Positions 1 through 62,570 of a stretch of 62,570 nt of DNA are shown here, in pieces; within the stretch, counting starts at the first letter, position 1, and each line of letters opens with the position of its first letter. The stretch is taken from contig DASQWI010000027.1 in the NCBI GenBank assembly GCA_035640355.1, positions 1 to 62,570 on the forward strand. Reading direction: 5' to 3'. This DNA comes from Actinomycetota bacterium (lineage in GTDB: Bacteria; Actinomycetota; UBA4738; HRBIN12). A program made the position numbers and the translations under genes. The notes beneath the pieces were generated by a model. That model saw nothing but the letters and a program-made list of their open reading frames with translations. It made no database searches and was not told the origin of the DNA.

Positions 1-1036
1 GATGGCGGCCCGCCTCGGAACGGGCATCCACGCCGGTCTGTTCGAGCCGACCCTTCGCCGCGACTCGCTCCTCGGCCGGAACGTAGAGGTCGGCCTGATC
101 TCGAGTGTCGCGGCGTCCTTCTATCTCGCTGCGGTCGCGAAGCTCGTTGCGTCCGCGTTCGGCGAACGGACGATCTCGTTCTGGGATCTCGTCACGATCT
201 CGGTCGTGGGCGGCATCCTCGCCTCCGCCGTCATCCTGTTCGCGACGGTGGTGATCGCCGTGCTGTCGTTCCGGCGCGGCTGGGACCTCGACGCGGTGGC
301 GACGCCGTTGGTCACGGCCATCGGCGACATGGTCGCGCTACCGGCGCTGTTCCTCGCGACGTTCATCCCCCGGAACGACACCGTCAACGCGTCCGTCGCC
401 GCCATCTGCACGCTCGCGGTAATCGTGGCGTTGATCCGTGCGGTGGTCACCACGTCGGCGACGCGGAGGGTGCTCGTCGAGATGGTCGCCGTGGTCGCGT
501 TGACGCCGTTGCTCGACATCTTCGCCGGTGCGCTCCTGCAGGCGCGGCTGCCGACGCTGGAGATCGTTCCCGCGTTCCTGATCCTGATCCCTCCGTTCGT
601 CTCACAGGCTGGCGCGCTCGGCGGGATCCTCTCGTCGCGCCTCACGTCGAAGCTTCAGATCGGTCTGATCAGCCCGCGGGGCCGTCCGGAACCGCCGGCG
701 ATCCTCGACGCCGCCATCGTCTTCGGGTTCGGCATCGTCGTGTTCACGGTCATCGGCGCCGTCGCCGCGGCGCTCGAACGGCTGACGGGCCTCGCGGATC
801 GCGCCGGCGTGTTGCATCCCGGCGCGGGAACGATCGTCGCCGGCGCCCTGCTCGCCGGCGTCATCGTGCTGCCCATCCTGCTCCTTGCCGGTTACTACAT
901 GGCCGTGGTGACCACCCGGTTCGGGCTCGACCCGGACAACCACGGCGTACCGACGATCACCAGCCTGCTCGACCTGGTCGGCATCGCCGCCGTTCTGCTC
1001 GCTATGGGAGTATTGGGAGTCGGCGCCAATGGATGA
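1..1036 (+). CDS. MgtE/SLC41-type divalent cation transporter, 5' truncated
   Basis: Integral membrane transporter, probably for Mg2+ or another divalent cation. The first readable residues (RLGTGIHAGLFEP) match the end of the first MgtE membrane-domain motif, so the gene starts before the window and about 345 residues are left. About ten hydrophobic segments follow. The signature TAIGDMVALPALFLAT at about 105-120 and the second-half motif GALGGILSSRLTSKL at about 204-218 show the duplicated two-domain SLC41-like form without the cytoplasmic N and CBS domains of classical MgtE. The stop overlaps the next gene by 8 bp, so the two are translationally coupled. Substrate is inferred from family only. 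Confidence 0.85.
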   Translation, partial: MAARLGTGIHAGLFEPTLRRDSLLGRNVEVGLISSVAASFYLAAVAKLVASAFGERTISFWDLVTISVVGGILASAVILFATVVIAVLSFRRGWDLDAVATPLVTAIGDMVALPALFLATFIPRNDTVNASVAAICTLAVIVALIRAVVTTSATRRVLVEMVAVVALTPLLDIFAGALLQARLPTLEIVPAFLILIPPFVSQAGALGGILSSRLTSKLQIGLISPRGRPEPPAILDAAIVFGFGIVVFTVIGAVAAALERLTGLADRAGVLHPGAGTIVAGALLAGVIVLPILLLAGYYMAVVTTRFGLDPDNHGVPTITSLLDLVGIAAVLLAMGVLGVGANG

Positions 1037-2222
1037 AGAACCGAAGAGTGTGAAGGACCTGCTCGTCGAGGCGAAGGATGCCTCCGAGCTGATGGTCGAC
1101 CTGGCGTACGCGGCGGTGTTCTTCAACGAGCAGAAGCTCGCTCGCGAGGTCGAACGCCTCGAGGAGCGCATGAGCGGCAACCTCCACCGGCTCCGGATGG
1201 TGGCGATGCTCGCCGCGCGGAGCCCCGAAGACGCCGAGGGCATGGCCGCGGTCCTGTGGATCGCCGATGCCGTGGAGAAGATCGGCGACGCCGCGTCCGA
1301 CATCGCCCGCGTCGTGGAGGCTCAGCTCGGCATCCCCGACGCGCTTCGCCGCGACCTCCGCCACGCCGACGAGATGACCGCTCGCGTCCGCGTTCGCGAA
1401 GACGCGCCGATGGTCGGACGTTCGCTGCGCGAGCTCTCGCTCGCGAGCGAGACCGGCATGTGGGTGATGGCCATCCGGAGCGGCATCGAGTGGCAGTTCG
1501 ACCCGGGTCCCGACGACGTGATCGCCGACGGAGACGTGCTCCTGATCCGAGGACCGGAGGAGGGCGTGAACGGCGTGCGTGATCTCGCCGGCGCTCCACC
1601 GCTTCCGGAGCCGCCGGACGACGACGTCCCGCCGCTGTCCGACCTCGATCGCGCGGTCGACATCCTGATCGAGCTGAAGGACCTGTCGGAGGCGGCGGTG
1701 GGGCTCGCCTATTCCTCGCTCCTGTTCAACAACCGCTCGCTCGCCGCCGAGGTCGGAACGCTCGAATCCCGGAGCGACGCCTTGCACGACGAGCTCGAGT
1801 CGTGGGTCCTGCGCTCGGCCTATGAGGCGCGAGACCCCGACGCCCTCCGGGGACTTCTCAGGCTGGGGAGCGCCAGCGAGTCGATGTCCGACGCCGCGCG
1901 CGACATGACGTGGTACGTCGAGCGGGGCGAACCGCTGCACCCGGTTGTGCAGCTGGCGCTGGAGGAGACCGAGGAGACCGGCGCGCAGACCGTGGTCGAG
2001 GCGAGGTCCGCGGCGGACGGCCGGACGCTCCGCGATCTTCGCCTGGAAGCCGAGACCGGGATGTTCGTCCTTGCCGTGCAGCGGGGGCCGCGATGGATCT
2101 ATCGGCCCCGCGGGCAGTTCCAGCTCCGCGCGGGCGACCGGCTGATCGCCGTGGGTCCCGAGGAAGGCGCCGAAGAGCTCGATCGCCTGTGCCGTGTCCC
2201 CGCGCCGGCGCCCACTTCCTGA
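1029..2222 (+). CDS. Duplicated PhoU-like / TrkA_C regulatory protein
   Basis: Soluble 397-residue protein made of two copies of the same unit. Each has a PhoU-like helical half (about 5-105 and 205-305) followed by a TrkA_C (RCK-C) half (about 110-195 and 315-390). Matching phrases in the copies are LRELSLASETGMWVMAI and LRDLRLEAETGMFVLAV, and LIRGPEEGV and IAVGPEEGA. TrkA_C domains bind small ligands and gate or regulate ion transport. The 8-bp overlap with the upstream MgtE-type gene suggests it is the regulatory partner of that transporter. It has no membrane segments of its own. Starts at ATG 1029. Confidence 0.8.
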   Translation: MDEEPKSVKDLLVEAKDASELMVDLAYAAVFFNEQKLAREVERLEERMSGNLHRLRMVAMLAARSPEDAEGMAAVLWIADAVEKIGDAASDIARVVEAQLGIPDALRRDLRHADEMTARVRVREDAPMVGRSLRELSLASETGMWVMAIRSGIEWQFDPGPDDVIADGDVLLIRGPEEGVNGVRDLAGAPPLPEPPDDDVPPLSDLDRAVDILIELKDLSEAAVGLAYSSLLFNNRSLAAEVGTLESRSDALHDELESWVLRSAYEARDPDALRGLLRLGSASESMSDAARDMTWYVERGEPLHPVVQLALEETEETGAQTVVEARSAADGRTLRDLRLEAETGMFVLAVQRGPRWIYRPRGQFQLRAGDRLIAVGPEEGAEELDRLCRVPAPAPTS

Positions 2223-2234
2223 CGAAGACGACCC

Positions 2235-2250
2235 CTCGGAGCTCTCCGAG
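2235..2250. terminator. Short hairpin between convergent genes
   Basis: CTCGGA-GCTC-TCCGAG forms a 6-bp stem with a 4-nt loop, followed by TTGTG. It sits in the 46-bp gap between the ends of the PhoU/TrkA_C gene and ispH and could stop transcription from both sides. There is no strong T tract. Confidence 0.4.
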
Positions 2251-2268
2251 TTGTGCTAGCCGCGTTCG

Positions 2269-3195
2269 TTAGCGATCGACGCGAACGTCGGAGAACCGAA
2301 CGTGCTCCTCCGTCAGACGAAGCTCCTCGACCTCGTTCGCGCCGCGTGAAGCGAGCCACGACAGCATCCGATCGACGAGCCACTCGGGTGCGCTCGCGCC
2401 CGACGTGATCCCGACGACATCGGCACCGTCGAGCCACGCCTCATCGACCTCGGTCTCGTCATCGACCAGGTGCGCGGGCGTTCCCTGCTCGCGCGCGACC
2501 TCGGCGAGTCGCTTGGAGTTCGACGAGTTGTCCGAGCCGATGACGAACACGACGTCGGCTCGACGCGCGAGCTCCTTCACCGCGTCCTGCCGGTTCTGGG
2601 TCGCGTAGCAGATGTCCTCGCGAGGCGGACCCTCGATCGAGGGGAACCGATCGCGGAGTGCGTCCACGATCTCATTCGTCTCGTCGACCGACAGCGTGGT
2701 CTGCGTGAGATACGCGAGGTTGCCTGGATCGGCGACGCGGAGCGCCCTCGCCTCGGCGACATCCTGCACGAGGACCGTTCGATCGGGCGCCTGTCCGGTC
2801 GTTCCGACGACCTCCTCGTGGCCGGCGTGACCGATCAGCACGATGGTTCGGTCTTTCTTCGCGAACCGGCGTGCCTCGAGGTGCACCTTGGTCACGAGCG
2901 GACACGTCGCGTCGAGGACCGTCAGCCGGCGGGCCGCGGCGTTCTGGTGTACCTCCGGAGCGACGCCGTGGGCCGAGAGCACGACGACGGCGCCCTCGGG
3001 AACCGAGGACTCCTCGTCGACGAAGACCGCGCCCTTGTTCTCGAGGTCGTGGACCACGTGCGCGTTGTGCACGATCTGCTTTCGAACGTAGACGGGCGCC
3101 CCGTGCTGTTGAAGGGCGCGTTCGACGGCCTCGACGGCGCGTTCGACGCCCGCGCAGTAGCCGCGAGGGGCGGCGAGCAGGACCTTGGTGAGCAC
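2269..3195 (-). CDS. ispH: 4-hydroxy-3-methylbut-2-enyl diphosphate reductase
   Basis: Last enzyme of the MEP isoprenoid pathway: an iron-sulfur protein that reduces HMBPP to IPP and DMAPP in the cytoplasm. Three cluster cysteines lie in [12 protein letters not shown] (near residue 11), [11 protein letters not shown] (mid-protein) and [18 protein letters not shown] is also conserved. The length of 308 residues fits the family. The open frame runs upstream to 3540, but that part is Arg-rich and shadows the neighbouring gene. GTG 3195 is chosen because it directly precedes the conserved N terminus and has a TACGAT box 6 nt upstream. Confidence 0.95.
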
Positions 3196-3201
3196 GACCT
3201 C

Positions 3202-3207
3202 ATCGTA
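3202..3207 (-). promoter_or_regulatory. -10 box of ispH (leaderless type)
   Basis: TACGAT on the minus strand, 6 nt before GTG 3195, with no Shine-Dalgarno between. Inferred to give an mRNA that starts at or next to the start codon. Confidence 0.5.
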
Positions 3208-3215
3208 CCGGCGGG

Positions 3216-3542
3216 CTACCGAACGGGACCGCCCGCAGGACGGGCGAGCACGGCGGCGCGTACCTCGTCGGGCGCGGACACGACCACGCTCGGGATCGGC
3301 AGCGGTCGGTCTGCCACGATCCTGATCGAGGGGTAGGCATCGAGCGCGGCGCGGGCCAGTCCGCCGAACGGGCCGAAGAGCACGAGCACGTGCGGTCGTT
3401 CCTCGTGCACCTGTGCGAGAGCATCCGCCTCGTCGGTCGCTCCGGGCGTGAGCTCCCACTCGGCCGAGACGGCCGCCCGTTTCAGCTCGGCCAGCGCGGT
3501 GGGAGTTTCGGCGACGCACAGGACCTTCAGCGCCCGACACAC
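3216..3542 (-). CDS. Small receiver-like orphan protein
   Basis: A 108-residue protein beginning 2 nt after the corA stop (GTG 3542), hence in the corA transcript. It has the alternating strand-helix look of a response-regulator receiver or small Rossmann domain: [19 protein letters not shown], then [14 protein letters not shown], then SIRIVADRP and [12 protein letters not shown]. At the usual phospho-Asp position (end of strand 3) the sequence is LVLFGP, so no phospho-acceptor is visible. There is no DNA-binding or other output domain. Function is unknown. The frame extends upstream to 3713, but that is shadow coding over corA. Confidence 0.6.
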
Positions 3543-3544
3543 CG

Positions 3545-4516
3545 CTACAGCCAGTCGCGACGGCGGAACACGCGGTACAGGACGAATGCGGAGATGGCCA
3601 TCAACGCGAGGGCGAAGGGATAGCCGAACAACCACTCCAGCTCGGGCATGTGCTCGAAGTTCATGCCGTAGATGCCCGCGATGAGCGTGGGGATCAGGAT
3701 GATCGCGGCCCACCCGGTCAGCTGCTTCACCACGACGTTCAACCGGTTCGACGCTTGCGCGAGGAGAGCCTCGAGCGACGACCTGAGCATCTCGCCGACG
3801 TTCTCCGCGAGCTCGATCGTCCGAGTCACGTGGTCCTGCACGTCGCGGTAGTACGGCGTAAGGCGTTGCGTGACGATCCCGCCGTGATCGGCCAGCTCGT
3901 CCAGAACGTGGCGGGTCGGCGCGGCCAGCCGACGGAAATGGATGACCAGCCGTTTGAGGTCGAACAGTTGGCGCTGCAGACCCTCGTCCTGGTCCTCCCC
4001 GAAGACACGTTCCTCGACGTCGTCCGCCAGATCCTCGAGCCGGTCGACGACGATCAGGTAGTCGTCCACGACCTCGTCGAGGATGAGGTACAGCGGGTAG
4101 CCGATCCCCTCATCCCTGAGATCGGACGTCGCGCGCGCTCGGTCGATCGCCCCATCGAAGGTGAACAGCGGCGCTCGCCGGATCGTCAGGAGATAGAGGT
4201 TCTCCTCGGCGACGAGGTGCACCTCGGAATCGATGAGCTCGTCGTCTGCGTCGAGCGAGAGCGCGTGCAGGACGACGAACACGTAGCCCGGATAGAACTC
4301 CACCTTGGCCCGCTGTCCCCACCGGCGACTGTCCTCGACGGAAAGCTCATGCAGATCCAGCAGGCGCTGCAGCGTGGAGAGCTCTTCGTCGCTCGGGTCG
4401 ACGACGTCGATCCACAACCGATGCCGACCGTCCTGCCGAACCTTCTCTAGCTCGGCGGGATCGAACGGTGCCTCCTCCTCGAGGTGGCCGTCGCGGTAGA
4501 CGCGGCTCCTGATCAC
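3545..4516 (-). CDS. corA: CorA-family Mg2+/Co2+ transporter
   Basis: Pentameric divalent cation channel of the inner membrane. A large cytoplasmic alpha/beta and helical domain (about 1-260) is followed by two C-terminal transmembrane helices. The GMN signature is present as [14 protein letters not shown] between them, and the C terminus is basic (FRRRDWL), as in the family. GTG 4516 gives 323 residues and begins just before the conserved N-terminal strand IRSRVYRDG. It has a TACGCT box 7 nt upstream. The frame continues to 4630 but is Pro/Arg-rich there. The gene is divergent from the acetyltransferase. Confidence 0.93.
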
Positions 4517-4523
4517 GTGGTCG

Positions 4524-4529
4524 AGCGTA
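4524..4529 (-). promoter_or_regulatory. -10 box of corA (leaderless type)
   Basis: TACGCT on the minus strand, 7 nt before GTG 4516, no Shine-Dalgarno visible. It lies in the divergent gap between corA and the acetyltransferase. Confidence 0.5.
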
Positions 4530-4539
4530 ACCCAGGGCG

Positions 4540-5340
4540 GTGCCTGGACCGGCTGTGGTCGCTCGGTGCGACGATGACGGCGTGGTGAACGACGCGGATC
4601 TCGACACGCTGCTGCGGTACTGGCGCGCATACGACGCGCTGTTCGCCCAGGTCGAACCGACGTGGTGGGGAGCCGTCGTCCGCAACAGCCGGTTCCCGGC
4701 GCTGCACGAGGTGAACTACGCGCGCGTCGAGACGGAAAGCCCCGTTGGTCTAACGGAGCTCGATCGCGTCCTGCTGGAGGACGGGATGCGGCGGGCGCAC
4801 GTGGTGACGTTCCGACCCGAGTGGCAGACCGAGCTGTTGGTCCAGGCGAGCTCTCGCGGCGACCGGATCGGATGGGACCTGGTCATGGTGAACGACCGTC
4901 CGGGCGACGACTCCGATCCACGGATCGAGGAAAGCGATCTCGAGGAGAGATTCTGGACGGTCTACGAACGCTCGCTCGAATGGTTCGGCATCACTGGAGA
5001 GGACGTTGCGACGCAGCTCCGGGAGGTCGAACGGGACGTGCTGGCCCCGGCCGGTCGTCGCTGGTTCGTCGGTCGCGAGCGAGGGGCGATCGTGGCTTTA
5101 ACGGCACTGCTCGTCCTCGACGGCGTGGGGTTCATCGACCACGTCACGACCGATCCGAGCGCTCGGCGGCGGGGGTTCGCCACGGCGCTCACGCGACGCG
5201 CCGTGAGTGAAGCGCGGAGGGCAGGCGCGGAGCAGACGTTCCTGCTGGCCGAGCCCGCCGGCGCGGGCGCCGCCGTCTACAAGCGAATCGGCTTTCGAAC
5301 GGTCACCCAGATCGCGAGCTGGACCTCGGCGCCGCGGTAG
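4540..5340 (+). CDS. GNAT-family N-acetyltransferase
   Basis: Cytoplasmic acetyl-CoA-dependent acyltransferase of unknown substrate. The C-terminal half holds the GNAT core: FVGRERGAIVALTALLVLDGV (strands 3-4, two pieces), then HVTTDPSARRRGFATALTRR, which contains the acetyl-CoA loop R-R-R-G-F-A, and the late motif AVYKRIGFRTV. The N-terminal 130 residues may be a degenerate second GNAT fold. The start is uncertain: GTG codons occur at 4540, 4555, 4582 and 4585, none with a clear ribosome site. 4540 is the longest, and 4582 would leave more room for the divergent promoters. Confidence 0.8.
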   Translation: MPGPAVVARCDDDGVVNDADLDTLLRYWRAYDALFAQVEPTWWGAVVRNSRFPALHEVNYARVETESPVGLTELDRVLLEDGMRRAHVVTFRPEWQTELLVQASSRGDRIGWDLVMVNDRPGDDSDPRIEESDLEERFWTVYERSLEWFGITGEDVATQLREVERDVLAPAGRRWFVGRERGAIVALTALLVLDGVGFIDHVTTDPSARRRGFATALTRRAVSEARRAGAEQTFLLAEPAGAGAAVYKRIGFRTVTQIASWTSAPR

Positions 5341-5341
5341 A

Positions 5342-6262
5342 TCACGACGCGGGGAGGTATCGAGCCGCGACGACCCGTCCGCCCATGCGGTCGAGCACCC
5401 ACACCGAGCCCTTGGCGAGCCCGCGTTTGCCCTCGACCGTCGCGCCGTCGTGTTCGAACGAGTCGATGAGCGCCTCGATCTCGCGGCCGTGGCCACACAG
5501 GACGGTCGGTCGGCCGTCGAGCGAACGGACCAGGCCGACCGTGCGTTCGACGTCCACACCCTCGGCAAGCTCGTGGGCGGTCACGACGCGAATGCCTCGC
5601 GCTTGGGCCAGTGGCTCGACCGTTTGGACGCACCGAACGAATGGGCTCGAGACGATCCGCGCCACGTCGAGCCCTTCGAATCGCTCGACGAGGCGGCGCG
5701 CCTGCTTCCTGCCTCGGGGCGTGATGGGTCGATCTTGGTCGGGTGGATGCCACCGGTCCCGCCTGCCCGCCTTTGCGTGCCGGACCAGATACACGGGCGC
5801 TCTCGGCTCGGCCAGAACGACCGAGCGAAGGAGTTCCCGGTCGTGTGCGTACGTGAGGCGGTCGACGGCCTCTCGTGGCCGTTCCCACCGCAGCGCGTCG
5901 ACCTCGTTGCTCGGCGCGAACGCTCCGCCCTCCGGCGTCATCGTCCAGTACCGGACGATCTTCGGGCGGCCGTATCGATCGGCGTACGTCACCGTTCCGA
6001 CATCGGCACCGAGCCTGCAGCGAAAACCGGTTTCCTCCTCAACCTCTCGGAGCGCGGCGTCGGTTTCGGACTCGCCGTTTTGGAGCTTGCCCTTGGGTAA
6101 CGTCCAGTCGTCGTACTTGGGGCGATGAACGATCGCGATGCGTTGGTCCGCCCCGTTGCCGTCGACGACGATGCCGCCGGCTGCGTGGACGATCTCCTTG
6201 GCGTTCGAGGACTGTGGCCCCGAACCAGTGGGCTCGCCCCTCGAGCCATTCCCGGCCGTCAC
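5342..6262 (-). CDS. mutT1: MutT1-like Nudix hydrolase fused to histidine phosphatase
   Basis: Two-domain enzyme of 306 residues. The N-terminal Nudix domain has the box as GKLQNGESETDAALRE followed by VEEETGF (about 50-75 after the start). The C-terminal domain is an RHG-type histidine phosphatase with YLVRHAKAG as catalytic motif and TVLCGHGREIEAL carrying the second His. Mycobacterial MutT1 has the same architecture and sanitises 8-oxo-(d)GTP and dinucleoside polyphosphates. It is also a genomic neighbour of ppk1 there, as here. GTG 6262 overlaps the CHAD stop as GTGA, so it is coupled to the polyphosphate genes. Confidence 0.92.
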   Translation of the reverse strand: MTAGNGSRGEPTGSGPQSSNAKEIVHAAGGIVVDGNGADQRIAIVHRPKYDDWTLPKGKLQNGESETDAALREVEEETGFRCRLGADVGTVTYADRYGRPKIVRYWTMTPEGGAFAPSNEVDALRWERPREAVDRLTYAHDRELLRSVVLAEPRAPVYLVRHAKAGRRDRWHPPDQDRPITPRGRKQARRLVERFEGLDVARIVSSPFVRCVQTVEPLAQARGIRVVTAHELAEGVDVERTVGLVRSLDGRPTVLCGHGREIEALIDSFEHDGATVEGKRGLAKGSVWVLDRMGGRVVAARYLPAS

Positions 6263-7290
6263 GACCAGAAGCGTAACTTCTTGCGGGACAGCCTTCTCCA
6301 GGCGGCCGGCCATTTCTCCCGAGCCGAGCGCGCCGCGCGCGCCTCGAGCGCGACGAGCTCGCCGGCGACGAACGCTACGTCGGGGGTCGTCGCCGCGGCC
6401 CGGCGGAGCCATCCTCCCGCGACGACGGCATCCTGATGCTCACCAAGGACGTCCTGCAGCGCCGACGCGGCCTTCGCGAACCGACGGGCCGGCTTGCCGA
6501 ACACCGGCGTCACGGCCTCGGCCGCGTACCGAACGCGTTTCGAACGGATCCGAACGACGTGGAGAGCCCCGTCCGTCGCCCCCTCGGTCACGACGTCTTC
6601 GATCGCGGCATCGAGGTGCTTCCACAACTTCTGCAGTCCGGGGCGAAGCGCGACGTCCGCCGGCACCGCCGCGACCTCCGGCAGCAGGGCCGGCTCACGC
6701 GCGCCGTCATCGAGCGCGTCGACGAGCGAGCGGTACCGGTCGGTCGTCATCTGCTCGATCAAGCGCGCTCGCGCGAGATCGCGGCGCGCGCTGAGTCTGC
6801 GGATCAGCCGCTTGACGGCCGGCCGGTCCTCCGCGGCGATCCATCCCGCCTGAGCGTGGAGACGGTCGCGAAGGACCTCGGCGTCGCGCACGTCCCCGAG
6901 CAAGCGGCCCAGCCACCGAAGCTCGTCTCGAAGCGCCGTCGCCCACTCCGGCTCGAGAACGTCGCCGAACGTTCGAAGGACCGAACGCAGCCGGCGGACG
7001 GCGACGCGCGCCTGATGCACGTCCTCGGCGTCATCGCCCTGCCGGACGCCCGCTTCTCGCTCCACGAGCCGTTCGACCAGCGCGCCCATCGCCTGCCGTA
7101 CCGCCTCCCCCACCAGCATCTGGTCAGAGGAAACCGTCTCCTCGGGCAACGGCGCGAGAACGGCCACCGCCGGTGTCCCGCCGGGCCGAGGGGTTGTAGC
7201 CGAATCCGAGCCTGAGTCAGCCATCCCGGCGCCGTCGACGCGCGCGGTGTTCGACGTCACGACGCGGGGTGGAGTTGGGTTCGAGGTCAC
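6259..7290 (-). CDS. CHAD domain protein (polyphosphate-binding)
   Basis: 343-residue, helix- and Arg-rich cytoplasmic protein. CHAD domains are paired four-helix bundles with conserved basic residues that bind inorganic polyphosphate. Visible motifs are VHQARVAVRRLRSVLRTF (about 90-107), LRDELRWLGRLLGDVRDAEV, and HVVRIRSKRVRYAAEAV in the second half. The first 50 residues are Pro/Thr-rich and probably disordered. GTG 7290 overlaps the ppk1 stop as GTGA, and its own stop overlaps the mutT1 start the same way. Three genes therefore form one coupled unit. No CYTH domain is attached. Confidence 0.9.
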   Translation of the reverse strand: MTSNPTPPRVVTSNTARVDGAGMADSGSDSATTPRPGGTPAVAVLAPLPEETVSSDQMLVGEAVRQAMGALVERLVEREAGVRQGDDAEDVHQARVAVRRLRSVLRTFGDVLEPEWATALRDELRWLGRLLGDVRDAEVLRDRLHAQAGWIAAEDRPAVKRLIRRLSARRDLARARLIEQMTTDRYRSLVDALDDGAREPALLPEVAAVPADVALRPGLQKLWKHLDAAIEDVVTEGATDGALHVVRIRSKRVRYAAEAVTPVFGKPARRFAKAASALQDVLGEHQDAVVAGGWLRRAAATTPDVAFVAGELVALEARAARSAREKWPAAWRRLSRKKLRFWS

Positions 7291-9350
7291 GCCAGGCGCG
7301 CCCGTTCTACGGCCATCTCTTGGAACCCCTGCTGCGCATTGGCCCCTCGCTCCGTAGGAACCTTGGACCAGACCCCGTCACGGCCGAGCGTCCACGACAG
7401 CGTGTCGTCCTGCAGCAGCACGTCGAGCATCTCGTCCAGCCGAGCACACAGGGCCGGATCCGGCACCGGCACCACGGCCTCGACGCGCTGATCGAGGTTC
7501 CTCTGCATCAGGTCGGCCGACCCGATGTAGTGGATCGCGTCCTCGCCCTCACCGAACCGGAAGATGCGCGAGTGCTCGAGGTACCGGCCGACGAGCGACC
7601 GGACTCGGATGTTCTCCGACAATCCGGGCACGCCGGGACGCAGGCAGCAGATGCCACGGACGATCAGGTCGATCCGGGCACCGGCCTGCGCTGCCTCGTA
7701 GAGCGCCTCGATCACGTCGGGGTCGACGAGCGCGTTCATCTTCAGGACGATCCGTCCGCCCTCGCGCGCCTGTTCTTGGATGAGCTCACGGATCCGCGGG
7801 CGAAGGAAGTCCGGCGCGACCAGCACGGTTCGGTAGTGCTGTTGTCGCGAGTAGCCCGTGAGCAGGTTGAACAGGTCGGTGAGGTCGGCGCCGATCTCGG
7901 GATCGGCCGTGAGCAATCCGATGTCCTCGTAGAGCGTGGCTGTCACCGGGTTGTAGTTGCCGGTCCCCACGTGTGCGTAGCGGCGGATGCCGCCCGCTTC
8001 ACGCCGAACCACGAGCGAAACCTTGGCGTGCGTCTTCAACCCGACGACGCCGTACACGACGTGGACGCCCGCCTTCTCGAGCTCACGCGCGTAGCTGATG
8101 TTGGCCTCCTCATCGAAACGGGCCTTCAGCTCGACGAGCGCGACGACCTGCTTCCCGAGCTCCGCCGCGCGGATCAGGGCGCGAATGATCGCGCTCTCCT
8201 GCGTGGACGTTCGATACAACGTCTGCTTGATCGCCAGGACGTCCCTGTCGCGTGCGGCCTGCCCGACGAACGCCTCCACCGACGTCGTGAACGAGTCGTA
8301 CGGGTGGTGGACGAGCACGTCGCCGTCTCGGATCACGGCGAAAAGATCCGGCGTCCCGTCAGCGTCCGCCAGCCGAGGCTGGGTCACGGGCGTCCACGGC
8401 TGCTGCTTCAGGTCGGGCCGGTCGAGCGAGTACAACGACATCAACGCCGCCAGGTCGAGCGGCCCGGGCAGCACGTAGACCTCGGACTCTTGCAGGTCGA
8501 GCTCGCGACGGAGCAGCTCGAGGACCTCCGGCGACATCGTCTCGTCCACCTCGAGCCGGACCGGGCTCGCGCCGCGACGCCTCCGCCTAAGGACCGACTG
8601 GATCGCCTCGAGCAGGTCCTCGGCCTCGTCCTCCTCGACCTCGACGTCGGCGTCCCGCGTCACCCGGAACGCGTGGAACGAGACGATCTCCATCCCCGGA
8701 AACAGACGCTCGAGATGTGACTCGATCACTACCTCGAGTGGGATGAACCGTTCGCCGTCGGGCAGCACGATGAACCTGGGGAGCAGCGGGGGGACCTTCA
8801 CTCGCGCGAATCGGCGAACGGTGGTCGTCGGATCGCGAACGATCGCCGCGAGGTTCAGCGAAAGGTCCGAAATGTACGGGAATGGGTGCGCCGGGTCGAC
8901 CGACAGCGGAGTCAACACCGGAAAGATGCGCTCGCCGAACTCGCGATCAAGGAAGTCGAGGTCGGAGGGATCCAGACCCTCGAGCGAGCGAACGATCCTG
9001 ATCCTCTCCTTCTCGAGGGCGGGAACGAGCTCCACGATGAACAACGATGCGGCCGCCGCCATGAGCTCCTGCGCGCGAAGGCGGATACCGTCGAGCTGTT
9101 CGGCGGGCGTCAGCCCATCGGGCGATGTCTTGACGACGCGTGCCTCGACCTGCTCCTGCAAACCCGCCACGCGGATCTGGAAGAACTCGTCCATGTTGCT
9201 GGCGAAGATGGCGAGGAACTTGATCCGCTCGAGCAGCTGAAGCGAGGCGTCCTGCGCGAGCTCGAGAACGCGCGCGTCGAACTCCAGCCAGGAGAGCTCC
9301 CGGTTGATGAATCGGGGTTCATGAACTGCGAGAAGGCGCGAAGCATCCAT
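7287..9350 (-). CDS. ppk1: Polyphosphate kinase 1
   Basis: Membrane-associated enzyme that reversibly transfers the gamma phosphate of ATP to polyphosphate. At 687 residues it is full length. Landmarks are RFINRELSWLEFDARVLELA at the N terminus, the ALVELKARFDEE block, the first catalytic histidine region RRYAHVGTGNYNPVTA (phosphoenzyme His), ADLTDLFNLLTGYS, and the second histidine region AIHYIGSADLMQRNLDQRVE. ATG 9350 is used. It is the seventh gene of the phosphate operon, 55 bp after phoB, and has a possible internal -10 box at 9365-9370. Confidence 0.97.
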   Translation of the reverse strand: MDASRLLAVHEPRFINRELSWLEFDARVLELAQDASLQLLERIKFLAIFASNMDEFFQIRVAGLQEQVEARVVKTSPDGLTPAEQLDGIRLRAQELMAAAASLFIVELVPALEKERIRIVRSLEGLDPSDLDFLDREFGERIFPVLTPLSVDPAHPFPYISDLSLNLAAIVRDPTTTVRRFARVKVPPLLPRFIVLPDGERFIPLEVVIESHLERLFPGMEIVSFHAFRVTRDADVEVEEDEAEDLLEAIQSVLRRRRRGASPVRLEVDETMSPEVLELLRRELDLQESEVYVLPGPLDLAALMSLYSLDRPDLKQQPWTPVTQPRLADADGTPDLFAVIRDGDVLVHHPYDSFTTSVEAFVGQAARDRDVLAIKQTLYRTSTQESAIIRALIRAAELGKQVVALVELKARFDEEANISYARELEKAGVHVVYGVVGLKTHAKVSLVVRREAGGIRRYAHVGTGNYNPVTATLYEDIGLLTADPEIGADLTDLFNLLTGYSRQQHYRTVLVAPDFLRPRIRELIQEQAREGGRIVLKMNALVDPDVIEALYEAAQAGARIDLIVRGICCLRPGVPGLSENIRVRSLVGRYLEHSRIFRFGEGEDAIHYIGSADLMQRNLDQRVEAVVPVPDPALCARLDEMLDVLLQDDTLSWTLGRDGVWSKVPTERGANAQQGFQEMAVERARLA

Positions 9351-9364
9351 GGGAAGGGATGGTC

Positions 9365-9370
9365 ATCCTA
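9365..9370 (-). promoter_or_regulatory. Possible internal -10 box before ppk1
   Basis: TAGGAT on the minus strand, 14 nt before ATG 9350, in the only gap of the phoB-ppk1-CHAD-mutT1 run. It could start a short-leader transcript independent of the PHO box. Confidence 0.35.
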
Positions 9371-9405
9371 GTCGCAGGGTCGGCAGGCCTCAAAGCGACT
9401 CGACG

Positions 9406-10146
9406 TCAATCGACGAACTTGTAACCAAGGCCACGCACGGTGAGCAGGTATCGCGGGTGGTGGGGGTCGTCTTCGAGTTTGCGGCGCAACCGTTTCACAT
9501 GGACGTCGAGCGTCCGCGTATCGCCGAAATAGTCGGGCCCCCACACCTCGTCGATCAAGAACTCGCGCGTGAGCAGGCGACCTCGGCGCCGCAGAAACGT
9601 CTCGAGCAGCTCGAACTCCTTCGGAGGCAGCGCGACCGATTCGCCGCGGACGGACACCTCGTGCCGGCCGACGTCCATTCGCACCGGACCGCCCGAGATG
9701 ACCTCGTCGACCGGCTCGGCCACCGCCAGTGGCTTGGTCCGCCGAAGATTCGCCCGAACGCGCGAGACGAGCTCGCGCATGGAGAACGGTTTGGTGACGT
9801 AGTCGTCGGCTCCCAGCTCGAGCCCGGTGACCTTGTCGGCCTCGGAGTCCTTCGCCGTCACCATGATGATCGGCACGTCCGACTCCGCACGCATCATCCG
9901 GCACAGGTCGAGCCCCGAGACCTCCGGCAGCATCAGGTCGAGGATCACAAGCGCTGGCCCAACGGCTCTGAACCGTTCCAGCGCGCGACGGCCGTCGGTG
10001 GCGACGGAGACCGCGTATCCCTCGCGCTCCAGGTTGTAGCGAACGGAGTCCGCGAGCGATTCCTCGTCCTCGACAACGAGGATCTTCGCCGCGTCAGCGA
10101 CCGTCGGCGACGACGCCACCTGGATGGGACGCGTCTGTGAACTCAC
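9406..10146 (-). CDS. phoB: PhoB/RegX3-type response regulator
   Basis: OmpR-family regulator of the phosphate response, 246 residues. The receiver (AKILVVEDEES near the start, phospho-Asp in LVILDLMLPE, Lys in DDYVTKPFSM) is followed by a winged helix ending in DVHVKRLRRKLEDDP. The frame is open to 10209, but GTG 10146 has AGGAGAG 4 nt upstream and is preferred. This start lies inside the end of phoU, a 53-bp overlap. Expected to be phosphorylated by the PhoR at 15107 and to bind the PHO box before pstS, thus controlling its own operon. Confidence 0.93.
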   Translation of the reverse strand: MSSQTRPIQVASSPTVADAAKILVVEDEESLADSVRYNLEREGYAVSVATDGRRALERFRAVGPALVILDLMLPEVSGLDLCRMMRAESDVPIIMVTAKDSEADKVTGLELGADDYVTKPFSMRELVSRVRANLRRTKPLAVAEPVDEVISGGPVRMDVGRHEVSVRGESVALPPKEFELLETFLRRRGRLLTREFLIDEVWGPDYFGDTRTLDVHVKRLRRKLEDDPHHPRYLLTVRGLGYKFVD

Positions 10147-10786
10147 GGAACTCTCCTGTAATGAGGAACGAAACCTGCTCCCCGATGTCGACGGCGTTGT
10201 CGCCGACACGCTCCAACGCTCGGGCGACGAGGTTCATATGCATGCCCCAGTCGAGCGCGCCGCGATCGTCGGCGAGTTTGGCCACCTCGAAGTGCATGTT
10301 CCGGTTCAGGCGGTCCACCGGATCGTCCATCTTCGGGAGGGTCTCGCACAGCTCCTTGTCGCGCCGACGCAACGCGTCCATCGCCGTCCGCACCATGTCG
10401 ACGACGATGTCGCCCATCTCGGTGAGCTGCTGCACGATCGTCGCGTTGCTCGGTAGGTCCTTGGTGACCGTGTAGATCTTGGCGATGTTGACGGCCTGAT
10501 CGCCGATGCGCTCGAGGTGGAGGCTCGAGTGGACGATGGCGAGGATGAGCCGGAGATCGGCCGCCACGGGCGCCTGGAGCGCGAGCAACGAGACGATCCC
10601 CTGCTCGATATCCATGTAGAGACGGTCGACCTCGTCGTCGCCGGCGATGACCTCCTGGGCGATCGCGTCTTCGTGTCGCGCGACGGCGTCGACGGACTTG
10701 CGGACGGCCTCGCCGGCGAGCTCACCAAGCGTGAGCAGCTCGAGCTCCACCCGTTCGAGCTCCTCGTGGAAGTGCGGGCGCGTCAT
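10094..10786 (-). CDS. phoU: Phosphate signalling protein PhoU
   Basis: 230-residue all-helical protein with two PhoU three-helix repeats, one around [20 protein letters not shown] and the other around [20 protein letters not shown]. The E-R-[IV]-G-D-[QN]-A metal-binding signature occurs in both halves. PhoU links the Pst transporter to the PhoR kinase and keeps the regulon off when phosphate is plentiful. ATG 10786 overlaps the pstB stop as ATGA. The open frame extends far upstream over pstB, but that part is a shadow. Confidence 0.95.
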
Positions 10787-11691
10787 CCGAACCTCCCGGT
10801 GACGTAGTCCTCCGTTCGCTTGTTGCTCGGGTTGGTGAAGATCGTCTCGGTCTTGTCGTACTCGACGATCCTCCCGGTCCGCTGACCCGTCTTCTGGTCG
10901 ACCTCGACGGTGAAGAACGCCGTGCGGTCGGACACGCGGGCCGCCTGCTGCATGTTGTGAGTGACGATGACGATCGTGTATTCGGATACGAGCTCCTGCA
11001 TGAGGTCCTCGATCCGCTGCGTGGCGATCGGATCGAGGGCCGAGCAGGGCTCGTCCATGAGGATCACGTCGGGCTTCGTCGCGATCGCCCTGGCGATGCA
11101 CAGCCGCTGCTGTTGTCCGCCCGACAGGGCGAGCCCAGACTCCTTCAGCTTGTCCTTCACCTCGTCCCAGAGCGCCGCCCGCTGGAGCGACTCCTCGACG
11201 AGCTCGTCCATGTTCCCCCTGAACCCGGCGATCCTCGGACCGAATGAGATGTTGTCGTAGATCGACTTGGGGAACGGGTTCGGCTTCTGGAAGACCATGC
11301 CGATCCGCCTCCGGACCTCGACCGGATCGACGCGCTCGTCGTACAGATCCACGCCGTGGTACAGGAGCGTGCCCTCGACCCGCGCGCCCTCGATCAGGTC
11401 GTTCATCCGGTTCAAACATCGGATGAACGTCGTCTTCCCGCACCCAGACGGTCCGATCAGCGCGGTGATCTCGTTCTCCCAGATGGGCAGCGTGACGTCG
11501 CGGATGGCGCGGAAGTCACCGTAGTAGACGGCCAGATCTCTCACGTCGAAGATGGCCTCGCGGTCGGTTTGGGATTCCTCACGAGCCTCGCGGACGACGA
11601 GCCGCGGGCCCTCGTCCACGGGGGCGTCCCGACGTCCGTCGGTCACGTCGACCTCGTCCCTCACGTTCATGGGGTCACCACTTTCGCTCAT
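10783..11691 (-). CDS. pstB: Phosphate ABC transporter ATP-binding protein
   Basis: ATPase of the PstSCAB high-affinity phosphate importer. It has Walker [11 protein letters not shown], the PstB-typical ECLNRMND-like [11 protein letters not shown] loop [14 protein letters not shown], signature [15 protein letters not shown], Walker [13 protein letters not shown] and switch His in VTHNMQQA. An unusual charged N-terminal extension of about 45 residues precedes the ABC core. ATG 11691 has GAGGAA upstream and overlaps pstA by 17 bp. ATG 11670 would be an alternative, beginning just after the pstA stop. Confidence 0.96.
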
Positions 11692-12610
11692 ACCGGTTCC
11701 TCAACACGATGGCTACCGCGTTCACGGCGAGGATCACAACGAGCAGCACGAGGATCGCCGCGGCTGCGTTCGCGCGCCAGTCGTCGCCGATCTGCCGCGA
11801 GAACGAGAAGATCAGCGTCGGAAGCGCAGTGAAGCGGCCCTGAAGCGTCTCGAGCAAGCCCCGGTCGCCGCCGGTGCTGATGTATCCGGTCACGGCGCCG
11901 ACCAACAGGAGCGGCGCAGTCTCGCCGAACGCACGGGCCAGCGACAGGATCGCCCCGGTGAACACGCCCGGCGCCGCGTACGGCAGCACGTGGCTGCGCA
12001 CGACCTCCCATCGTGTCGCGCCAACACCGTACGCGGCCTCGCGGATGCTCGCCGGAACGGCCCGCAGGGCCTCCATGGTCACCAGGATGACGATGGGGAT
12101 GACCAGGACGGCGAGGGTCATCCCTCCGGAGATGTAGCTCAGGCCGCCGGTGATCCCGCGCAGCGCCTGCGCGAACACGACCAGCCCGAGGATCCCGTAG
12201 ACGACCGACGGGACGCCGGCGAGGTTGCGGATGTTCGCGATCAGCAGGCGGTTCAGCGCAGTGTCGTGCGCGTACTCCTGCAGGTAGATGGCCGCCGCCA
12301 CGCCGAGCGGCAGCGCAACGACGACGACGAACCCGGTGAGGATCAGCGACCCCACGATCCCCTGCCACACGCCGGCGCGGCTGGCGAGGCTCGACACGTC
12401 GCTCCGGACGAAGTCCCCTCCGCGTTCGGTAAGGACCGGCTGAGCGGTGTTCCACGTCGTCCACAGCAGGACGAGGAGGACGCCGAGCGAGATGAGGAGC
12501 GTCAGCAACAGCAACGCTTGGAACGTCCGGCCCCGCACGTCGACCCGTCGCCCTCGCAGGGCGAGCTCGACAGTCCGGCGCGTGCTCTCGGTCGCCGCGA
12601 TCGTCGACAT
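11675..12610 (-). CDS. pstA: Phosphate ABC transporter permease PstA
   Basis: 311-residue inner-membrane permease with six predicted helices and the BPD_transp_1 domain. Recognisable stretches are [14 protein letters not shown] before the membrane core, [19 protein letters not shown], and the ATPase-coupling EAA-like loop [14 protein letters not shown]. It forms the channel with PstC. Its ATG 12610 shares one base with the pstC stop (TGATG), and its end overlaps pstB. Confidence 0.95.
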
Positions 12611-13542
12611 CAGTAGTTCTTCCGAAACCGCCGCACGAAGCGCTCGCTCGCGACGTTCAGCGCGAAGGTGAGGACGAACAGCAGCAGTCCGACGAAGTAC
12701 AGAGAGGGGAAGGCGAGGTCGGAGCCCTGCGCGCGGTCAGAGCCGATGGCGAGCGACGCGATCGCGCCGGTCATCGTCTGCCCTCCGTCGAGCGGGTTGA
12801 ACGTTCGCTGGGCGCTCCCGGTCGCCCCCGCGGCGATCGCGACGACCATCGTCTCGCCGATCGCCCGGGAGATGCCCAGGATCAGCGCGGCGACGATGCC
12901 CGACACGGCCGCCGGGATGACGACACGGATCGCCACCGTGCGCCGCCGAGCCCCGATCCCGTAAGCCGCCTCTCGGAGCGCGTGCGGCACGGCGTACATC
13001 GCGTCCTCGGCAACCGACGCGATCAACGGGATCGTCAGGATGCCCACGGCGATCCCCGCGGCGAGGTACGAGAACGCACCCACGTCGTCGAAGATCAGCT
13101 GTACGAGGTCCGGCTGGATCACCGTGAGCGCGAAGTAGCCCAGGACCACGCTTGGGATGCCGGCGAGGACCTCGAGGATCGGCTTCAGAGTCCGCCGGAC
13201 GCGCGGGTTCGCGTACTCCGACAGGTACAGAGCGGCGCCGATCCCGAGCGGGGCGGCAACGGCCATCGCGATGACCGAGATGAGCACCGTTCCCAGGAAC
13301 AGGGTGAGGATGTCGAACTGGTTGCTGCGGGGTGACCACACGCCCGCCCACAACCAGGACAGGTCGATGTCGAACAGCCATGAGATCGCCTGGCCGATGA
13401 GGGCGAGGACGATCGCCACGCTCACGATCAGCGAGAACAGTGCCGCACCCTGGAACAGCGCCTTGACCAGTCGCTCCTTGAGGCGACGGCGGGCGCTGCC
13501 GCTCAGGAGGTCGGCGCTGGGCGTGACGGTCGTCGCGGCCAT
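12610..13542 (-). CDS. pstC: Phosphate ABC transporter permease PstC
   Basis: 310-residue permease partner of PstA with six predicted helices. Motifs are GIGAALYLSEYANPRVRRTL, LAGIPSVVLGYFALTVI and the EAA-like loop REAAYGIGARRRTVAI. ATG 13542 is preceded by GAGGGAC. It lies 78 bp after pstS, and the gap contains a 28-bp perfect palindrome that may reduce read-through from pstS. Confidence 0.95.
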   Translation of the reverse strand: MAATTVTPSADLLSGSARRRLKERLVKALFQGAALFSLIVSVAIVLALIGQAISWLFDIDLSWLWAGVWSPRSNQFDILTLFLGTVLISVIAMAVAAPLGIGAALYLSEYANPRVRRTLKPILEVLAGIPSVVLGYFALTVIQPDLVQLIFDDVGAFSYLAAGIAVGILTIPLIASVAEDAMYAVPHALREAAYGIGARRRTVAIRVVIPAAVSGIVAALILGISRAIGETMVVAIAAGATGSAQRTFNPLDGGQTMTGAIASLAIGSDRAQGSDLAFPSLYFVGLLLFVLTFALNVASERFVRRFRKNY

Positions 13543-13570
13543 AGTCCCTCGTTCGAGTCTAGTGGTGGAA

Positions 13571-13598
13571 GGGCCGGCCCCGATATCGGGGCCGGCCC
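13571..13598. terminator. 28-bp perfect palindrome between pstS and pstC
   Basis: The arm GGGCCGGCCCCGAT is followed directly by its exact complement, ending GGGGCCGGCCC. The RNA would form a very stable GC hairpin. It is not followed by a T run, so an attenuator or mRNA-stabilising hairpin is as likely as a full terminator. It would leave more pstS than pstCAB message, as the binding protein requires. Confidence 0.6.
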
Positions 13599-13620
13599 TC
13601 CCGTGACGACGACGTTCGGC

Positions 13621-14646
13621 TCAGGCGGCTTCGGCCCAGACGCCGCGTGTCGCTTCGATCCGGTCCGTCGGCAGCGGGATGTACCCCACCTCCGACACCA
13701 GCTCGTTCAGGGCCTCGTCGGTCAGGTAGTAGTCGACGTAAGCGCGCAACGCTTCACTCTGCCCCAGCTTCTCGTTGTTCACGTAGATGTACAGCGACCG
13801 CGACAGCGGGTACGAGGCGTCGCTGATGGTTTCGGCGGACGGCGAGACGCACCCGTCGCCGCCATCGATGCTGATCTCACGTACCTGATCGCCGGCCTCC
13901 TCGGCGAACGCGAACCCGACGAAGCCGAGCGATGACGGAGAGCCGGCCATCGCCTGGATGATCACGTTGTCGTTCGGCGAGGACGTGTAGTCCTGACGCA
14001 GGGCCTCCGACTCATCCTCGGCGATACCCTGCTCGATGGCGATGTCCGGAATCCCGGACAGCTCGATGAACGCGTCGTACGTTCCCGACTCCTCGCCCGG
14101 GGCGGTGATCTCGAGCGGTTCGTCCGGGAAGTTGCCGTTCCCGCCGACCTTTTGCGCGAGCGCGTTCGCGTCGCTCCACGTGCTGAACCCCTCCGACTCG
14201 GGGCCGAACAGGGCGTACAAATCACCGTTGTTCAGGCACTCCACCGCCGTGTTCTCGGGGTTGGTCATCACCGTGATGCCGTCGAACGCGACCTCGAGCT
14301 CCGTGTACTGGATGCCGTTCGCCTCGCAGGCGTCGGCCTCTTCCTGCTCGATCGGTCGCGAGGCGTCGCTGATGTCGGTCTCGCCGTTGCAGAACAGCTC
14401 GAACCCGTCACCGGTGCCCGGCCCGTCAACCGTGATGGCTACGTCCGGGTTGGTCTCGTTGAAGATCTCCGCGACGAGCGAGGAGATCGGCTCCACCGTC
14501 GACGAGCCCGACACGACGATGGCGCCATTGAGCCCGGTCGGTCCGTCGCCACCGCCGTCGCCGTCGTCCCCGCCACCGCAAGCGGCGGCCACGAGCGTCA
14601 GCGCCGCGAACAAGGCCACGACGGCCCACTTCCTCCGCTTCACCAT
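13621..14646 (-). CDS. pstS: Phosphate-binding lipoprotein PstS
   Basis: Extracytoplasmic phosphate receptor of the Pst importer, anchored as a lipoprotein. The signal peptide ends in LTLVAAAC, with the lipidated Cys at residue 23 followed by a Gly/Asp-rich linker. Phosphate-binding motifs are VVSGSSTVEPI near the N terminus, DISDASRPI, and APGEESGTYDAF in the middle. At 341 residues it is typical. ATG 14646 has a strong AAGGAGG site. First gene of the phosphate operon, controlled by the PHO box just upstream. Confidence 0.96.
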   Translation of the reverse strand: MVKRRKWAVVALFAALTLVAAACGGGDDGDGGGDGPTGLNGAIVVSGSSTVEPISSLVAEIFNETNPDVAITVDGPGTGDGFELFCNGETDISDASRPIEQEEADACEANGIQYTELEVAFDGITVMTNPENTAVECLNNGDLYALFGPESEGFSTWSDANALAQKVGGNGNFPDEPLEITAPGEESGTYDAFIELSGIPDIAIEQGIAEDESEALRQDYTSSPNDNVIIQAMAGSPSSLGFVGFAFAEEAGDQVREISIDGGDGCVSPSAETISDASYPLSRSLYIYVNNEKLGQSEALRAYVDYYLTDEALNELVSEVGYIPLPTDRIEATRGVWAEAA

Positions 14647-14684
14647 CTGCCCTCCTTGGCGTCGATGGTCGGTCTCTCATGGCG

Positions 14685-14690
14685 ACGCTA
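14685..14690 (-). promoter_or_regulatory. -10 box of pstS
   Basis: TAGCGT on the minus strand, 10 nt after the last GTTCAC unit of the PHO box and 38 nt before the pstS start. The spacing fits PHO-box units replacing the -35 element. Confidence 0.5.
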
Positions 14691-14700
14691 GAGGCCGACA

Positions 14701-14757
14701 GTGAACGTCTCCCGGCTCTCACATGAACGACGCGTGAACGAGCCACGAAGCGTGAAC
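14701..14757 (-). promoter_or_regulatory. PHO box of the pst-phoB-ppk1 operon
   Basis: Read on the minus strand, GTTCAC or GTTCAT occurs four times: at 14757-14752, 14739-14734, 14728-14723 and 14706-14701. The last three are 11 and 22 bp apart, i.e. one and two steps of the 11-bp direct-repeat unit known for Streptomyces PhoP and similar regulators. It ends 54 bp before pstS. Binding by the encoded PhoB is inferred. Confidence 0.8.
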
Positions 14758-14790
14758 GGCGTGCGACAACCGCAGTGCTTGGAAAAACGA

Positions 14791-14994
14791 CTAGGAGAAC
14801 CACGCCTCGCTGAACCACAGCTCCTCGTCGGCCTGGAGGTCTCGTCGGCTCCCGGGTCCGGAGGCGTTTGGGCGACGCGACGTCGCCGCCGGCGCGTACT
14901 CCTCCACATCGGTTAGGCACAGGTCGCATAGGCCGTCGCGTACGGACGCCATCGCGCCGCACTCGGGACAGTCACGCGGCAGGTTCAACGTCAC
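14791..14994 (-). CDS. Small zinc-ribbon protein
   Basis: A 67-residue protein beginning with DCPECGAMASVRDGLCDLC, a pair of CxxC knuckles 11 residues apart that should bind one zinc. The rest is charged and ends with hydrophobic LWFSEAWFS. The start GTG 14994 has TAGGCT 6 nt upstream, the leaderless pattern of this window. It sits alone between the PHO box and phoR, divergent from phoR. Function unknown; such ribbons often mediate protein or nucleic-acid contacts. Confidence 0.65.
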   Translation of the reverse strand: MTLNLPRDCPECGAMASVRDGLCDLCLTDVEEYAPAATSRRPNASGPGSRRDLQADEELWFSEAWFS

Positions 14995-15000
14995 GCGGCG

Positions 15001-15006
15001 AGCCTA
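15001..15006 (-). promoter_or_regulatory. -10 box of the zinc-ribbon gene (leaderless type)
   Basis: TAGGCT on the minus strand, 6 nt before GTG 14994. Confidence 0.45.
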
Positions 15007-15093
15007 CGTATCCAGGGTGGCCGCCTCGTGGTTCCCGTTCGGACGTGGCGGGAAGCTTCCGTGACGGGACGATGAACGCTTCTCCGGCACTCC

Positions 15094-15099
15094 TACAAT
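15094..15099 (+). promoter_or_regulatory. -10 box of phoR (leaderless type)
   Basis: TACAAT, 7 nt before GTG 15107. There is no Shine-Dalgarno between the box and the start. Confidence 0.55.
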
Positions 15100-15106
15100 C
15101 GCGCTC

Positions 15107-16252
15107 GTGGACGCCGTCCTGATCGTCGCGATCGGGGCCACCGCGGCTGCGCTCGTCGCGCTCGTGGCGCTCTCCCGGGAGCGACACCGACGCCGCGCCG
15201 AGACCGCCGAGAAGGATCGCCGGGTCGCCGATCTAGAGGTTCGGGCGGCGGCGGCGGCGCGCGACCGCGAGCAGATGGATCTCGTCCTGTCCTCCATGCG
15301 CGACGGGGTCGTGCTGTTCGGCCCTGAGGGCGACACCGTGTACGCGAACCTCGGTGCCGAACGGCACCTCGGCGCGATCCCGCGAGCCGCGGCCCAGGTC
15401 CTTCCCCTCGCCCTGCGCGACGCGTGCCGTCGAGCCGGGGAGCTCGGCGAGACCGTCGCGGCCGAGACGCAGGCCGGCGGTCCCGACCGCTGGCTCCGCG
15501 GCTTGGCCATCCCGGTCGGCGCCGGCGCCGTCCTGCTCGTGGTCCGAGACGTGACCGAGGCCAAGCGCCTCGACGCCGTTCGGCGAGACTTCGTGGCGAA
15601 CGCGTCCCACGAGCTCAAGACGCCGGTGGCGTCGATCCAGGCTGCGGCGGAGACGATCTACAGCGCCGCGAGCGACGACCCCGCGGTGATTCCGCGGTTC
15701 GCCGCGCTGCTCGAACGAGAGGCTGCCCGGCTTTCGCGGATCGTCTCGGACCTGCTCGACCTATCCCGGCTCGAGGCGGGCAGCGACCTGCAGGAGATCG
15801 TCGCGCTCGACGCGATCGTGCGCGACGAGATCGAACGCTACGAGGAGCGCGCCGCGGAGGCCGGCGTTCAGCTCTCGATGACGGCGCAATCGACGCCCAA
15901 GGTGCACGGCACCGCGCGCGACCTCGCGCTGCTCGTCCGCAACCTCGTCGACAACGCGATCCGCTATACGCGTCCGGGCGGGCGGATCTCGGTCGAGCTG
16001 GGGGAAGACGACGGTGACGCGGTGGTCGCGGTGAGCGACACCGGCGTCGGCATTCCGCAGCGCGACCTCCCCCGCGTGTTCGAGCGCTTCTATCGCGTGG
16101 ACCGCGCACGCTCGCGAGAGACCGGGGGGACCGGGCTCGGCCTTTCGATCGTCCGGCACGTCGTCGAGAACCACGCGGGCCGCGTCTCGGTGGAGAGCGA
16201 GCTCGGTCGCGGGACCCGATTCGAGGTCCGCCTGCCCGCGGCCGATCGATGA
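15107..16252 (+). CDS. phoR: PhoR-type sensor histidine kinase
   Basis: 381 residues. One N-terminal membrane helix (about 2-22) is followed by a short coiled stretch and a PAS-like domain (about 55-150). The HisKA domain has phospho-acceptor His168 in NASHELKTPVASI. The HATPase domain is complete: NLVDNAIRYT (N box), DTGVGIP (G1), FERFYRVD (F) and GTGLGLSI (G2). It has no large outer sensor loop, as expected for a PhoR that reads PstSCAB/PhoU state. It is separated from phoB by the pst genes and faces away from them. GTG 15107 is supported by its -10 box. Confidence 0.93.
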   Translation: MDAVLIVAIGATAAALVALVALSRERHRRRAETAEKDRRVADLEVRAAAAARDREQMDLVLSSMRDGVVLFGPEGDTVYANLGAERHLGAIPRAAAQVLPLALRDACRRAGELGETVAAETQAGGPDRWLRGLAIPVGAGAVLLVVRDVTEAKRLDAVRRDFVANASHELKTPVASIQAAAETIYSAASDDPAVIPRFAALLEREAARLSRIVSDLLDLSRLEAGSDLQEIVALDAIVRDEIERYEERAAEAGVQLSMTAQSTPKVHGTARDLALLVRNLVDNAIRYTRPGGRISVELGEDDGDAVVAVSDTGVGIPQRDLPRVFERFYRVDRARSRETGGTGLGLSIVRHVVENHAGRVSVESELGRGTRFEVRLPAADR

Positions 16253-16908
16253 CGCTGCTGTTGCTCGTCCGTCACGCGGCGACGGACGCTGCGGGAAAGC
16301 GACTCACGGGATGGTCGCGCGGCGTGCACCTGAACGCACGCGGCCGCGAGGAGGCCGCTCGGCTCGTCGAGCGGCTGGATGGCATTCCGATCGACGCGAT
16401 CTATACGAGCCCGCTCGAGCGGTGCCGCGAGACGATCGCGCCACTCGCGCGACGACGAGGGCTCACCGTCGTCGCGCGCCGCGGACTGCTCGAAGTTGAC
16501 TACGGCGAGTGGACCGGGCGAACGATCTCGTCGCTCCGCCGCACGCGGCTGTGGCGCATCGTGCAGCGGTCGCCGTCGACGGTTCGGTTCCCCGGCGGCG
16601 AGACCCTGCTCGAGGTGCAGGCGCGCGGCGCCTCCGAGCTCGACGCGCTTGCCGCCGCCCATCCGAACCAATCGATCGTGGTGGTCACGCATGCCGACGT
16701 GATCAAGCTGCTGGTGGCCCATTTCGTTGGGATGCACGCCGACCATCTGCAGCGACTGGCCATCGATCCGTGCTCGGTCTCGGTCGTGTCCATCCACGAG
16801 GGCCAGGTCACGCTGGTCAAAGCGAACGACACCGGCGGGCTCGAGACGCTCCGTCGAACGCGCCCGCGGCGAAGCACCAGGCCAAGCGCGGGGCAGCTGC
16901 GAGGATAG
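16249..16908 (+). CDS. Histidine phosphatase, MSMEG_4193-type phosphomutase family
   Basis: 219-residue RHG-family phosphatase with LLLVRHAATDA at the N terminus (catalytic RH), YTSPLERCRETI, DYGEWTG with the acid residue region, and the second catalytic His in VVVTHADVIKLLVAHF. ATG 16249 overlaps the phoR stop as ATGA. It begins the conserved actinobacterial trio phosphomutase / DUF3090 / SCO1664. Substrate unknown. Confidence 0.88.
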   Translation: MTLLLLVRHAATDAAGKRLTGWSRGVHLNARGREEAARLVERLDGIPIDAIYTSPLERCRETIAPLARRRGLTVVARRGLLEVDYGEWTGRTISSLRRTRLWRIVQRSPSTVRFPGGETLLEVQARGASELDALAAAHPNQSIVVVTHADVIKLLVAHFVGMHADHLQRLAIDPCSVSVVSIHEGQVTLVKANDTGGLETLRRTRPRRSTRPSAGQLRG

Positions 16909-16912
16909 GTTG

Positions 16913-17449
16913 ATGGACCTCGATCCGGTGGACAGGATCACCGCCGGCGCCGTCGGTGAGCCCGGCCAGCGCACCTTCTTCTTACAGGCCCGCACGGGCG
17001 ATCGCGTCGTAACGATCGGTGTGGAGAAGGAGCAGGTGGAGCTGTTGTCGTCGTCGATCCTCGACATCCTGGCCAGCGTGGACAAGGAAACCGGAGAGGG
17101 TCCGGCCGATAGGGAGCTGGAGCTCGAGCCGCCCCTCGAGCCGCTGTGGCGCGCCGGTCGCCTCTCGATTGGTTACGTCGAGGAACGCGACCTGATGCTG
17201 CTCGAGCTCGAGGAGCTCGTCCCGGGGACGGACGAGGAGCAGGCCGAGGCGCTCGAGACACCCGACGCGCCGGAACCTGCGCGCCTTCGGATGTGGGCGA
17301 CCCGCGAGCAGATGCTCGCCCTCTCCCGCCACGGTGCCGAAGTCGCCGCCAGAGGCCGGCCGCGCTGCCAGTTCTGCGGCAACCCGATGGATCCGGAGGG
17401 GCACGTGTGCCCGGCGATGAATGGTCACCGCGGAGGGGCGGGGGCATGA
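16913..17449 (+). CDS. DUF3090 family protein
   Basis: 178-residue protein of the actinobacterial DUF3090 family, starting at ATG 16913 four bases after the phosphomutase stop. The body begins with RTFFLQARTGDRVVTIGVEK, and the C terminus carries a small metal knuckle, CQFCGNPMDPEGHVCP. No function is established for the family. Neighbouring frames extend upstream but are shadows of the phosphomutase gene. Confidence 0.88.
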   Translation: MDLDPVDRITAGAVGEPGQRTFFLQARTGDRVVTIGVEKEQVELLSSSILDILASVDKETGEGPADRELELEPPLEPLWRAGRLSIGYVEERDLMLLELEELVPGTDEEQAEALETPDAPEPARLRMWATREQMLALSRHGAEVAARGRPRCQFCGNPMDPEGHVCPAMNGHRGGAGA

Positions 17450-18180
17450 GCGCGCCGGGCGTGTCTTCGAAGCCACACCGCGACGTGATTGGGCTCCTCG
17501 AGCGCGGCGAGCTGGTGACGCTCAGCGTCCTGCCCCAAGCGTCGAACTACACGTTCCTGGCGCGGGTGCGCGAGGGCGGCGAGGAGATGCTCGCCGTGTA
17601 CAAGCCGCGCGACGGCGAGGCGCCGCTATGGGACTTCGCCGAGGGCACGCTGTGCCAGCGTGAAGTCGCGGCATACGTGCTGGCCGAAACTCTTGGATGG
17701 CCGAACGTGCCACAGACGATCCTCCGCGACGGCCCGCAAGGCGTCGGCTCTGTGCAGCGGTTCGTGGCCTTCGATCCGAACCAGCACTACTTCACGATGC
17801 GTGAGGAGCGCTCCGACGAGTTCCGGCGTGTAGCACTATTCGACATCGTGGCGAACAACGCCGACCGGAAGGCGGGACATTGCTTGCTCGCAGAGACGGA
17901 CGACATCTTCGTCGTCGACCATGGCGTCTGCTTCTCCGACGAGCCAAAGCTCCGAACGGTGATCTGGGACTTCGTGAATGAACCGATTCCCGAGGCGATG
18001 CTCTCCGACCTGCGCGCGCTCCAGCCGAGGCTCCACAGCGGTGCTGCTCGAGATCGGCTCGCGGCGCTTCTGTCGATGGCAGAGGTGAAGGCCGTCGAGC
18101 AGCGGCTGGCCGATCTGATCATGCTCGGCCGGTTCCCCGAGCCGGGTCCGGGCCGACCGTATCCGTGGCCGATCGTGTGA
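17446..18180 (+). CDS. SCO1664 family protein (PI3/4-kinase-like fold)
   Basis: 244 residues, third member of the trio; ATG 17446 overlaps the DUF3090 stop as ATGA after a GGAGGGG stretch. The family resembles phosphatidylinositol 3/4-kinase-like enzymes. A nucleotide-binding-like strand MLAVYKPRDGEAPLWDF, the catalytic-loop-like FDIVANNADRKAGHCL and the metal-loop-like FVVDHGVCF appear in the right order. The real activity is unknown. The longer open frame upstream of this ATG overlaps DUF3090 and is not coding. Confidence 0.88.
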   Translation: MSAPGVSSKPHRDVIGLLERGELVTLSVLPQASNYTFLARVREGGEEMLAVYKPRDGEAPLWDFAEGTLCQREVAAYVLAETLGWPNVPQTILRDGPQGVGSVQRFVAFDPNQHYFTMREERSDEFRRVALFDIVANNADRKAGHCLLAETDDIFVVDHGVCFSDEPKLRTVIWDFVNEPIPEAMLSDLRALQPRLHSGAARDRLAALLSMAEVKAVEQRLADLIMLGRFPEPGPGRPYPWPIV

Positions 18181-18257
18181 GATCGAACGGCGTGTCGCCC
18201 GGCGCAGCGAAGCCGGGGATCTCACGTGGAGCCTCGCTCGAGCGTTCCGTCTCCCAA

Positions 18258-18728
18258 ATGGAGCTCCCGCCGTTTCAGCGGCTGCTCGACGAGAACCGGC
18301 TCGACGTGTATCGGTTCCTGGTCGCAGCGGTCGGTCCGCAGGAGGCCGACGACTGTTTCCAGGAGACGTTCCTGTCGGCGTTACGTGCGTACCCGCGGCT
18401 TGGGGACATGTCGAACCTGAAGGGGTGGTTGATCACGATTGCCACACGGAAGGCGATGGACCACTGGCGTTCGAGCCGCCGGCGCGCGGTGCCTGTACCG
18501 GAAGTACCCGAGCGAGCGGCGGCGCCGATCGCCGACGGGGAACCCGAGCTGTGGCGTTCGGTCGGCGAGCTGCCCCCGATGCAGCGGGCGGCGGTGATCC
18601 ACCGCTACGTGCTCGACATGACGTACGCGGACGTCGCGAACGCCCTCGGATGCTCGGTCGAGGCGGCAAGGGCGAACGCGTACGAGGGACGGCGGAAGCT
18701 GCGCGAGATGCAGGAGGCGTTCGTATGA
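18258..18728 (+). CDS. ECF-type RNA polymerase sigma factor
   Basis: 156-residue group IV sigma factor. Region 2 contains EADDCFQETFLSALRAYP and LKGWLITIATRKAMDHWRS; region 4 contains LPPMQRAAVIHRYVLDMTYA and the helix-turn-helix ANALGCSVEAARANAYEGRR. No anti-sigma gene is next to it. The frame is open from 18165, inside the preceding gene; ATG 18258 starts just before conserved sequence but has no ribosome site. The end overlaps a potential ATG of the ogt frame (ATGA at 18725). Confidence 0.87.
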   Translation: MELPPFQRLLDENRLDVYRFLVAAVGPQEADDCFQETFLSALRAYPRLGDMSNLKGWLITIATRKAMDHWRSSRRRAVPVPEVPERAAAPIADGEPELWRSVGELPPMQRAAVIHRYVLDMTYADVANALGCSVEAARANAYEGRRKLREMQEAFV

Positions 18729-18784
18729 GGCTCACACAGCGAGGAGATGAGCCGCAGCCGAACTCCCAGAGAAAGGAGTCAACG

Positions 18785-19432
18785 GTGCGCCAAACCGCCG
18801 CGCTCGATGATCTGTCTCGGCGAGCGGCGGTTGAGTTCGCCGGTCGCGCGCGACGGGCGGGCCTCGTCGACGTCGGCTACACCACGATGGACACGCCGGT
18901 CGGACGCCTGCTCGTTGCGACGACGCGGAATGGACTCGTGCGCCTCGCCTTTCCCGAGGAGCCCGAGGACGTCGTGCTCGAGGAGCTCGCCTCGACGCTT
19001 TCGCCGCGCGTGATCGCCTCTCCGAACATGACCGATGGCGTCCGGCGGCAGCTCGACGCGTACTTCGAGGGTCGAGGTCGCGGCCTGCGAACGCGCGTCG
19101 ACTGGACGCTCACCCCGCCCGGCTTCTTCCGCAAGGTGCTCGAGGTGACCGCCCGGATCCCGTTCGGGTCGGTGTCGACGTATGGCCAGGTGGCGAAGCT
19201 GGCTGGGAGTCCTCGCGCGGCGCGCGCCGCGGGGAACGCGCTCCACGAGAACCCGATCCCCATCGTGGTCCCCTGTCACCGCGTGGTACCCACGAGCGGC
19301 GGGATCGGCCAGTACGGCGGCCAGGAGTGGCGAAAGGCATTCCTCCTCCGGCTGGAGGGCGCCACCGCCGATGGCGGGGGGAACACGGCGAGCGAAGCGA
19401 GCGTCGGGCGATCCCCGCATAGCCGGAGGTGA
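18785..19432 (+). CDS. ogt: Methylated-DNA--protein-cysteine S-methyltransferase
   Basis: Suicide DNA-repair protein that takes the methyl group from O6-methylguanine onto its own cysteine. The catalytic motif IPIVVPCHRVV is near residue 165, after the arginine finger/helix region GSVSTYGQVAKLAGSPRAAR. The N-terminal half is the ribonuclease-H-like fold. Two starts compete: ATG 18725, which overlaps the sigma-factor stop as ATGA and adds 20 residues, and GTG 18785, which has a perfect AAAGGAG 6 nt upstream. The second is preferred. The C-terminal 25 residues are low complexity. Confidence 0.9.
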   Translation: MRQTAALDDLSRRAAVEFAGRARRAGLVDVGYTTMDTPVGRLLVATTRNGLVRLAFPEEPEDVVLEELASTLSPRVIASPNMTDGVRRQLDAYFEGRGRGLRTRVDWTLTPPGFFRKVLEVTARIPFGSVSTYGQVAKLAGSPRAARAAGNALHENPIPIVVPCHRVVPTSGGIGQYGGQEWRKAFLLRLEGATADGGGNTASEASVGRSPHSRR

Positions 19433-19851
19433 GCCGGCGGACGCTCACGGCCGCTGCGTTCGCGCTCGCCGTCGTCGCGGCCGCGTGCGGCGACCGTGGC
19501 CGCGATGATGGTGAACCACTGCCATCGGGTTCGCTCGGGGTCGTCACGCCCGACGCGGCGACCTCCGCGGTGCTCGGCCTGTGCGACCTCACGAACGCAA
19601 CCGACGTGGTCGAAGCCCGAGCGACGTTCCTGGACCGGTCGCACGCGACGCTGCATGCGATCGCGGCAACGGCCGACGTGCGGGATCGCGCCTCGGCCGC
19701 GGCCCTCTTCGAGGCCAAGCAGCGCGTCGAAGCGGCCCTCGCTCGCGATGATCTGCCGAGTCGATTCCGGCGAGACGTCGAAACCCTGATCGGCGCGACG
19801 CGCGACGCGCTCGACGCCATCGGCCTCGACGCGCCGGCGTGTCCGCCCTGA
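19429..19851 (+). CDS. Small secreted lipoprotein of unknown function
   Basis: 140 residues. An N-terminal signal ALAVVAAACGD has a lipobox, with Cys at about residue 20, then an acidic linker and a helical domain of about 100 residues with few landmarks (one further Cys at GLCDLTNATD and one at the end, APACPP). GTG 19429 overlaps the ogt stop as GTGA, so it is co-translated with ogt. No recognised family. Confidence 0.65.
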   Translation: MSRRTLTAAAFALAVVAAACGDRGRDDGEPLPSGSLGVVTPDAATSAVLGLCDLTNATDVVEARATFLDRSHATLHAIAATADVRDRASAAALFEAKQRVEAALARDDLPSRFRRDVETLIGATRDALDAIGLDAPACPP

Positions 19852-19874
19852 CGAAACCGTCAAGCCGGGGGAAG

Positions 19875-20834
19875 ATGGATCGCATGCGCCGTTCTCTGCT
19901 CATCGTCGCGCTGGCGATCGGCGCCGTCGCGACGGCCTGCACGTCGAACGGCGACGCCCAGCCCACCGGAGCGACCGGGACCGCCGTGAACGCCGTGATG
20001 GCGACCTCCGATCTCTACGTCGGCGCACCCCAGCGGATCACGTTCGGTCTCGTGTTGAACGACCAACGCCTCGTGAGCTTCGGCTCGGTGGACGTCTCGT
20101 TCGTCTATCGGGGGTCGGGGGACGACGAACCGCAGCGGGGTCCCGGCGGCACCGCTGTGTACCTCCCGACCCCCGGGACGCCTGCCGGTACGGGCGGTCC
20201 GACGGTGACGCTGCCCTCCCAGGCACGCGGCGTCTACGAGGCAGAGGACGTGACGTTCGACCGGGCCGGGGTCTGGGAGGCGCACGTCACCGCCGACGTG
20301 GACGGGCTCGGCGTGATCCGGGCGGCTGCGGGCTTCGTCGTTCTCGACGACCCGCAATACCCCGCACCGGGTGAGGAGGCGCTGCCGACGCGGAACCTCA
20401 CCATCGATTCGGACGATGCACCGCCCGGGGCGATCGACTCGCGCGCCGCGAACGGCGGCAGGATCCCCGACCCCGAGTTACACCAGACCACGATCGCCGA
20501 CGCGCTCCGCCGCGGCGTTCCCGCCCTGGCGATCTTCTCGACGCCCGTCTACTGCCCGAGCCGGTTCTGCGGACCGGTCACCGAGGTCGTGGAGGACCTG
20601 GCACGTCGGTACGACGACCGCGCCGAGTTCATCCACGTCGAGATCTGGCGCGATCACGAGGCGAACACGATCAATCAGGCGGCGGCCGACTGGCTGTTCC
20701 GCGAGGGTGACCTCACCGAGCCGTGGCTTTACCTGATCGGCGCCGACGGGATCATCGAGGATCGGTGGGCGACGCTGTGGCGGGAGGACGAGGTCGCGGC
20801 CGCACTCGACGCGCTCCCCCGCATCAAGACGTAG
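19875..20834 (+). CDS. Lipoprotein with thioredoxin-like domain
   Basis: 319 residues from ATG 19875 (ATG 19884 is equally possible). The signal peptide ends in AIGAVATAC, a lipobox. Residues about 45-175 look like an immunoglobulin-like beta domain (ITFGLVLNDQRLVSFGSVDV, WEAHVTADVDG). The C-terminal 130 residues have a thioredoxin-like order: PALAIFSTPVYCPSRFCGPV at strand 1/helix 1, FIHVEIWRDHE, and EPWLYLIGADGIIEDRWA. The cysteines are spaced CX4C rather than CX2C. Probably a membrane-anchored redox or metallochaperone-like protein. Confidence 0.72.
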   Translation: MDRMRRSLLIVALAIGAVATACTSNGDAQPTGATGTAVNAVMATSDLYVGAPQRITFGLVLNDQRLVSFGSVDVSFVYRGSGDDEPQRGPGGTAVYLPTPGTPAGTGGPTVTLPSQARGVYEAEDVTFDRAGVWEAHVTADVDGLGVIRAAAGFVVLDDPQYPAPGEEALPTRNLTIDSDDAPPGAIDSRAANGGRIPDPELHQTTIADALRRGVPALAIFSTPVYCPSRFCGPVTEVVEDLARRYDDRAEFIHVEIWRDHEANTINQAAADWLFREGDLTEPWLYLIGADGIIEDRWATLWREDEVAAALDALPRIKT

Positions 20835-20854
20835 CCGACCCCATCGAGTCGGCT
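20833..20854 (+). terminator. Weak hairpin after the thioredoxin-like lipoprotein
   Basis: AGCCGAC and GTCGGCT, 7-bp arms around an 8-nt loop, directly after the stop codon. No T tract follows. Confidence 0.35.
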
Positions 20855-20891
20855 CCACAAACGCCTACGCGTAGCTGGCGCACGGCGTGGA

Positions 20892-20897
20892 TACCAT
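20892..20897 (+). promoter_or_regulatory. -10 box of the CDF gene (leaderless type)
   Basis: TACCAT, 6 nt before GTG 20904, no Shine-Dalgarno. Confidence 0.45.
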
Positions 20898-20903
20898 CCC
20901 GCC

Positions 20904-21911
20904 GTGGGCGCGCCCGAAGACGCCGAACGGCACGACGACCACGGCGGACGAGGTCACACACACGGCGGGATGGACGTTGCCTTGGCCGGGAGCGACCGAG
21001 GGATCCGTGCCGTCAAGATGTCCCTCGTCGCGCTCGGAGCGACCGCCGGGGCTCAGGCGTTCATCGTCGTGCTGAGCGGTTCGATCGCCCTCTTCGCCGA
21101 CACCATCCACAACGCCACCGACGCGCTCACGGCGATACCGCTCTGGGTCGCGTTCGTCGTGGGCCGGCGCAAGCCGACCAAACGCTACTCGTACGGCTAC
21201 GAGCGGGCGGAGGACCTGGCCGGCATCATGATCGTGCTGGTGATCGCGGCCTCGGCCGCCTTCGCGGCGTGGGAAGCCGTCAACCGCCTGATCGAGCCGC
21301 GCGAGATCACACATCTGCCCTGGGTGGTGGCAGCCGCTATCGTCGGGTTCGCCGGCAACGAGCTCGTTGCGGTGTACCGCATCCGGGTCGGCAAGCGGAT
21401 CGGCTCGGCGGCGCTCGTCGCCGACGGGCACCACGCTCGAGCGGACGGGCTGACGTCGCTGGGCGTGCTCGGCGGGGCGATCGGCGTCGCGCTCGGGTAC
21501 GACCGCGCCGACCCGATCGCCGGACTCGTCATCACGCTCGCCATCCTGGTCGTGCTGTGGAACGCGACCAAGACGGTGTTCCGCCGCATCCTGGACGGGA
21601 CCGACGAGACGACCGTTCCGCTCGTGGAGTCGGTCGCCGCGTCCGTCAAGGGCGTCGAGCGCGTGACGTCGGCGAAGGCGAGGTGGACTGGGCATGCGCT
21701 GAACGCGGAGCTCGAGATCCAGGTCCGGCCTGAGCTCACCGTCCAGGAGGCGCACATGATCGCCGAGGAGGTCGAACACGAGCTTCTCCACGCGATCCCC
21801 CGCCTGCGCGGGGCGACCGTCCACATCGACCCACACGGTCCTGTCCACTACGAAGGACCGATGGCGCATCACCGCGGGGGTGCGGGGGCTCAAGAAGTGA
21901 GCGAGCGGTAG
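20904..21911 (+). CDS. Cation diffusion facilitator (Zn2+/Co2+/Cd2+ efflux)
   Basis: 335-residue membrane exporter driven by the proton gradient. A His-rich N terminus (RHDDHGGRGHTHGG) precedes six helices. Transport-site residues are visible as ADTIHNATDAL in helix 2 (H-x3-D) and DGHHARADGLTSLG in helix 5. The cytoplasmic C-terminal ferredoxin-like domain contains VKGVERVTSAKARWTGHALN and EVEHELLHAIP. Metal preference cannot be read from sequence alone. Confidence 0.92.
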   Translation: MGAPEDAERHDDHGGRGHTHGGMDVALAGSDRGIRAVKMSLVALGATAGAQAFIVVLSGSIALFADTIHNATDALTAIPLWVAFVVGRRKPTKRYSYGYERAEDLAGIMIVLVIAASAAFAAWEAVNRLIEPREITHLPWVVAAAIVGFAGNELVAVYRIRVGKRIGSAALVADGHHARADGLTSLGVLGGAIGVALGYDRADPIAGLVITLAILVVLWNATKTVFRRILDGTDETTVPLVESVAASVKGVERVTSAKARWTGHALNAELEIQVRPELTVQEAHMIAEEVEHELLHAIPRLRGATVHIDPHGPVHYEGPMAHHRGGAGAQEVSER

Positions 21912-21967
21912 CGAGCGAACCTAGCCCGAAGAAGAGAGGCGGCTAAAGCGTTCGGGCGAACCGTCCG

Positions 21968-21973
21968 TAGGAT
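21968..21973 (+). promoter_or_regulatory. -10 box of the rhomboid gene (leaderless type)
   Basis: TAGGAT, 7 nt before GTG 21981. Confidence 0.5.
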
Positions 21974-21980
21974 TGGCTGA

Positions 21981-22925
21981 GTGGAGCCGACGCCGCCCCA
22001 GCCGCCCGCGCCGACCGTCGAGGTCTGTTACCGGCATCCGAACGAGCAGACGCGCGTTCACTGCACTCGCTGCGGCCGCCCCATCTGCCCTCAGTGCATG
22101 ATCCCCGCCCCGGTCGGCTACCAGTGCCCCGAATGCGTCGCCCAGGCGCGCCGCGAGTTCCGGCGCGGCCCGGGACGACCGTTCCGCGGCGGCGGGGTCA
22201 CCGTCACCAAGGCCCTCCTGTACGCGATCGCCGCCGTCTTCGTCATCGAGGTCCTGACGGGCGGCCCGCGCGCGCTCTTCGAGGGTCCGAACGCGGGCCG
22301 GCTGATCGATCTCGGCGCGATGCAGCCGTTCCTGATCGCGGACGGTCAGTACTGGCGCTTGTTCACGGCGATGTTCCTCCACGCCGGAGTGCTCCACATC
22401 GCGTTCAACGCGTATGCGCTGTGGCTGTTCGGCTCGATCGTCGAGTCGAACCTCGGACGCACGCGCATGGTGGTGATCTACGTGCTGTCCGGCTTCCTGG
22501 CAAGCGTGGCCTCGTACGCGTTCGGACCGGAGAGCTCCGTCGGCGTCGGCGCTTCGGGCGCGATCTTCGGCATCTTCGGAGCGTTCATCGCGTTCAACTA
22601 CCGGCGCCGGCACCTGGCGATGGCCGAGGCGAACCTGCGGTGGGCGGGGATGCTGATCGTGCTGAACATCCTGCTCGCGTTCGCGTTCGGCGGGCGCATC
22701 GACTGGCGTGCCCATCTCGGCGGCCTCATCGCGGGGTTGGCGGCCGGCACGTTCGCGGAGGGATGGGGCACGAGATCGCAACGGCGCCTCGTGCAGGTGG
22801 CCGAGCTGGTCGGCCTCGTCGCGCTCGGCATCGCACTCGTCGTGTGGAGAACAGCGGAGATCCGTGGCCTCCCGTTCTTCGACGAGGGACTCGCGTTCTT
22901 CCAACAGCTCGCCGAAGGCTCATAG
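21981..22925 (+). CDS. Rhomboid intramembrane serine protease with zinc-finger N terminus
   Basis: 314 residues. The first 60 carry a B-box-like zinc module: CYRHPNEQTRVHCTRCGRP, then ICPQC and YQCPEC. Six or seven membrane helices follow. The catalytic Ser is in VGVGASGAIFGIFGA and the catalytic His in WRAHLGGLIAGL; FLHAGVLHIAFNAYALW is the conserved loop/helix 2 region. It cleaves transmembrane substrates, identity unknown. GTG 21981 follows a leaderless-type -10 box. Confidence 0.92.
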   Translation: MEPTPPQPPAPTVEVCYRHPNEQTRVHCTRCGRPICPQCMIPAPVGYQCPECVAQARREFRRGPGRPFRGGGVTVTKALLYAIAAVFVIEVLTGGPRALFEGPNAGRLIDLGAMQPFLIADGQYWRLFTAMFLHAGVLHIAFNAYALWLFGSIVESNLGRTRMVVIYVLSGFLASVASYAFGPESSVGVGASGAIFGIFGAFIAFNYRRRHLAMAEANLRWAGMLIVLNILLAFAFGGRIDWRAHLGGLIAGLAAGTFAEGWGTRSQRRLVQVAELVGLVALGIALVVWRTAEIRGLPFFDEGLAFFQQLAEGS

Positions 22926-22928
22926 CCG

Positions 22929-22950
22929 GCGCGGATCGGCGGCTCCGCGC
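22929..22950. terminator. Hairpin between convergent rhomboid and pheA genes
   Basis: GCGCGGA and TCCGCGC, 7-bp arms with an 8-nt loop, in the 33-bp gap between two gene ends. No T tract. Confidence 0.4.
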
Positions 22951-22958
22951 GCACGTTC

Positions 22959-23786
22959 CTACACGGGACCTTTCGACGACGCGTACGATCCGAGCACCTT
23001 GAGCATTGACGTGTGCAACCGGACCTCGTCGAGCGCCTCGGCGATGTGCGCGTCCTCCGCCGACCCGTCCAGGTCGATGTAGAAGACGTACTCGAACGGC
23101 GCACCGCGTCGCGGACGCGACTCGAGCTTGGTGAGGTTGACGGAGCGATCGGCGAACGGTTTCAGCGCCCTAAACAACGAACCGGGCCGGTCGTCGCCGG
23201 TCATCACGAGCGACGTCTTGTCGGCCGTGCCGAGCCCAGCGTCCTTCGTCCCGATGACGCCGAACTTCGTGAAGTTGTCGGGATAGGTCTGGATGTGTTC
23301 TGCCAGAACCGTGAGTCGGAGACGGCTCCCGGCTTCGACGCTCGCGATCGCGGCTTCGTCGGTTCGCTTGCGCTCCGCGATCATCCGCGCCCCGCCGGCC
23401 GTGTCGTGGACGGGCACCGGGTCGATGTGGTGAGACGTCAGGAACTCCTCGCACTGCGCGAGCGCCTGCCAATGCGAGTACGCGCGCCTGATGCCCTCCA
23501 GGCGGGCTCCGGGCGGCGCCAGCAGCGCATGGTCGACGCGGATCACCACTTCACCGACCACCTTGACCAGGCTGCTGCGCAGCAGGAGGTCGTACGTCTC
23601 GTTCACCGAGCCGGCCTGGGAGTTCTCGACGGGCACCACGCCGAAGTCCGCCTCGCCGCTCGTCACGCGGGAGAAGGTGAGCCGGATCGTGTCGCACGGC
23701 ATCGGTTCGGAGTCCGGGAACAGGACGAGGACCGCGCGTTCGCTGAACGCGCCCGATTCGCCTTGATACGCCACCCTGGCCGGCAC
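22959..23786 (-). CDS. pheA: Prephenate dehydratase
   Basis: Converts prephenate to phenylpyruvate in phenylalanine synthesis. The catalytic domain (about 1-185) shows VAYQGESGAFSERAV, GVVPVENSQAGSVNET and the catalytic-Thr loop DNFTKFGVIG. Here TKF replaces the usual TRF, a conservative change. The C-terminal ACT domain (about 190-265) has DRPGSLFRALKPFA and LTKLESRP, the phenylalanine feedback site. At 275 residues it is monofunctional, without chorismate mutase. GTG 23786 has TACGCT 6 nt upstream. Confidence 0.95.
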   Translation of the reverse strand: MPARVAYQGESGAFSERAVLVLFPDSEPMPCDTIRLTFSRVTSGEADFGVVPVENSQAGSVNETYDLLLRSSLVKVVGEVVIRVDHALLAPPGARLEGIRRAYSHWQALAQCEEFLTSHHIDPVPVHDTAGGARMIAERKRTDEAAIASVEAGSRLRLTVLAEHIQTYPDNFTKFGVIGTKDAGLGTADKTSLVMTGDDRPGSLFRALKPFADRSVNLTKLESRPRRGAPFEYVFYIDLDGSAEDAHIAEALDEVRLHTSMLKVLGSYASSKGPV

Positions 23787-23792
23787 GCGAGG

Positions 23793-23798
23793 AGCGTA
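23793..23798 (-). promoter_or_regulatory. -10 box of pheA (leaderless type)
   Basis: TACGCT on the minus strand, 6 nt before GTG 23786. Confidence 0.45.
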
Positions 23799-23849
23799 TC
23801 AATGGGTCCTCGAGCGACTGCTGTCGGCTCCCGAAGCGGCGCTCGTTCG

Positions 23850-23855
23850 TAGACT
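23850..23855 (+). promoter_or_regulatory. -10 box of the DUF255 gene (leaderless type)
   Basis: TAGACT, 6 nt before GTG 23862; back to back with the pheA box about 50 bp away. Confidence 0.45.
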
Positions 23856-23861
23856 GGCAAT

Positions 23862-25895
23862 GTGCCGAATCGGCTGGCCGAAGAGACGAGTCCCTACCTC
23901 CTTCAACACGCCGACAACCCCGTGGATTGGTACCCGTGGGGAGAGGAGGCGCTCGAGCGGGCCAGGCGCGAAGGCAAGCCGATCCTGCTGTCGATCGGCT
24001 ATGCGGCGTGCCACTGGTGCCACGTGATGGAGCGCGAGTCCTTCGAGGACCGCTCAACGGCCGACCTCATGAACGACAACTTCGTCTCCATCAAGGTCGA
24101 CCGCGAAGAGCGCCCCGATCTCGACGCGATCTACATGGATGCCGTTCAGGCGTTGACGGGCCACGGCGGGTGGCCGCTGACGGCATTCCTGACACCCGAT
24201 GGCAAACCCTTCTATGCGGGCACGTACTTCCCCGATGAGGACCGGCACGGCATGCCGGCGTTCCGCAAGGTGCTGACCGCCATCGCCGATACGTGGACGA
24301 ACCGGCGCGACGAGATCGAGGAGCAGAGCGGCCGAGTGGTGGACGCCATCGCACGGGCGTCGAGTATCGGCCAGTCACCAGAGACGCTGACCGACGAGCT
24401 CCTCTCGAGTGCATCCCGAGCGCTCCGGTCAGCGTTCGACGCACAGTGGGGCGGGTTCGGCGGCGCCCCGAAGTTCCCGCAGCCGATGGCCCTCGACTTC
24501 CTGCTCCGCCGTCACCTGCGCGGCGATCCGGACGCCCTCGACATCGTGCGGATCACCCTCGATCGCATGGCCGCCGGAGGGATCCACGATCAGCTCGGCG
24601 GCGGGTTCCACCGCTACTCGACCGATGCCAGGTGGCTCGTCCCCCACTTCGAGAAGATGCTGTACGACAACGCGCTCCTTGCCCGCGTGTACGTGCGCGC
24701 CTGGCTCGTCACTGGAGAGGATCGCTACCGCCGGATCGCCTCGTCCACCGTCGACTACCTGCTGCGCGAGATGCAACATCCCGACGGCGGGTTCTTCTCG
24801 TCCCAGGACGCCGACAGCGAGGGCGTGGAGGGCAAGTTCTTCGTCTGGTCGTGGGACGAGCTCGTCGCGATCGGCGGCGAGGCCGTGGCCACGGCGTTCG
24901 GCGCGACGCCGAGCGGCAACTGGGAGGGCACGAACGTCCTGTGGTTCCCGCGGCCCGTCGAGGCAGTCGCGCAGGAGCTCGAGATCGAGCCGGCCGAGTT
25001 GAAGCGGGACGTGGAACTGGCGCGCGGAGCACTGCTGGAGATCCGTGACCGGCGCGTTCGGCCGGGAACCGACGACAAGGTGCTGGCGGCGTGGAACGGG
25101 CTGGCCATCTCGGCGCTTGCCGAGGCGGGGCGAGCGTTCGGAGAGCCCCGGTTCGTCGACGCCGCGGTTCGCGCGGCCGACTTCGTCCTCGAGAACATGC
25201 GCGACCAGGACGGACGGCTGCTCCGCTCGTGGCGGGACGGTCGACGCGGACGCCCCGGATACGCGGACGACCACGCGCTGATGGCCGAGGCGTGTCTCAC
25301 CCTGTACGAGACGACGTTCGACCTCCGCTTCTTCGAGGAGGCGCGCTCGCTCGCCGAGCAGCTCATCCGGCTGTTCCACGACGCCGAGCGCGGCGGCTTC
25401 TTCCAGACGGGCTCGGACGCCGAGGATCTGGTGATCCGGCCGAAGGAGCTGTACGACAACGCCGTGCCCAGCGGGAACTCTGTCGCCGCCGACGTGCTCC
25501 AGCGCTTGACCCACTTGACGGGCGAACCCGAGTACGAGCGGGCCGGCTTGTCGGCGCTCCGGCTGGTCCGCGACGGGATTGCCGGAGCGCCGCTTGGCTT
25601 CGGACACGCGCTGGGCGCGCTCGACCTGTATCTGGACACGGTGCGCGAGGTCGCAGTGATCGGCGACCCCGGATCGTCGGAGACACGCTCGCTCGCGGCA
25701 GAGGTCACCTCGAGGCGGTACGTGCCGAATCACGTGCTGGCCGTGGCCGACGCGCGAGACGATCGCTCGCGCGAAGCGGTCGCACTCCTGCTCGAACGGC
25801 CCCAGATCGACGGCCGGCCGACGGCGTACGTCTGCGAGCGGTTCACCTGCAAGCTCCCGGTGACCGAGCCAGAGGAGCTCGCCGCGCAGCTGTAG
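23862..25895 (+). CDS. DUF255 thioredoxin-like / six-hairpin protein (YyaL/SPATA20 family)
   Basis: 677-residue cytoplasmic protein. The N-terminal thioredoxin-like domain begins [21 protein letters not shown] and carries the family redox motif [16 protein letters not shown] near residue 48, then [19 protein letters not shown]. The rest is a helical barrel like those of N-acylglucosamine 2-epimerase-type enzymes, with [30 protein letters not shown], and [20 protein letters not shown]. Full length for the family. The biochemical role is not established. Confidence 0.92.
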
Positions 25896-25917
25896 CGGGC
25901 CGCGAGCCGAAACGTGC

Positions 25918-25923
25918 TACATA
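25918..25923 (+). promoter_or_regulatory. -10 box of the phosphorylase pair (leaderless type)
   Basis: TACATA, 7 nt before GTG 25931; the last position deviates from TANNNT. Confidence 0.4.
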
Positions 25924-25930
25924 GGGCGCG

Positions 25931-26719
25931 GTGTCCCTCCAGTACCACGTGAAGCTGGCGCCGGGTGATGTAGCGCCGTACGTCCTGCTCCCAGGAGATC
26001 CGGGGCGCGTGCCGATCGTCGCCTCGTTCTGGGACGAGGGTCGCGAGGTGGCCAGGAACCGCGAGTACGTGACGTACACAGGCGTGTACCGAGGGGTACC
26101 GATCAGCTGCACGTCCACAGGGATCGGGTGCCCCTCGACGGCGATCGCCATCGAAGAGCTGGCGCGCGTCGGCGCGACGACGTTCATCAGGATCGGCACG
26201 TGCGGCACGTTCCAGGACGACGTGGCGAACGGCGACATCGCCATCTTCGACTCGGCCGCCCGGTACGACGGGACGTCGAGGCTGTACGCGCCGCTCGGCT
26301 ACCCCGCCGTGGCCAGCCACGACGTACTGCGTGCGGCGATCGACGCGGCCGCTGGCCTCGGATACCGGTACCACGTCGGCACGACGCGTTCGGCCGACAC
26401 GTTCTACGCGCTTCACGCGCGACCGGGGTCCTCGTTCGGCGACTACTGGCAGTCGTCATGGCGAGAGCACTTCGATGACCTCAAGCGGCTGAACATCGTC
26501 GCGGCCGAGATGGAAGCGAGCGTCATCCTCGTCCTGGCCCGGATCTGGGGCCTACGAGCGGGCGGCGCCGCGGTCGTCCTCGACAACGTGCTCAAGGTGA
26601 GCGGTGACGAGGGCGGGTTCGAACCACAGACGCAGTTCGAGCACGGGGGCGACGAGATCGAGCGCCTCGCGCGGCTCGGCTCGGAGATCGTTCGCGTTCT
26701 CGCCGAGCGAGATGGGTAG
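25931..26719 (+). CDS. Nucleoside phosphorylase (uridine phosphorylase-like), copy 1
   Basis: 262 residues, nucleoside phosphorylase family I. It cleaves a nucleoside with phosphate to base and ribose-1-phosphate. The phosphate-binding loop is VLLPGDPGRV; the second phosphate/ribose region is SCTSTGIGCPSTAIAIEELA and FIRIGTCG. AAEMEASVILVLARIWGLR gives the ribose-binding M-E. Fits uridine phosphorylase best, but the base specificity is not certain. It is followed by a close paralogue with an 8-bp overlap. Confidence 0.88.
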   Translation: MSLQYHVKLAPGDVAPYVLLPGDPGRVPIVASFWDEGREVARNREYVTYTGVYRGVPISCTSTGIGCPSTAIAIEELARVGATTFIRIGTCGTFQDDVANGDIAIFDSAARYDGTSRLYAPLGYPAVASHDVLRAAIDAAAGLGYRYHVGTTRSADTFYALHARPGSSFGDYWQSSWREHFDDLKRLNIVAAEMEASVILVLARIWGLRAGGAAVVLDNVLKVSGDEGGFEPQTQFEHGGDEIERLARLGSEIVRVLAERDG

Positions 26720-27503
26720 TCCGCTGACGACCCAGTATCACGTCAAGCTCGCGCCGGGCGACGTCGCGCCGGTCGTACTCCTTCCCGGCGACCCCGGCCG
26801 GGTTCCGCTGATCGCGTCGCTGTGGGACGACGCCCGAGAGGTGGCCCGCAACCGCGAGTACGTGACCTATACCGGCGTGTATCGGGGCGTGCCGATCTCG
26901 TGCACCTCGACGGGCATCGGGGCACCGTCGACTGCGATCGCGCTGGAGGAGCTGGCTCGCGTCGGCGCCACGACGTTCATCCGTATCGGTACCGCGGGAT
27001 CCATCCAGCCGCACGCGCGGATCGGCGACGTCGCCATCTTCGATTCGGCCGCACGATACGACGGTGCGTCGGGGCTGTACGCGCCGCACGAGTATCCGGC
27101 CGTCGCGCACCAGGAGGTCGTCGCCGCGGGGATCCGCGCCGCCACCGAGCTCGACCTTCGCCATCACGTCGGAACGACACTCTCGACGGACCTGTTCTAC
27201 GCGCCACAAGAAGGAGTGGCCTTCGGCGGCTACTGGCAGTCCGGCTGGCGCGAGTTCTACGAGGACGCGCGTCGAGCGAACGTTCTGGCCGTCGAGATGG
27301 AGGCGGGCGTGATCATGGTGCTGACCCGCATCTGGGGCCTCCGCGGCGGAGCCGTCGCGCTCGTGGTCGATGACGTGTTCGAAACGACGAACGAGCAGTT
27401 CGTCCCGGAGGAGTCGTTCCGAACGGACGCCGACCTCGTGGAGCAACTCGCCCGGGTGGGGTGCGAGACCGTGCGGATCCTCGCGGAGCTCGATGCCTCT
27501 TGA
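26712..27503 (+). CDS. Nucleoside phosphorylase (uridine phosphorylase-like), copy 2
   Basis: 263-residue paralogue of the preceding gene, starting at ATG 26712 inside its end. The same motifs are present: VVLLPGDPGRV, SCTSTGIGAPSTAIALEELA, FIRIGTAGSI and AVEMEAGVIMVLTRIWGLRG. Between the copies Cys in GTCG is Ala here, and the segments around the base pocket (YAPHEYPAV against YAPLGYPAV) differ slightly. The copies may form a heteromer or use different bases. Confidence 0.88.
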   Translation: MGSPLTTQYHVKLAPGDVAPVVLLPGDPGRVPLIASLWDDAREVARNREYVTYTGVYRGVPISCTSTGIGAPSTAIALEELARVGATTFIRIGTAGSIQPHARIGDVAIFDSAARYDGASGLYAPHEYPAVAHQEVVAAGIRAATELDLRHHVGTTLSTDLFYAPQEGVAFGGYWQSGWREFYEDARRANVLAVEMEAGVIMVLTRIWGLRGGAVALVVDDVFETTNEQFVPEESFRTDADLVEQLARVGCETVRILAELDAS

Positions 27504-28597
27504 TCGCTCTGCGCGTGCTGCTGTTCCTGGCGGGAGCAGCGGTCGTCGTGTGGGGGGTCCGCTCGGTCATCCGGACGTTCCTCGTTCCTCGCGCGCTCCG
27601 TAACACGCTCGGCAGGGCCGTGTTCATCGGGGTTCGCAGGATCCTTCGGCCGTGGGCCGGCGAGCGGCAGGACTACGCCATGCGCGATCGGGTCATGGCG
27701 TACTACGCACCCGTCGCTCTCATCACGCTGCTGGTCGTGTGGGTCGCCATCCTCCTGATCGGGTTCACCGCGATGTTCTACGCGCTCGGGAGTGTCAGCC
27801 CGATCCAGGCGTTCACCATCGCGGGATCGTCGATGTTCACCCTCGGATTCGCCACCCGCGAGGGCGCGCCGGCCGTGATGCTGGACTTCGTCGCGGCGGG
27901 GACGGGCCTCGTATTCCTCGCGCTGTTCATCACCTACCTGCCCAGCCTGTACAGCGGGTTCCAACGCCGCGAGCGGGGTGTGGCCAAGCTCGAGGTGCGA
28001 GCCGGCCAACCGCCGACGGGCGTGTACCTGATCGAGCTCGCGTGGATCGTCGGCCGGCTGGAAAACCTCCGCGATCTGTTCGCGGAGTGGGAGGACTGGT
28101 TCACCGACGTCGACGAGAGCCACAGCGCGCTCCCCGCACTGGCGTTCTTCCGCTCGACGCACCCTGACCAATCGTGGATCACCGCGGCGGGCGCGATCCT
28201 GGACGCCGCGTCGCTGTACGACTCGTCCATCGACACGCCCCGGATACCCGAGCCGCAGTACATGATCCGCTCGGGATACCTGTGCCTCAGGCATCTCGCC
28301 GACTTCTTCCAGATCCCCGTCGACCACGACCCTCGGCCGGACGATCCGATCTCGATCAGGCGAGAGGAGTTCGACGAGGTGTACGACCGGCTGGCGAACC
28401 GGGGCGTACGCGTGCGAACCGACCGTGATCAGTGCTGGCGCGACTTCGCAGGGTGGCGGGTGAACTACGACTCCGCGCTCGTGGGGCTGGCGCGCCTCAC
28501 CATGGCGCCCGTTGCACCCTGGTCCTCGGACCGGTACGACGACGTCCACTTCATCCCGCGTCTGTTCCCCAAAGAGCGCCGCGGCGCTTCGAAATAG
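27500..28597 (+). CDS. Channel-like membrane protein with large cytoplasmic domain
   Basis: About 365 residues. A first membrane helix (residues about 3-24) is followed by a basic loop, then a helix VALITLLVVWVAILLIGF, a re-entrant-like stretch FTIAGSSMFTLGFATREG and another helix ending TYLPSLYSGF. This is the layout of a two-helix potassium channel pore, but the filter TVGYG is replaced by FTLGFA. The C-terminal 210 residues are soluble, helical and of no known family. TTG 27500 overlaps the phosphorylase stop (TTGA); GTG 27515 is an alternative start. Confidence 0.7.
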   Translation: MIALRVLLFLAGAAVVVWGVRSVIRTFLVPRALRNTLGRAVFIGVRRILRPWAGERQDYAMRDRVMAYYAPVALITLLVVWVAILLIGFTAMFYALGSVSPIQAFTIAGSSMFTLGFATREGAPAVMLDFVAAGTGLVFLALFITYLPSLYSGFQRRERGVAKLEVRAGQPPTGVYLIELAWIVGRLENLRDLFAEWEDWFTDVDESHSALPALAFFRSTHPDQSWITAAGAILDAASLYDSSIDTPRIPEPQYMIRSGYLCLRHLADFFQIPVDHDPRPDDPISIRREEFDEVYDRLANRGVRVRTDRDQCWRDFAGWRVNYDSALVGLARLTMAPVAPWSSDRYDDVHFIPRLFPKERRGASK

Positions 28598-28626
28598 CCG
28601 TCAGCTCTCGCACCGGCGCGTAGCGT

Positions 28627-29562
28627 TCACACCGGTAGCGGCTGCCAGTCCGGCGACAGGTCGACGGCTGCGTCAGTCGTCAGGCGCACCGGGCTCGAGC
28701 CGTCGGCGTTCATCGACCAGATGTCGACGTTGCCCTCTCCCACGACGAACGAGACAAACGCGATCGTCGTGGCGTCGGGCGACCACGAGGGGTCGAAGTC
28801 CATCTGCGAAGGGCTGTTCGTGAGATTCACCTCGACCCGCGTGGCGACGTCGATCGCGTAGATCTCGGACGAACCGTTCGGACAGCACCGTTCGACGGCG
28901 ATGCTCAAGCCATCGGGCGACCAGGTCGGGTTGCCGTCGACGAAGGAGTTCACTGTTATCCGTCTTACGCCGCTGCCGTCGGCGTTCATCAGGTAGAGCT
29001 CCGGAAAGCCGCCGTCGCGATCGGAGACGAACGCGATCCTCGCGCCGTCGGGCGACCAGGCGGGCGATCGGTCGGCGGACCCAATCCCCTGCGTCGTGAG
29101 CTGATCGGGCGCGGAGCCGTCCGCGTTCGCCACGAAGATGCGGAGGGGGGCGCCAGGCGTTGTCCGGGATGCGTAGACGATGCGCGTTCCATCAGGCGAC
29201 CACGACGGGTCACGCTCCAGTGCCGGCGTCCTGGTGAGGCGGGTTCGTCCTCTGCCGGCCGCGGTCATGACGAACAGGTCGGGTCGGGCCGTCTCAGGCT
29301 TGCGTCGAACGAAGGCGATCTGCCGCCCGTCCGGTGACCACTCGGGCTGCAAATCCGAGATCCCCTCGTTGTCGGTGAGGTTGACCGGCCCCTCCCCGGT
29401 TGCGCTCATGGTGAATATCTCGGCGTCCCCGTCCCGGTCCGAGCGGAATGCCAGCAGGCCGTTCGCCGACGCCTGGGGCGTGATCTGAGCACGAACGGGT
29501 GCGATGTCCCCCGCCGTCAGGACGCCCACGAGCAAGATGAGCACGGGAGTGGTTCGACGCAT
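28627..29562 (-). CDS. Secreted TolB-like beta-propeller (PD40 repeats)
   Basis: 311 residues. A Sec signal peptide ends near PVRAQ (residue 26). Five full WSPDG blades follow, e.g. PEWSPDGRQIAFVRR, PSWSPDGTRIVYASR and PAWSPDGARIAFVSD, plus a final PDWQP blade, each with the N-A-D-G-S loop. It is therefore a six-bladed propeller for protein or glycan contacts outside the membrane. ATG 29562 has AGAGAGGT upstream. There is no Pal, TolA or outer-membrane context, so it is not classical TolB. Divergent from the glycosidase. Confidence 0.87.
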   Translation of the reverse strand: MRRTTPVLILLVGVLTAGDIAPVRAQITPQASANGLLAFRSDRDGDAEIFTMSATGEGPVNLTDNEGISDLQPEWSPDGRQIAFVRRKPETARPDLFVMTAAGRGRTRLTRTPALERDPSWSPDGTRIVYASRTTPGAPLRIFVANADGSAPDQLTTQGIGSADRSPAWSPDGARIAFVSDRDGGFPELYLMNADGSGVRRITVNSFVDGNPTWSPDGLSIAVERCCPNGSSEIYAIDVATRVEVNLTNSPSQMDFDPSWSPDATTIAFVSFVVGEGNVDIWSMNADGSSPVRLTTDAAVDLSPDWQPLPV

Positions 29563-29572
29563 CAGACCTCTC

Positions 29573-29578
29573 TAGGAT
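29573..29578 (+). promoter_or_regulatory. -10 box of the NAGPA-type gene (leaderless type)
   Basis: TAGGAT, 8 nt before GTG 29587. Confidence 0.45.
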
Positions 29579-29586
29579 GACCGGCC

Positions 29587-30768
29587 GTGAAACCTACCAT
29601 CCGACGTTCGGTGCTCCTGGCGACGGCCCTGGCCTGTCTGGTCGCGCTGGCCGCGTCCCCATCGGGCGAGGCCGGTGACCGAGACCTCCTTCAGTCGCTC
29701 CGTCCGATCGTCCGGACGAAGAAGATCGCCCCGGGAGTGCTGTTCACCCGGATCGTCGAACGGCAGGTCCCGCGCCGGACGTTCGTACTGAAGATCGATC
29801 CATCGAAGGCCGTCACGGTCGACATGGCGCTCGCCAAGCCCAGGATGCCCGCGCGGCGTGAGACGAGCGGGATCGCCAGGGCGCACGACGCGCTGGCCGC
29901 GACGAACGGTGACTTCAGCGTCCGCAACGTCGGCCGGATGGTTCACGCATTCGCGCAGGACGGCGATCTCGTGCAGACCTCCGGACCGGGCTCGGCGTTC
30001 TTCGCCCTTCGACGCGACGAGACGGACGCGTTCGTGGGAACGCCTCGAATGGACGTCACGGTGACGAACCAGACCACCGGACAGACATTGAGGATCGATC
30101 GGTGGAATCACGGGGGCCCGACGCCGGGCGAGATCGTGGCGTTCTCCCCGCTGGGTGGCTCGCTCGAGGCCCCGCCTCCGTTCACATGCTCGGTTCGCCT
30201 GCTGCCGCAGACGTCGCCAGCTACCGATCCGGGAGGCGTCTTCGTGGATCACGTCGTCGACGAGGTTGGGTGTCCGGAAACTGCGATGCCGCGAAGCGGC
30301 GGTGTGGTGCTCTCGGCGGCGCCCGCCACGGACGAGGCGACGCAGCTGCTCGCGATGACGCCGGGCGCGTCGATGCGAGTTCGATGGGCACTCGGGTGGG
30401 ACGACGTGTTCGACGTCATCGGTGGACTGCCCGTGCTCCTTCAGGACGGACAGGTCGCCTTCGACCCGTGTTTTACCACGTTCTGCAATCGCAACCCCCG
30501 GACGGCAATCGGATGGACGTCCAACCAACGTCTCCTGCTGGTAGTGATCGACGGCCGGCAGCCGAGATGGTCGGTCGGCTCAACGCTTCGCGAGCTCGCG
30601 GATACCATGCGGAAGCTCGGCGCCGTCGACGCGCTGAACCTCGACGGCGGCGGCTCGAGCACGATGGTGGTCAAAGGCGACGTCGTGAACCGGCCGTCCG
30701 AAGGTCAACAGCGACGGGTCACGACTGCGGTGCTCGTGTTGCCCGGCGCGGATCCCGGCGAGCAGTAG
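29587..30768 (+). CDS. Secreted phosphodiester glycosidase (NAGPA domain)
   Basis: 393 residues. A signal peptide (about 1-28) is followed by the NAGPA fold: HDALAATNGDFSVRNVGRMV early, then NPRTAIGWTSNQRLLLVVID and DGRQPRWSVGST, and the hallmark DALNLDGGGSSTMVV near the C terminus. The family removes GlcNAc linked through a phosphodiester; in bacteria it acts on sugar-phosphate modifications of cell-wall or exopolysaccharides. A Cys pair in FDPCFTTFCNRN may be a disulfide. Confidence 0.9.
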   Translation: MKPTIRRSVLLATALACLVALAASPSGEAGDRDLLQSLRPIVRTKKIAPGVLFTRIVERQVPRRTFVLKIDPSKAVTVDMALAKPRMPARRETSGIARAHDALAATNGDFSVRNVGRMVHAFAQDGDLVQTSGPGSAFFALRRDETDAFVGTPRMDVTVTNQTTGQTLRIDRWNHGGPTPGEIVAFSPLGGSLEAPPPFTCSVRLLPQTSPATDPGGVFVDHVVDEVGCPETAMPRSGGVVLSAAPATDEATQLLAMTPGASMRVRWALGWDDVFDVIGGLPVLLQDGQVAFDPCFTTFCNRNPRTAIGWTSNQRLLLVVIDGRQPRWSVGSTLRELADTMRKLGAVDALNLDGGGSSTMVVKGDVVNRPSEGQQRRVTTAVLVLPGADPGEQ

Positions 30769-30778
30769 AACGCCCGAA

Positions 30779-31126
30779 TCAGCCGGCGTGACGCTCGCGA
30801 TGGGCGTTCAGCCCTGTCGCCAAGGTGTTCACGACTGTCGTCAGGGCGGACATGTTCGCCTCGAGACGGTCCAAACGACGCCCCAAATCGGTGCCCTGCG
30901 CATCGATCCGAGCGTCCAGTCGTGCCGCCTGTGCGTCGATCGTTGAGCTGAGTCCGTCGATCCTTGAGTCGATCCCTGAGCTGAGTCCGTCGATCCTCGA
31001 GCCGAGTCCGTCGACCCTGGAACCGAGAGCGAAACCGAGAGCGTCGATCCGAGATCCCAGGTACAACAACGATCCAAGCGACGTAGCGGCGAGTAGCCCG
31101 ATCGCGGTCCACACGGCGGCGTCCAC
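30779..31126 (-). CDS. Small membrane-anchored coiled-coil protein
   Basis: 115 residues. One N-terminal helix AVWTAIGLLAATSLGSLLYL is followed by a long coiled coil made of near-identical SRIDGL / SR[VI]DGLSS units of seven residues, then DLGRRLDRLEANMSAL. It resembles phage or hypothetical coiled-coil proteins of the DUF-type found beside secretion genes but belongs to no named family I know. GTG 31126 has TAGATT 6 nt before it. It ends 10 bp from the NAGPA gene, converging. Confidence 0.65.
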   Translation of the reverse strand: MDAAVWTAIGLLAATSLGSLLYLGSRIDALGFALGSRVDGLGSRIDGLSSGIDSRIDGLSSTIDAQAARLDARIDAQGTDLGRRLDRLEANMSALTTVVNTLATGLNAHRERHAG

Positions 31127-31132
31127 GCCTCG

Positions 31133-31138
31133 AATCTA
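31133..31138 (-). promoter_or_regulatory. -10 box of the coiled-coil gene (leaderless type)
   Basis: TAGATT on the minus strand, 6 nt before GTG 31126. Confidence 0.5.
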
Positions 31139-31164
31139 GCAGCAGGGTCAGACACGCCTGCGGC

Positions 31165-32814
31165 TTATCGTTCGCAGCCTCTCTTCACCCGCGCACTTCG
31201 ACACACGTCGATACCGCGACCGCCGATCGCAGTATCGGGCCGTCTGCCACCCCGGAGCTTGTCGTTGCCGCGACCGCCTCTCATGCGATCATCACCGGCA
31301 CCGCCCAGAACCAGATCCCGACCGCCGCGGGCGCGGATGACGTCGTCCCCGCCGCGGCCGCAGATGACGTCCCGGCCCGCGGACCCGACAAGCTCGTCGT
31401 CCCCGGCAGTCCCGATGACCTGGTTTCGGCTGTCGCCCTCGAAACCCGGACACACGTCCCAGGTCTTGGTGACTTGGTCGCTGCAGTTACCTGCGGGAGC
31501 GCCGGCCGGATCGCCAGCGGCCCGCTCGCACTCGTCCACACCTCCCGTGGTCGGCAGGCTGGCCGTGATCGTCTGGGTCCCGGTCTCGGTCGTCTGCGTG
31601 GTTGTGTCCGCGGTGGCGCGTCCGTTGTCGTCGGTCGTCGCGGTGACCGTCGATCCGCCGCCCACGAACGTGCCGACTCCGCTCTCGGTGAACGTAACGC
31701 TCACGCCCTGAACGGGGGCTCCTTCTCGGTCGGTGACGACGGCCGTGACACGGTGGACAGTTCCCGGAGCGTTCGTAGCCTCCTCGGGCCTGGCGTCGAC
31801 GTTCCGGGCCTCCAGACTGCCCCAGGTCTTGATGACCGTGTCGGTCTTGTCGTCGCTCTCGGTCGCATCGACCGCTTCCTCGCACTCTCCGCCGTCGTTC
31901 TCCGCGCCGGCGGGGTTGAAGACGTTGTCGACGTCCTCGTCGATCCAGAAGCAGATGTCGGCGGCCCCGGCTTGCGACTCCGTCGCTGCGATGGTGACCG
32001 TGCACCTGCCGTTCCCACCCGTCGTGCAGGCGTCGTTGAAGTCGGATGTGCCCGCAGCCGCCGAGTTGTCGGGGTCGTTCGCGCCGTTCAGGTTCTCGGC
32101 GTCGATCCTCGCCCCGGAGACCGGCGCGTCGGGATTGGGCGCCGTGTCGATGACGGTGCACGTGTAGGTCTCTCGCGACCCCGATCCGGTGACGGGGTTG
32201 GTCTCCGTGTCGTTGCCGCTCGCGTCGTCACAGTCCAACACTGTGCTCGCGGGGAGAGCCGCGACCCACGTCTTCGTCACGACGTCGGTGGTGTCCGGCT
32301 CCGCCGTGCCGCCAGGAGCGTCGACACCGCCACTCGGCTCCTCGACGGACGGGTTCCCAGCGTCGGGCCCCTCGGCCTGGTCGAGCTCACCGGTGAGCGT
32401 GGCGTTGTCCTTGTCGTGATCGATCCAGCCGTCGATCTCATCCGTGCCCACGACCGTGCTCGAGTACGAGATGGAACAGCTGCTGTTCCCAGAGGTGATG
32501 TCGCACGTGAAGTCGGGCGTCGCCGGGGAGTAGGCATCGGGCGTATCCGGGTCGCCTGGCCCGTTCACCTCGAAGTCGATCTCGATCGTGCCCGAGGTCC
32601 CGTCCGCCGCGGCGTCCAACGTGGCGGTTACGGAGTGGGTAGTGGCGACGGGGTTGTCGTCGGTCTCCGGCGTCAGCTGGAGCGTTCGCGAGCCGTGATT
32701 GGCCACGGCAACACCGGCCATCGGAACCACCAGGACGCTAAGGGTCAACAGAGCGGTCGAGAGCGCCGTGGAACGCCTGCTCCCTCGTGGGATCCGCGCA
32801 ATGGCGACAGTCAT
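31165..32814 (-). CDS. Secreted Ig-like protein with C-terminal RTX repeats
   Basis: 549 residues. A Sec signal peptide (about 1-38) is followed by three Ig-like modules, each ending with a related phrase ([36 protein letters not shown]). The last is invasin/Big_1-like: [20 protein letters not shown]. Residues about 455-535 are calcium-binding RTX nonapeptides ([32 protein letters not shown]). The C terminus is [17 protein letters not shown] 32814 has a GGAAGGAGG site. Probably a cell-surface adhesin or matrix protein. No type I secretion genes are nearby. Confidence 0.85.
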
Positions 32815-32976
32815 CCGGCCCCCTCCTTCCGGCAGCGCCGTGACATTCGCCTCCTGGCAAACGCAACACGGAGCGTGTTCTCTGTAGTAAACAACGTGCT
32901 CAGACGGCCAAAGGTTGCGAGGATTCGAGGCCGATGCTCGTCCTGCTGCGGAGGCCTCAGCCCACCAGGTGGCGGC

Positions 32977-32982
32977 TAGGAT
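32977..32982 (+). promoter_or_regulatory. -10 box of the DUF1996 gene (leaderless type)
   Basis: TAGGAT, 8 nt before GTG 32991. It supports that start over the upstream ATG 32934. Confidence 0.5.
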
Positions 32983-32990
32983 GGGCCGCC

Positions 32991-35069
32991 GTGAAGCGTG
33001 TGCCCTGGCCCACCTCCGCGGTGGATCGCTCTCGACGCGTCGGCGTCATCGCTGCCGTCGTCGTTGGCAGCCTCCTGCTGGCATCCCTGGTGACGCCACC
33101 GTTCGAGGCCGAAGCGGCGGGGGGCGTTGGGCAGTTCGTCGTCCGTTGCAGGTACACACACACCCTGCAGGACGATCCGATCGTGTTCCCCGGCCAACCC
33201 GGCCTCTCACACTCGCACGATTTCTTCGGCAACAGGTCCGCCGACGCGTTTTCGACGGTCAGCGAGCTCCTGTCCAGCCGGACCACCTGCCGGCCGTCGA
33301 GCGACACCGCCCCCTACTGGGCACCAACGGCATTCATGAACGGCAAGCGGATCGAGCCGAAAGCCATGCGGATCTACTACCTGGGGAACGCGGGACAGCA
33401 CACCGAGACGATTCCAGCCGGGTTGAAGGTCATCGGCGGGAACCGCGATGCCGTTTCGGCCGGTGACAATCCGCACGTCCAGTGGTACTGCGGGGAGACC
33501 CGTGAGGTGAGGACGCCCCGTCGCGACGCTCCCTATGACTGCTCGCCGTGGTCGCAGTACGCGTTCGTGGACGGGATCATCGCGATCGTCAATCTCCCCA
33601 ACTGCTGGGACGGCGTCGGTCTCGAGTTGGGGAGCGTGGCGTATGAGGTCGGTGGAGTCTGCCCAGCGGGGTTCCCGCACGTCCTTCCTCGCCTCAGCCA
33701 ACGCATCCACTACGGGGTCATGAACCCGACGAATGCGGACGGGTCGGTGGGGCTCACGCTCTCGAGCGGTCCCTACTGGTCCATGCACTCCGACTTCTGG
33801 AACACGTGGCAGCAGGAGCGCCTGGACGAGCTCGTCCAGACATGCTTGGTGGAAGGCATTCACTGTGGGGGGGTCGACTCGTCGGCCTCGCTGGCGTGGG
33901 CGCGTCAGTTCGGCACCAGCCGGTACGACCTCGGGTACGCGGCGACGGCCGGGCGCGGCGGTCCGTACGTCGCCGGGTTCACCAACTACCAACTCACTCA
34001 GGCCTACCGCCGCCTGTCGGACGCCTTCGTCCGCGCGTACGACAGTGATGGCAAGGTCCGTTGGACGCGACTGTTCGGGTCGACGGGGATCGACCAGGCC
34101 CTCGCCGCGAGCGCGGCCGGCAACCGGGTGTACGTGAGCGGCTTTACCGACGGACGCCTGCCGGGTGAGACCGCCCGCGGTCGTGACGACGCGTTCGTGG
34201 CGAGCTTCGATTCGTCCGGCCATCTCGAGTGGCTCACACAATTCGGAACGCGAGCCGACGAGCAGGCGACGGCGATCGCCGCTACACCCGCATCCGGTGT
34301 GTACGTGGCCGGCTGGACGGACGGAGTTGTCAGACCGGGAGCGGGGGCGAGGGGACGGGACGCGTGGATAGCCAAGCTTTCGCCTAGCGGCACCCGCGTG
34401 TGGATCCGCCAGTTCGGTAGCGCGGGGACGGACGAGATCCGCGCACTCGGCCTCCGCGGCATCCATCCGGTGACGGCCGGATGGACGGACGCATCGCTGC
34501 AGGGCGGCTCCTCGGTCGGGGACTCGGACGCCTTCGTCCGCGCGTATTGGTCAGACGGGCGAGTGGCATGGACGCAGCAGTTCGGGACGATCGGCAATGA
34601 CGTCGCCACAGCGGTTGCAGGATTCAAGCGGCGGGTGTTCGTGGGCGGATCCACGAGCGGGACATTCCCGGACCAGGAGGCCTCGGGCGGTCTGGACGCG
34701 TTCGTTCAGGCGATGGATTCCAACGGCTCCCCGACGTGGAGCGACCAGTTCGGGACCGCGGCCGACGACGATGCCGCAGCGATCGTTGCTGTGCGAAGCG
34801 GCGTCTACGTCGTCGGATCGACGCTCGGAGCCCTGACGACGGACCCCGGCCTGCTCGGCGAGACTGACGTGTTCGCCAGCCGCTATATGCGGAAGGGAGG
34901 AGCTCCGATCTGGACCATGCAGCTCGGGACGATCGACTTCGACCAGGCGTACGGTGCGGCGATCGATGCCACGTCGCTGTACGTCACGGGCACCACGCAT
35001 GGAACCTTCGAAGGTCAGAACTACGCGGGCGACCGGGACGCGTTCTTGCTCCGCCTACGGTTCACGTAG
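32991..35069 (+). CDS. Secreted DUF1996 protein fused to SBBP beta-propeller
   Basis: 692 residues. A signal anchor ([18 protein letters not shown]) is followed by a DUF1996 domain (about 45-290) with [38 protein letters not shown], and [11 protein letters not shown]. From about 295 to the end run seven SBBP-type blades of the form QFGT..D.A......VYVAG.T.G (for example [40 protein letters not shown]). DUF1996 is found mostly in fungi and actinomycetes, where it binds or modifies cell-wall polymers in ways not yet clear. The blades suggest surface contacts. Confidence 0.87.
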
Positions 35070-35081
35070 CCGAAGGGTGAG

Positions 35082-35115
35082 GGATCGGCCTCGATCCGAA
35101 GACCGACGCCGATCC
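35082..35115. terminator. Hairpin between convergent DUF1996 and RTX genes
   Basis: GGATCGGC and GCCGATCC are 8-bp arms with an 18-nt loop; CGTTCGTTTT follows on the plus strand. Placed between two gene ends. Confidence 0.4.
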
Positions 35116-35134
35116 CCACACCGTTCGTTTTGGG

Positions 35135-36850
35135 TCAGTTCTCGCAGCCGGCGACCGAGTCTCTCCCCGGGCCGTCCTTGCAGGTGTCGTTGCCCGGACC
35201 GCCCCTGAGGCGATCGTTGCCGGCGCCCCCACGGAGGGTGTCGTTCGCGGCTCCGCCCCGCAGGGCGTCGTTGCCACTGCCTCCTCGGAGGGCATCGTTC
35301 CCTCCGCCGCCACGGGAGGCATCGTCGCCGGCCCCGAGTCTGACGGAGTCGTTACCCGTGCCGCCATTGGCGGTGTCGTTCCCGCTTCCGCCGCCGAGCG
35401 TGTCGTCGCCGTCGGCTCCTGAGAGGTTGTCGTTACCGCCTCCACCACGAAGCGTGTTGGCAGCGCTGCTCCCGACAAGCGTGTCGTCGTGCGTCGACCC
35501 CGTCGCGCTCTCAACCGCGGACAGCGTGTCGGAGCCCTGACCCGAAGCGGTTCCGGCTGACACGTCGACGGTCACCGCGGCGGCAGCTCCCGCATACGCC
35601 GCGGTGTCCGAGCCGTTCCCGCCGGTGAGCGTGTCGTTGCCGTCGCCGCCGGTAAGGACATCGTTGCCGTTGGCCCCGTTCAGGACGTTCGTTCCCGTCG
35701 TGCCGGTAAGGGTGTCGTTCCCGTTGCCACCGGTAGCGTTCTCCGTGTTCGTGATGGTGTCGGTGCCCGCGCCAACCGTGTTTTGGGCCGTCGCGAGCGA
35801 GAGGTTCACGGTGACGGCGGCGTTCGAGCCTGTGTAGCTCACGGTGTCGGTCCCTGCGTCGCCGTTGATCGTGTCGTTCCCGGCACCGCCGATCAGGGTG
35901 TCGTCGCCATCCCCGCCCGAGAGGCTGTCGTTACCGGCGCCGCCGTTGACCGTGTCGTTGCCCGCACCGCCGCTGATGGTGTTGTTGATGGTGGAACCGG
36001 TCAGTGTGTCCGCCCCGGAGCCGCCGGTGAGGTTCTCGAAGTTCGAGATCGTGTCCGTCCCCGCTCCTCCGGTGTTCTGAGCGGTTGTCGTACCGAGGGT
36101 AACGGTGACGGCGCTCGTGACCCCGGCGTATGTCAGCGTGTCGGTACCGGCCCCGCCGTTCATCGTGTCATTGCTGGTGTCGGTGCCGCCGTTGATGGTG
36201 TCGTTGCCGTTGCCACCCGTGAGGTTGTCGCCTCCCGCCTGGCCGTTGATCGTCATGGCCGAAGCGAAGGCGCTACCCGTGGTCGGCGTGCCTGCACCTG
36301 CACCTGAAACCGTGTCACCCCCGTCACCGGCATTCACGACGAACGTCTCGGTGTCGCTCACGGTGATGTCATTGCTCCCCGTGGCGTCGAGATTGATCGC
36401 GGTGCTGCCGAAGACGATGGTATCGGCTGCCGTGTCGCCGGTTATCGTGAGCGTGTCGGTTCCGCCCTCACCGTCAAACGAGAAGTTGATCGCATCGGGC
36501 CAGGACGCGGTTCCCGCCTGGCTGATGGTTACTGAGTCGTTGCCATTCGTCCCGACAATGTCGATCGCCGTGATATCGCCCGTGTCGAGAACGATTGCGG
36601 CGTCACAAGGAGCGCTGTCGGTGTCGTTCCCGTTGACCCGGATCTCATTGCTGGTCCCAACAGTGAAGGTAAGTGCCTCGCTTGCCGCCATCGTAACGTC
36701 GAGATCGGAGGCCGGGGTGTTGTCGCACGTCGCGGCCGAGGCCGGCGGCGCCAACACCAGCATGATCAGCAGGATCGCGGAGGATAGAACGAGGATCGAA
36801 GCCAGTCGGCGTCTCGTTTCACCTTCAGTGGGATACCGTCGATCGAACAT
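35135..36850 (-). CDS. Secreted RTX calcium-binding repeat protein
   Basis: 571 residues. Signal peptide 1-39 (ends PPASA). An N-terminal beta region (about 40-200, DIVGTNGNDSVTISQ) is followed by more than twenty RTX nonapeptides of the GGxGNDTxx form, e.g. TGGNGNDTINGGT and RGGAGNDRLRGGPGND. Single-line spacers such as YAGVTSAVTVTLGTTTAQNT occur four times between repeat blocks. The C terminus is CKDGPGRDSVAGCEN. The repeats would fold into a calcium-bound beta-roll outside the cell. ATG 36850 has GGGAGGGGG upstream. Confidence 0.9.
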   Translation of the reverse strand: MFDRRYPTEGETRRRLASILVLSSAILLIMLVLAPPASAATCDNTPASDLDVTMAASEALTFTVGTSNEIRVNGNDTDSAPCDAAIVLDTGDITAIDIVGTNGNDSVTISQAGTASWPDAINFSFDGEGGTDTLTITGDTAADTIVFGSTAINLDATGSNDITVSDTETFVVNAGDGGDTVSGAGAGTPTTGSAFASAMTINGQAGGDNLTGGNGNDTINGGTDTSNDTMNGGAGTDTLTYAGVTSAVTVTLGTTTAQNTGGAGTDTISNFENLTGGSGADTLTGSTINNTISGGAGNDTVNGGAGNDSLSGGDGDDTLIGGAGNDTINGDAGTDTVSYTGSNAAVTVNLSLATAQNTVGAGTDTITNTENATGGNGNDTLTGTTGTNVLNGANGNDVLTGGDGNDTLTGGNGSDTAAYAGAAAAVTVDVSAGTASGQGSDTLSAVESATGSTHDDTLVGSSAANTLRGGGGNDNLSGADGDDTLGGGSGNDTANGGTGNDSVRLGAGDDASRGGGGNDALRGGSGNDALRGGAANDTLRGGAGNDRLRGGPGNDTCKDGPGRDSVAGCEN

Positions 36851-36885
36851 GCGCTCGTCCCCCTCCCTGCCGAGCTGAGGCGCTA

Positions 36886-36914
36886 ACCCTATTCATCACC
36901 TGCAGTTGGGGCAA
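36886..36914 (-). promoter_or_regulatory. Promoter of the RTX gene
   Basis: On the minus strand TTGCCC (36914-36909), 17 nt, TAGGGT (36891-36886), 36 nt before ATG 36850. The -35 lies in GGTTTGCCCC; a second, related GGTTGCCCC lies about 15 bp further upstream (36937-36929). Confidence 0.4.
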
Positions 36915-37021
36915 ACCAACGTCCAGTCGGGGCAACCAGTGTCACAGAAGTGGGGCGACCCAATAGACCCCGCCGGAGATCGTCTGGTTCCGACGAAGCG
37001 CCGCCGACGCATCGAGACGGT

Positions 37022-38650
37022 TCAGGCCTCCGACAGCTTCATGCCTACTGAGTACAACGACGTTCCGTCGAGCCAGAACCGAAGTCGCAGTACGAACGTT
37101 CCCCCGTGGAGCGGAAGAGTATCCGTGGTCGCGGGGTCGACTGAGGAATCTTGTTGTTCCGCCAGTGCATAGCTCCCCGAGAACTCATACGTGACCCCCT
37201 CGCCCTTGGCGCCGCTTACGGAGGTAAGGAATCCCCTCCCGTCGAAGCGATAGGTGCCGTCTGGCGCGTCCACCCATAGCCACAGCCCCGTCATGCCGGA
37301 CGAGTCGATCATCGAGCCCCAGTACTCCACATGCACCCATTCCGTCCGTGAACCGCCGCTATCCGATCGCGGCGCGACGGCGGTCTCCGAGAAGACCACC
37401 TGCTGTCCCGCTCTGCCGGTGACCTTCGACGAGGTCCGCTCGAATTGGCCGGCTCCGAGTCCGACAGTGTCAAAGCTCCAGGCCGGCGGCGGCGGGACCG
37501 TTGGGACGGGGTCGGGAGATGGTTCCTGCGTCGGCTCCGGCGACGGCGACTCCGTCGGTACCGGCGAAGGCGTCTCGGAAGTAACCGGCGGTGAAACCGT
37601 CGGGCTGGGCTCGACCACCTCCTCCGCCTCGATCACCAACGGCGGGACCAGGGCTTCCTTTGGCGTGGACTTCTCGATCACTCGCTCTCGCTCGGGCTTC
37701 GGCTCGATCACCTTGGGTGGCTGTGGCGACGGCTGAACCACAGCAGGCGACGCCGTGGCCCGGGCGCCCTGGCGATCGGCATCTCTATCGTGCTTGGCGA
37801 TGGCGGTGGCCCCGACCGTCACACCTCCGGCTACGAGCAGGGTCATCCCGGCCGCGATCACCCGCTCGCCGAACCCACTGCTGCTCGTCGTGGCAACGAC
37901 GCTTTGGGTCGCGGCGGACGTGACCACCTCTGGCACCGCCGTTTGCGCGGCCTGGAAGGTCTGTCCCGCGCGATCCGCCACGCGTCGGACCGTGTCGGCC
38001 ACTCGCACAAGCCAGAGCAGCGGGAGGAAGGCCACGCCTGCGAGACCGCCGCGCTCGGCCACCTTCTGCATCCACCGCCTTCGGAAGCTCCCCTTCGCCC
38101 GGTGGATCAACGCCTTCGCCTGCGAAGAGCTGATCCCCATGGCGGCACCAATGTCGCGATGGGAGCGGCCCTCGAGCTCGCGAAGGATCAGCGCGTGTCG
38201 GTGCGTGTCGGGGAGATCGGAAAGCACCGAGAGCACCAGGTCGCGCTGCACCAAGCGCTCGAAGGCCTCCTCGGGCCGGTCCGCCGGGTCGACGTGATCG
38301 TGCTCGTCGACGGCATTGTCGTCGTGCACCGGACGCCGGGCTCTCGCGCGGATCATGTCCAGCGAGACGTTGGTCGCAATCCGGGAGATCCATGGCTGGA
38401 GCTTGTACCGACCGTTGAACCGGTAGAGGCCCTGGAAGACGCGGATCATCGTCTCCTGGAGGGCTTCCTCCGCGTCGTGCTGATTCGCCAGCAGGCGTCG
38501 GCAAACGTGACGAGCGAGCCCGCCATAGCGCTTGTGGATCTCGACGAACGCCTCGGGGTTACCGGCCTGGAAGTCCAGGACGAGCATGCGGTCGTCTAGG
38601 GAGTCGTACTCCCCTGTGCCGCGGCGAACGTCGTTGAGCCGAATGACCAA
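37022..38650 (-). CDS. Membrane-tethered ECF sigma factor with outer C-terminal domain
   Basis: 542 residues. Region 2 (about 25-105) has EEALQETMIRVFQGLYRFNG and LQPWISRIATNVSLDMIRAR; region 4 (about 135-195) has LSDLPDTHRHALILRELEGR and the helix-turn-helix DIGAAMGISSSQAKALIHRA. A strong membrane helix follows at about 262-285 (VIAAGMTLLVAGGVTVGATA), then a Pro/Ser/Thr/Glu linker (about 300-390) and a C-terminal beta-rich domain (about 390-542) that must be outside. The start is TTG 38650 with GGAGG 6 nt upstream. It is divergent from an M23 peptidase. No anti-sigma gene adjoins, so the fusion may do that job. Confidence 0.85.
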   Translation of the reverse strand: MVIRLNDVRRGTGEYDSLDDRMLVLDFQAGNPEAFVEIHKRYGGLARHVCRRLLANQHDAEEALQETMIRVFQGLYRFNGRYKLQPWISRIATNVSLDMIRARARRPVHDDNAVDEHDHVDPADRPEEAFERLVQRDLVLSVLSDLPDTHRHALILRELEGRSHRDIGAAMGISSSQAKALIHRAKGSFRRRWMQKVAERGGLAGVAFLPLLWLVRVADTVRRVADRAGQTFQAAQTAVPEVVTSAATQSVVATTSSSGFGERVIAAGMTLLVAGGVTVGATAIAKHDRDADRQGARATASPAVVQPSPQPPKVIEPKPERERVIEKSTPKEALVPPLVIEAEEVVEPSPTVSPPVTSETPSPVPTESPSPEPTQEPSPDPVPTVPPPPAWSFDTVGLGAGQFERTSSKVTGRAGQQVVFSETAVAPRSDSGGSRTEWVHVEYWGSMIDSSGMTGLWLWVDAPDGTYRFDGRGFLTSVSGAKGEGVTYEFSGSYALAEQQDSSVDPATTDTLPLHGGTFVLRLRFWLDGTSLYSVGMKLSEA

Positions 38651-38713
38651 GGTAGGCCTCCATAACGCAACGCCCCGAGCAGCCGGAAAGTTGCGCCGTC
38701 GACCCCGAAATCA

Positions 38714-38729
38714 CCCGCCAGCAGGCGGG
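38714..38729. other. Small hairpin in the sigma / M23 divergent region
   Basis: CCCGCC-AGCA-GGCGGG, 6-bp arms with a 4-nt loop, about 65 bp before the sigma-factor start. The whole divergent gap is 38651-38868. It may be an operator or a leader hairpin. Nothing else recognisable is in the gap apart from a -10 box next to the M23 gene. Confidence 0.35.
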
Positions 38730-38853
38730 ACGAGCGACTGTATCACCCAGGCGCATCAGTGCCTTCGCCCATATGGTCGATCCACCGGATGGCGACGATC
38801 AAACGTTCGAGGCCTAGGGCGTTTCGCCGTAGCGCGGAGACCGGAGAGCGCCG

Positions 38854-38859
38854 TACAGT
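38854..38859 (+). promoter_or_regulatory. -10 box of the M23 peptidase gene
   Basis: TACAGT, 9 nt before ATG 38869, without Shine-Dalgarno. Confidence 0.4.
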
Positions 38860-38868
38860 TCGCGCTCG

Positions 38869-39960
38869 ATGCGTCGCGCCCGCAACGCACGTCGGTTCGT
38901 CGCGGCCGCCTTGGCGGCCGTATTGCTTTTTGGTGCGTCAACGAACGTCGTGTGGGGCGCCGACGACAAGGAGCTGCGCGAGGCGCGGCACGAGCTTCGC
39001 GATACCAAGACGAAGATCCGGGCTCGCGAGAAGAAGCTCCGGATCTTTCAGCGAGAGATGAACCGGTTGGCCACGAGCATCTCGCAGAGCCAGGACCAGA
39101 TCCACGAAGCCGACGAGCGCATGGCCGTGCTCCAGAGCAAGCTCGACCTACTTGAAGCCAGGATGCTCCGGCTCCAAGAGCAGCTCGACGAGCGCAACCG
39201 CGAGGTCTACATCCAGGGGCCGGCCGCGCCGGTCATGTACCTGCTCACCGCGTCGTCGGCACAAAATGCCGCAGCGCGGATGTCGTTCCTCACGGAGATG
39301 AACCGTCGCGACGAGGTGCTCGCGCGCAAGGTGAACGAGAACGCCGAGCGATTGTCGCGTGCGCGAACCGAGATGGCACGCCTCCAGCGAGCGCGAGAGT
39401 TCGCGCTTCAGCAACTCGAGGTCGATCGCGCCGAGCTCCGCGACCGCTTGGCGCGGTCGCGAGAGCTGAGCGCGATGCTGCGACAACGGAAGGACGAGAT
39501 CCTCGAGCACATCTCGAGCATCCGGCCGTTCGCCGTCTGCCCCATCCAGGGCCCGAACGCGATCGCCGACGACTTCGGCATCTGGGTTCACCGGTCGAAG
39601 AAGCGCGGAGGCGACCACATCCATCAGGGCAACGACATGATGTCGCCGATGGGAACGCCGGTGGTGGCGCCGTTCGACGGCATCGCCGAAGCCTCACCGA
39701 ACAGACTCGGGGGGATGGCCGTCAACGTCTACGGTGAGTACGGCTACGTCTACATGGCCCACAACTCCGCCTACGGCCAGCTCGGACCGGTCGAGGCCGG
39801 AGACGTCGTCGCGTACGTCGGCGCCACCGGCAACACCGGCGCGCCGCACGTCCACTTCGAATGGCACCCGTACGAAGGCGACCCTGTCGACCCGACGCTC
39901 GAGGCCGACGCGGTCGACCCGCACGAGTTCCTGTTGATGGTCTGCCAGCCCTCGCTCTAA
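38869..39960 (+). CDS. Secreted M23 (LytM) peptidase with coiled coil
   Basis: 363 residues. A signal peptide (about 1-31) is followed by a coiled coil (about 33-215) of the EnvC/RipA-helper type, and a LytM zinc peptidase domain (about 225-355). Zinc ligands are in DHIHQGNDMMSP (H-x3-D) and PHVHFEWHP (HxH). Acts on peptidoglycan cross-bridges or activates an amidase during division or growth. Divergent from the tethered sigma factor, which may respond to wall stress. Confidence 0.92.
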   Translation: MRRARNARRFVAAALAAVLLFGASTNVVWGADDKELREARHELRDTKTKIRAREKKLRIFQREMNRLATSISQSQDQIHEADERMAVLQSKLDLLEARMLRLQEQLDERNREVYIQGPAAPVMYLLTASSAQNAAARMSFLTEMNRRDEVLARKVNENAERLSRARTEMARLQRAREFALQQLEVDRAELRDRLARSRELSAMLRQRKDEILEHISSIRPFAVCPIQGPNAIADDFGIWVHRSKKRGGDHIHQGNDMMSPMGTPVVAPFDGIAEASPNRLGGMAVNVYGEYGYVYMAHNSAYGQLGPVEAGDVVAYVGATGNTGAPHVHFEWHPYEGDPVDPTLEADAVDPHEFLLMVCQPSL

Positions 39961-40017
39961 CCGGCGCGGCGCATTTCGGTAGGGTCGAACTCTCGACCCA
40001 CAGATGGGAGGTGCGTC

Positions 40018-40446
40018 ATGCCGGTTCGGACAGCCGACGCCGAGTGGACGGGGACCCTGCGTGAGGGCTCGGGGCACATGCGGTTCGGGGAGGGAGCCTT
40101 CGACGGGGCGTACTCCTTCTCATCACGATTCGAGGAAGGATCGGGGACAAACCCCGAGGAACTGATCGCGGCCGCTCACGCCGGGTGCTTCTCCATGAAG
40201 CTGTCCGGCGATCTGGGGAGCGCGGGCTTCACGCCCGAGCACATCGCCACCACTGCCCGCGTTCACCTGGACAAGGGGGACTCCGGGTTCACCATCACAC
40301 GTATTCAGCTCACGAGCGAGGCGTCCGTCCCCGGAATCGATGAGGACCGATTCCAGGAGATCGCCGAGGGGGCCAGGAAGAACTGCCCGATCTCGCTGGC
40401 GCTCGGTGCGGTCTCGGAGATCGACCTGACCGCCAAGCTCGTGTGA
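40018..40446 (+). CDS. OsmC-family peroxiredoxin
   Basis: 142 residues. Organic hydroperoxide reductase of the OsmC type: the two redox cysteines are in AAAHAGCFSMKLSGD (peroxidatic) and ARKNCPISLALG (resolving). Starts MPVRTADAEWTGTLREGSG as usual for OsmC. ATG 40018 has GGGAGGTG upstream. Cytoplasmic, stress-related. Confidence 0.92.
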   Translation: MPVRTADAEWTGTLREGSGHMRFGEGAFDGAYSFSSRFEEGSGTNPEELIAAAHAGCFSMKLSGDLGSAGFTPEHIATTARVHLDKGDSGFTITRIQLTSEASVPGIDEDRFQEIAEGARKNCPISLALGAVSEIDLTAKLV

Positions 40447-40516
40447 GACCCCCGGAATCGCGTCGGCACCGACGTCCGTAGTAACCAGTGAATCGACGCC
40501 GGGAGGTGGTGTAGTC

Positions 40517-40858
40517 GTGAAGACCCTGCTCCGTGTCGCCGTGATCGCCGTTTTCGCGTTCGCGCTCGTCGTGCCGACGGCGGCCGCCGAGCAGCCGCTC
40601 GGGACGATCGAGACCCACCGGGTCCGGATGGTCGACGGGAACGTCTTCCAGCCGGGGCGCATTAGGATCGCGCGCGGAGATCGCGTGCGATGGGTCAACC
40701 GCGCCAGCGTGACGCACACGACGACCTCCAACGGCGGGCAGTGGAACGAGACGCTCCAGCCCGGCGAACGCTACACGCGCCGGTTCCGCCGTGCCGGCAC
40801 CTTCGGATACAGGTGCACGATCCACGCCGGTATGACCGGGACCATCGTCGTCCGGTGA
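40517..40858 (+). CDS. Secreted cupredoxin (plastocyanin-like)
   Basis: 113 residues. Signal peptide ends in PTAAAEQ (about residue 24). The type-1 copper ligands are complete: His in NRASVTHTTTSNGG, and Cys, His, Met in YRCTIHAGMTGTI. Probably a small periplasmic or surface electron carrier or copper-binding protein. GTG 40517 has GGGAGGTGG about 9 nt upstream. Confidence 0.88.
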   Translation: MKTLLRVAVIAVFAFALVVPTAAAEQPLGTIETHRVRMVDGNVFQPGRIRIARGDRVRWVNRASVTHTTTSNGGQWNETLQPGERYTRRFRRAGTFGYRCTIHAGMTGTIVVR

Positions 40859-40884
40859 GGTGATGCGGACGCTGGTCCTCCGCT

Positions 40885-42165
40885 ATGGGTGACCGGCTTA
40901 CCGTCCTGTTCATGCCCGAGAGCGCCTACGGGCCGACCAACAACTGCGTTGGCATCGGCAAGGTCCTCGAGCGGCGCGGTCATCACGTCGTCTTCGCCGC
41001 CGAGGCGTCGTGGAAGGGCCGGCTGGAGCCCCTGGGGTTCGAGGAGGACCTGGTTGACCTGGCACCTCCCGCCGACGAGGAACAGGAGGCAGGCCAATTC
41101 TGGACCGACTTCATCACCCAGACCGCGCCGGAGTTCCGCAAACCAACGATCGAGCAACTCCAGACGTTCATCAGGCCGGTGTGGGAGTCACTGATCGACG
41201 GCGCGAAGTACTGCGAGTCCCGCCTTCGTGCGATCATCGATCGCACGAAGCCCGACGTGATCGTCGAGGACAACGTGTGTTGCTTCCCGGCGCTCATGAC
41301 CAGCGGCGCGCCGTGGGTCCGCATCATGAGCTGCAATCCGCTGGAGATGAAGGATCCGGCGCTGCCGCCGACCTTCAGCGGCTACCCCGAGGCGGACCGC
41401 TCGGAATGGAACGAGTACCGCGCCGAGTACGAACGGACGCACCGCGAGCTGTGGACGTCGTTCGACGCCTGGGTGAGGGAACAGGCAGCGCCCCCGCTTC
41501 CCGACTTGGAGTTCATCCACGAGTCGGCCGCGCTCAACGTGTACCTGTATCCGGAGCTCGCCGACTACCGGCGATCTCAGCCGCTCACGCAAACGTGGCG
41601 ACGCGTTGATTCGAGCGTGCGCGAGACCGAGGAGCCGTTCGAGGTCCCAAAGTCCCTAGCCAGCGGCGACGGCGCCCTCGTCTACCTGTCGCTCGGCTCA
41701 CTCGGCTCCGCCGATGTGGAGCTGATGCGTCGACTCGTCGATGTCCTGTCGAGGACGCCGCATCGCTATCTCGTCTCGATGGGACCGCGGGCGGACGAGA
41801 TCGAGCTGGCCGACAACATGTGGGGCGCAGCACGCGTCCCGCAGACCTCGATCATGCCCCTCGTCGACCTCGTCATCACGCACGGGGGGAACAACACGAC
41901 TACCGAGGCGTTCCACTTCGGGAAACCGATGATCGTCCTGCCCCTTTTCTGGGATCAGTACGACAACGCGCAGCGAGTCGACGAGCTCTCCTACGGAGCG
42001 CGCCTGGATACGTACGCGTTCGAGGACCGCGAGCTTCACGAGGCGATCGACCGTCTGCTCGCCGACACCGCACTGCGCGAGCGGATGGCCAAGGAGGGCC
42101 AGGAGATTCGCCGCCGCGACGGAAAAGCTCAAGCGGCGGACCTGATCGAGTCCATCGCCCGCTAG
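40885..42165 (+). CDS. Family 1 glycosyltransferase (UGT/MGT type)
   Basis: 426 residues, GT-B fold. N-terminal acceptor domain with GKVLERRGHHVVFAAEASWK; C-terminal donor domain with LVYLSLGSLGSADVELM and the signature LVITHGGNNTTTEAFHFGKP, then VLPLFWDQYDNAQRVDELSY. Transfers an activated sugar to a small lipophilic acceptor; acceptor unknown. No biosynthetic cluster is around it. Confidence 0.9.
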   Translation: MGDRLTVLFMPESAYGPTNNCVGIGKVLERRGHHVVFAAEASWKGRLEPLGFEEDLVDLAPPADEEQEAGQFWTDFITQTAPEFRKPTIEQLQTFIRPVWESLIDGAKYCESRLRAIIDRTKPDVIVEDNVCCFPALMTSGAPWVRIMSCNPLEMKDPALPPTFSGYPEADRSEWNEYRAEYERTHRELWTSFDAWVREQAAPPLPDLEFIHESAALNVYLYPELADYRRSQPLTQTWRRVDSSVRETEEPFEVPKSLASGDGALVYLSLGSLGSADVELMRRLVDVLSRTPHRYLVSMGPRADEIELADNMWGAARVPQTSIMPLVDLVITHGGNNTTTEAFHFGKPMIVLPLFWDQYDNAQRVDELSYGARLDTYAFEDRELHEAIDRLLADTALRERMAKEGQEIRRRDGKAQAADLIESIAR

Positions 42166-42180
42166 GTGTTTGCACGCTGA

Positions 42181-42717
42181 CTACGCCGCCCGATGATGCT
42201 CCTGGGTTGGCAGCTCCTCCGTCGCCGGCTCGGGCCGGACGACGTCCCGCCGAACGGCGAGGCCCACGGCAACGATGATCCCCACGCCGAGCGCCGCGAC
42301 GGCCGCGACGCGGCCGTTCCAGCCGATCCCCAGCGCGTTGTCGAGAGAGAAGCGGCCCGGGGCCACCGCCGCTGCCAAGGACGCGACGATGTAGACGAGA
42401 GGAAGCTCCACCCCTCCATCCGCGTTCCACAAGCCCTTGGGGGCGTGCACGACCAGAATCGCGCTCACCATCACGCCCACGATCAGCGAGGTGCCGACGG
42501 GCGTCAGAAGACCGAGCAAGAGGAGCGCACCGCCGATGGTCTCGGCAAGCCCGAGAACGATCGCCACGGTCTTGGGTGGGTAGTACCGAAGCGAGCCGAC
42601 GAGCTCGGCCGTACCCTGGCGCCCGTCCCCGCCGAACCAGCCGAACAGCTTTCGTGTCCCGTGCCCGATGAACAGCGTCCCTACCACGATCCTCAACAGC
42701 AGCATTCCGACGGACAT
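42181..42717 (-). CDS. DoxX-family membrane protein
   Basis: 178 residues with four or five membrane helices. Family features: LLLRIVVGTLFIGHGTRKLF in helix 1, GLAETIGGALLLLGLLTPVG in helix 2-3, and FSLDNALG near the end. DoxX proteins are linked to redox and quinone-related complexes, but the role of most is not known. ATG 42717 has AGGAGGTGAGG upstream. Confidence 0.85.
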   Translation of the reverse strand: MSVGMLLLRIVVGTLFIGHGTRKLFGWFGGDGRQGTAELVGSLRYYPPKTVAIVLGLAETIGGALLLLGLLTPVGTSLIVGVMVSAILVVHAPKGLWNADGGVELPLVYIVASLAAAVAPGRFSLDNALGIGWNGRVAAVAALGVGIIVAVGLAVRRDVVRPEPATEELPTQEHHRAA

Positions 42718-42760
42718 GCCTCACCTCCTGGGTGGGAGGGTTACCCGGCCGGGAGGAGGG

Positions 42761-43972
42761 CTACGCCTCGATTTCAGCGACCCGAGGTTGCTCATCCGGC
42801 GCAACCCCGCGCACTGGGCGGCCGAGGCCGGTCGCGATCACCAGCACGAGTCCGACCGCGGCGACCACCGCACCTGCCAGGAAGGTTCCGCTCCGGCCGA
42901 TCGCGGCCGCCACGAAGCCGAGCGTCGCGGGGCCGAGCCCGAACGCCAGATCCAAGAATGCGCTCGTCGTACCCATGACCGCGCCGCGCTCAACGGCCTC
43001 GACTGAGTTTGCCGCCAGCGCGAACAGCGCCGGCGTGAACAGTGCCACGCCCACCCCGAGCACGGCCGCGCCGATCACGAGCCCGGCGGGCTCTCGCCAA
43101 AGCCCCACGATTGCCAGGCCGATAGAGGAGAGGACCAGCGCGATCCGCGATGCGCGCGACGCCCCGAGTCGATCCGGGATCCGTGCGCCGACGCTCCGGA
43201 TCAAGACGACGATCCCGGAGAACAGCCCGAGGACGAGGCCGGCCCCACTCATCCCCAGGTCCAGCGCGTAGAGCGGTACGAACGCCAGAAACCCGGCCAT
43301 CCCCCAGATCGCAGTGAGCAGCACGAACCCCGGGAGGAGCCCAGCGGGATGGATCAGACGCGGTCTTCTTGGCGCCGTCGCGTGTGCCGGCGTCATCGAT
43401 GGCAGGCGAGACGCGAGCGCCGCGGCAACGGCGGCCAGCCCGATCGCGACGAGCCAGGCCGCGCGAAAACCGAGCCACCCGATCACGGCCTCCCCGATGA
43501 GCGGACCCACACCGATCCCGAGGTAGAGCGCGAGCGACGCGAAGCTCATCGCCTCCCCCCGGCGCTCCGGCGGGGCGAGATCGAGGTTGGCGCTGACGGC
43601 GCCGACGAAGAAGAACGCCTCACCGGCGCCGGTCAAAAGGCGCATCGCGACCAGCGCCGGAACTGACGTGGCGAAGAGGTAGCCGGCGACGGACAGGGCG
43701 AAGATCGACGCCCCGACGACCATCAAGATGCGGCGTCCACGACGATCGGCTTGCCGACCCGCCCACGGCCGGAGAAAGAACGCGGTAAGGCTGAAAGCTC
43801 CGACCACGAGCCCCACGGCGACATTGCCGCCGCCGAGCGGTCCCTCGACGTAGCGCGGCAGCGCCGGCAGCAGCACGCCGTCGGCGGTGAAGTAGGCGAG
43901 CTCGGCCGCGGCCACCGTGAGGAACGTGCGCGTCAGGAGCGTCGGCTTGTCGGCTCGTTTCGTCGTCGACAT
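42761..43972 (-). CDS. Major facilitator superfamily transporter
   Basis: 403 residues with twelve predicted helices. The MFS loop 2-3 motif reads RPWAGRQADRRGRRILMVVG. A central loop at about 195-210 divides the halves. It is probably a drug or metabolite exporter of the YfcJ/AraJ-like group, substrate unknown. ATG 43972 shares one base with the ligase stop (TGATG), so it is co-translated with the DNA ligase. The open frame upstream of this ATG is a shadow of the ligase gene. Confidence 0.9.
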   Translation of the reverse strand: MSTTKRADKPTLLTRTFLTVAAAELAYFTADGVLLPALPRYVEGPLGGGNVAVGLVVGAFSLTAFFLRPWAGRQADRRGRRILMVVGASIFALSVAGYLFATSVPALVAMRLLTGAGEAFFFVGAVSANLDLAPPERRGEAMSFASLALYLGIGVGPLIGEAVIGWLGFRAAWLVAIGLAAVAAALASRLPSMTPAHATAPRRPRLIHPAGLLPGFVLLTAIWGMAGFLAFVPLYALDLGMSGAGLVLGLFSGIVVLIRSVGARIPDRLGASRASRIALVLSSIGLAIVGLWREPAGLVIGAAVLGVGVALFTPALFALAANSVEAVERGAVMGTTSAFLDLAFGLGPATLGFVAAAIGRSGTFLAGAVVAAVGLVLVIATGLGRPVRGVAPDEQPRVAEIEA

Positions 43973-45510
43973 CACGTGCCTCGGGGATGGCCGTCGTGGA
44001 TGGCGCGAACGGTGTCGATCGTGTCGGCGTCTTCGGGCCGCTTGTCGGGCCGATAGCCCTTCACCCGCGCGAACCGGAGAGCTAGGCCGCCGGGATATCG
44101 ACTGCTCGTCTGGAGGCCGTCGAAGGCGACCTCGACGACGACCTCGGGGCGCACGTAGACGGTGTAGTCGTCGCGACCCGTCTCGATCGTCAGGAACCGC
44201 TCCGTCTGCCAGGCGAGCATCTCGTCCGTCATTCCCTTGAACGTCTTGCCGAGGATCACGAACCCGCGGGATTCCGGATCCCGAGCGCCGAGATGCAAGT
44301 TGCTCAGCCACCCGCGTCGGCGACCGTGGCCCCACTCTGCGGCGAGCACAACGAGATCGAGCGTGTTGGCGCGTTTCACCTTCAGCCAGCCCGCGCCGCG
44401 GCGCCCGGCCTCGTAAGGCGCGTCGAGTGCTTTGACCATGACGCCTTCGTGTCCGTGGGCCAGCGCGTCATCGAGGAACGGTTCGGCCTGCGCGTCGGTC
44501 TCCGCGACGATCCTCGGCACGCGAACGTCAGCCGGCAACCGGGCATCGAGGACCTCGAACCGGTCACGCGCCGGCCGGTCGATCAGATCCTCGCCGTCGA
44601 TGTGCAGGCAGTCGAAGAAGAAGGTGGACAGCGGCGTCGTCGCGCGTTGCCGGTCGACGTCGAGCCTGCTGGCGAACCTGCTCATCGAGACCTGGAACCG
44701 ATGTGGTCGTCCATCCGACCGGAGGGCGATCGCCTCGCCGTCCAGGATCGTCGACCGCATACCGAGGCGTCCGACGGCATCGACGACCTCCGGCACCCGG
44801 TCGGTCGCGTCGGCGAGGTTCCGAGTGAACGCACGGACCTCGCGGTCCAACACGTGAACCTGGAGACGCGCCCCATCGAGCTTCCACTCGACGGCCGCCG
44901 GGTGAACACGCCGCATCGCATCGTCGATGCCGTCCGCGGTTTGCGCGAGCATCGGTTGAACGGGATGCATCACGCCCAGCCGGAAACCCGCAAGCCCTGC
45001 CGATCCGTCGGCGAGCGCGGCCGCCGCCACCGGCCCGAGATCTCCCGCAACCATGAGCGCTCGTCGGACCTCGGACACGGGTACGTTGGCCGCCCTGGCG
45101 ACGGCCTCGACCATCACCCCTTCGAGGGCGCCCTGCCGCAGCTCCCCGAGCAGCAGGCCTACCAGGAACCGCCGTTCCGGCTCGGTCGAACGAGCGAACA
45201 ACTCGGCAATCTCGCGGCGACGCGCCGCTTGACTGCCCTTGCCGGTCGCCGCGGCGACATGTGCGAACGCGGCGTCGACGTCGAGCAGCTCGATGGTCGG
45301 CGTCGCCGCCGGCTCCGGAAGATCGCGGAGTGAAGCCCATCCGACGCCGATCGTTCCGTTCGGCAGCTGCCCCGATAGATAGGCAACCGCGACGGGAACC
45401 TCGTCCGGTCGGAGCCGTCGTAGGCAATCGGCTATGAGGTCGATCTTCGCCCGGCGTCCCGAGGTCGCGGCGAGCGCCGTCGACGTCCGAGCGATGTCAT
45501 CGAGAAGCAT
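43972..45510 (-). CDS. lig: ATP-dependent DNA ligase
   Basis: 512 residues with the three-domain layout of bacterial/archaeal ATP ligases (like mycobacterial LigB): an N-terminal DNA-binding domain, the adenylation domain with the lysine motif VEWKLDGARLQVHVL near residue 213, motif III-like FFFDCLHIDGEDLID, motif IV EGVMVKALDAPYEAG, motif V GAGWLKVKR, and the C-terminal OB fold. It is not a LigD polymerase fusion. Likely a repair ligase next to the essential NAD+ ligase elsewhere. Confidence 0.94.
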   Translation of the reverse strand: MLLDDIARTSTALAATSGRRAKIDLIADCLRRLRPDEVPVAVAYLSGQLPNGTIGVGWASLRDLPEPAATPTIELLDVDAAFAHVAAATGKGSQAARRREIAELFARSTEPERRFLVGLLLGELRQGALEGVMVEAVARAANVPVSEVRRALMVAGDLGPVAAAALADGSAGLAGFRLGVMHPVQPMLAQTADGIDDAMRRVHPAAVEWKLDGARLQVHVLDREVRAFTRNLADATDRVPEVVDAVGRLGMRSTILDGEAIALRSDGRPHRFQVSMSRFASRLDVDRQRATTPLSTFFFDCLHIDGEDLIDRPARDRFEVLDARLPADVRVPRIVAETDAQAEPFLDDALAHGHEGVMVKALDAPYEAGRRGAGWLKVKRANTLDLVVLAAEWGHGRRRGWLSNLHLGARDPESRGFVILGKTFKGMTDEMLAWQTERFLTIETGRDDYTVYVRPEVVVEVAFDGLQTSSRYPGGLALRFARVKGYRPDKRPEDADTIDTVRAIHDGHPRGT

Positions 45511-45527
45511 GCTCTTCGAGCGGAATC

Positions 45528-46364
45528 TCAGCCCGGCGGCCGACGGCGCCGTTCGACCTCGTCGAGGAACTCGAGCACCACGCTATTGAATCGCTCAGGC
45601 TCTTCCAGGTGGATCATGTGGGCAACATTGGGGAACTCCACGAGCCGTGCGTCGGTCACCGACCTGGCCAGATGGTGCCCCGCCTCGACCTCGGCCGGCG
45701 CGTCGACGGCTCCGACCATCACGAGCGTTGGGACGTCCACCTGATCGAGGCGCTCGACAGCCGGTGGGTCGAGGCGTTGCGGCTTCCCCTCGACCTTTTC
45801 CTGCTTGTACGTCGTCAAGATCCATTCGTGGACTGTGCGACGGACGTCGGGGTCGACGCGCGTGCTCGATTGCCCCCAGCCATCGACCCACACTCGCGTC
45901 TCCAGTTCCGCGAGCCGGTCCCAGTCCTTGTCGTTCCATAGCCGTTCCATCTCGTCCCAGGGTGGCGGTTCGGTTCCCGCGGGCGGTTCCCACTCGAACC
46001 CGCTGATCCCGCCGGCGACGCTGATCAACGCGTCGACGCGGTCGGGACGATCGATCGCCATGTCGAGCGCGATGCTTCCTCCACGCGACTGACCGATGAC
46101 GTAAGCGGATCCGGCGCCGAGATGGTCGAGCACCGCGACGGCGTCATCGCCGTTCGTGAATTCCACGTCCTCTGTCTCGGTGCGCCCGAACCCGCGCGTG
46201 TCGTACCGGATGACCTGGTAGCGCGTCGCGAACGCTGGCACGTTGCCGTCCCACATTCGCAAGCTGCCCAGCCCACCGTGGATCAGCAGCAGCGGACGGC
46301 CGGCTCCCTCGACCTCGTAGTAGATCTTCGCGGTGGCGAGCTCGACCGTTCCCGACTGGCGCAC
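45528..46364 (-). CDS. Alpha/beta hydrolase
   Basis: 278 residues. Oxyanion motif LLLIHGGLGSLRMWD, nucleophile elbow VIGQSRGGSIALD (Ser in GQSRG), acid in LVMVGAVDAP, and catalytic His in NVAHMIHLEEPE. Substrate unknown. The start GTG 46364 has TAAGAT 6 nt upstream, so it is read apart from the tRNA gene that precedes it. Confidence 0.9.
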   Translation of the reverse strand: MRQSGTVELATAKIYYEVEGAGRPLLLIHGGLGSLRMWDGNVPAFATRYQVIRYDTRGFGRTETEDVEFTNGDDAVAVLDHLGAGSAYVIGQSRGGSIALDMAIDRPDRVDALISVAGGISGFEWEPPAGTEPPPWDEMERLWNDKDWDRLAELETRVWVDGWGQSSTRVDPDVRRTVHEWILTTYKQEKVEGKPQRLDPPAVERLDQVDVPTLVMVGAVDAPAEVEAGHHLARSVTDARLVEFPNVAHMIHLEEPERFNSVVLEFLDEVERRRRPPG

Positions 46365-46370
46365 GGGCCG

Positions 46371-46376
46371 ATCTTA
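46371..46376 (-). promoter_or_regulatory. -10 box of the hydrolase gene (leaderless type)
   Basis: TAAGAT on the minus strand, 6 nt before GTG 46364, no Shine-Dalgarno. Confidence 0.5.
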
Positions 46377-46415
46377 GGCGGAGAGGACCCGGAGCGGACG
46401 CTCGGCGATGGTCGG

Positions 46416-46500
46416 TGCCCGGGGTGGGACTCGAACCCACACGTCCTTTCGGACCGGTGCTTTTAAGGCACCTCCGTCTCGCCTGTTCCGGCACCCGGGC
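46416..46500 (-). tRNA. tRNA-Leu (anticodon UAA)
   Basis: 85 nt, class II with a long variable arm. Acceptor GCCCGGG pairs with CCCGGGC; the anticodon stem GGTGC/GCACC closes the loop CTTAAAA, giving anticodon TAA; the T arm is GTGGG-TTCGAGT-CCCAC; the discriminator is A. The following bases are CCG, so CCA is not encoded. It reads UUA and UUG codons, rare in so GC-rich a genome. Confidence 0.96.
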
Positions 46501-46572
46501 CGAGCTCAGAATAGCCGTCAGCTCCCCCGGAATTCGGGCTCGTGGGCCGGTAGCAGGCCGGCACGAAAATGT

Positions 46573-46601
46573 TTGAACCGCCCGCGGGTCGCGCCGATAA
46601 T
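46573..46601 (+). promoter_or_regulatory. Promoter of the DivIVA-like gene
   Basis: TTGAAC (46573-46578), 17 nt, GATAAT (46596-46601): a good housekeeping-type promoter 35 nt before ATG 46637. CCCTAAA follows directly at 46602-46608, where a regulator could block the start of transcription. Confidence 0.6.
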
Positions 46602-46636
46602 CCCTAAACCAGGGCCACGGCCCTCCCGAAGGACGC

Positions 46637-47587
46637 ATGATGGCCGAACTCAAGCGCAGGCTCTTTGGCGGTTACACCTCGGAGAGCGTCGAGGAGGTGC
46701 TCTCCGAGAAGGAAGAACTGCTCGACGGCGCCTCGAAGGACGCCAGCGTGACGGAGCAGCTGGAGAGCGTGTCGTCCCAGCTGGCCGAGACGCAGGGTCG
46801 GCTCGCGGAGCTCGAGAGCCAGCTCGCGGCCGCTCAGGAGCTCTCTACGTCGCTGACCGCGGATCTCCAGGGATCAGTTGCTCAGCGCGAGTCCTTGGAA
46901 GCCGAGGTTCTCCCCCTGCGCAACGAGCTCGAGGAATTGCGCAACGCGCAAGCGGAACGCCTGGCGACCGCCGAGGTGCCGGGGAGCGATGAGTCGTTGC
47001 AACGGGCCCTCGACGAGGCTGCCGAGTACAAGGCAACGGTGATCGCCCAGCAGCAACGCATGACCGAACTCGAACACCTCGTCGAAGGCTATCGGGAGCT
47101 GATCGAGAGCGAAACGCCAATCGCGGCGCCGGCCAAACCGAGCGAGGAGGAGCGGCCCACCCCGAAGACCGCGAGCGAGCTGGCCGCAGTGATCGAGGTC
47201 GCCGAACAGGCGGTCGCGAACATCCTTGATTCCACTCGGGTCCGTGCGGACGAGGAGCTCCGCGCCGTCGACGTCGAGAGAGAGCGGATCGAGCGGGACA
47301 TCGAATCGATGACGTCATGGCGAGATCGAGCCGCGCCGATGATCGCCTCGCTGCAAGCCGCCCTGGACGAAATCAAGATTCAAGCACTGGAGATCGGCCG
47401 AGGTATCGACGACGCCCTTCGCCCGGTCGCGACCGCCGTCGACGGCCTCACCGCACAGTTGGCGTCCCTGGACGACCTCGCTCGAGCACCTGTTGAGTCG
47501 ACGGAGACCCCGGCTCCATCCGAGGACGACGGCGTGACGGTGATCCCGGAGGACCCCCCACCGAACCCCGACGTCCAGGACGGGTAG
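46637..47587 (+). CDS. DivIVA-like coiled-coil protein
   Basis: 316 residues, acidic, almost all helical. The N terminus KRRLFGGYTSESVEEVLSEK resembles the membrane-binding start of DivIVA (the aromatic FGGY pair), then an uninterrupted coiled coil (about 25-145), a Pro linker (about 155-175, ETPIAAPAKPSEEERPTPK), a second helical part (about 176-275) and a disordered tail. No homology to a named family beyond this likeness. ATG 46637 (46640 possible) has AAGGACG upstream. Perhaps a polar or septal scaffold. First gene of the unfamiliar part of the window. Confidence 0.65.
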   Translation: MMAELKRRLFGGYTSESVEEVLSEKEELLDGASKDASVTEQLESVSSQLAETQGRLAELESQLAAAQELSTSLTADLQGSVAQRESLEAEVLPLRNELEELRNAQAERLATAEVPGSDESLQRALDEAAEYKATVIAQQQRMTELEHLVEGYRELIESETPIAAPAKPSEEERPTPKTASELAAVIEVAEQAVANILDSTRVRADEELRAVDVERERIERDIESMTSWRDRAAPMIASLQAALDEIKIQALEIGRGIDDALRPVATAVDGLTAQLASLDDLARAPVESTETPAPSEDDGVTVIPEDPPPNPDVQDG

Positions 47588-47637
47588 CCACCTCGGAGTG
47601 CCCGGGCGGCCCTCAGGCGCTCAAGCGCAATCGCAGG

Positions 47638-48018
47638 TCAGGCGGCGATGCCGAGGATCGACTCTGCCGCGCGCATCGACGCGAGCAAGGCGTCACGATC
47701 GCCGTGCCTCGCTCCTTCGGCGCCTCTGTCCAAGACGTCGGCCACCTCCCACGCCTTGATCTCGGCTTCGCCGAACTCGATGCGGTCGTCAGAACGCGCC
47801 GCCTCGAACAGCATCTCGAAGGTCGCCTGCAGGTAGAGGTCGATCAGGGCGACGACTCGCTCGGACTCCTTCGCCGCAGGCAGCAGGGACTCGCGCAGCG
47901 CCGCGAGCACCTGGTCTCCGCGGGCCAAGAGCGCGACGCGGGCCTGCTCGGGGTCAGACTGCGCCAGCTTCAACATGGCCGAGACCGAATCCGCGAACAC
48001 GGTGCCTCGGTTGGTCAT
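47638..48018 (-). CDS. Small helical protein of unknown function
   Basis: 126 residues, soluble and mostly helical, with the sequence SVSAMLKLAQSDPEQARVAL near the N terminus and YLQATFEMLFEAARSDDRIE in the middle. No motif points to a function. ATG 48018 has a good GAGGAGG 4 nt upstream. It converges on the DivIVA-like gene. Confidence 0.65.
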   Translation of the reverse strand: MTNRGTVFADSVSAMLKLAQSDPEQARVALLARGDQVLAALRESLLPAAKESERVVALIDLYLQATFEMLFEAARSDDRIEFGEAEIKAWEVADVLDRGAEGARHGDRDALLASMRAAESILGIAA

Positions 48019-48358
48019 GCGCCTCCTCCCCGCGAAACTCGGCCCATCGCCGGCTATCCGGGCTGAACCTCCCTATCCTCCAGACGGGGGTCGGCTCCGG
48101 CCATCGGCCGATAGTCCATTTCCTCAGAATGAGTCCCCCGACGGGCTTCCGGGCCATGCGGGCAGGGGAGGACGTTCGAAAGGGTTGGCCGGGAGCGGAC
48201 AGCCTCGACCACGACTCGCGAGCGCCCGGTGGACGGAGTGTGTGAGAGCGGGAAAGCCTTTGGGGCCAGGCGGGGAGGCTAGGCGGCTATCGGCTGGGCC
48301 TCGGGGGCTATGCCGCTCGCTGGATTCCCTCTCAACGAGCCCGTGGCTCGCCGGGGGC
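48019..48358. other. 340-bp gap without a convincing gene
   Basis: Between the starts/ends of two minus-strand genes. Open frames here have no protein-like composition. It holds a 10-bp palindrome ATCGGCCGAT (48103-48112), and a GAGCCC/GGGCTC pair (48337-48342, 48355-48360) that may end the RDD transcript. No promoter is clear. Confidence 0.5.
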
Positions 48359-48904
48359 TCAGGACGAGGGCGCGGAGCTGTCGGGCGTGGCAACCACCAC
48401 GATGGTCTCGGCGGTCCGGTCGCCCAGTCGCTGCATGGTCGATGAGTTCGAGATAGCCACCGCTCCAACGAGGTAGGGGACGACGTACGGAAACGCGTCC
48501 AGAAATCTCATCAGGTTGCGGATCAGCGTGGCTTCCGCGGTCACCTGGCTCCCGTCTTCCATGACCACGCGGAGCCCCCTGGCACGCTTGCCGATGGAGG
48601 CCCCGTACCTCACTTCCATCAGCATCATGTAGACGAGCCACAGGACTGTCGCCATGAGGATCGGAGGGCCGCTGAACTTGATCCAGAGGAGCCCGTTCGA
48701 CGAGCTGATGCCTCCAAAAAGGATTGCGAGCGGAACGGCCGCGGCGAGCCAAACGAGCGCGTCGATCCCCAGCGCCTTCGCCCGCTCTTGGAGAGTCGCG
48801 TACTCGGGAGTTGGAAGCTCCGGCGGGGGGACGAATTTCAGGCGGGGGGTCCCCACGAAACTTGGTGCACCTCGGTGCGCGCCGGGGTCCTCGTTTAGAT
48901 CCAT
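48359..48904 (-). CDS. RDD-family membrane protein
   Basis: About 181 residues. A Pro-rich cytoplasmic N terminus (about 1-38), then ERAKALGIDALVWLAAAVP (the RDD helix-1 motif, here R..A..ID), a second helix, and MEVRYGASIGKRARGLRVV, then RNLMRFLDAFPYVVPYLVGA, the conserved loop and last helix. RDD proteins are small membrane proteins, some acting as transporters or channels. ATG 48904 has AGGACAGG at a good distance; GTG 48910 is an alternative start. Confidence 0.82.
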   Translation of the reverse strand: MDLNEDPGAHRGAPSFVGTPRLKFVPPPELPTPEYATLQERAKALGIDALVWLAAAVPLAILFGGISSSNGLLWIKFSGPPILMATVLWLVYMMLMEVRYGASIGKRARGLRVVMEDGSQVTAEATLIRNLMRFLDAFPYVVPYLVGAVAISNSSTMQRLGDRTAETIVVVATPDSSAPSS

Positions 48905-48976
48905 TCGCACCCTGTCCTCGCGACCACGTACGCTGCAATACCGCTTGGCAGAGCCATCGGACCACGCGACCCGAAT

Positions 48977-49002
48977 CTTTAGGGCGTGATCGTTCCCTAA
49001 AG
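48977..49002. promoter_or_regulatory. Perfect inverted repeat before the bactofilin gene
   Basis: CTTTAGGG, 10 nt (CGTGATCGTT), CCCTAAAG, ending 63 bp before ATG 49066. It looks like the operator of a dimeric regulator. Half-sites recur upstream of other genes in this part. Confidence 0.55.
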
Positions 49003-49065
49003 GGTGAGAGCGGGAAGGACGATGCCCGAGCAGACGAGCAAAGCCCGACGTCAGGAGACTGAGCG

Positions 49066-49659
49066 ATGTTGAGGCGACGAGACCCGCAGGACGGACAGGA
49101 TCTGGACGAGCCGGACGAACCCGGAATCAGGGAAACCCTCGGCCCTCAGATGACCGTGGTGGGACGTGGGACCCAGCTGGAGGGAACCCTGTTGTCAGCC
49201 GAGTCGATCCGCATCGACGGAGAGGCCAGGGGGACGATCGCCGCGCGAGGCGACGTGATCCTCTCTTCTCACAGCCACGTAGAGGCCGATATCCGGGCCG
49301 AGAACGTGGTGATGGGTGGAGAGCTCAGGGGCAATATCCGTGCGCGAACGAGGACCGAGCTGGCCGCCGGTGGCCGGCTGGTGGGGAAGATCCGATCGAA
49401 GCTCTTGGTGGTGAGAGAGGGTGCCCAGTTCTCCGGCCAGTCGAGCGTAGACCTCCACGACGCCCCAGACGAGACAGGGGGGTCTGCGTTGCCGGAAGAC
49501 GAGCTGTGGAATGCGTATGAACAGGCGACACGCCGAGCCGCCGACTGGTACAAGGCGAAACTCGATGGATCGTCCGCCGAGCCGGAGGACGAGCGCGACC
49601 TAAGCCCCGTACTTCCGGTCTTCCAGGCGGTCGAGACCAGTCCACATCGGCGCGACTGA
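49066..49659 (+). CDS. Bactofilin (polymer-forming cytoskeletal protein)
   Basis: 197 residues. The DUF583 beta-helix core (about 28-125) begins with TVVGRGTQLEGTLLSAESIR, then IDGEARGTIAARGDVILSSH and EADIRAENVVMGGELRGNIR, the regular six-residue turns of bactofilin. Flanking tails are acidic and disordered. Bactofilins polymerise without nucleotide and place wall enzymes or signalling proteins in bacteria. ATG 49066 has AGGAG upstream. Confidence 0.92.
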   Translation: MLRRRDPQDGQDLDEPDEPGIRETLGPQMTVVGRGTQLEGTLLSAESIRIDGEARGTIAARGDVILSSHSHVEADIRAENVVMGGELRGNIRARTRTELAAGGRLVGKIRSKLLVVREGAQFSGQSSVDLHDAPDETGGSALPEDELWNAYEQATRRAADWYKAKLDGSSAEPEDERDLSPVLPVFQAVETSPHRRD

Positions 49660-49683
49660 GGGCCACGCGGAGAAATAACAAAG

Positions 49684-49711
49684 AGAACCGGCCCCGTAGG
49701 GGGCCGGTTCT
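49684..49711. terminator. Bidirectional terminator, bactofilin / IPT gene 1
   Basis: AGAACCGGCCCC and GGGGCCGGTTCT form a 12-bp stem around GTAG. TCTCT follows on the plus strand, and on the minus strand the stem is followed by CTTTGTT. It sits between two gene ends. Confidence 0.85.
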
Positions 49712-49736
49712 TCTCTGAAGTCTCTCCGATTGGGGC

Positions 49737-50867
49737 CTAGTGGTTGTGCTTCCGAGCGGGTGAGGTGTCGACCAAACAGACGTCAACACCGCTGTTCGGC
49801 GTGAACTTCGGAGCTTTCGCCCGGTACTTGCCCTCCTTGTCCTTAACCTTCTTCTTGTAGGACCCGCTCGCAGATGTTGTCGTACTGCCCACGGTCTTCC
49901 AGTTGCCGGACTTCCTTCGCTGGATCTTGACGGGAACGCCCGACACGCACGCGGTGAACGTGTCTCCCACGGTGACCTTCCCTCGAGCGACGAGGTGCTT
50001 CTTCAGACTGAGCGTGACGCTTCTCGTATGAGGTGTGCTCACCGTGAAGTTGGTCGTACTGGTCACTGAGCCACCTGGGGTCGTCACCTTGATCGGGCCG
50101 GTGGTTGCGGTCGCAGGCACGGTGGCCGTGATCTGCGTGTTCGAGTTCACGGTGAATGTCGTGGCGGCGACGTTGTTGAACGTGACCGCGGTCGCCCCCG
50201 TGAAGTTCGTCCCCGTGATCTTGACCGATGTCCCAACGGCCCCAAACGTGGGCGCGAACGAGGTGATCGTCGGGGCAGCTATCGTGAAGTTGGTAAGACT
50301 GGACCCAGTGCCACCGGGAGTGGTTACCCTGATCGGGCCGCTGGTGGCGGTCGTAGGCACGGTGGCGGTGATCTGCGTCGCCGAGTTCACGGTGAACGTC
50401 GTTGCGGCCACGTTGTTGAACGTGACCGAGGTCGCCCCCGTGAAGTTCGTTCCCGTAATGGTGACCGACGTCCCGACAGGTCCCGACGTCGGCGTGAACG
50501 ATGTGATCGTCGGGCAGGTCGTGTTAGCGACCGTGAAGGTTGGGCCGGAGTCGGTCCCGTCGGCGTTCGTGACCTCGACCGCACCGGTCGTCGTCCCGGT
50601 ACCTACCACCGCGGTGATCGACGTGCCCGAATCGATCCTGAACGACGCCGCGTTGGTGTTGTTGAATTCGACGTCGGTCACATTAGGGTTGTTGAAGTTC
50701 GTGCCCGTGATGGTGACCACACACCCCACGGGGCCGCTCGTCGGCGAGATATTCGTGATGGTCGGGGCGGCTGCGAACGCTGGCGTCTCGAGGCCGAGCA
50801 CGAGCAATGCCGTCGCCACGCCGACCGCAGCCACGCGCCGGCCCATGCGCCGTTTGACAAATCTCAT
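49737..50867 (-). CDS. Secreted protein with three IPT domains (gene 1)
   Basis: 376 residues. Signal peptide 1-33 (VLGLETPAFAA). Three IPT/TIG Ig-like repeats of about 85 residues: PTITNISPTSGPVGCVVTI, PTITSFTPTSGPVGTSVTI and PTITSFAPTFGAVGTSVKI. A distinct C-terminal domain (about 275-376) begins SVTLSLKKHLVARGKVTV and ends in a basic tail SPARKHNH. The second IPT protein at 51067 has the same C-terminal domain. ATG 50867 has GGTGAGG upstream and a TTGACT-N16-TAGAGT promoter. Confidence 0.87.
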   Translation of the reverse strand: MRFVKRRMGRRVAAVGVATALLVLGLETPAFAAAPTITNISPTSGPVGCVVTITGTNFNNPNVTDVEFNNTNAASFRIDSGTSITAVVGTGTTTGAVEVTNADGTDSGPTFTVANTTCPTITSFTPTSGPVGTSVTITGTNFTGATSVTFNNVAATTFTVNSATQITATVPTTATSGPIRVTTPGGTGSSLTNFTIAAPTITSFAPTFGAVGTSVKITGTNFTGATAVTFNNVAATTFTVNSNTQITATVPATATTGPIKVTTPGGSVTSTTNFTVSTPHTRSVTLSLKKHLVARGKVTVGDTFTACVSGVPVKIQRRKSGNWKTVGSTTTSASGSYKKKVKDKEGKYRAKAPKFTPNSGVDVCLVDTSPARKHNH

Positions 50868-50901
50868 GGTCTATCCTCACCTTCCGCTAGAAGTGGTGCG
50901 G

Positions 50902-50929
50902 ACTCTACATACCTCTCCTGGCGAGTCAA
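50902..50929 (-). promoter_or_regulatory. Promoter of IPT gene 1
   Basis: On the minus strand TTGACT (50929-50924), 16 nt, TAGAGT (50907-50902), 35 nt before ATG 50867. Confidence 0.5.
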
Positions 50930-51011
50930 CTTTTCCCACGCCACGCATCGGATTGCTCCTCCCGTCCCCCGAACAGGAAGACGAGGTTGAGCTGGTCACC
51001 GCCAAACAAGA

Positions 51012-51041
51012 AGAAACGGCCCCCCGGAGGGGGCCGTTTCT
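51012..51041. terminator. Terminator of IPT gene 2
   Basis: AGAAACGGCCCCC and GGGGGCCGTTTCT form a 13-bp stem with a 4-nt loop just after the gene end; on the minus strand it is followed by TCTTGTTTGG. It resembles the hairpin after IPT gene 1. Confidence 0.8.
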
Positions 51042-51066
51042 CTTGTGCGAGCCTCTCGGAGAGAGA

Positions 51067-52071
51067 CTAGTGGCGGTGCCTCACGCGAGGTGAGACATCC
51101 TTCAAGCAGACGCTGTCATCTTCCAGCGTGAGCTTAGGCGCCAGGGCCCGATACTTGCCAGGCCTGTCCTTGATCGACGCCTTGTACTTCCCAGCGTCAG
51201 TCGTGGTGACAGATGCGACGTTCTTCCAGCCGCCACCCTTCTTCCTGCGCTGGACCTTGACCGTAACCCCTGCCATGCACTCGGCCGTGTCGTCCGCGAC
51301 CGTCACCCGGCCCTTGGCGATGAGGTGCTTCCGCAGGCTGAGCGAGACGCTCCTCGCGTGCGTAGTCGGGCCGGCCGTGCAATCCGGCGGCGGCACCTGG
51401 AAGGACTCGGTGCTGAAGACCGGATTGGCGGTAACTCCAGTGTCCACCGAGATCGGTCCATCGGCGGAGCCGGATGGCACGATCACACTGAGCGACGTGA
51501 CATCATCCACGTCGGGGACAGTGTGCGTGGCCAATTGTCCCGCCCCGTACGGGTTGAAGAAGACGTCGGCTCCCACGAACCCAGGCTGAATCAGGTTCGT
51601 CCCTGTGATCACGACCGTGGTGCCAGCCACGCCACAGTTCGGCACGAACGATGCGATGGTCGGGGCGCATGCACCGGCGCCATTCGTGGAAAGGAACGTG
51701 CCTGTCGTTTCGGCGGGGGTCCCACCCGCGTGAGTAGTGACTTCGATCGTGAAAGCCGTACCCGCGAGGAGGGGCGGAGTCTCGACCCACATCGTGGCAT
51801 CGTCGATGACCAAGAAATCATTCGCCGGGGTGGCCACGTTCGCCGGGTCCAGGAAGTTCACCGTGTAGCCGGCACTCACAGGAAAGTCGTCGAAGCCCGT
51901 TCCCGTGAGCACAAGCACACAGCCTCCGGTCGCGGGGCCGCTGGTCGGCGTGAACGTCCCCACCGTCGGCTCGGCCGCAAAGGCCGGAGCCTCAAAGCCA
52001 AGGACGAGCAGAGACGCCCCGACTACGACTCCCATTGCGCGTCGACTGATTCGACGCTTCGTCAAACTCAT
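51067..52071 (-). CDS. Secreted protein with two IPT domains (gene 2)
   Basis: 334 residues from ATG 52071, which has GAGAGGAC upstream; the longer frame to 52143 lacks a site. Signal peptide about 1-33 (VLGFEAPAFAA, near-identical to that of IPT gene 1). Two IPT repeats: PTVGTFTPTSGPATGGCVLV and PTIASFVPNCGVAGTTVVIT. The C-terminal domain starts SVSLSLRKHLIAKGRVTVAD and ends SPRVRHRH, plainly homologous to that of gene 1, with an internal QRRKKGGGWKNVASV strand. Cell-wall bound or released surface protein. Confidence 0.85.
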   Translation of the reverse strand: MSLTKRRISRRAMGVVVGASLLVLGFEAPAFAAEPTVGTFTPTSGPATGGCVLVLTGTGFDDFPVSAGYTVNFLDPANVATPANDFLVIDDATMWVETPPLLAGTAFTIEVTTHAGGTPAETTGTFLSTNGAGACAPTIASFVPNCGVAGTTVVITGTNLIQPGFVGADVFFNPYGAGQLATHTVPDVDDVTSLSVIVPSGSADGPISVDTGVTANPVFSTESFQVPPPDCTAGPTTHARSVSLSLRKHLIAKGRVTVADDTAECMAGVTVKVQRRKKGGGWKNVASVTTTDAGKYKASIKDRPGKYRALAPKLTLEDDSVCLKDVSPRVRHRH

Positions 52072-52445
52072 AACGCTGTCCTCTCTTTCCAAATCGGCTT
52101 TCCTACCCTTACTCCAAGTTCCATGCGTCTCCCTTCTCTCCACTCCTTTCTGGCTCGAGCCGCCTCACCTAGGGGCGCACGCGGCACAAAGCCATCCAAG
52201 GCGGGGAATTTCGAAACCCTAATATCCCGGGCCCGTGCGGGTCAAACCTCTTCCCGCACACCGCTTTCCCCGCGCCTGTCCTCTTCGACCCCCACCTCAA
52301 TGGGGCAACCAGTACCGATAACGACTCTCCAGGGGAAAGGTTGCGCACGGAGGTACGAAAGAGGGGAAATCGAGGCTGACTGTAGGCCCTATGGGCGAGG
52401 CGATCCCCCGTGCGTGGGACTTGCCCCGTCACCTTGACCGAATCC
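52072..52445. other. 374-bp gap upstream of IPT gene 2
   Basis: No gene. It contains the half-site CCCTAA at 52217-52222, a loose TTGACC-like box on the minus strand near 52240, and the 12-mer GGGGCAACCAGT at 52302-52313. That 12-mer is also found upstream of the RTX gene at 36929-36940. No terminator for the LuxR gene at 52446 is clear. Confidence 0.5.
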
Positions 52446-53159
52446 TTATGCGCCTTCAGAGAGGTCAACCGCGACGAGACCCGACCGGGCCGCCTCGATC
52501 ACCGCACTAACCCGACTGTTGACGCCGAGCTTCCCGTAGATGCGACCGAGGTGCGTCGTGACGGTCCTCTCGCGAACGCCGAGGTGGCGTGCGATCTCGC
52601 GCGAGGTCAAACCACGTGCAGCGGCCCTCAACACCTCTTGTTCGCGCGTCGTCAGCCGATGCGCGATCTGTCGCCTGCTGTCGATGCCGTCGGCGATGGG
52701 CGCCATTCGGTCAACAGGCGTGCCGGCCATAACCACCTCGCCCTGAGCTGCCCGCTGGATCGCCTGGAGGAACTCGGCCGGATCGACATTCTTGTCCAGG
52801 TACCCATCGGCTCCCATGAACATCGCCCGGGAGATCGTCGCGGCATCCGCCCCCGCCCCCGATACCAGGATCGTGGCCTTTGGATAGCTCTCACGGAGCG
52901 TCCCGATCAACCACAGGGAGTCGCGCTCGCCGGGAAGTCCAAGGCCCACCAGGAGGACTGGCCGACTGCGCCGGACCCGTCGCATGGCTTCGAGACAGTC
53001 GTCGGCCGAGCCCGCTTCGGCAAGGACCTCCATCTCCTGCCGGTCGCCGATGAGCTTGCCCAGGCCGGAGCGCACGACGGCGAGCGGCTCCACGACGACC
53101 ACACCCAGTCGCGGTCGCACGCGCTCCGCGCTCAACTTTCGTCCCGTCCCCTTCGCCAT
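52446..53159 (-). CDS. LuxR/NarL-type regulator with degenerate receiver
   Basis: 237 residues. The receiver-like part (about 16-135) begins RLGVVVVEPLAVVRSGLGKL. Where the phospho-Asp should be the sequence is VLLVGLGLPG, with Gly in its place; of the acidic pocket only one Glu remains; the switch Lys is present (YLDKNV). The C-terminal LuxR helix-turn-helix is normal: LTTREQEVLRAAARGLTSRE and VTTHLGRIYGKLGVNSR. Probably acts without phosphorylation, perhaps as partner of the two neighbouring regulators. Confidence 0.85.
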   Translation of the reverse strand: MAKGTGRKLSAERVRPRLGVVVVEPLAVVRSGLGKLIGDRQEMEVLAEAGSADDCLEAMRRVRRSRPVLLVGLGLPGERDSLWLIGTLRESYPKATILVSGAGADAATISRAMFMGADGYLDKNVDPAEFLQAIQRAAQGEVVMAGTPVDRMAPIADGIDSRRQIAHRLTTREQEVLRAAARGLTSREIARHLGVRERTVTTHLGRIYGKLGVNSRVSAVIEAARSGLVAVDLSEGA

Positions 53160-53221
53160 TCCCCGGATGTATCGGCGGCTTCTTCGACCACTTGCGCCGT
53201 CGATGCGCCGACCCGCGAGGT

Positions 53222-53917
53222 TTAGCGCGTGCGGCCGAACTCGATGAGGCCGAGCGACGCGCCCTGGGCCATCGCCTGCACACGCGTCTTGACCCCGAGC
53301 TTGCGATACAGCTTGGTGACGTGCGACTCGACGGTGCGATGGGAGATCCCAAGGCTCGTCCCCACCTGCCGCAGCGTGAGCCCGTCGGCCAGCAGCTGCA
53401 GGATCGTGATCTCGCGCCGAGTGAGCGTCGGTGAAACGGCTCGTGCCGCACGTGCCAACCGGCCGAGCTCCTGAACGGCGGCCCGCTCGTGCTCGGGTGG
53501 GAAGACGGGTTCGCCGCGGGCGACGACAAGCATGGCCGACGCCACGTCGTCGATCGCGGCGCTCTTCGCCAGGAACCCGTGGACACCGCTCCGCATGGCC
53601 GCGAGGACGGTCTCACCGTCCTCTCGGGCCGTGAATATCAAGACGCGAGCCGGGCTCCGGGATTCGCGCAGGCGGGCTGCCACTTCGAGCCCGCCCATCC
53701 TCGGCAGGGTCAAGTCCAGCACCACGAGATCGGGAGCGACGCGCTCGCAGAGGGCGAGCCCCTCTTCGCCGTCCTGCGCCTCGCCCACGACCTCGAGCCC
53801 TGCCGTTGCGGCGCAAGCGATCGAGACGACCTGTCGGAGGACGACGTCGTCGTCGATGATCACGACGCGAAACGACGGCGATCGGCGATCCGGCGACGTC
53901 CGAGATCCCTGAGCCAT
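53222..53917 (-). CDS. LuxR/NarL-type response regulator (intact receiver)
   Basis: 231 residues. Receiver FRVVIIDDDVVLRQVVSIAC, phospho-Asp in LVVLDLTLPRMGG, Thr in LIFTARE and Lys in GFLAKSAA are all in place. LuxR-type helix-turn-helix: LTRREITILQLLADGLTLRQ, then HRTVESHVTKLYRKLGVKTR. Middle gene of three regulators on one strand, 62 bp before the next. No histidine kinase with a complete catalytic set is nearby. Confidence 0.9.
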   Translation of the reverse strand: MAQGSRTSPDRRSPSFRVVIIDDDVVLRQVVSIACAATAGLEVVGEAQDGEEGLALCERVAPDLVVLDLTLPRMGGLEVAARLRESRSPARVLIFTAREDGETVLAAMRSGVHGFLAKSAAIDDVASAMLVVARGEPVFPPEHERAAVQELGRLARAARAVSPTLTRREITILQLLADGLTLRQVGTSLGISHRTVESHVTKLYRKLGVKTRVQAMAQGASLGLIEFGRTR

Positions 53918-53937
53918 ACCGGTTCCCAGGTGACCCC

Positions 53938-54642
53938 TCAGCCTCCCCGGAGCTCCGCTCGAGCCGCTCCAACTGGGCCGGGCGGGATCGGTGCGAGCCC
54001 TTCGCGCCAGGCCAGCGTGACGGCCTCCACTTTCGAGTGAACGCCGAGCTTGGCCAGAATGTGCTTCACGTGGCTCTGGACCGTGAGTGGGCTGATCCCA
54101 AGCACCTCGGCGGTCTCCCCTGTTCCGCGACCAGCCGCGAGCTCGCGGAGGATGTCCATCTCGCGGGCCGTGAGGCGCTCGAGCGCGCGCTCCTGCACCT
54201 GCGACCGAGTTCGGGTCCGATGGAGCTCGTTCAGCACGTGGACGAGGTCCGCCTCCGGCATCACCACCTCGCCGCCGACGGCGTACCCGATGACCTCGGC
54301 GAGCCGCTCGATCCCGTTTGACTTCTGGGCGTACCCCGACGCACCGGCGGTCAGCGCCTCCACGATCAGCTCAGTGGCTTCGTTCGCGGTCAGGGCGATC
54401 ACCTTCGCCTCCGGGCATTCCGAGCGCAGACGCCGGATCGCGTCGACGCCTGCTCGACCAAGGGAATCGAGATCCACCAGCACGACATCGATACGATTCG
54501 TCGTACAGAGGCTGATCGCAGCCTCGACGTCGGCCGCCGAGCCGACCACGGAAAGGTCGAACCGGCCGTTCACGTGACGCGCTAGGCCCGGAGCAATCGT
54601 GTCGCCGTCGCCGACCACGAGAACGCGAACGCCGGCATCCAT
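53938..54642 (-). CDS. LuxR/NarL-type response regulator (first of three)
   Basis: 234 residues from ATG 54642; the frame is also open to ATG 54717. Receiver VRVLVVGDGDTIAPGLARHV with a single usable acid pair, phospho-Asp in VVLVDLDSLGRAG, Thr/Ala in VIALTANEA, and Lys in YAQKSNG. LuxR helix-turn-helix LTAREMDILRELAAGRGTGE and TVQSHVKHILAKLGVHSKVE. It leads the regulator trio and ends 21 bp before the next gene. Confidence 0.87.
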   Translation of the reverse strand: MDAGVRVLVVGDGDTIAPGLARHVNGRFDLSVVGSAADVEAAISLCTTNRIDVVLVDLDSLGRAGVDAIRRLRSECPEAKVIALTANEATELIVEALTAGASGYAQKSNGIERLAEVIGYAVGGEVVMPEADLVHVLNELHRTRTRSQVQERALERLTAREMDILRELAAGRGTGETAEVLGISPLTVQSHVKHILAKLGVHSKVEAVTLAWREGLAPIPPGPVGAARAELRGG

Positions 54643-54814
54643 GGTGCCGAAAGCATCGGCATCGTGCTTCGATCGCCTGAGCCGCGCAGTGCGTTCTCGG
54701 ATCGATGCGGTCAGCATCTAGCCATCGGTCGACGGCCGTCTCTGGCTCCGCTCCCCCGCGACGCCTACGCAGCAACGCGGCGCCGCATTCCGACAGACCG
54801 ACGCTGATTGAGGA

Positions 54815-56233
54815 TTACGACCGTTCGGTTGCGAAGCTCGAGGGCGTGGTGAGCCGCTCCGTGGGCGGGAACTCCCTCCCTCCGAGCCATCCCCCGATCG
54901 CACCGCCGAGGACGCCCCAGAGGAGCGCGAGCAGTCCCGCGATCAAAACGCCCGGCCCGATCAGAACCGATGAGTTACCTGGGATGCCGCCGGTGGCAGA
55001 CGAAAGCGATACCGAAACCGATGCCAGCCAGGAGGCAACCGACACGAGCACCGCGAAGACCACGCCGGACGCGGCCCCGATCGCGATGGACTCGGACCTG
55101 AGACGGGCGCGCTTCCTGACGCCGTACCGCCCTCCGAGCACGACCGAAAGCGCGGGAACGAGGAGGAATAGGAAGTAGCCGGTTGGCGCCGTCGCGAAGT
55201 CGGTCCGTACCGTCAGCGCGTCGCCATTCGAGCCGTCGGTACTTACGGAAACCGACGTAGGGAACTTCGAGTAGCAGAGGAAGGTCGCGGAGACGCCTCC
55301 TCCCGACAGACCGTCGCAGCCGCCCATCGCCGGGACCAACACCCACATGGATTGGTTCGGGAGCAGGAGCGCATGATGCGCAACGATCACGGCGGTCTGG
55401 TCGGCAGGCGGTCCGGAGATCGCTGCGAAGTAGGCCCTGCCGGCGCTGGGGCGGACCGCCGCCAGCACGACCAAACCGACGAACGACAGCACCAGGCCGA
55501 GAACGAACATGCGCAGACCGCCGGCGATGGCCCCCGCCGCCCTCCGCCCCCAGGGCTCATGCGAGATGAGCTCGAAACGCCCCGAGCGCAGGCCGCCGGC
55601 AGCGCCTGCCGCCGCCCCGAGCAGCAGTGGCAGTACGAGCCAGGAAAGGCTCCACGAGTCCATCTGAAGGCTGCCCGCCACCAGGGAGTTCTGCGGGATG
55701 GGGACGTCGACGGTCAGTAGCCCGGACACCACGAACGGAGGGATGGCGTATCCGACCGCCACCTTCATCCCGTGGAAGACGCGGGCCACCCCGGTGCCTC
55801 CCGCCCGATCCGCGACGGCACGGCCCCCTCTGTAGAGGATCGCGATCGCGAGGAAGGTGGCCAGCATCATCGCGAGCCCGACCCCGCCGGTGAGTCCCGC
55901 TGCACCGGACGGGCCCCCGGGCGCACCTTCAACCGGGAAGTTCAAGCCGGTCGTGATGGCAACGTTCACGGCTGCATGGTGGAACCACCCGAAGTAGAGC
56001 CATCCCAGTTTGGGGACCGATACCTGCTGCTGCTGCTCGACGGCGCTCACTGCGAACGCCGCGGCCTGGCCCACCGCCGCGATCGCCACAAAGGCCAGCC
56101 CGCCACGGATCAGCCCCCCGATCCACCCTCGGACAAGGATCTCGCTCAGTGGGGACCGCCGGGCCGCCTGTGCTGCTCCGGAGCCGGCGCGCGTCTCCGA
56201 CGGGACCTCGTTCACCGCAGTTGCCTCCACCAT
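54815..56233 (-). CDS. Polytopic membrane protein of unknown function
   Basis: 472 residues, about nine hydrophobic helices (e.g. GGLAFVAIAAVGQAAAFAVS, LAMMLATFLAIAILYRGG, FVLGLVLSFVGLVVLAAV, and a C-terminal GVLIAGLLALLWGVLGGAIG). Two outer loops: one Pro/Gly-rich (about 95-110), and one of about 70 residues (about 275-345) with two cysteines in MGGCDGLSGGGVSATFLCYS that may pair. No family recognised. It reads toward the three regulators and may be in their operon. Divergent from the 104-residue gene. Confidence 0.7.
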   Translation of the reverse strand: MVEATAVNEVPSETRAGSGAAQAARRSPLSEILVRGWIGGLIRGGLAFVAIAAVGQAAAFAVSAVEQQQQVSVPKLGWLYFGWFHHAAVNVAITTGLNFPVEGAPGGPSGAAGLTGGVGLAMMLATFLAIAILYRGGRAVADRAGGTGVARVFHGMKVAVGYAIPPFVVSGLLTVDVPIPQNSLVAGSLQMDSWSLSWLVLPLLLGAAAGAAGGLRSGRFELISHEPWGRRAAGAIAGGLRMFVLGLVLSFVGLVVLAAVRPSAGRAYFAAISGPPADQTAVIVAHHALLLPNQSMWVLVPAMGGCDGLSGGGVSATFLCYSKFPTSVSVSTDGSNGDALTVRTDFATAPTGYFLFLLVPALSVVLGGRYGVRKRARLRSESIAIGAASGVVFAVLVSVASWLASVSVSLSSATGGIPGNSSVLIGPGVLIAGLLALLWGVLGGAIGGWLGGREFPPTERLTTPSSFATERS

Positions 56234-56322
56234 CTCGACGACATCGGATCAGGTCGGACGGACATCGCGCCGAGACTAATGAAACACGGCAGAGGAGCGA
56301 AGGGAAGGAAGAGAGGTCCCCT

Positions 56323-56637
56323 GTGAGCCTGCGTTTGGACATCGCCACGATCGCCAGGATCGAAGCCGATCGGATCTACGCATTGATACTCCCGGAGGCG
56401 GAGGACGGCGGCACGGTAACTGTGCCCGTCCCATTCCTGGAGAAGGTGCTGACGACCGGAGAGCAGCTGGTGGGGTACGCGCCGACGTATGTGAGGAGAG
56501 CGTTGGATCGGCTGCAGGCGACGGCGAAGATCGTCGGCCGTTTCAGAAAAAAGGCCGTCATCGAGAAGCAGAGTCTCGCAAACGTCGCAGCCGCGTTCCG
56601 TATCGCCGCGGATTCGGCAGAGGGACGGCGCTCGTGA
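56323..56637 (+). CDS. Conserved-looking small protein, unknown function
   Basis: 104 residues. GTG 56323 has AGAGAGG about 6 nt upstream and starts SLRLDIATIARIEADRIYAL. The middle TVTVPVPFLEKVLTTGEQLV is beta-like, and the C-terminal half is basic and helical (GRFRKKAVIEKQSLANVAAA). No domain recognised. The open frame upstream is a shadow of the divergent membrane gene. Confidence 0.55.
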   Translation: MSLRLDIATIARIEADRIYALILPEAEDGGTVTVPVPFLEKVLTTGEQLVGYAPTYVRRALDRLQATAKIVGRFRKKAVIEKQSLANVAAAFRIAADSAEGRRS

Positions 56638-56752
56638 TCTCGGGCCGTTGTCACCTCGGCGGGAACTCAACACTCGTCTGACCGGTCCGTTGTCGGCCAA
56701 CCGGGCGACTGAAGCCGACGGGCCGACCGATACATCTAGACCGATAAATGGT

Positions 56753-56760
56753 CCTTAGGG
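56753..56760. promoter_or_regulatory. CCTTAGGG half-site before the membrane pair
   Basis: CCTTAGGG, 64 bp before ATG 56825. It is itself palindromic in its core and matches half of the inverted repeat upstream of the bactofilin. Confidence 0.4.
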
Positions 56761-56824
56761 CGGATACGCGCGCCTCGTCGCGGCGCCGATATCGACCCTC
56801 GAACCAATCAATTTGGGGGGAACG

Positions 56825-57505
56825 ATGTTCGGACACGTTGCCGGGCGCCCGCGACGGTGGCCATGGGTGGTCCTGTCCTTCCTGTTTGCGATGGCGTTTG
56901 CTTCGTCGTTCGCCGTCATGGAAGTCACGTCAGAGGTGCAGATCGACGCCGACGTGTTGAACATCATCCGGATCGGAACGGCGGTTGGATTGGGACTGTC
57001 CTTGTTGCTTCTCCTCTTTACGTTCAAACGCGGCCGCCGCGCGAAGGGCGAGACGGCGGGCAACGATGGGACGGAAGAGCGACCGCCCGCAGAGAAGCAC
57101 GTTCAGACCTATGAAGAGGTCTTCGGCGTTCAGCACGATCTCGACGAGGGAGGTCTTCCTCACGCGCCCGAGGGCGAGGAATCGCTGAGCGAGGAATGGC
57201 AGAAGGCCGAAGAGGTGATGGTTGATGGCGACGGGCTACCATCGGAGCAGCAGGAGCCGGCGGAGGTGCCCGCTTCCACTTCCGAAGACGATCTCCAGCC
57301 CGTCCAAGCTGATGTCGACGGATCGGTCGAGAAACCCCAGTCGGATGATCAGGTCGAGTCCGGGGACGCCGACGTCGACTCCGATCAGCACCTCCGCAAG
57401 ATCCGGGAGGAGTTCAAGGCCAGGGTCGAGGAGGCCGCGCTCCGGGTCAAGCAGCGGGAGGGCGACCCTCACGAGGCCGCATCCGCACCGAATCCCGAGC
57501 GATGA
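56825..57505 (+). CDS. Two-pass membrane protein with TYEEVFG motif
   Basis: 226 residues. Helix 1 (about 13-33, WVVLSFLFAMAFASSFAVME), a short outer loop, helix 2 (about 47-66, IIRIGTAVGLGLSLLLLLF), then a long acidic cytoplasmic tail. The motif QTYEEVFGVQHDLDE is at 94-108; the C terminus has a helix HLRKIREEFKARVEEAALRV. The next gene has both motifs. ATG 56825 has GGGGGGA upstream. No known family. Its stop overlaps the next start as ATGA. Confidence 0.75.
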   Translation: MFGHVAGRPRRWPWVVLSFLFAMAFASSFAVMEVTSEVQIDADVLNIIRIGTAVGLGLSLLLLLFTFKRGRRAKGETAGNDGTEERPPAEKHVQTYEEVFGVQHDLDEGGLPHAPEGEESLSEEWQKAEEVMVDGDGLPSEQQEPAEVPASTSEDDLQPVQADVDGSVEKPQSDDQVESGDADVDSDQHLRKIREEFKARVEEAALRVKQREGDPHEAASAPNPER

Positions 57506-58683
57506 TTGGGGTGTCTGCGGGCCGCGGGCGACGGGTCGTTTGGGCGATCCTGTCGGTTTTGTTCGTCGTCGGCTTTGGCGTCTCCACGTTCGTGGTGGGC
57601 TCCGAGCGGAACGCGGCCCTCGACGATGTAGCCAAGCGTGCGCGCAACGAGGCGCAGTTCGTGAAAGACACCCTGACCGGCAGGCAGTTCACCAAACCGG
57701 TCACCGGTTCGAGCTACGACGACGTCGCAAACAAGATCTATAGGTCGATCTCAGAGGGATCCATCGCCGGCGTGACCGTTTGGTCCTCACACGGCCGTGT
57801 CGTCTTTTCGTTGAACGAGTCGCGGGTGGGGAACGCGCCGTCGGAGATGCGGTCGCTCATTACGAGGACTGCAGTGGGATCGGGATCGACGCGGGTCGTC
57901 GACGACACTGTGCAGACGTTCACCCGCATCTCGAAGACGCCCGACGGTCCGGTCGCGATCGTGCAGGTCGATCAACCGGCCGCTTCGGTTGAGGCCCGGA
58001 TCGACGACCTCTGGAGCACGCTCCGGATGGGATCCGTCTTCGGACTGGCGGTTTCGCTGCTGCTCCTCGGCCTGACGTTCGTTTCGTCGAGGAGACGGGC
58101 ACGCGCGCCAGAGGACGATGTTCGGCCCCCGGAAGACGCTGGCGCGGAAGTGAAGGCCGCGCGGCAACCGGCGGCCACAACGCCTACCGAGCAACGCCAA
58201 CCCACCTATGAAGAGATCTTCGGTGCACAACACCATCCCGACGAGGCGCTTGCTCCTGCCGAGCTCGATGGCGGTCCCGCGCACCAGGAGTCGACGCCGG
58301 AACCCCGCGAAGTGGTCCACGAGGGTTCCCTCGACGGCAATCTCGAGCCCCGATCTCAGGAGTCGATGCAGGAGCCGCGCGAAAAGGCTCCTGTAATGGC
58401 CCCCGCCGGCGATCACCAATCACCGCCGGTGCCAAAACCGCGTGAAGAGGTTCAGGACGTCGCCCTCGACGCCGATGTCGAGCACAGGTCGCAGAAGTCG
58501 GTGCCGGTGCCGGAGCCGCGGGAAGACGCGCTCGACCCTGCGCTCGAGAGCGACCCTCGGATCCAAGCGATACAGCAGCGGCGCGAGGCGTTCAAGGCCA
58601 AGGCACAGCAGGCAAAGCTCCGCCTCGAGCAGGTGGAGAACGAGTTCTACGAGGCTTCGTCGGGTCGGAAATCTGAGGGATAA
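57502..58683 (+). CDS. Sensor-like membrane protein with outer domain and TYEEIFG motif
   Basis: 393 residues. Helix 1 (about 12-33), an outer domain of about 140 residues (34-174) with a Cache/PAS-like alternation (SIAGVTVWSSHGRVVFSLNE, FTRISKTPDGPVAIVQVDQP), helix 2 (about 176-197), then a cytoplasmic tail. The motif PTYEEIFGAQHHPDEA is at 234-249. Two Pro/Glu-rich repeats follow (EPREVVHEGSLDGNLEPRSQ and KPREEVQDVALDADVEHRSQ) and a final helix AIQQRREAFKAKAQQAKLRL. There is no kinase, HAMP or cyclase domain. Translationally coupled to the preceding paralogue. Confidence 0.8.
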   Translation: MIGVSAGRGRRVVWAILSVLFVVGFGVSTFVVGSERNAALDDVAKRARNEAQFVKDTLTGRQFTKPVTGSSYDDVANKIYRSISEGSIAGVTVWSSHGRVVFSLNESRVGNAPSEMRSLITRTAVGSGSTRVVDDTVQTFTRISKTPDGPVAIVQVDQPAASVEARIDDLWSTLRMGSVFGLAVSLLLLGLTFVSSRRRARAPEDDVRPPEDAGAEVKAARQPAATTPTEQRQPTYEEIFGAQHHPDEALAPAELDGGPAHQESTPEPREVVHEGSLDGNLEPRSQESMQEPREKAPVMAPAGDHQSPPVPKPREEVQDVALDADVEHRSQKSVPVPEPREDALDPALESDPRIQAIQQRREAFKAKAQQAKLRLEQVENEFYEASSGRKSEG

Positions 58684-58698
58684 GCGAGGGGACGGACC

Positions 58699-61600
58699 AT
58701 GGGCGACATGACTGAGATCGAGACCGGCGAAGAAACGACCGCTCCCCCCATGCCCGTCGGAGCCGCGGTGTCACAAGCGGGCGAAGAGCTGAAGCGGGCT
58801 GCCGAGCGGCTCCTGGCGAGAGAGGAAGGACAGGCCAAGCAGGCCGAGGCTCGAGCTCGGGAGGCGGCGGAGCGGGCCAGCCGTGCCGAGCGCCGCGCTC
58901 AGACAGCGGAGGAACAGCTCAGGGAAGCGGCCACGCTGATCCAGGCCGCCGAGTCCGAATCCACGGCAGCTGCGGAACGGGCCAGGATGGCGGAGCTCCG
59001 CGCGCAGACCGCGGAGGAACAGGCCCGGGAGGCAGTCGACCGTCTCGAGGCAGCGCAGGAGGAGAGCAACCAGCGGGCTGAGGAGCTCAGCAGACAGGCC
59101 GAGCAGCGGGCCATGGAACAGGTGCGCGAGGCGGAGGTCCGGGCGGAGAGCGGCGAGGAACGGGCGAGGCAAGCCGAGCTTCGCGCGGAGGAATTGGACG
59201 AGCAGATCTTGCAGGCCAGCCAGCTCATCCAGGTCGCCGAGGCCCAGGCCACCAGCGCCGACGAGCGCGCCAGAGCTGCCGAGGAGCAGATAGAAGGGCT
59301 CACTCACCGCGTCCGGGTCGCCGAACAGGAATCCCAGCAGATCGGCGATCGCATCCGGGCCTCCGACGAACGGGCCCGGGAAGCGGACGAGCGGGCCAGG
59401 GCCGCCGAGGAGCAGATCGAACGGTCCACCCAGCGCGCCCAGGTTGCCGAGCAAGAAGCCCTGCAGATCCGCGAGCTCATCCAGGCCGCCGATGAGCAGG
59501 CCAGGATGGCCGACGAGCGGGCCAGGGCCGCAGAGGAGCAGGTCGCTGGACTCTCCGATCGCCTTCGTGCTGCGGAGGAAGACGCCAATAGTTGGCAGGA
59601 GCGACTGAGTCAGGCGGAGCGCCGGGCGCAGGAGGCGGAGGAGCAAGCGCTACAGGCCACCGAGCTCATCCAGGCCGCCGAGGATCAGGCCAGGAGGGCC
59701 GACGGGCGGGCACAAGCCACCGAGGAGCAGATCGCCGAGCTCACCGAACGGACCCAGGCCGCCGAGGACGACGCGAACAGAGCGCAGGAGCGACTGAGTC
59801 AGGCGGAGCTCCGAGCGCAGGAGGCAGAGGAACAAGCTCGTCAATCCGCCGAGCTCATCCAGGCCGCTGAGGAACAGGCCAGAAAGGCAGACGGACGGGC
59901 CCGCGCCACCGAGGAGCAGATCGCTGAGCTCACGGAGCGCCTCCGGGCGACCGAGGAAGAGGTCACGCAGCTCACTCAGGCCGCCGACGAGCAGGTGGTG
60001 CAGGCCAACGAGCTCATCCAGGCCGCCGAGGACCAGACGAGGCAGGCCGACGAACAGGCTCAGGCTGCTCAGGCGCAGATCGGAAAGCTCACGAATCGGC
60101 TACGTGGCGCCGAGGAAGAGATGGCTCTGGTCACGCAGCAGCTCAGAGCGAGTGAGGAGCAGGTCGCCCAGCTCACCCAGGCCGCCGAGGAGCAGGCCGC
60201 GAACACGGACCAACTCGTCAAGGCCGCTGAGGAGCAGGCCAGGAAGGCCGACAAGCGAACCAGGGCGTCCGAGGAGAAGATCGCGGAGCTCACCGGGCAG
60301 CTCCAGGCCGCACAGGCGGATGTCGCACAGCTGACTCAGGCCGCCGACGAACAGGTCGTGCAGGCCAACGAGCTCATCCAGGCGGCCGAGGACCAGGCGA
60401 GGCAGGCCGACGAGCAGGCCCAGGCCGCGCAGGAGCAGATCGGCAAGCTCTCCAATCGACTGCGGGGCGCCGAGCAAGAAATGGCTCTGGTCACCCAGCA
60501 GCTCAGGGCCGCTGAAGAAAATTCAGCTCAGCTCTCGGATCGGCTCCAGGCTGCGGAGGGAGAGGTCGCACAGCTCACCAGGGCCGCCGACGAGCAAGTC
60601 GTGCAGTCCAACGAGCTCATCCAGGTCGCCGAGGACCAGGCCAGGGAGGCCGACGAGCGGGCCCAGGCCGCCGAGAGGAAGATCGGAGAACTGACCAAGC
60701 TCGTCCAGGCCGCCGAGGAGCAAGCCGAGCAGGCAAACCAGCTCATCCAGGTCGCCGAGGACCAGGCCAGGGAGGCCGACGAGCGCGCCCAGGCCGCAGA
60801 GGTCCAGATCGGAGAGCTCACGGAGCGGCTCAGCAAGGCGGAGGAAAGCGCCTCACAGCTCACCCAGCTCGTCGAGGCCGCCAACGAGCAGTCGGTGCAG
60901 GCCAACCAGCTCATCCAGGTCGCCGAGGACCAGGCCAAGAAGGCCGACGAGCGGACCCAGGCCGCCCAGGAGGAGATCGGACAGCTCACCGAGCGTCTCC
61001 GCGTCGCGGAGGAAGGTGCCTCCGAGGTCACAGAGCGGCTCCGGGTGTCGGAGGAACAGGCCGCCCAACTCGCCCACGCGGTCGATGAGCAGGCCCTGCA
61101 GGCCAACCAGATCATCCAGGCCGCCGAGGACCAGACCAGGAGGGCCGACGAGCGGGCCACGGCCGCCGAGGATCGCGCCCACGCCGCCGAGGAGCAGATC
61201 GGCCAGCTCACCGAGCGGCTTCGGGTCGAGACGGAGAAGGGCGTTCTGCTCAGCCAGACGCTGGACGCCAAGGAGGAGGCCGCGAGGGAACAGGCTACGC
61301 AGCTGCTCGCCGCCGAGACCGCGACCAAACAGATCGAGGTCCGCGCGCAGGCCGCCGAGGAGCAGGTCGAACAGCTCACACCGCGCCTCCAGGCCGCCGA
61401 GGAGCAGGCCAGCACCGCCGCCGCCCGCCTTCTGACGGCGCAGGCGGAGGCTCAGCAGGCCGAACTTCGGATGCGAGCGGCGGAAGAGAAGGCCGAGGAC
61501 GCCGTCAGGCGTATGAGGGCCGCGGAGGATGAGGCCCACCAGGCCACGGCGTCGGCGCTGGTCGCCGAGACCAAGGTCAAGCAGGCCGAGGTGCGGTCGC

Positions 61601-62529
61601 GATCAGTGGAAGATCAGTCGGCGGGGACCGCCTCGAAGAACGCGGAACTTCTCGAGCAACTGCAACAGGCACGAGGGGAACTGGTGGGCGCCGAGGAACG
61701 AGCGCGCCTCAGCGAGGAACGGTTCCGGGAGGCCAGCCAGCGGGTCGAGGTCTTCGAGCAGCAGATCAAGGAGCTCAAGGTGCGGCTGTCGGTGGCGAAG
61801 ACCGACCTACCCGTCGGCGCCGTCGCAGACAAGGAGCGAAGCGCCCTTTCGGACGCGGTGGCCACGGAGGTGCGCCGGCCGCTCACGTCGATCCTCGGCG
61901 TCACCATGGCACTTCGACACAACGATCCCGACTCCCGTGACGGCCAGGAGCTGGTACGACAGCTCGGGACCAGCGCACGCAAGCTCGATCGCATGCTGAA
62001 CGTGCTCCTGGAGCTCGACAGGCTCGCCGACGGGACCCTCAGGCTGAATCGCCGCCGTACCGACCTTCAGGCGTTGATGCGCCGGGTGGTCGAGGAAACG
62101 CCGGATCTGGCGAGCCGGAACATGCATGTGGAGGCCCAGAAGGTCGTCGTGCCGGTCGACCCTTCCATGGTCGAGCAGATGATCGAGACCCTCCTGGCCA
62201 ACGCCACATCGCGCACGTCGTCCGGCGACCCCGTGTGGATCGCCGTTTCGAGCGACCCCGAAGGCGCCGTCATCGCCGTCGACGACATGGGTCCCGACGT
62301 TCCCAAGGAGCTGCGCAAAGCCCTCGCGGGCGAGCACACGGACGGCGCGGGTAGAGGCCGGGCGTCGACCGGCATGGCCGTGCTGCAGAGACTCGCCGAG
62401 GTCCATGCCGGCAGGGCCTGGGTCGAGCCACGAGAAGGTGGAGGCGCCTCGTTCCGCGTGTTCCTGCCAGACACGACGGAGGCAGACGCGGCAGGCGCCA
62501 CTCAGGCCGCCCCGCAGCATGGCGAGTGA
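58699..62529 (+). CDS. 1276-residue coiled-coil protein with degenerate histidine-kinase domain
   Basis: About 1000 residues (20-1035) of near-continuous Ala/Glu/Gln-rich coiled coil, with at least nine copies of a module like ELIQAAEDQARQADE and EEQIAELTERLRAAEE. The C-terminal 230 residues have a histidine-kinase-like order: a HisKA-like helix ATEVRRPLTSILGVTMAL, where the phospho-acceptor His is Thr1056; an N box IETLLANATSRTSSG (Asn1168); a G1 box DDMGPDVP, where the second Gly is Asp1200; and a G2-like STGMAVLQRLAEVHAGRAWV. Hence no autokinase is expected, though nucleotide might still bind. ATG 58699 begins 15 bp after the sensor-like gene. No signal peptide or membrane helix: a large cytoplasmic scaffold. 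Confidence 0.85.
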   Translation: MGDMTEIETGEETTAPPMPVGAAVSQAGEELKRAAERLLAREEGQAKQAEARAREAAERASRAERRAQTAEEQLREAATLIQAAESESTAAAERARMAELRAQTAEEQAREAVDRLEAAQEESNQRAEELSRQAEQRAMEQVREAEVRAESGEERARQAELRAEELDEQILQASQLIQVAEAQATSADERARAAEEQIEGLTHRVRVAEQESQQIGDRIRASDERAREADERARAAEEQIERSTQRAQVAEQEALQIRELIQAADEQARMADERARAAEEQVAGLSDRLRAAEEDANSWQERLSQAERRAQEAEEQALQATELIQAAEDQARRADGRAQATEEQIAELTERTQAAEDDANRAQERLSQAELRAQEAEEQARQSAELIQAAEEQARKADGRARATEEQIAELTERLRATEEEVTQLTQAADEQVVQANELIQAAEDQTRQADEQAQAAQAQIGKLTNRLRGAEEEMALVTQQLRASEEQVAQLTQAAEEQAANTDQLVKAAEEQARKADKRTRASEEKIAELTGQLQAAQADVAQLTQAADEQVVQANELIQAAEDQARQADEQAQAAQEQIGKLSNRLRGAEQEMALVTQQLRAAEENSAQLSDRLQAAEGEVAQLTRAADEQVVQSNELIQVAEDQAREADERAQAAERKIGELTKLVQAAEEQAEQANQLIQVAEDQAREADERAQAAEVQIGELTERLSKAEESASQLTQLVEAANEQSVQANQLIQVAEDQAKKADERTQAAQEEIGQLTERLRVAEEGASEVTERLRVSEEQAAQLAHAVDEQALQANQIIQAAEDQTRRADERATAAEDRAHAAEEQIGQLTERLRVETEKGVLLSQTLDAKEEAAREQATQLLAAETATKQIEVRAQAAEEQVEQLTPRLQAAEEQASTAAARLLTAQAEAQQAELRMRAAEEKAEDAVRRMRAAEDEAHQATASALVAETKVKQAEVRSRSVEDQSAGTASKNAELLEQLQQARGELVGAEERARLSEERFREASQRVEVFEQQIKELKVRLSVAKTDLPVGAVADKERSALSDAVATEVRRPLTSILGVTMALRHNDPDSRDGQELVRQLGTSARKLDRMLNVLLELDRLADGTLRLNRRRTDLQALMRRVVEETPDLASRNMHVEAQKVVVPVDPSMVEQMIETLLANATSRTSSGDPVWIAVSSDPEGAVIAVDDMGPDVPKELRKALAGEHTDGAGRGRASTGMAVLQRLAEVHAGRAWVEPREGGGASFRVFLPDTTEADAAGATQAAPQHGE

Positions 62530-62570
62530 CTTGAGGGCCTAGCAGCGGAAGATGTGACCCGCCGGGCCGG
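62530..62570. other. End of window
   Basis: 41 bases after the coiled-coil gene; nothing recognisable. Confidence 0.4.

Follow-up and report, generated by a model that had tools for sequence, protein, structure and literature searches.

ECF gene, its domains and its relatives

The window, i.e. the whole stretch of 62,570 nucleotides that was analysed, carries on its minus strand an ECF sigma factor gene (37022..38650) whose product continues into a C-terminal membrane helix, a Pro/Ser/Thr linker and an outer beta-rich domain. The gene is one uninterrupted open reading frame of 542 aa. It starts with TTG, where the homologue in genome G004 has ATG at the same place, and a Shine-Dalgarno sequence GGAGG (38657..38661, minus strand) lies six bases from the start; the initial annotation had reported both TTG and GGAGG. 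Sigma region 2 (residues 40-106; 38333..38533, minus strand) matched Sigma70_r2 (Pfam PF04542, E 6.6e-15) and region 4 (residues 137-186; 38093..38242, minus strand) matched Sigma70_r4_2 (PF08281, E 1.2e-9), so that the earlier statement that both regions are complete held. The best NCBIfam match was TIGR02937 sigma70-ECF (E 1.5e-27), and the protein has regions 2 and 4 only, both complete, as expected for ECF (group 4) sigma factors.

Region 4 is followed by a helical connector of about 75 aa, which leads to the membrane helix. A model of low confidence places a helix at residues ~203-238 (37937..38044, minus strand), and the predicted helix 204-238 holds a hydrophobic stretch at 203-221 (KD 1.71) that was absent from the initial annotation. 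This connector is a candidate inhibitory or membrane-surface helix. The predicted membrane helix (residues 264-282; 37805..37861, minus strand; Kyte-Doolittle mean 1.81) is of moderate hydrophobicity and its flanking charges give no clear orientation; membrane insertion is a prediction. By composition, the helix is followed by a Pro/Ser/Thr-rich linker of 109 aa (residues 283-391; 37478..37804, minus strand), which confirmed the presence of the linker, though it had been put at about 90 residues; the 121 residues past the helix are about 40% P, S or T. The chain ends in the outer domain of ~150 aa (residues 392-542; 37025..37477, minus strand), predicted to be all-beta. A single Cys lies within region 2 and none from region 4 to the membrane helix. 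The Pfam search of the protein gave no anti-sigma match, and its sequence has no zinc-finger anti-sigma motif. The domain matches and helix 264-282 agree with the earlier reading of a one-protein ECF sigma factor with a predicted membrane anchor and an outer domain.

Four near full-length homologues, which belong to three GTDB families within the phylum, have 30-47% identity. Those in G004 (47%) and G002 (42%), which are other genera of the same family, and those in G035 (35%) and G027 (33%), which represent two other families, all can be aligned over almost their whole length. In a second species of the genus (G001), the last 184 residues are encoded at a contig edge, with 80% identity. Between the two species, dN was 0.13 and dS 0.32 for linker plus outer domain, and 0.16 and 0.44 for the outer domain alone (NG86); judged from these rates, the outer domain is under purifying selection. 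The initial annotation had itself raised the possibility of a frameshift joining two genes, and the near end-to-end homologues answer it. Nothing but the unusual domain order would suggest that a sigma gene and a secreted-protein gene were fused by an assembly error or a frameshift. However, this is ruled out for practical purposes by homologues of nearly full length that several genomes carry independently, by the single open frame and by the selection on the outer part; as the match extends over almost the whole length in other genera and families, the joining of sigma and outer part is not an artefact. A scan of genome contigs returned only ordinary ECFs besides records that are apparently the G004 and G002 contigs, and two homologue records were MAGs of uncultured Actinobacteria/Actinomycetes.

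A hydrophobic helix lies 60-75 residues (up to 100) past region 4 in all homologues examined, being weaker or truncated in two of them (G027b and G091). The outer parts of the distant members G150, G237 and G131 are alignable as divergent relatives, and in G042 (L078) and G209 (L077) the sigma part and helix are kept while the outer domain is swapped for D-x-D-N-D-G-like repeats. The ECF C-termini at these two loci contain repeats of the form C-x-D-x-x-D-N-D-G-D, and the repeats resemble those of ECF-adjacent secreted proteins in G027 (L070) and G131 (L075). Second ECF paralogues in G027 (L071:8358-9458) and G131 (L076:8335-9444) have neither a recognisable outer beta domain nor the promoter motif described below.

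The outer domain proved to be tied to this sigma factor. With a profile made from eight outer domains, nine of the 396 phylum genomes searched carried the domain, each time in the ECF protein; the match in G001 was its partial ECF copy, and the only others were two marginal matches to giant proteins of one genome. The genome of the window has one copy. The domain had been described as about 150 residues rich in beta structure with no nameable similarity, and our searches led to the same picture. Pfam gave nothing above cut-off (weak matches only, DUF6540 at E 0.038 and Beta-prism_lec at E 0.14), in a PDB-sequence profile search a biofilm-associated surface protein (7dm0, E 0.00058) matched in part, over 45 residues, which we do not rely on, and Foldseek with the low-confidence model returned nothing significant (best VtrC, E 0.13). 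AlphaFold2 predicted an all-beta domain with a mean pLDDT of 58, the other model reached 43, and both are of low confidence; the full-length prediction was built on three sequences and is of poor quality.

Neighbouring genes and a promoter-like motif

The neighbours of the ECF gene in the window are RTX, DUF1996, M23 and OsmC-like genes. A secreted RTX protein (35135..36850, minus strand; PF00353, E 1.4e-48) is encoded directly downstream, after a gap of 171 bases, and is possibly co-transcribed with the ECF gene. The stretch between them contains GGAACC-N16-GGTC and a weak terminator-like hairpin (36923-36998, minus strand), which on sequence could be a separate promoter or an attenuation signal; GGAACC-N16-GGTC is common to the second species too, but within a generally similar region. 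The second RTX gene (31165..32814, minus strand) encodes a secreted Ig-like plus RTX protein, a predicted target, which matched the ECF-adjacent protein of G150 (40% over 190, BLASTP) and also those of G035, G237 and G131. A gene on the opposite strand (32934-35066), flanked by the two RTX genes, encodes a secreted protein with a DUF1996 domain and beta-propeller repeats and is kept in the second species (L080). A further predicted target is a secreted IPT/TIG protein (51070..52143, minus strand), whose C-terminal module recurs in the ECF-adjacent protein of G027 and in another secreted protein of that genome (BLASTP). The shared module reads VKVQRR..GxWK...GKYRA-like in the window TIG protein and at both G027 loci (L070:6196-8673 and L071:11640-13571), one of which also has a GCAAC..CGTT motif upstream.

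The linkage to secreted proteins extends to the relatives. The next same-strand gene after ECF encodes an RTX protein in the window, G001, G035 and G237, and a signal-peptide protein with Ig-like or unassigned repeats in G002, G027 and G150. In G131 a comparable gene lies one predicted ORF further downstream, and on the 8.6-kb contig of G004 no secreted-protein gene adjoins ECF. Judged from the gene tables, no anti-sigma gene was seen beside ECF in the window or the relatives, and no protease gene beside it in the relatives. The window encodes a rhomboid protease (21981-22922; PF01694, E 4.7e-38), which the initial annotation had suggested for the release of the sigma factor. We do not favour this partner, because it lies 15 kb from the ECF gene and was not seen next to ECF in the relatives, and because M50 site-2 protease homologues are encoded elsewhere in the genome, likewise unlinked to ECF.

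A new finding is that the promoter-like motif GCAAC-N16/17-CGTT lies ahead of ECF and secreted-protein genes. It is common to the ECF upstream regions though the proteins are as low as 30% identical, and ECF promoters typically have an AAC/CGT layout. A generic ECF-style pattern was searched first and then the sharper form, in 350 bases upstream and against dinucleotide shuffles. The sharper motif preceded 7/12 ECF genes (shuffle mean 0.05, maximum 1), a count that is partly circular because this form was chosen after seeing the sequences. It also preceded four of eight genes downstream of ECF (shuffle mean 0.04, maximum 2), with a fifth, in G131, visible but outside the region tested for that count. 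On the opposite strand of the ECF and downstream-gene upstream regions there were no matches. The motif was missing upstream of the ECF genes of G004, G237 and G091 and of the second paralogues G027b and G131b.

The rest of the genome served as an independent check. GCAACYT-N14/15-CGTT had nine sites in the 2.79 Mb of the window's own genome, against two for a reversed control pattern. Three of the nine lie inside genes, and the other six lie between genes, each directed towards one, namely ECF, the second RTX gene, the TIG gene, two further signal-peptide proteins and a gene that by its sequence encodes a polyprenyl glycosylphosphotransferase of exopolysaccharide synthesis (EPS transferase). 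Leaving out the ECF site, 5/8 sites are intergenic; under the assumption of a 12% intergenic share of the genome, the binomial probability is ~0.001, and under that of 20% it is 0.01. The motif is also present in other genomes, some of them without the ECF, where single matches fall mostly in coding sequence, as by chance; since such sites occur in many genomes, the genome-wide count alone is weak, and as they dominate, the counts in genomes with and without the ECF differ only modestly.

The predicted autoregulatory promoter is GCAACTTT-N14-CGTT at 38669..38694 (minus strand), ahead of the ECF gene. Further predicted ECF promoters lie at 32893..32918 (minus strand) for the second RTX gene, conserved in the second species, and, as a motif match, at 52320..52344 (minus strand) for the TIG gene. 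The initial annotation had proposed promoter mapping of the RTX and M23 genes. The motif was found at ECF and at the second RTX gene, but not ahead of the adjacent RTX gene, either in the window or in G001; the suggestion for the RTX genes is partly borne out. The M23 gene was dropped as a target, there being no motif ahead of it.

Comparison with known fused sigma factors

ECFs that carry a membrane anchor and a proline-rich extension outside are already known, namely in ECF52 and ECF53. Fused membrane sigma factors have hardly been studied: SCO4117 was called the first characterised ECF52, and proteolytic release has been shown for IutY alone among the fused ECFs. IutY (ECF243) of Pseudomonas putida is released by Prc and RseP (PMC8999054). 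SCO4117 of Streptomyces coelicolor appears to activate its own gene, and its excision was proposed (PMC5826349, PMC8999054). In ECF53 and ECF48, the C-terminal membrane segment is thought to act as the anti-sigma part (PMC8999054).

Like SCO4117, the window ECF is an actinobacterial ECF that continues into a membrane region, then a proline-rich extension and finally an outer domain; in the window protein, the membrane helix and the proline-rich stretch after it are read from sequence only. However, it has no zinc finger between region 4 and the membrane helix. The outer domain appears to be different: a counterpart of the carbohydrate-binding C-terminal domain of ECF52 was not recognised in weak Pfam matches or in a PDB fold comparison, which gave nothing significant with a low-confidence model. 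The motif of SCO4117 is CSGYN-17bp-SRHA, in contrast to GCAAC-N16/17-CGTT here, and the window ECF is linked to secreted Ig-like/RTX genes. ECF53 and ECF48 are likewise ECFs fused to a C-terminal membrane segment, but they are described with a zinc finger and one to two membrane helices, whereas the window protein has a predicted helix and no zinc finger. IutY also combines sigma and membrane regulator in one chain, yet it serves Gram-negative iron cell-surface signalling with a TonB-dependent receptor, and its outer domain and taxonomy are unrelated to those of the window ECF, whose RTX, DUF1996, M23 and OsmC-like neighbours do not form a TonB-receptor iron signalling operon. The window family differs from ECF52/ECF53 by its lack of a zinc finger, its outer domain, its motif and its neighbourhood, though a named group for it may exist among the 157 published ECF groups.

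A protein of another actinobacterial family (L177, in G055) has a sigma part, a zinc finger, a membrane helix, a Thr-rich linker and an Ig-like part, and probably belongs to the ECF52/53 kind; its sigma part is very diverged, and because of long branches a tree did not resolve its relation to the window family.

Proposed mode of action and alternatives

We consider it fairly probable that the protein is a membrane-tethered, self-amplifying ECF sigma factor for surface proteins, which is probably released by proteolysis. Support from the sequences is strong for the anatomy and moderate for the target set, and the mechanism beyond these is modelled on the precedents of IutY and SCO4117. The sigma half would lie in the cytoplasm, and the connector and one membrane helix would lead to the extended linker and the beta-rich domain outside the cell. 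In the resting state, sigma would be held away from RNA polymerase by its tether, perhaps with help from the connector helix packed against the sigma domains. When the outer domain senses a change, the sigma half would be freed, for which regulated proteolysis is the most likely route. Freed sigma may recognise GCAAC-N16/17-CGTT at its own promoter, giving positive feedback, and at a small set of genes for exported Ig-like/RTX, TIG and repeat proteins and for the exopolysaccharide sugar transferase.

The lack of a zinc-finger inhibitor leaves two options, tethering alone or the connector helix as a minimal inhibitor. The initial annotation had seen in the protein a sigma factor and a transmembrane anti-sigma in one: there is indeed one anchored chain with no anti-sigma gene beside it, but in place of a zinc-finger motif only the connector of ~75 aa was found. 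That residues ~190-260 nevertheless form a true fused anti-sigma domain, minimal and zinc-free, is a possibility to be taken seriously, if a doubtful one. The predicted helix 204-238, a comparable hydrophobic helix in three family-f1 sequences and the extensions described for ECF48/52/53 and IutY (PMC8999054) are consistent with it. However, neither a Pfam anti-sigma match nor a zinc-finger motif was obtained, and the connector is poorly conserved outside family f1 and modelled with low confidence. Alternatively, sigma could work at the membrane while tethered and uncleaved, like ToxR/CadC-type factors, with the outer domain acting by conformation or oligomerisation. A single membrane helix with a long connector would suit this, no cleavage site was identified, and the relatives' gene tables show no protease gene beside ECF. 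We regard it as unlikely, since a sigma factor has to be loaded on the core polymerase and travel with it, since the genome encodes M50 and rhomboid proteases, and since proteolytic release was demonstrated for the fused ECF IutY and proposed for ECF52 (PMC8999054).

Another question is whether the ECF protein itself reads the motif. Some family members have no motif upstream and the genome encodes at least a dozen other ECF-like sigma factors, so that another sigma factor or regulator of surface proteins could read it, with the ECF gene merely one of the targets. This is quite unlikely, because distant relatives have the motif at ECF and at neighbouring genes, because its AAC/CGT layout is ECF-typical and because positive autoregulation is common for ECFs (PMC5826349).

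With its predicted promoter, its predicted targets and its lack of a zinc-finger inhibitor, the family offers a compact system for a direct test of tether-only sigma inhibition, and a way into the regulation of RTX/Ig-like surface proteins in Actinomycetota that are poorly studied and known from MAGs. More speculatively, and with considerable doubt, it may represent an undescribed ECF group, tether-inhibited and zinc-finger-free, in which the outer domain monitors a calcium-binding Ig-like/RTX coat built by the same sigma factor, i.e. a one-protein feedback sensor of cell-surface assembly. The D-x-D-N-D-G-like repeats in the outer parts of two relatives, which occur also in secreted proteins beside the ECFs of other members, hint at calcium or direct contact.

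Follow-up and report, generated by a model that had tools for sequence, protein, structure and literature searches.

Near the end of the window (the whole 62,570-nucleotide stretch of DNA analysed here) lie two coupled genes for small membrane proteins, and the question they raise is what they sense and to which protein they hand the signal. Our preferred answer, drawn from computational evidence and held with somewhat better than even confidence, is that genes 1 to 3 of this uncultured soil actinobacterium encode a single receptor in split form, a Cache-type sensor that works through a histidine pseudokinase (Table 1).

Table 1. Positions and make-up of genes 1 to 3 and of their parts, in window coordinates.
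Feature	Position	Strand	Description
Gene 1	56825..57505	+	226 aa: TM1 and TM2 joined by a short loop, then an acidic linker containing TYEEVFGVQH and a C-terminal helix
TYEEVFGVQH of gene 1	57107..57136	+	aa 95-104
C-terminal helix of gene 1	57383..57463	+	DQHLRKIREEFKARVEEAALRVKQREG; BLASTP paralogy
Gene 2	57502..58683	+	393 aa: Cache-like extracellular domain (predicted) between TM1 and TM2, then an acidic, Pro-rich linker containing TYEEIFGAQH and a C-terminal helix
Cache-like sensor domain (predicted)	57598..57996	+	aa ~33-165 of gene 2; AlphaFold2, Foldseek
TYEEIFGAQH of gene 2	58204..58233	+	aa 235-244; stands roughly where relatives have PAYxxP[GD][FY]R
C-terminal helix of gene 2	58552..58662	+	DPRIQAIQQRREAFKAKAQQAKLRLEQVENEFYEASS; BLASTP paralogy
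Gene 3	58699..62529	+	1276 aa: long coiled coil, DHp and HATPase_c; proposed partner
Coiled coil of gene 3	58756..61788	+	~1,010 residues, 1 proline, hydrophobic period 3.52 residues
Thr1056 codon	61864..61866	+	At the phospho-acceptor His position: ATEVRRPLTSILG vs SHELRSPLTSILG in canonical kinases
HATPase_c domain	62158..62475	+	N-box Asn present (LLANA); F and G2 boxes degraded

The three genes are tightly spaced. The ATG of gene 1 stands a few bases 3' of a GGGGGG run, its stop codon overlaps the start of gene 2 by 4 bp (ATGA), 15 bp separate gene 2 from the start of gene 3, and the contig ends 41 bases past gene 3. The first-pass annotation had described genes 1 and 2 as coupled paralogues, and BLASTP bore this out, aligning the two proteins across TM2, the linker and the terminal helix with E = 3e-15 and, in a second segment, over TM1 with E = 3e-6. 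Judged by these alignments, genes 1 and 2 are true paralogues, gene 1 being the copy that has lost the Cache-like sensor domain. The linkers of both proteins are acidic, as had been proposed (29% acidic residues in gene 1, 23% in gene 2), while the description of them as Pro-rich suits gene 2 (15% Pro) better than gene 1 (7.5% Pro); the gene 2 linker contains an internal repeat with a 45-residue offset. Neither protein matched a Pfam family, and NCBIfam, searched with gene 2 alone, gave no family either. Pfam likewise found neither a HAMP nor an MCP signalling domain in genes 1 to 3, so that the locus lacks the domains expected of a methyl-accepting chemoreceptor. Among 41 genomes we found no orthologue of gene 1, which is present in its own genome only. 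The same genome holds two further paralogues of the sensor (G000:C17 and G000:C22), both away from any kinase-like gene; the first of these (G000:C17:11350-12078) terminates directly after PAYMQPGYREEVEARRRAEEAEAPRS and is not followed by a coiled coil.

Gene 2 was modelled with AlphaFold2 from two sequences, those of the window and of MAG AC_69, giving a mean pLDDT of 66.6 and higher values in the extracellular domain, whose blocks reach ~67-86. The predicted topology runs from a long N-terminal helix through a short helix, two strands, a helix and three strands to a second long helix. When this model was compared with solved structures using Foldseek, the matches were mostly extracellular Cache/PDC-type receptor domains (WalK, KinD, TlpQ, Tlp3, DctB and CitA), the best four having E-values of 6.7e-5 to 1e-3. 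The predicted fold supports a Cache (PDC/PAS-like) assignment, and with it the proposed difference between a short loop in gene 1 and a Cache/PAS-like domain in gene 2; together with the two transmembrane helices it also supports gene 2 as a membrane receptor. The Pfam Cache models had no match in gene 2, nor was any among the 25 families listed for 15 aligned proteins, and a profile of the sensor searched against the sequences of solved structures gave DcuS as its best match, at a non-significant E of 0.26. Profile searches placed the sensor domain in 53 of 296 Actinomycetota genomes, where, outside the present locus, it heads true histidine kinases, GGDEF/EAL proteins or bare coiled coils and also occurs with GAF and HD-GYP-like domains (the latter named by eye from the sequence). 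Naming this domain, for which no matching Pfam model turned up, would improve the annotation of many kinases and cyclic-di-GMP enzymes.

The cytoplasmic tails of genes 1 and 2 share the motif TYEE[VI]FG[VA]QH. The first-pass annotation was right that the motif is common to both proteins and placed its start off by one residue in each. The two copies are identical at 8 of 10 residues, the best 10-residue match in 300 shuffles being 7 of 10. The absence of the motif from other proteins, together with a lack of interaction, had been named as what would refute the idea. The exact motif has two matches in its own genome (genes 1 and 2) and none among the contigs of 84,980 species, a set to which this genome possibly does not belong; a looser pattern run over 296 genomes of the phylum returned the same two matches only. 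Taken literally this outcome tells against the receptor idea, which survives because the family has many homologues of the protein as a whole. Being confined to this genome, the exact motif cannot be a conserved docking site of the family, and its use as a widespread docking sequence is rejected. Near the motif's place several relatives carry PAYxxP[GD][FY]R (five occurrences in 61 genomes, four of them within this sensor family), which indicates that the place is conserved and the letters are not. Since gene 2 has no long coiled coil and the rod lies in gene 3, the motif and the terminal helix are the obvious candidates for holding that rod, and the motif may serve as a docking site or contact.

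What, then, is gene 3? Its long coiled coil contains tandem repeats, many of them multiples of 21 bp, and if unbroken would form a rod of ~150 nm (1,010 residues x 0.1485 nm) between sensor and core. Behind the rod, Pfam recognised HATPase_c (2e-13) and, weakly, HisKA, the latter rising above the cut-off (1.8e-6) when the core alone was searched, and a profile of the core matched the solved structures of HK853 (~2e-19) and DivL (4q20). DHp and CA are therefore recognisable in gene 3, yet the phospho-acceptor His and an intact N/G1/F/G2 set are both missing, the boxes reading LLANA (N), DDMGPD (G1), ALAGE (F) and RASTGM (G2). The core aligns directly to canonical kinases of related genomes, which have SHELRSPLTSILG, and judged by its sequence it is a histidine pseudokinase. 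The predicted structure of the kinase-like core has low confidence (pLDDT 52.4). A His residue, His1074 (window 61918-61920), lies exactly 18 residues past the lost phospho-acceptor.

The relatives of these proteins show how the parts belong together. In at least six genomes (G002, G006, G008, G009, G013 and G016) the sensor, a linker and the DHp-CA core are encoded in one open frame of 744-1264 codons, with 292-579 residues between sensor and core, and G003 has the same fusion as far as its contig extends. The split arrangement recurs in MAG AC_69 (G010, VAYX01000042), where a sensor gene is followed by an adjacent kinase-like gene (40% and 64% identity). In Bacterium HR12 (G015) the kinase-like gene is immediately preceded by the tail of a coiled coil and the sensor is on a separate contig; we infer that the two genes are probably adjacent there as well. 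Both genomes belong to the same family as that of the window, and a published MAG table places the genus AC-69 in UBA4738, HRBIN12 of Actinomycetota (PMC13248718), which makes an origin of the window in this uncultured family very probable. Since sensor, coiled coil and kinase-like core form a single polypeptide in relatives, the earlier proposal that the signal is handed to another protein gains support, and the recipient is most likely the coiled-coil protein downstream, gene 3. At one further locus (L145:1536-5729, G005:C160) a sensor and a histidine-less core share a frame with a single stop codon between them, reflecting either fission or a sequence error.

Loss of the phospho-acceptor is general in this group. 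Every one of the 14 histidine-less cores in the tree has T, G, A, L, M or Q for the H-box His; canonical kinases from these genomes retain SHELRxPL. A search with the fused-core profile, which tells histidine-less from canonical proteins, found histidine-less cores in 14 of 17 genomes of the family and in none of 10 other genomes of the order; the three family genomes without one are G001 (only 67% complete), G004 and G011, and several of the genomes are incomplete. The split forms group together with support of 99/94, the fused forms with 100/99 and the canonical kinases with 99/99. Fused cores are the more degraded, being without the N-box Asn, the ATP lid and G2, and the DHp-CA of the split clade has many invariant residues. 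A Paenibacillus match (L101) was judged from its low identity (26%) to be an ordinary kinase. With a receptor-attached pseudokinase kept, fused or split, in most of its genomes, the family offers a natural experiment on signalling by dead kinases, and the two forms also inform how a coiled coil can lengthen between sensor and core.

Some members have no kinase core at all. Proteins with sensor and coiled coil but no core occur in G003:C15, G004 and G012:C93; that of G004, a related sensor and coiled coil at the syntenic place with no pseudokinase, implies that the sensor can exist without one. Kinase-less proteins of this kind end in LRxRLAxxAARKK in G002:C109, G003:C15, G006:C17, G012:C93 and G013:C26, and the five occurrences of this pattern in 27 genomes each fall where such a protein lies. 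We considered whether the FKA[RK] helix of genes 1 and 2 corresponds to this ending; the likeness is weak by eye and was set aside.

In the split receptor that we favour, gene 2 would sense an extracellular ligand or the state of the envelope through its Cache-like domain. Gene 1, which from its make-up alone is a plausible co-receptor, would mix into the receptor as a sensor-less duplicate and may tune it. The cytoplasmic tails, with the TYEE[VI]FG[VA]QH motif, the acidic linker and the terminal helix, would hold the coiled-coil rod of gene 3, and the rod would carry a conformational change to the DHp-CA core, which, unable to phosphorylate itself, could offer a response regulator or a true histidine kinase a docking surface that can be switched. 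The fusions, the gene order, the loss of the His, the distribution over the family compared with the rest of the order, the Cache-like fold and the tight spacing all speak for this reading. Against it stand the restriction of the motif to one genome, the lack of an orthologue of gene 1, the G004 sensor without a pseudokinase and the N-box Asn of the split-clade core, with which this core may still bind ATP.

The main rival, which we consider unlikely, is structural: the locus would encode a membrane-anchored coiled-coil scaffold or cytoskeletal protein, with the Cache-like domain as a mere tether and the core as a relic that serves only in dimerisation, and no signalling would take place. A rod of more than 1,000 residues suits a scaffold, as do the several relatives that have sensor and coiled coil without a kinase core and the bactofilin gene at 49066-49659. 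A mere relic, however, would not need the many invariant residues of the split-clade core, DHp-CA has been retained across most of the family, and the same sensor domain elsewhere heads true histidine kinases and GGDEF/EAL proteins. It is distinctly improbable, in our estimation, that genes 1 and 2 are independent of gene 3 and merely its chance neighbours, say a membrane pair that senses stress and has a partner of its own; the repeated fusion and conserved order in relatives and the tight operon layout in the window argue against this, even though the two additional sensor paralogues of this genome and the sensor of G004 do stand apart from any such kinase-like partner.

A kinase that remains active with a moved phospho-acceptor seems very improbable. 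The phosphate would be taken by the His 18 residues on, five helical turns away on the same face, and among the rows listed for the tree 12 of the 14 histidine-less cores have a His at +18, the 8 canonical ones having none; the split clade also retains the N-box Asn and the first Asp of G1. However, the fused members are without the N-box Asn, ATP lid and G2, so that conservation of the +18 His extends to cores that seem unable to bind ATP, and the site lies far from where CA reaches DHp.

Among known systems, genes 1 to 3 are best read, by analogy, as working somewhat like DivL of Caulobacter, in which the core has been repurposed to sense a phosphorylated response regulator and which has, within one protein, Tyr at the H position (Ala in one species), intact N/G1/F/G2 boxes and PAS domains (PMC4211667). 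Both have a core without the phospho-acceptor His, and in both sensor and core would belong to one signalling chain. Unlike DivL, gene 3 has Thr, degraded F and G2 boxes and a ~1,000-residue coiled coil, with the Cache-like sensor on a separate protein, and a Pfam scan of genes 1 to 3 found no PAS domain; membership of the DivL family was rejected on the Thr, the degraded boxes and the lack of a Pfam PAS match. Division of a kinase's function over two proteins is also known from Hik36-Hik43 of Synechocystis, a split histidine kinase made of two interacting proteins; there the cut falls between the phosphotransfer and catalytic parts, and the two genes lie far apart (PMC7656254), whereas here the sensor is cut from an inactive-looking core. 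With the Cache sensor histidine kinases WalK, KinD, DctB and CitA the locus shares a predicted extracellular fold between two transmembrane helices, and it differs from them in that the likeness is at the level of fold, with no Pfam Cache match, no HAMP found and separate chains. The fused proteins of the family itself have the same domains in the same order and differ in being one polypeptide, in a more degraded CA, in having no TYEE motif and in lying beside sbcD and sbcC in five of six cases. Histidine pseudokinases are rarely described: among 5.39 million open papers the term led to five, DivL being one of their subjects, and the literature on split kinases and on Cache domains with coiled coils contained no description of the system of genes 1 to 3.

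In six relatives the genes ahead of the receptor-pseudokinase gene, all on its strand, are an uncharacterised gene, sbcD and sbcC; the loci with this neighbourhood are L023, L182, L183, L184, L186 and L193, and also L021, L022 and L032. On its other side most relatives have a thiolase or acyl-CoA dehydrogenase. The uncharacterised sbcD/sbcC-linked gene has no match in the window's genome, and the window locus has other upstream neighbours. That the family as a whole has a Cache-like receptor, split or fused, acting through a histidine pseudokinase that is in no case an enzyme, and that with sbcD and sbcC as the most frequent neighbours it may link envelope sensing to the processing of DNA ends, is a speculation to which we give little credence.

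Within 12 kb upstream of the locus in the window are the bactofilin gene mentioned above (Pfam 6.3e-24) and a gene for a coiled-coil protein (46637-47587). Three NarL-type response regulators are encoded upstream on the minus strand (52446-54717). One of them (52446-53159) has Gly at the expected phospho-acceptor Asp (VLLVGLGLPG), and may thus be a pseudo-receiver.
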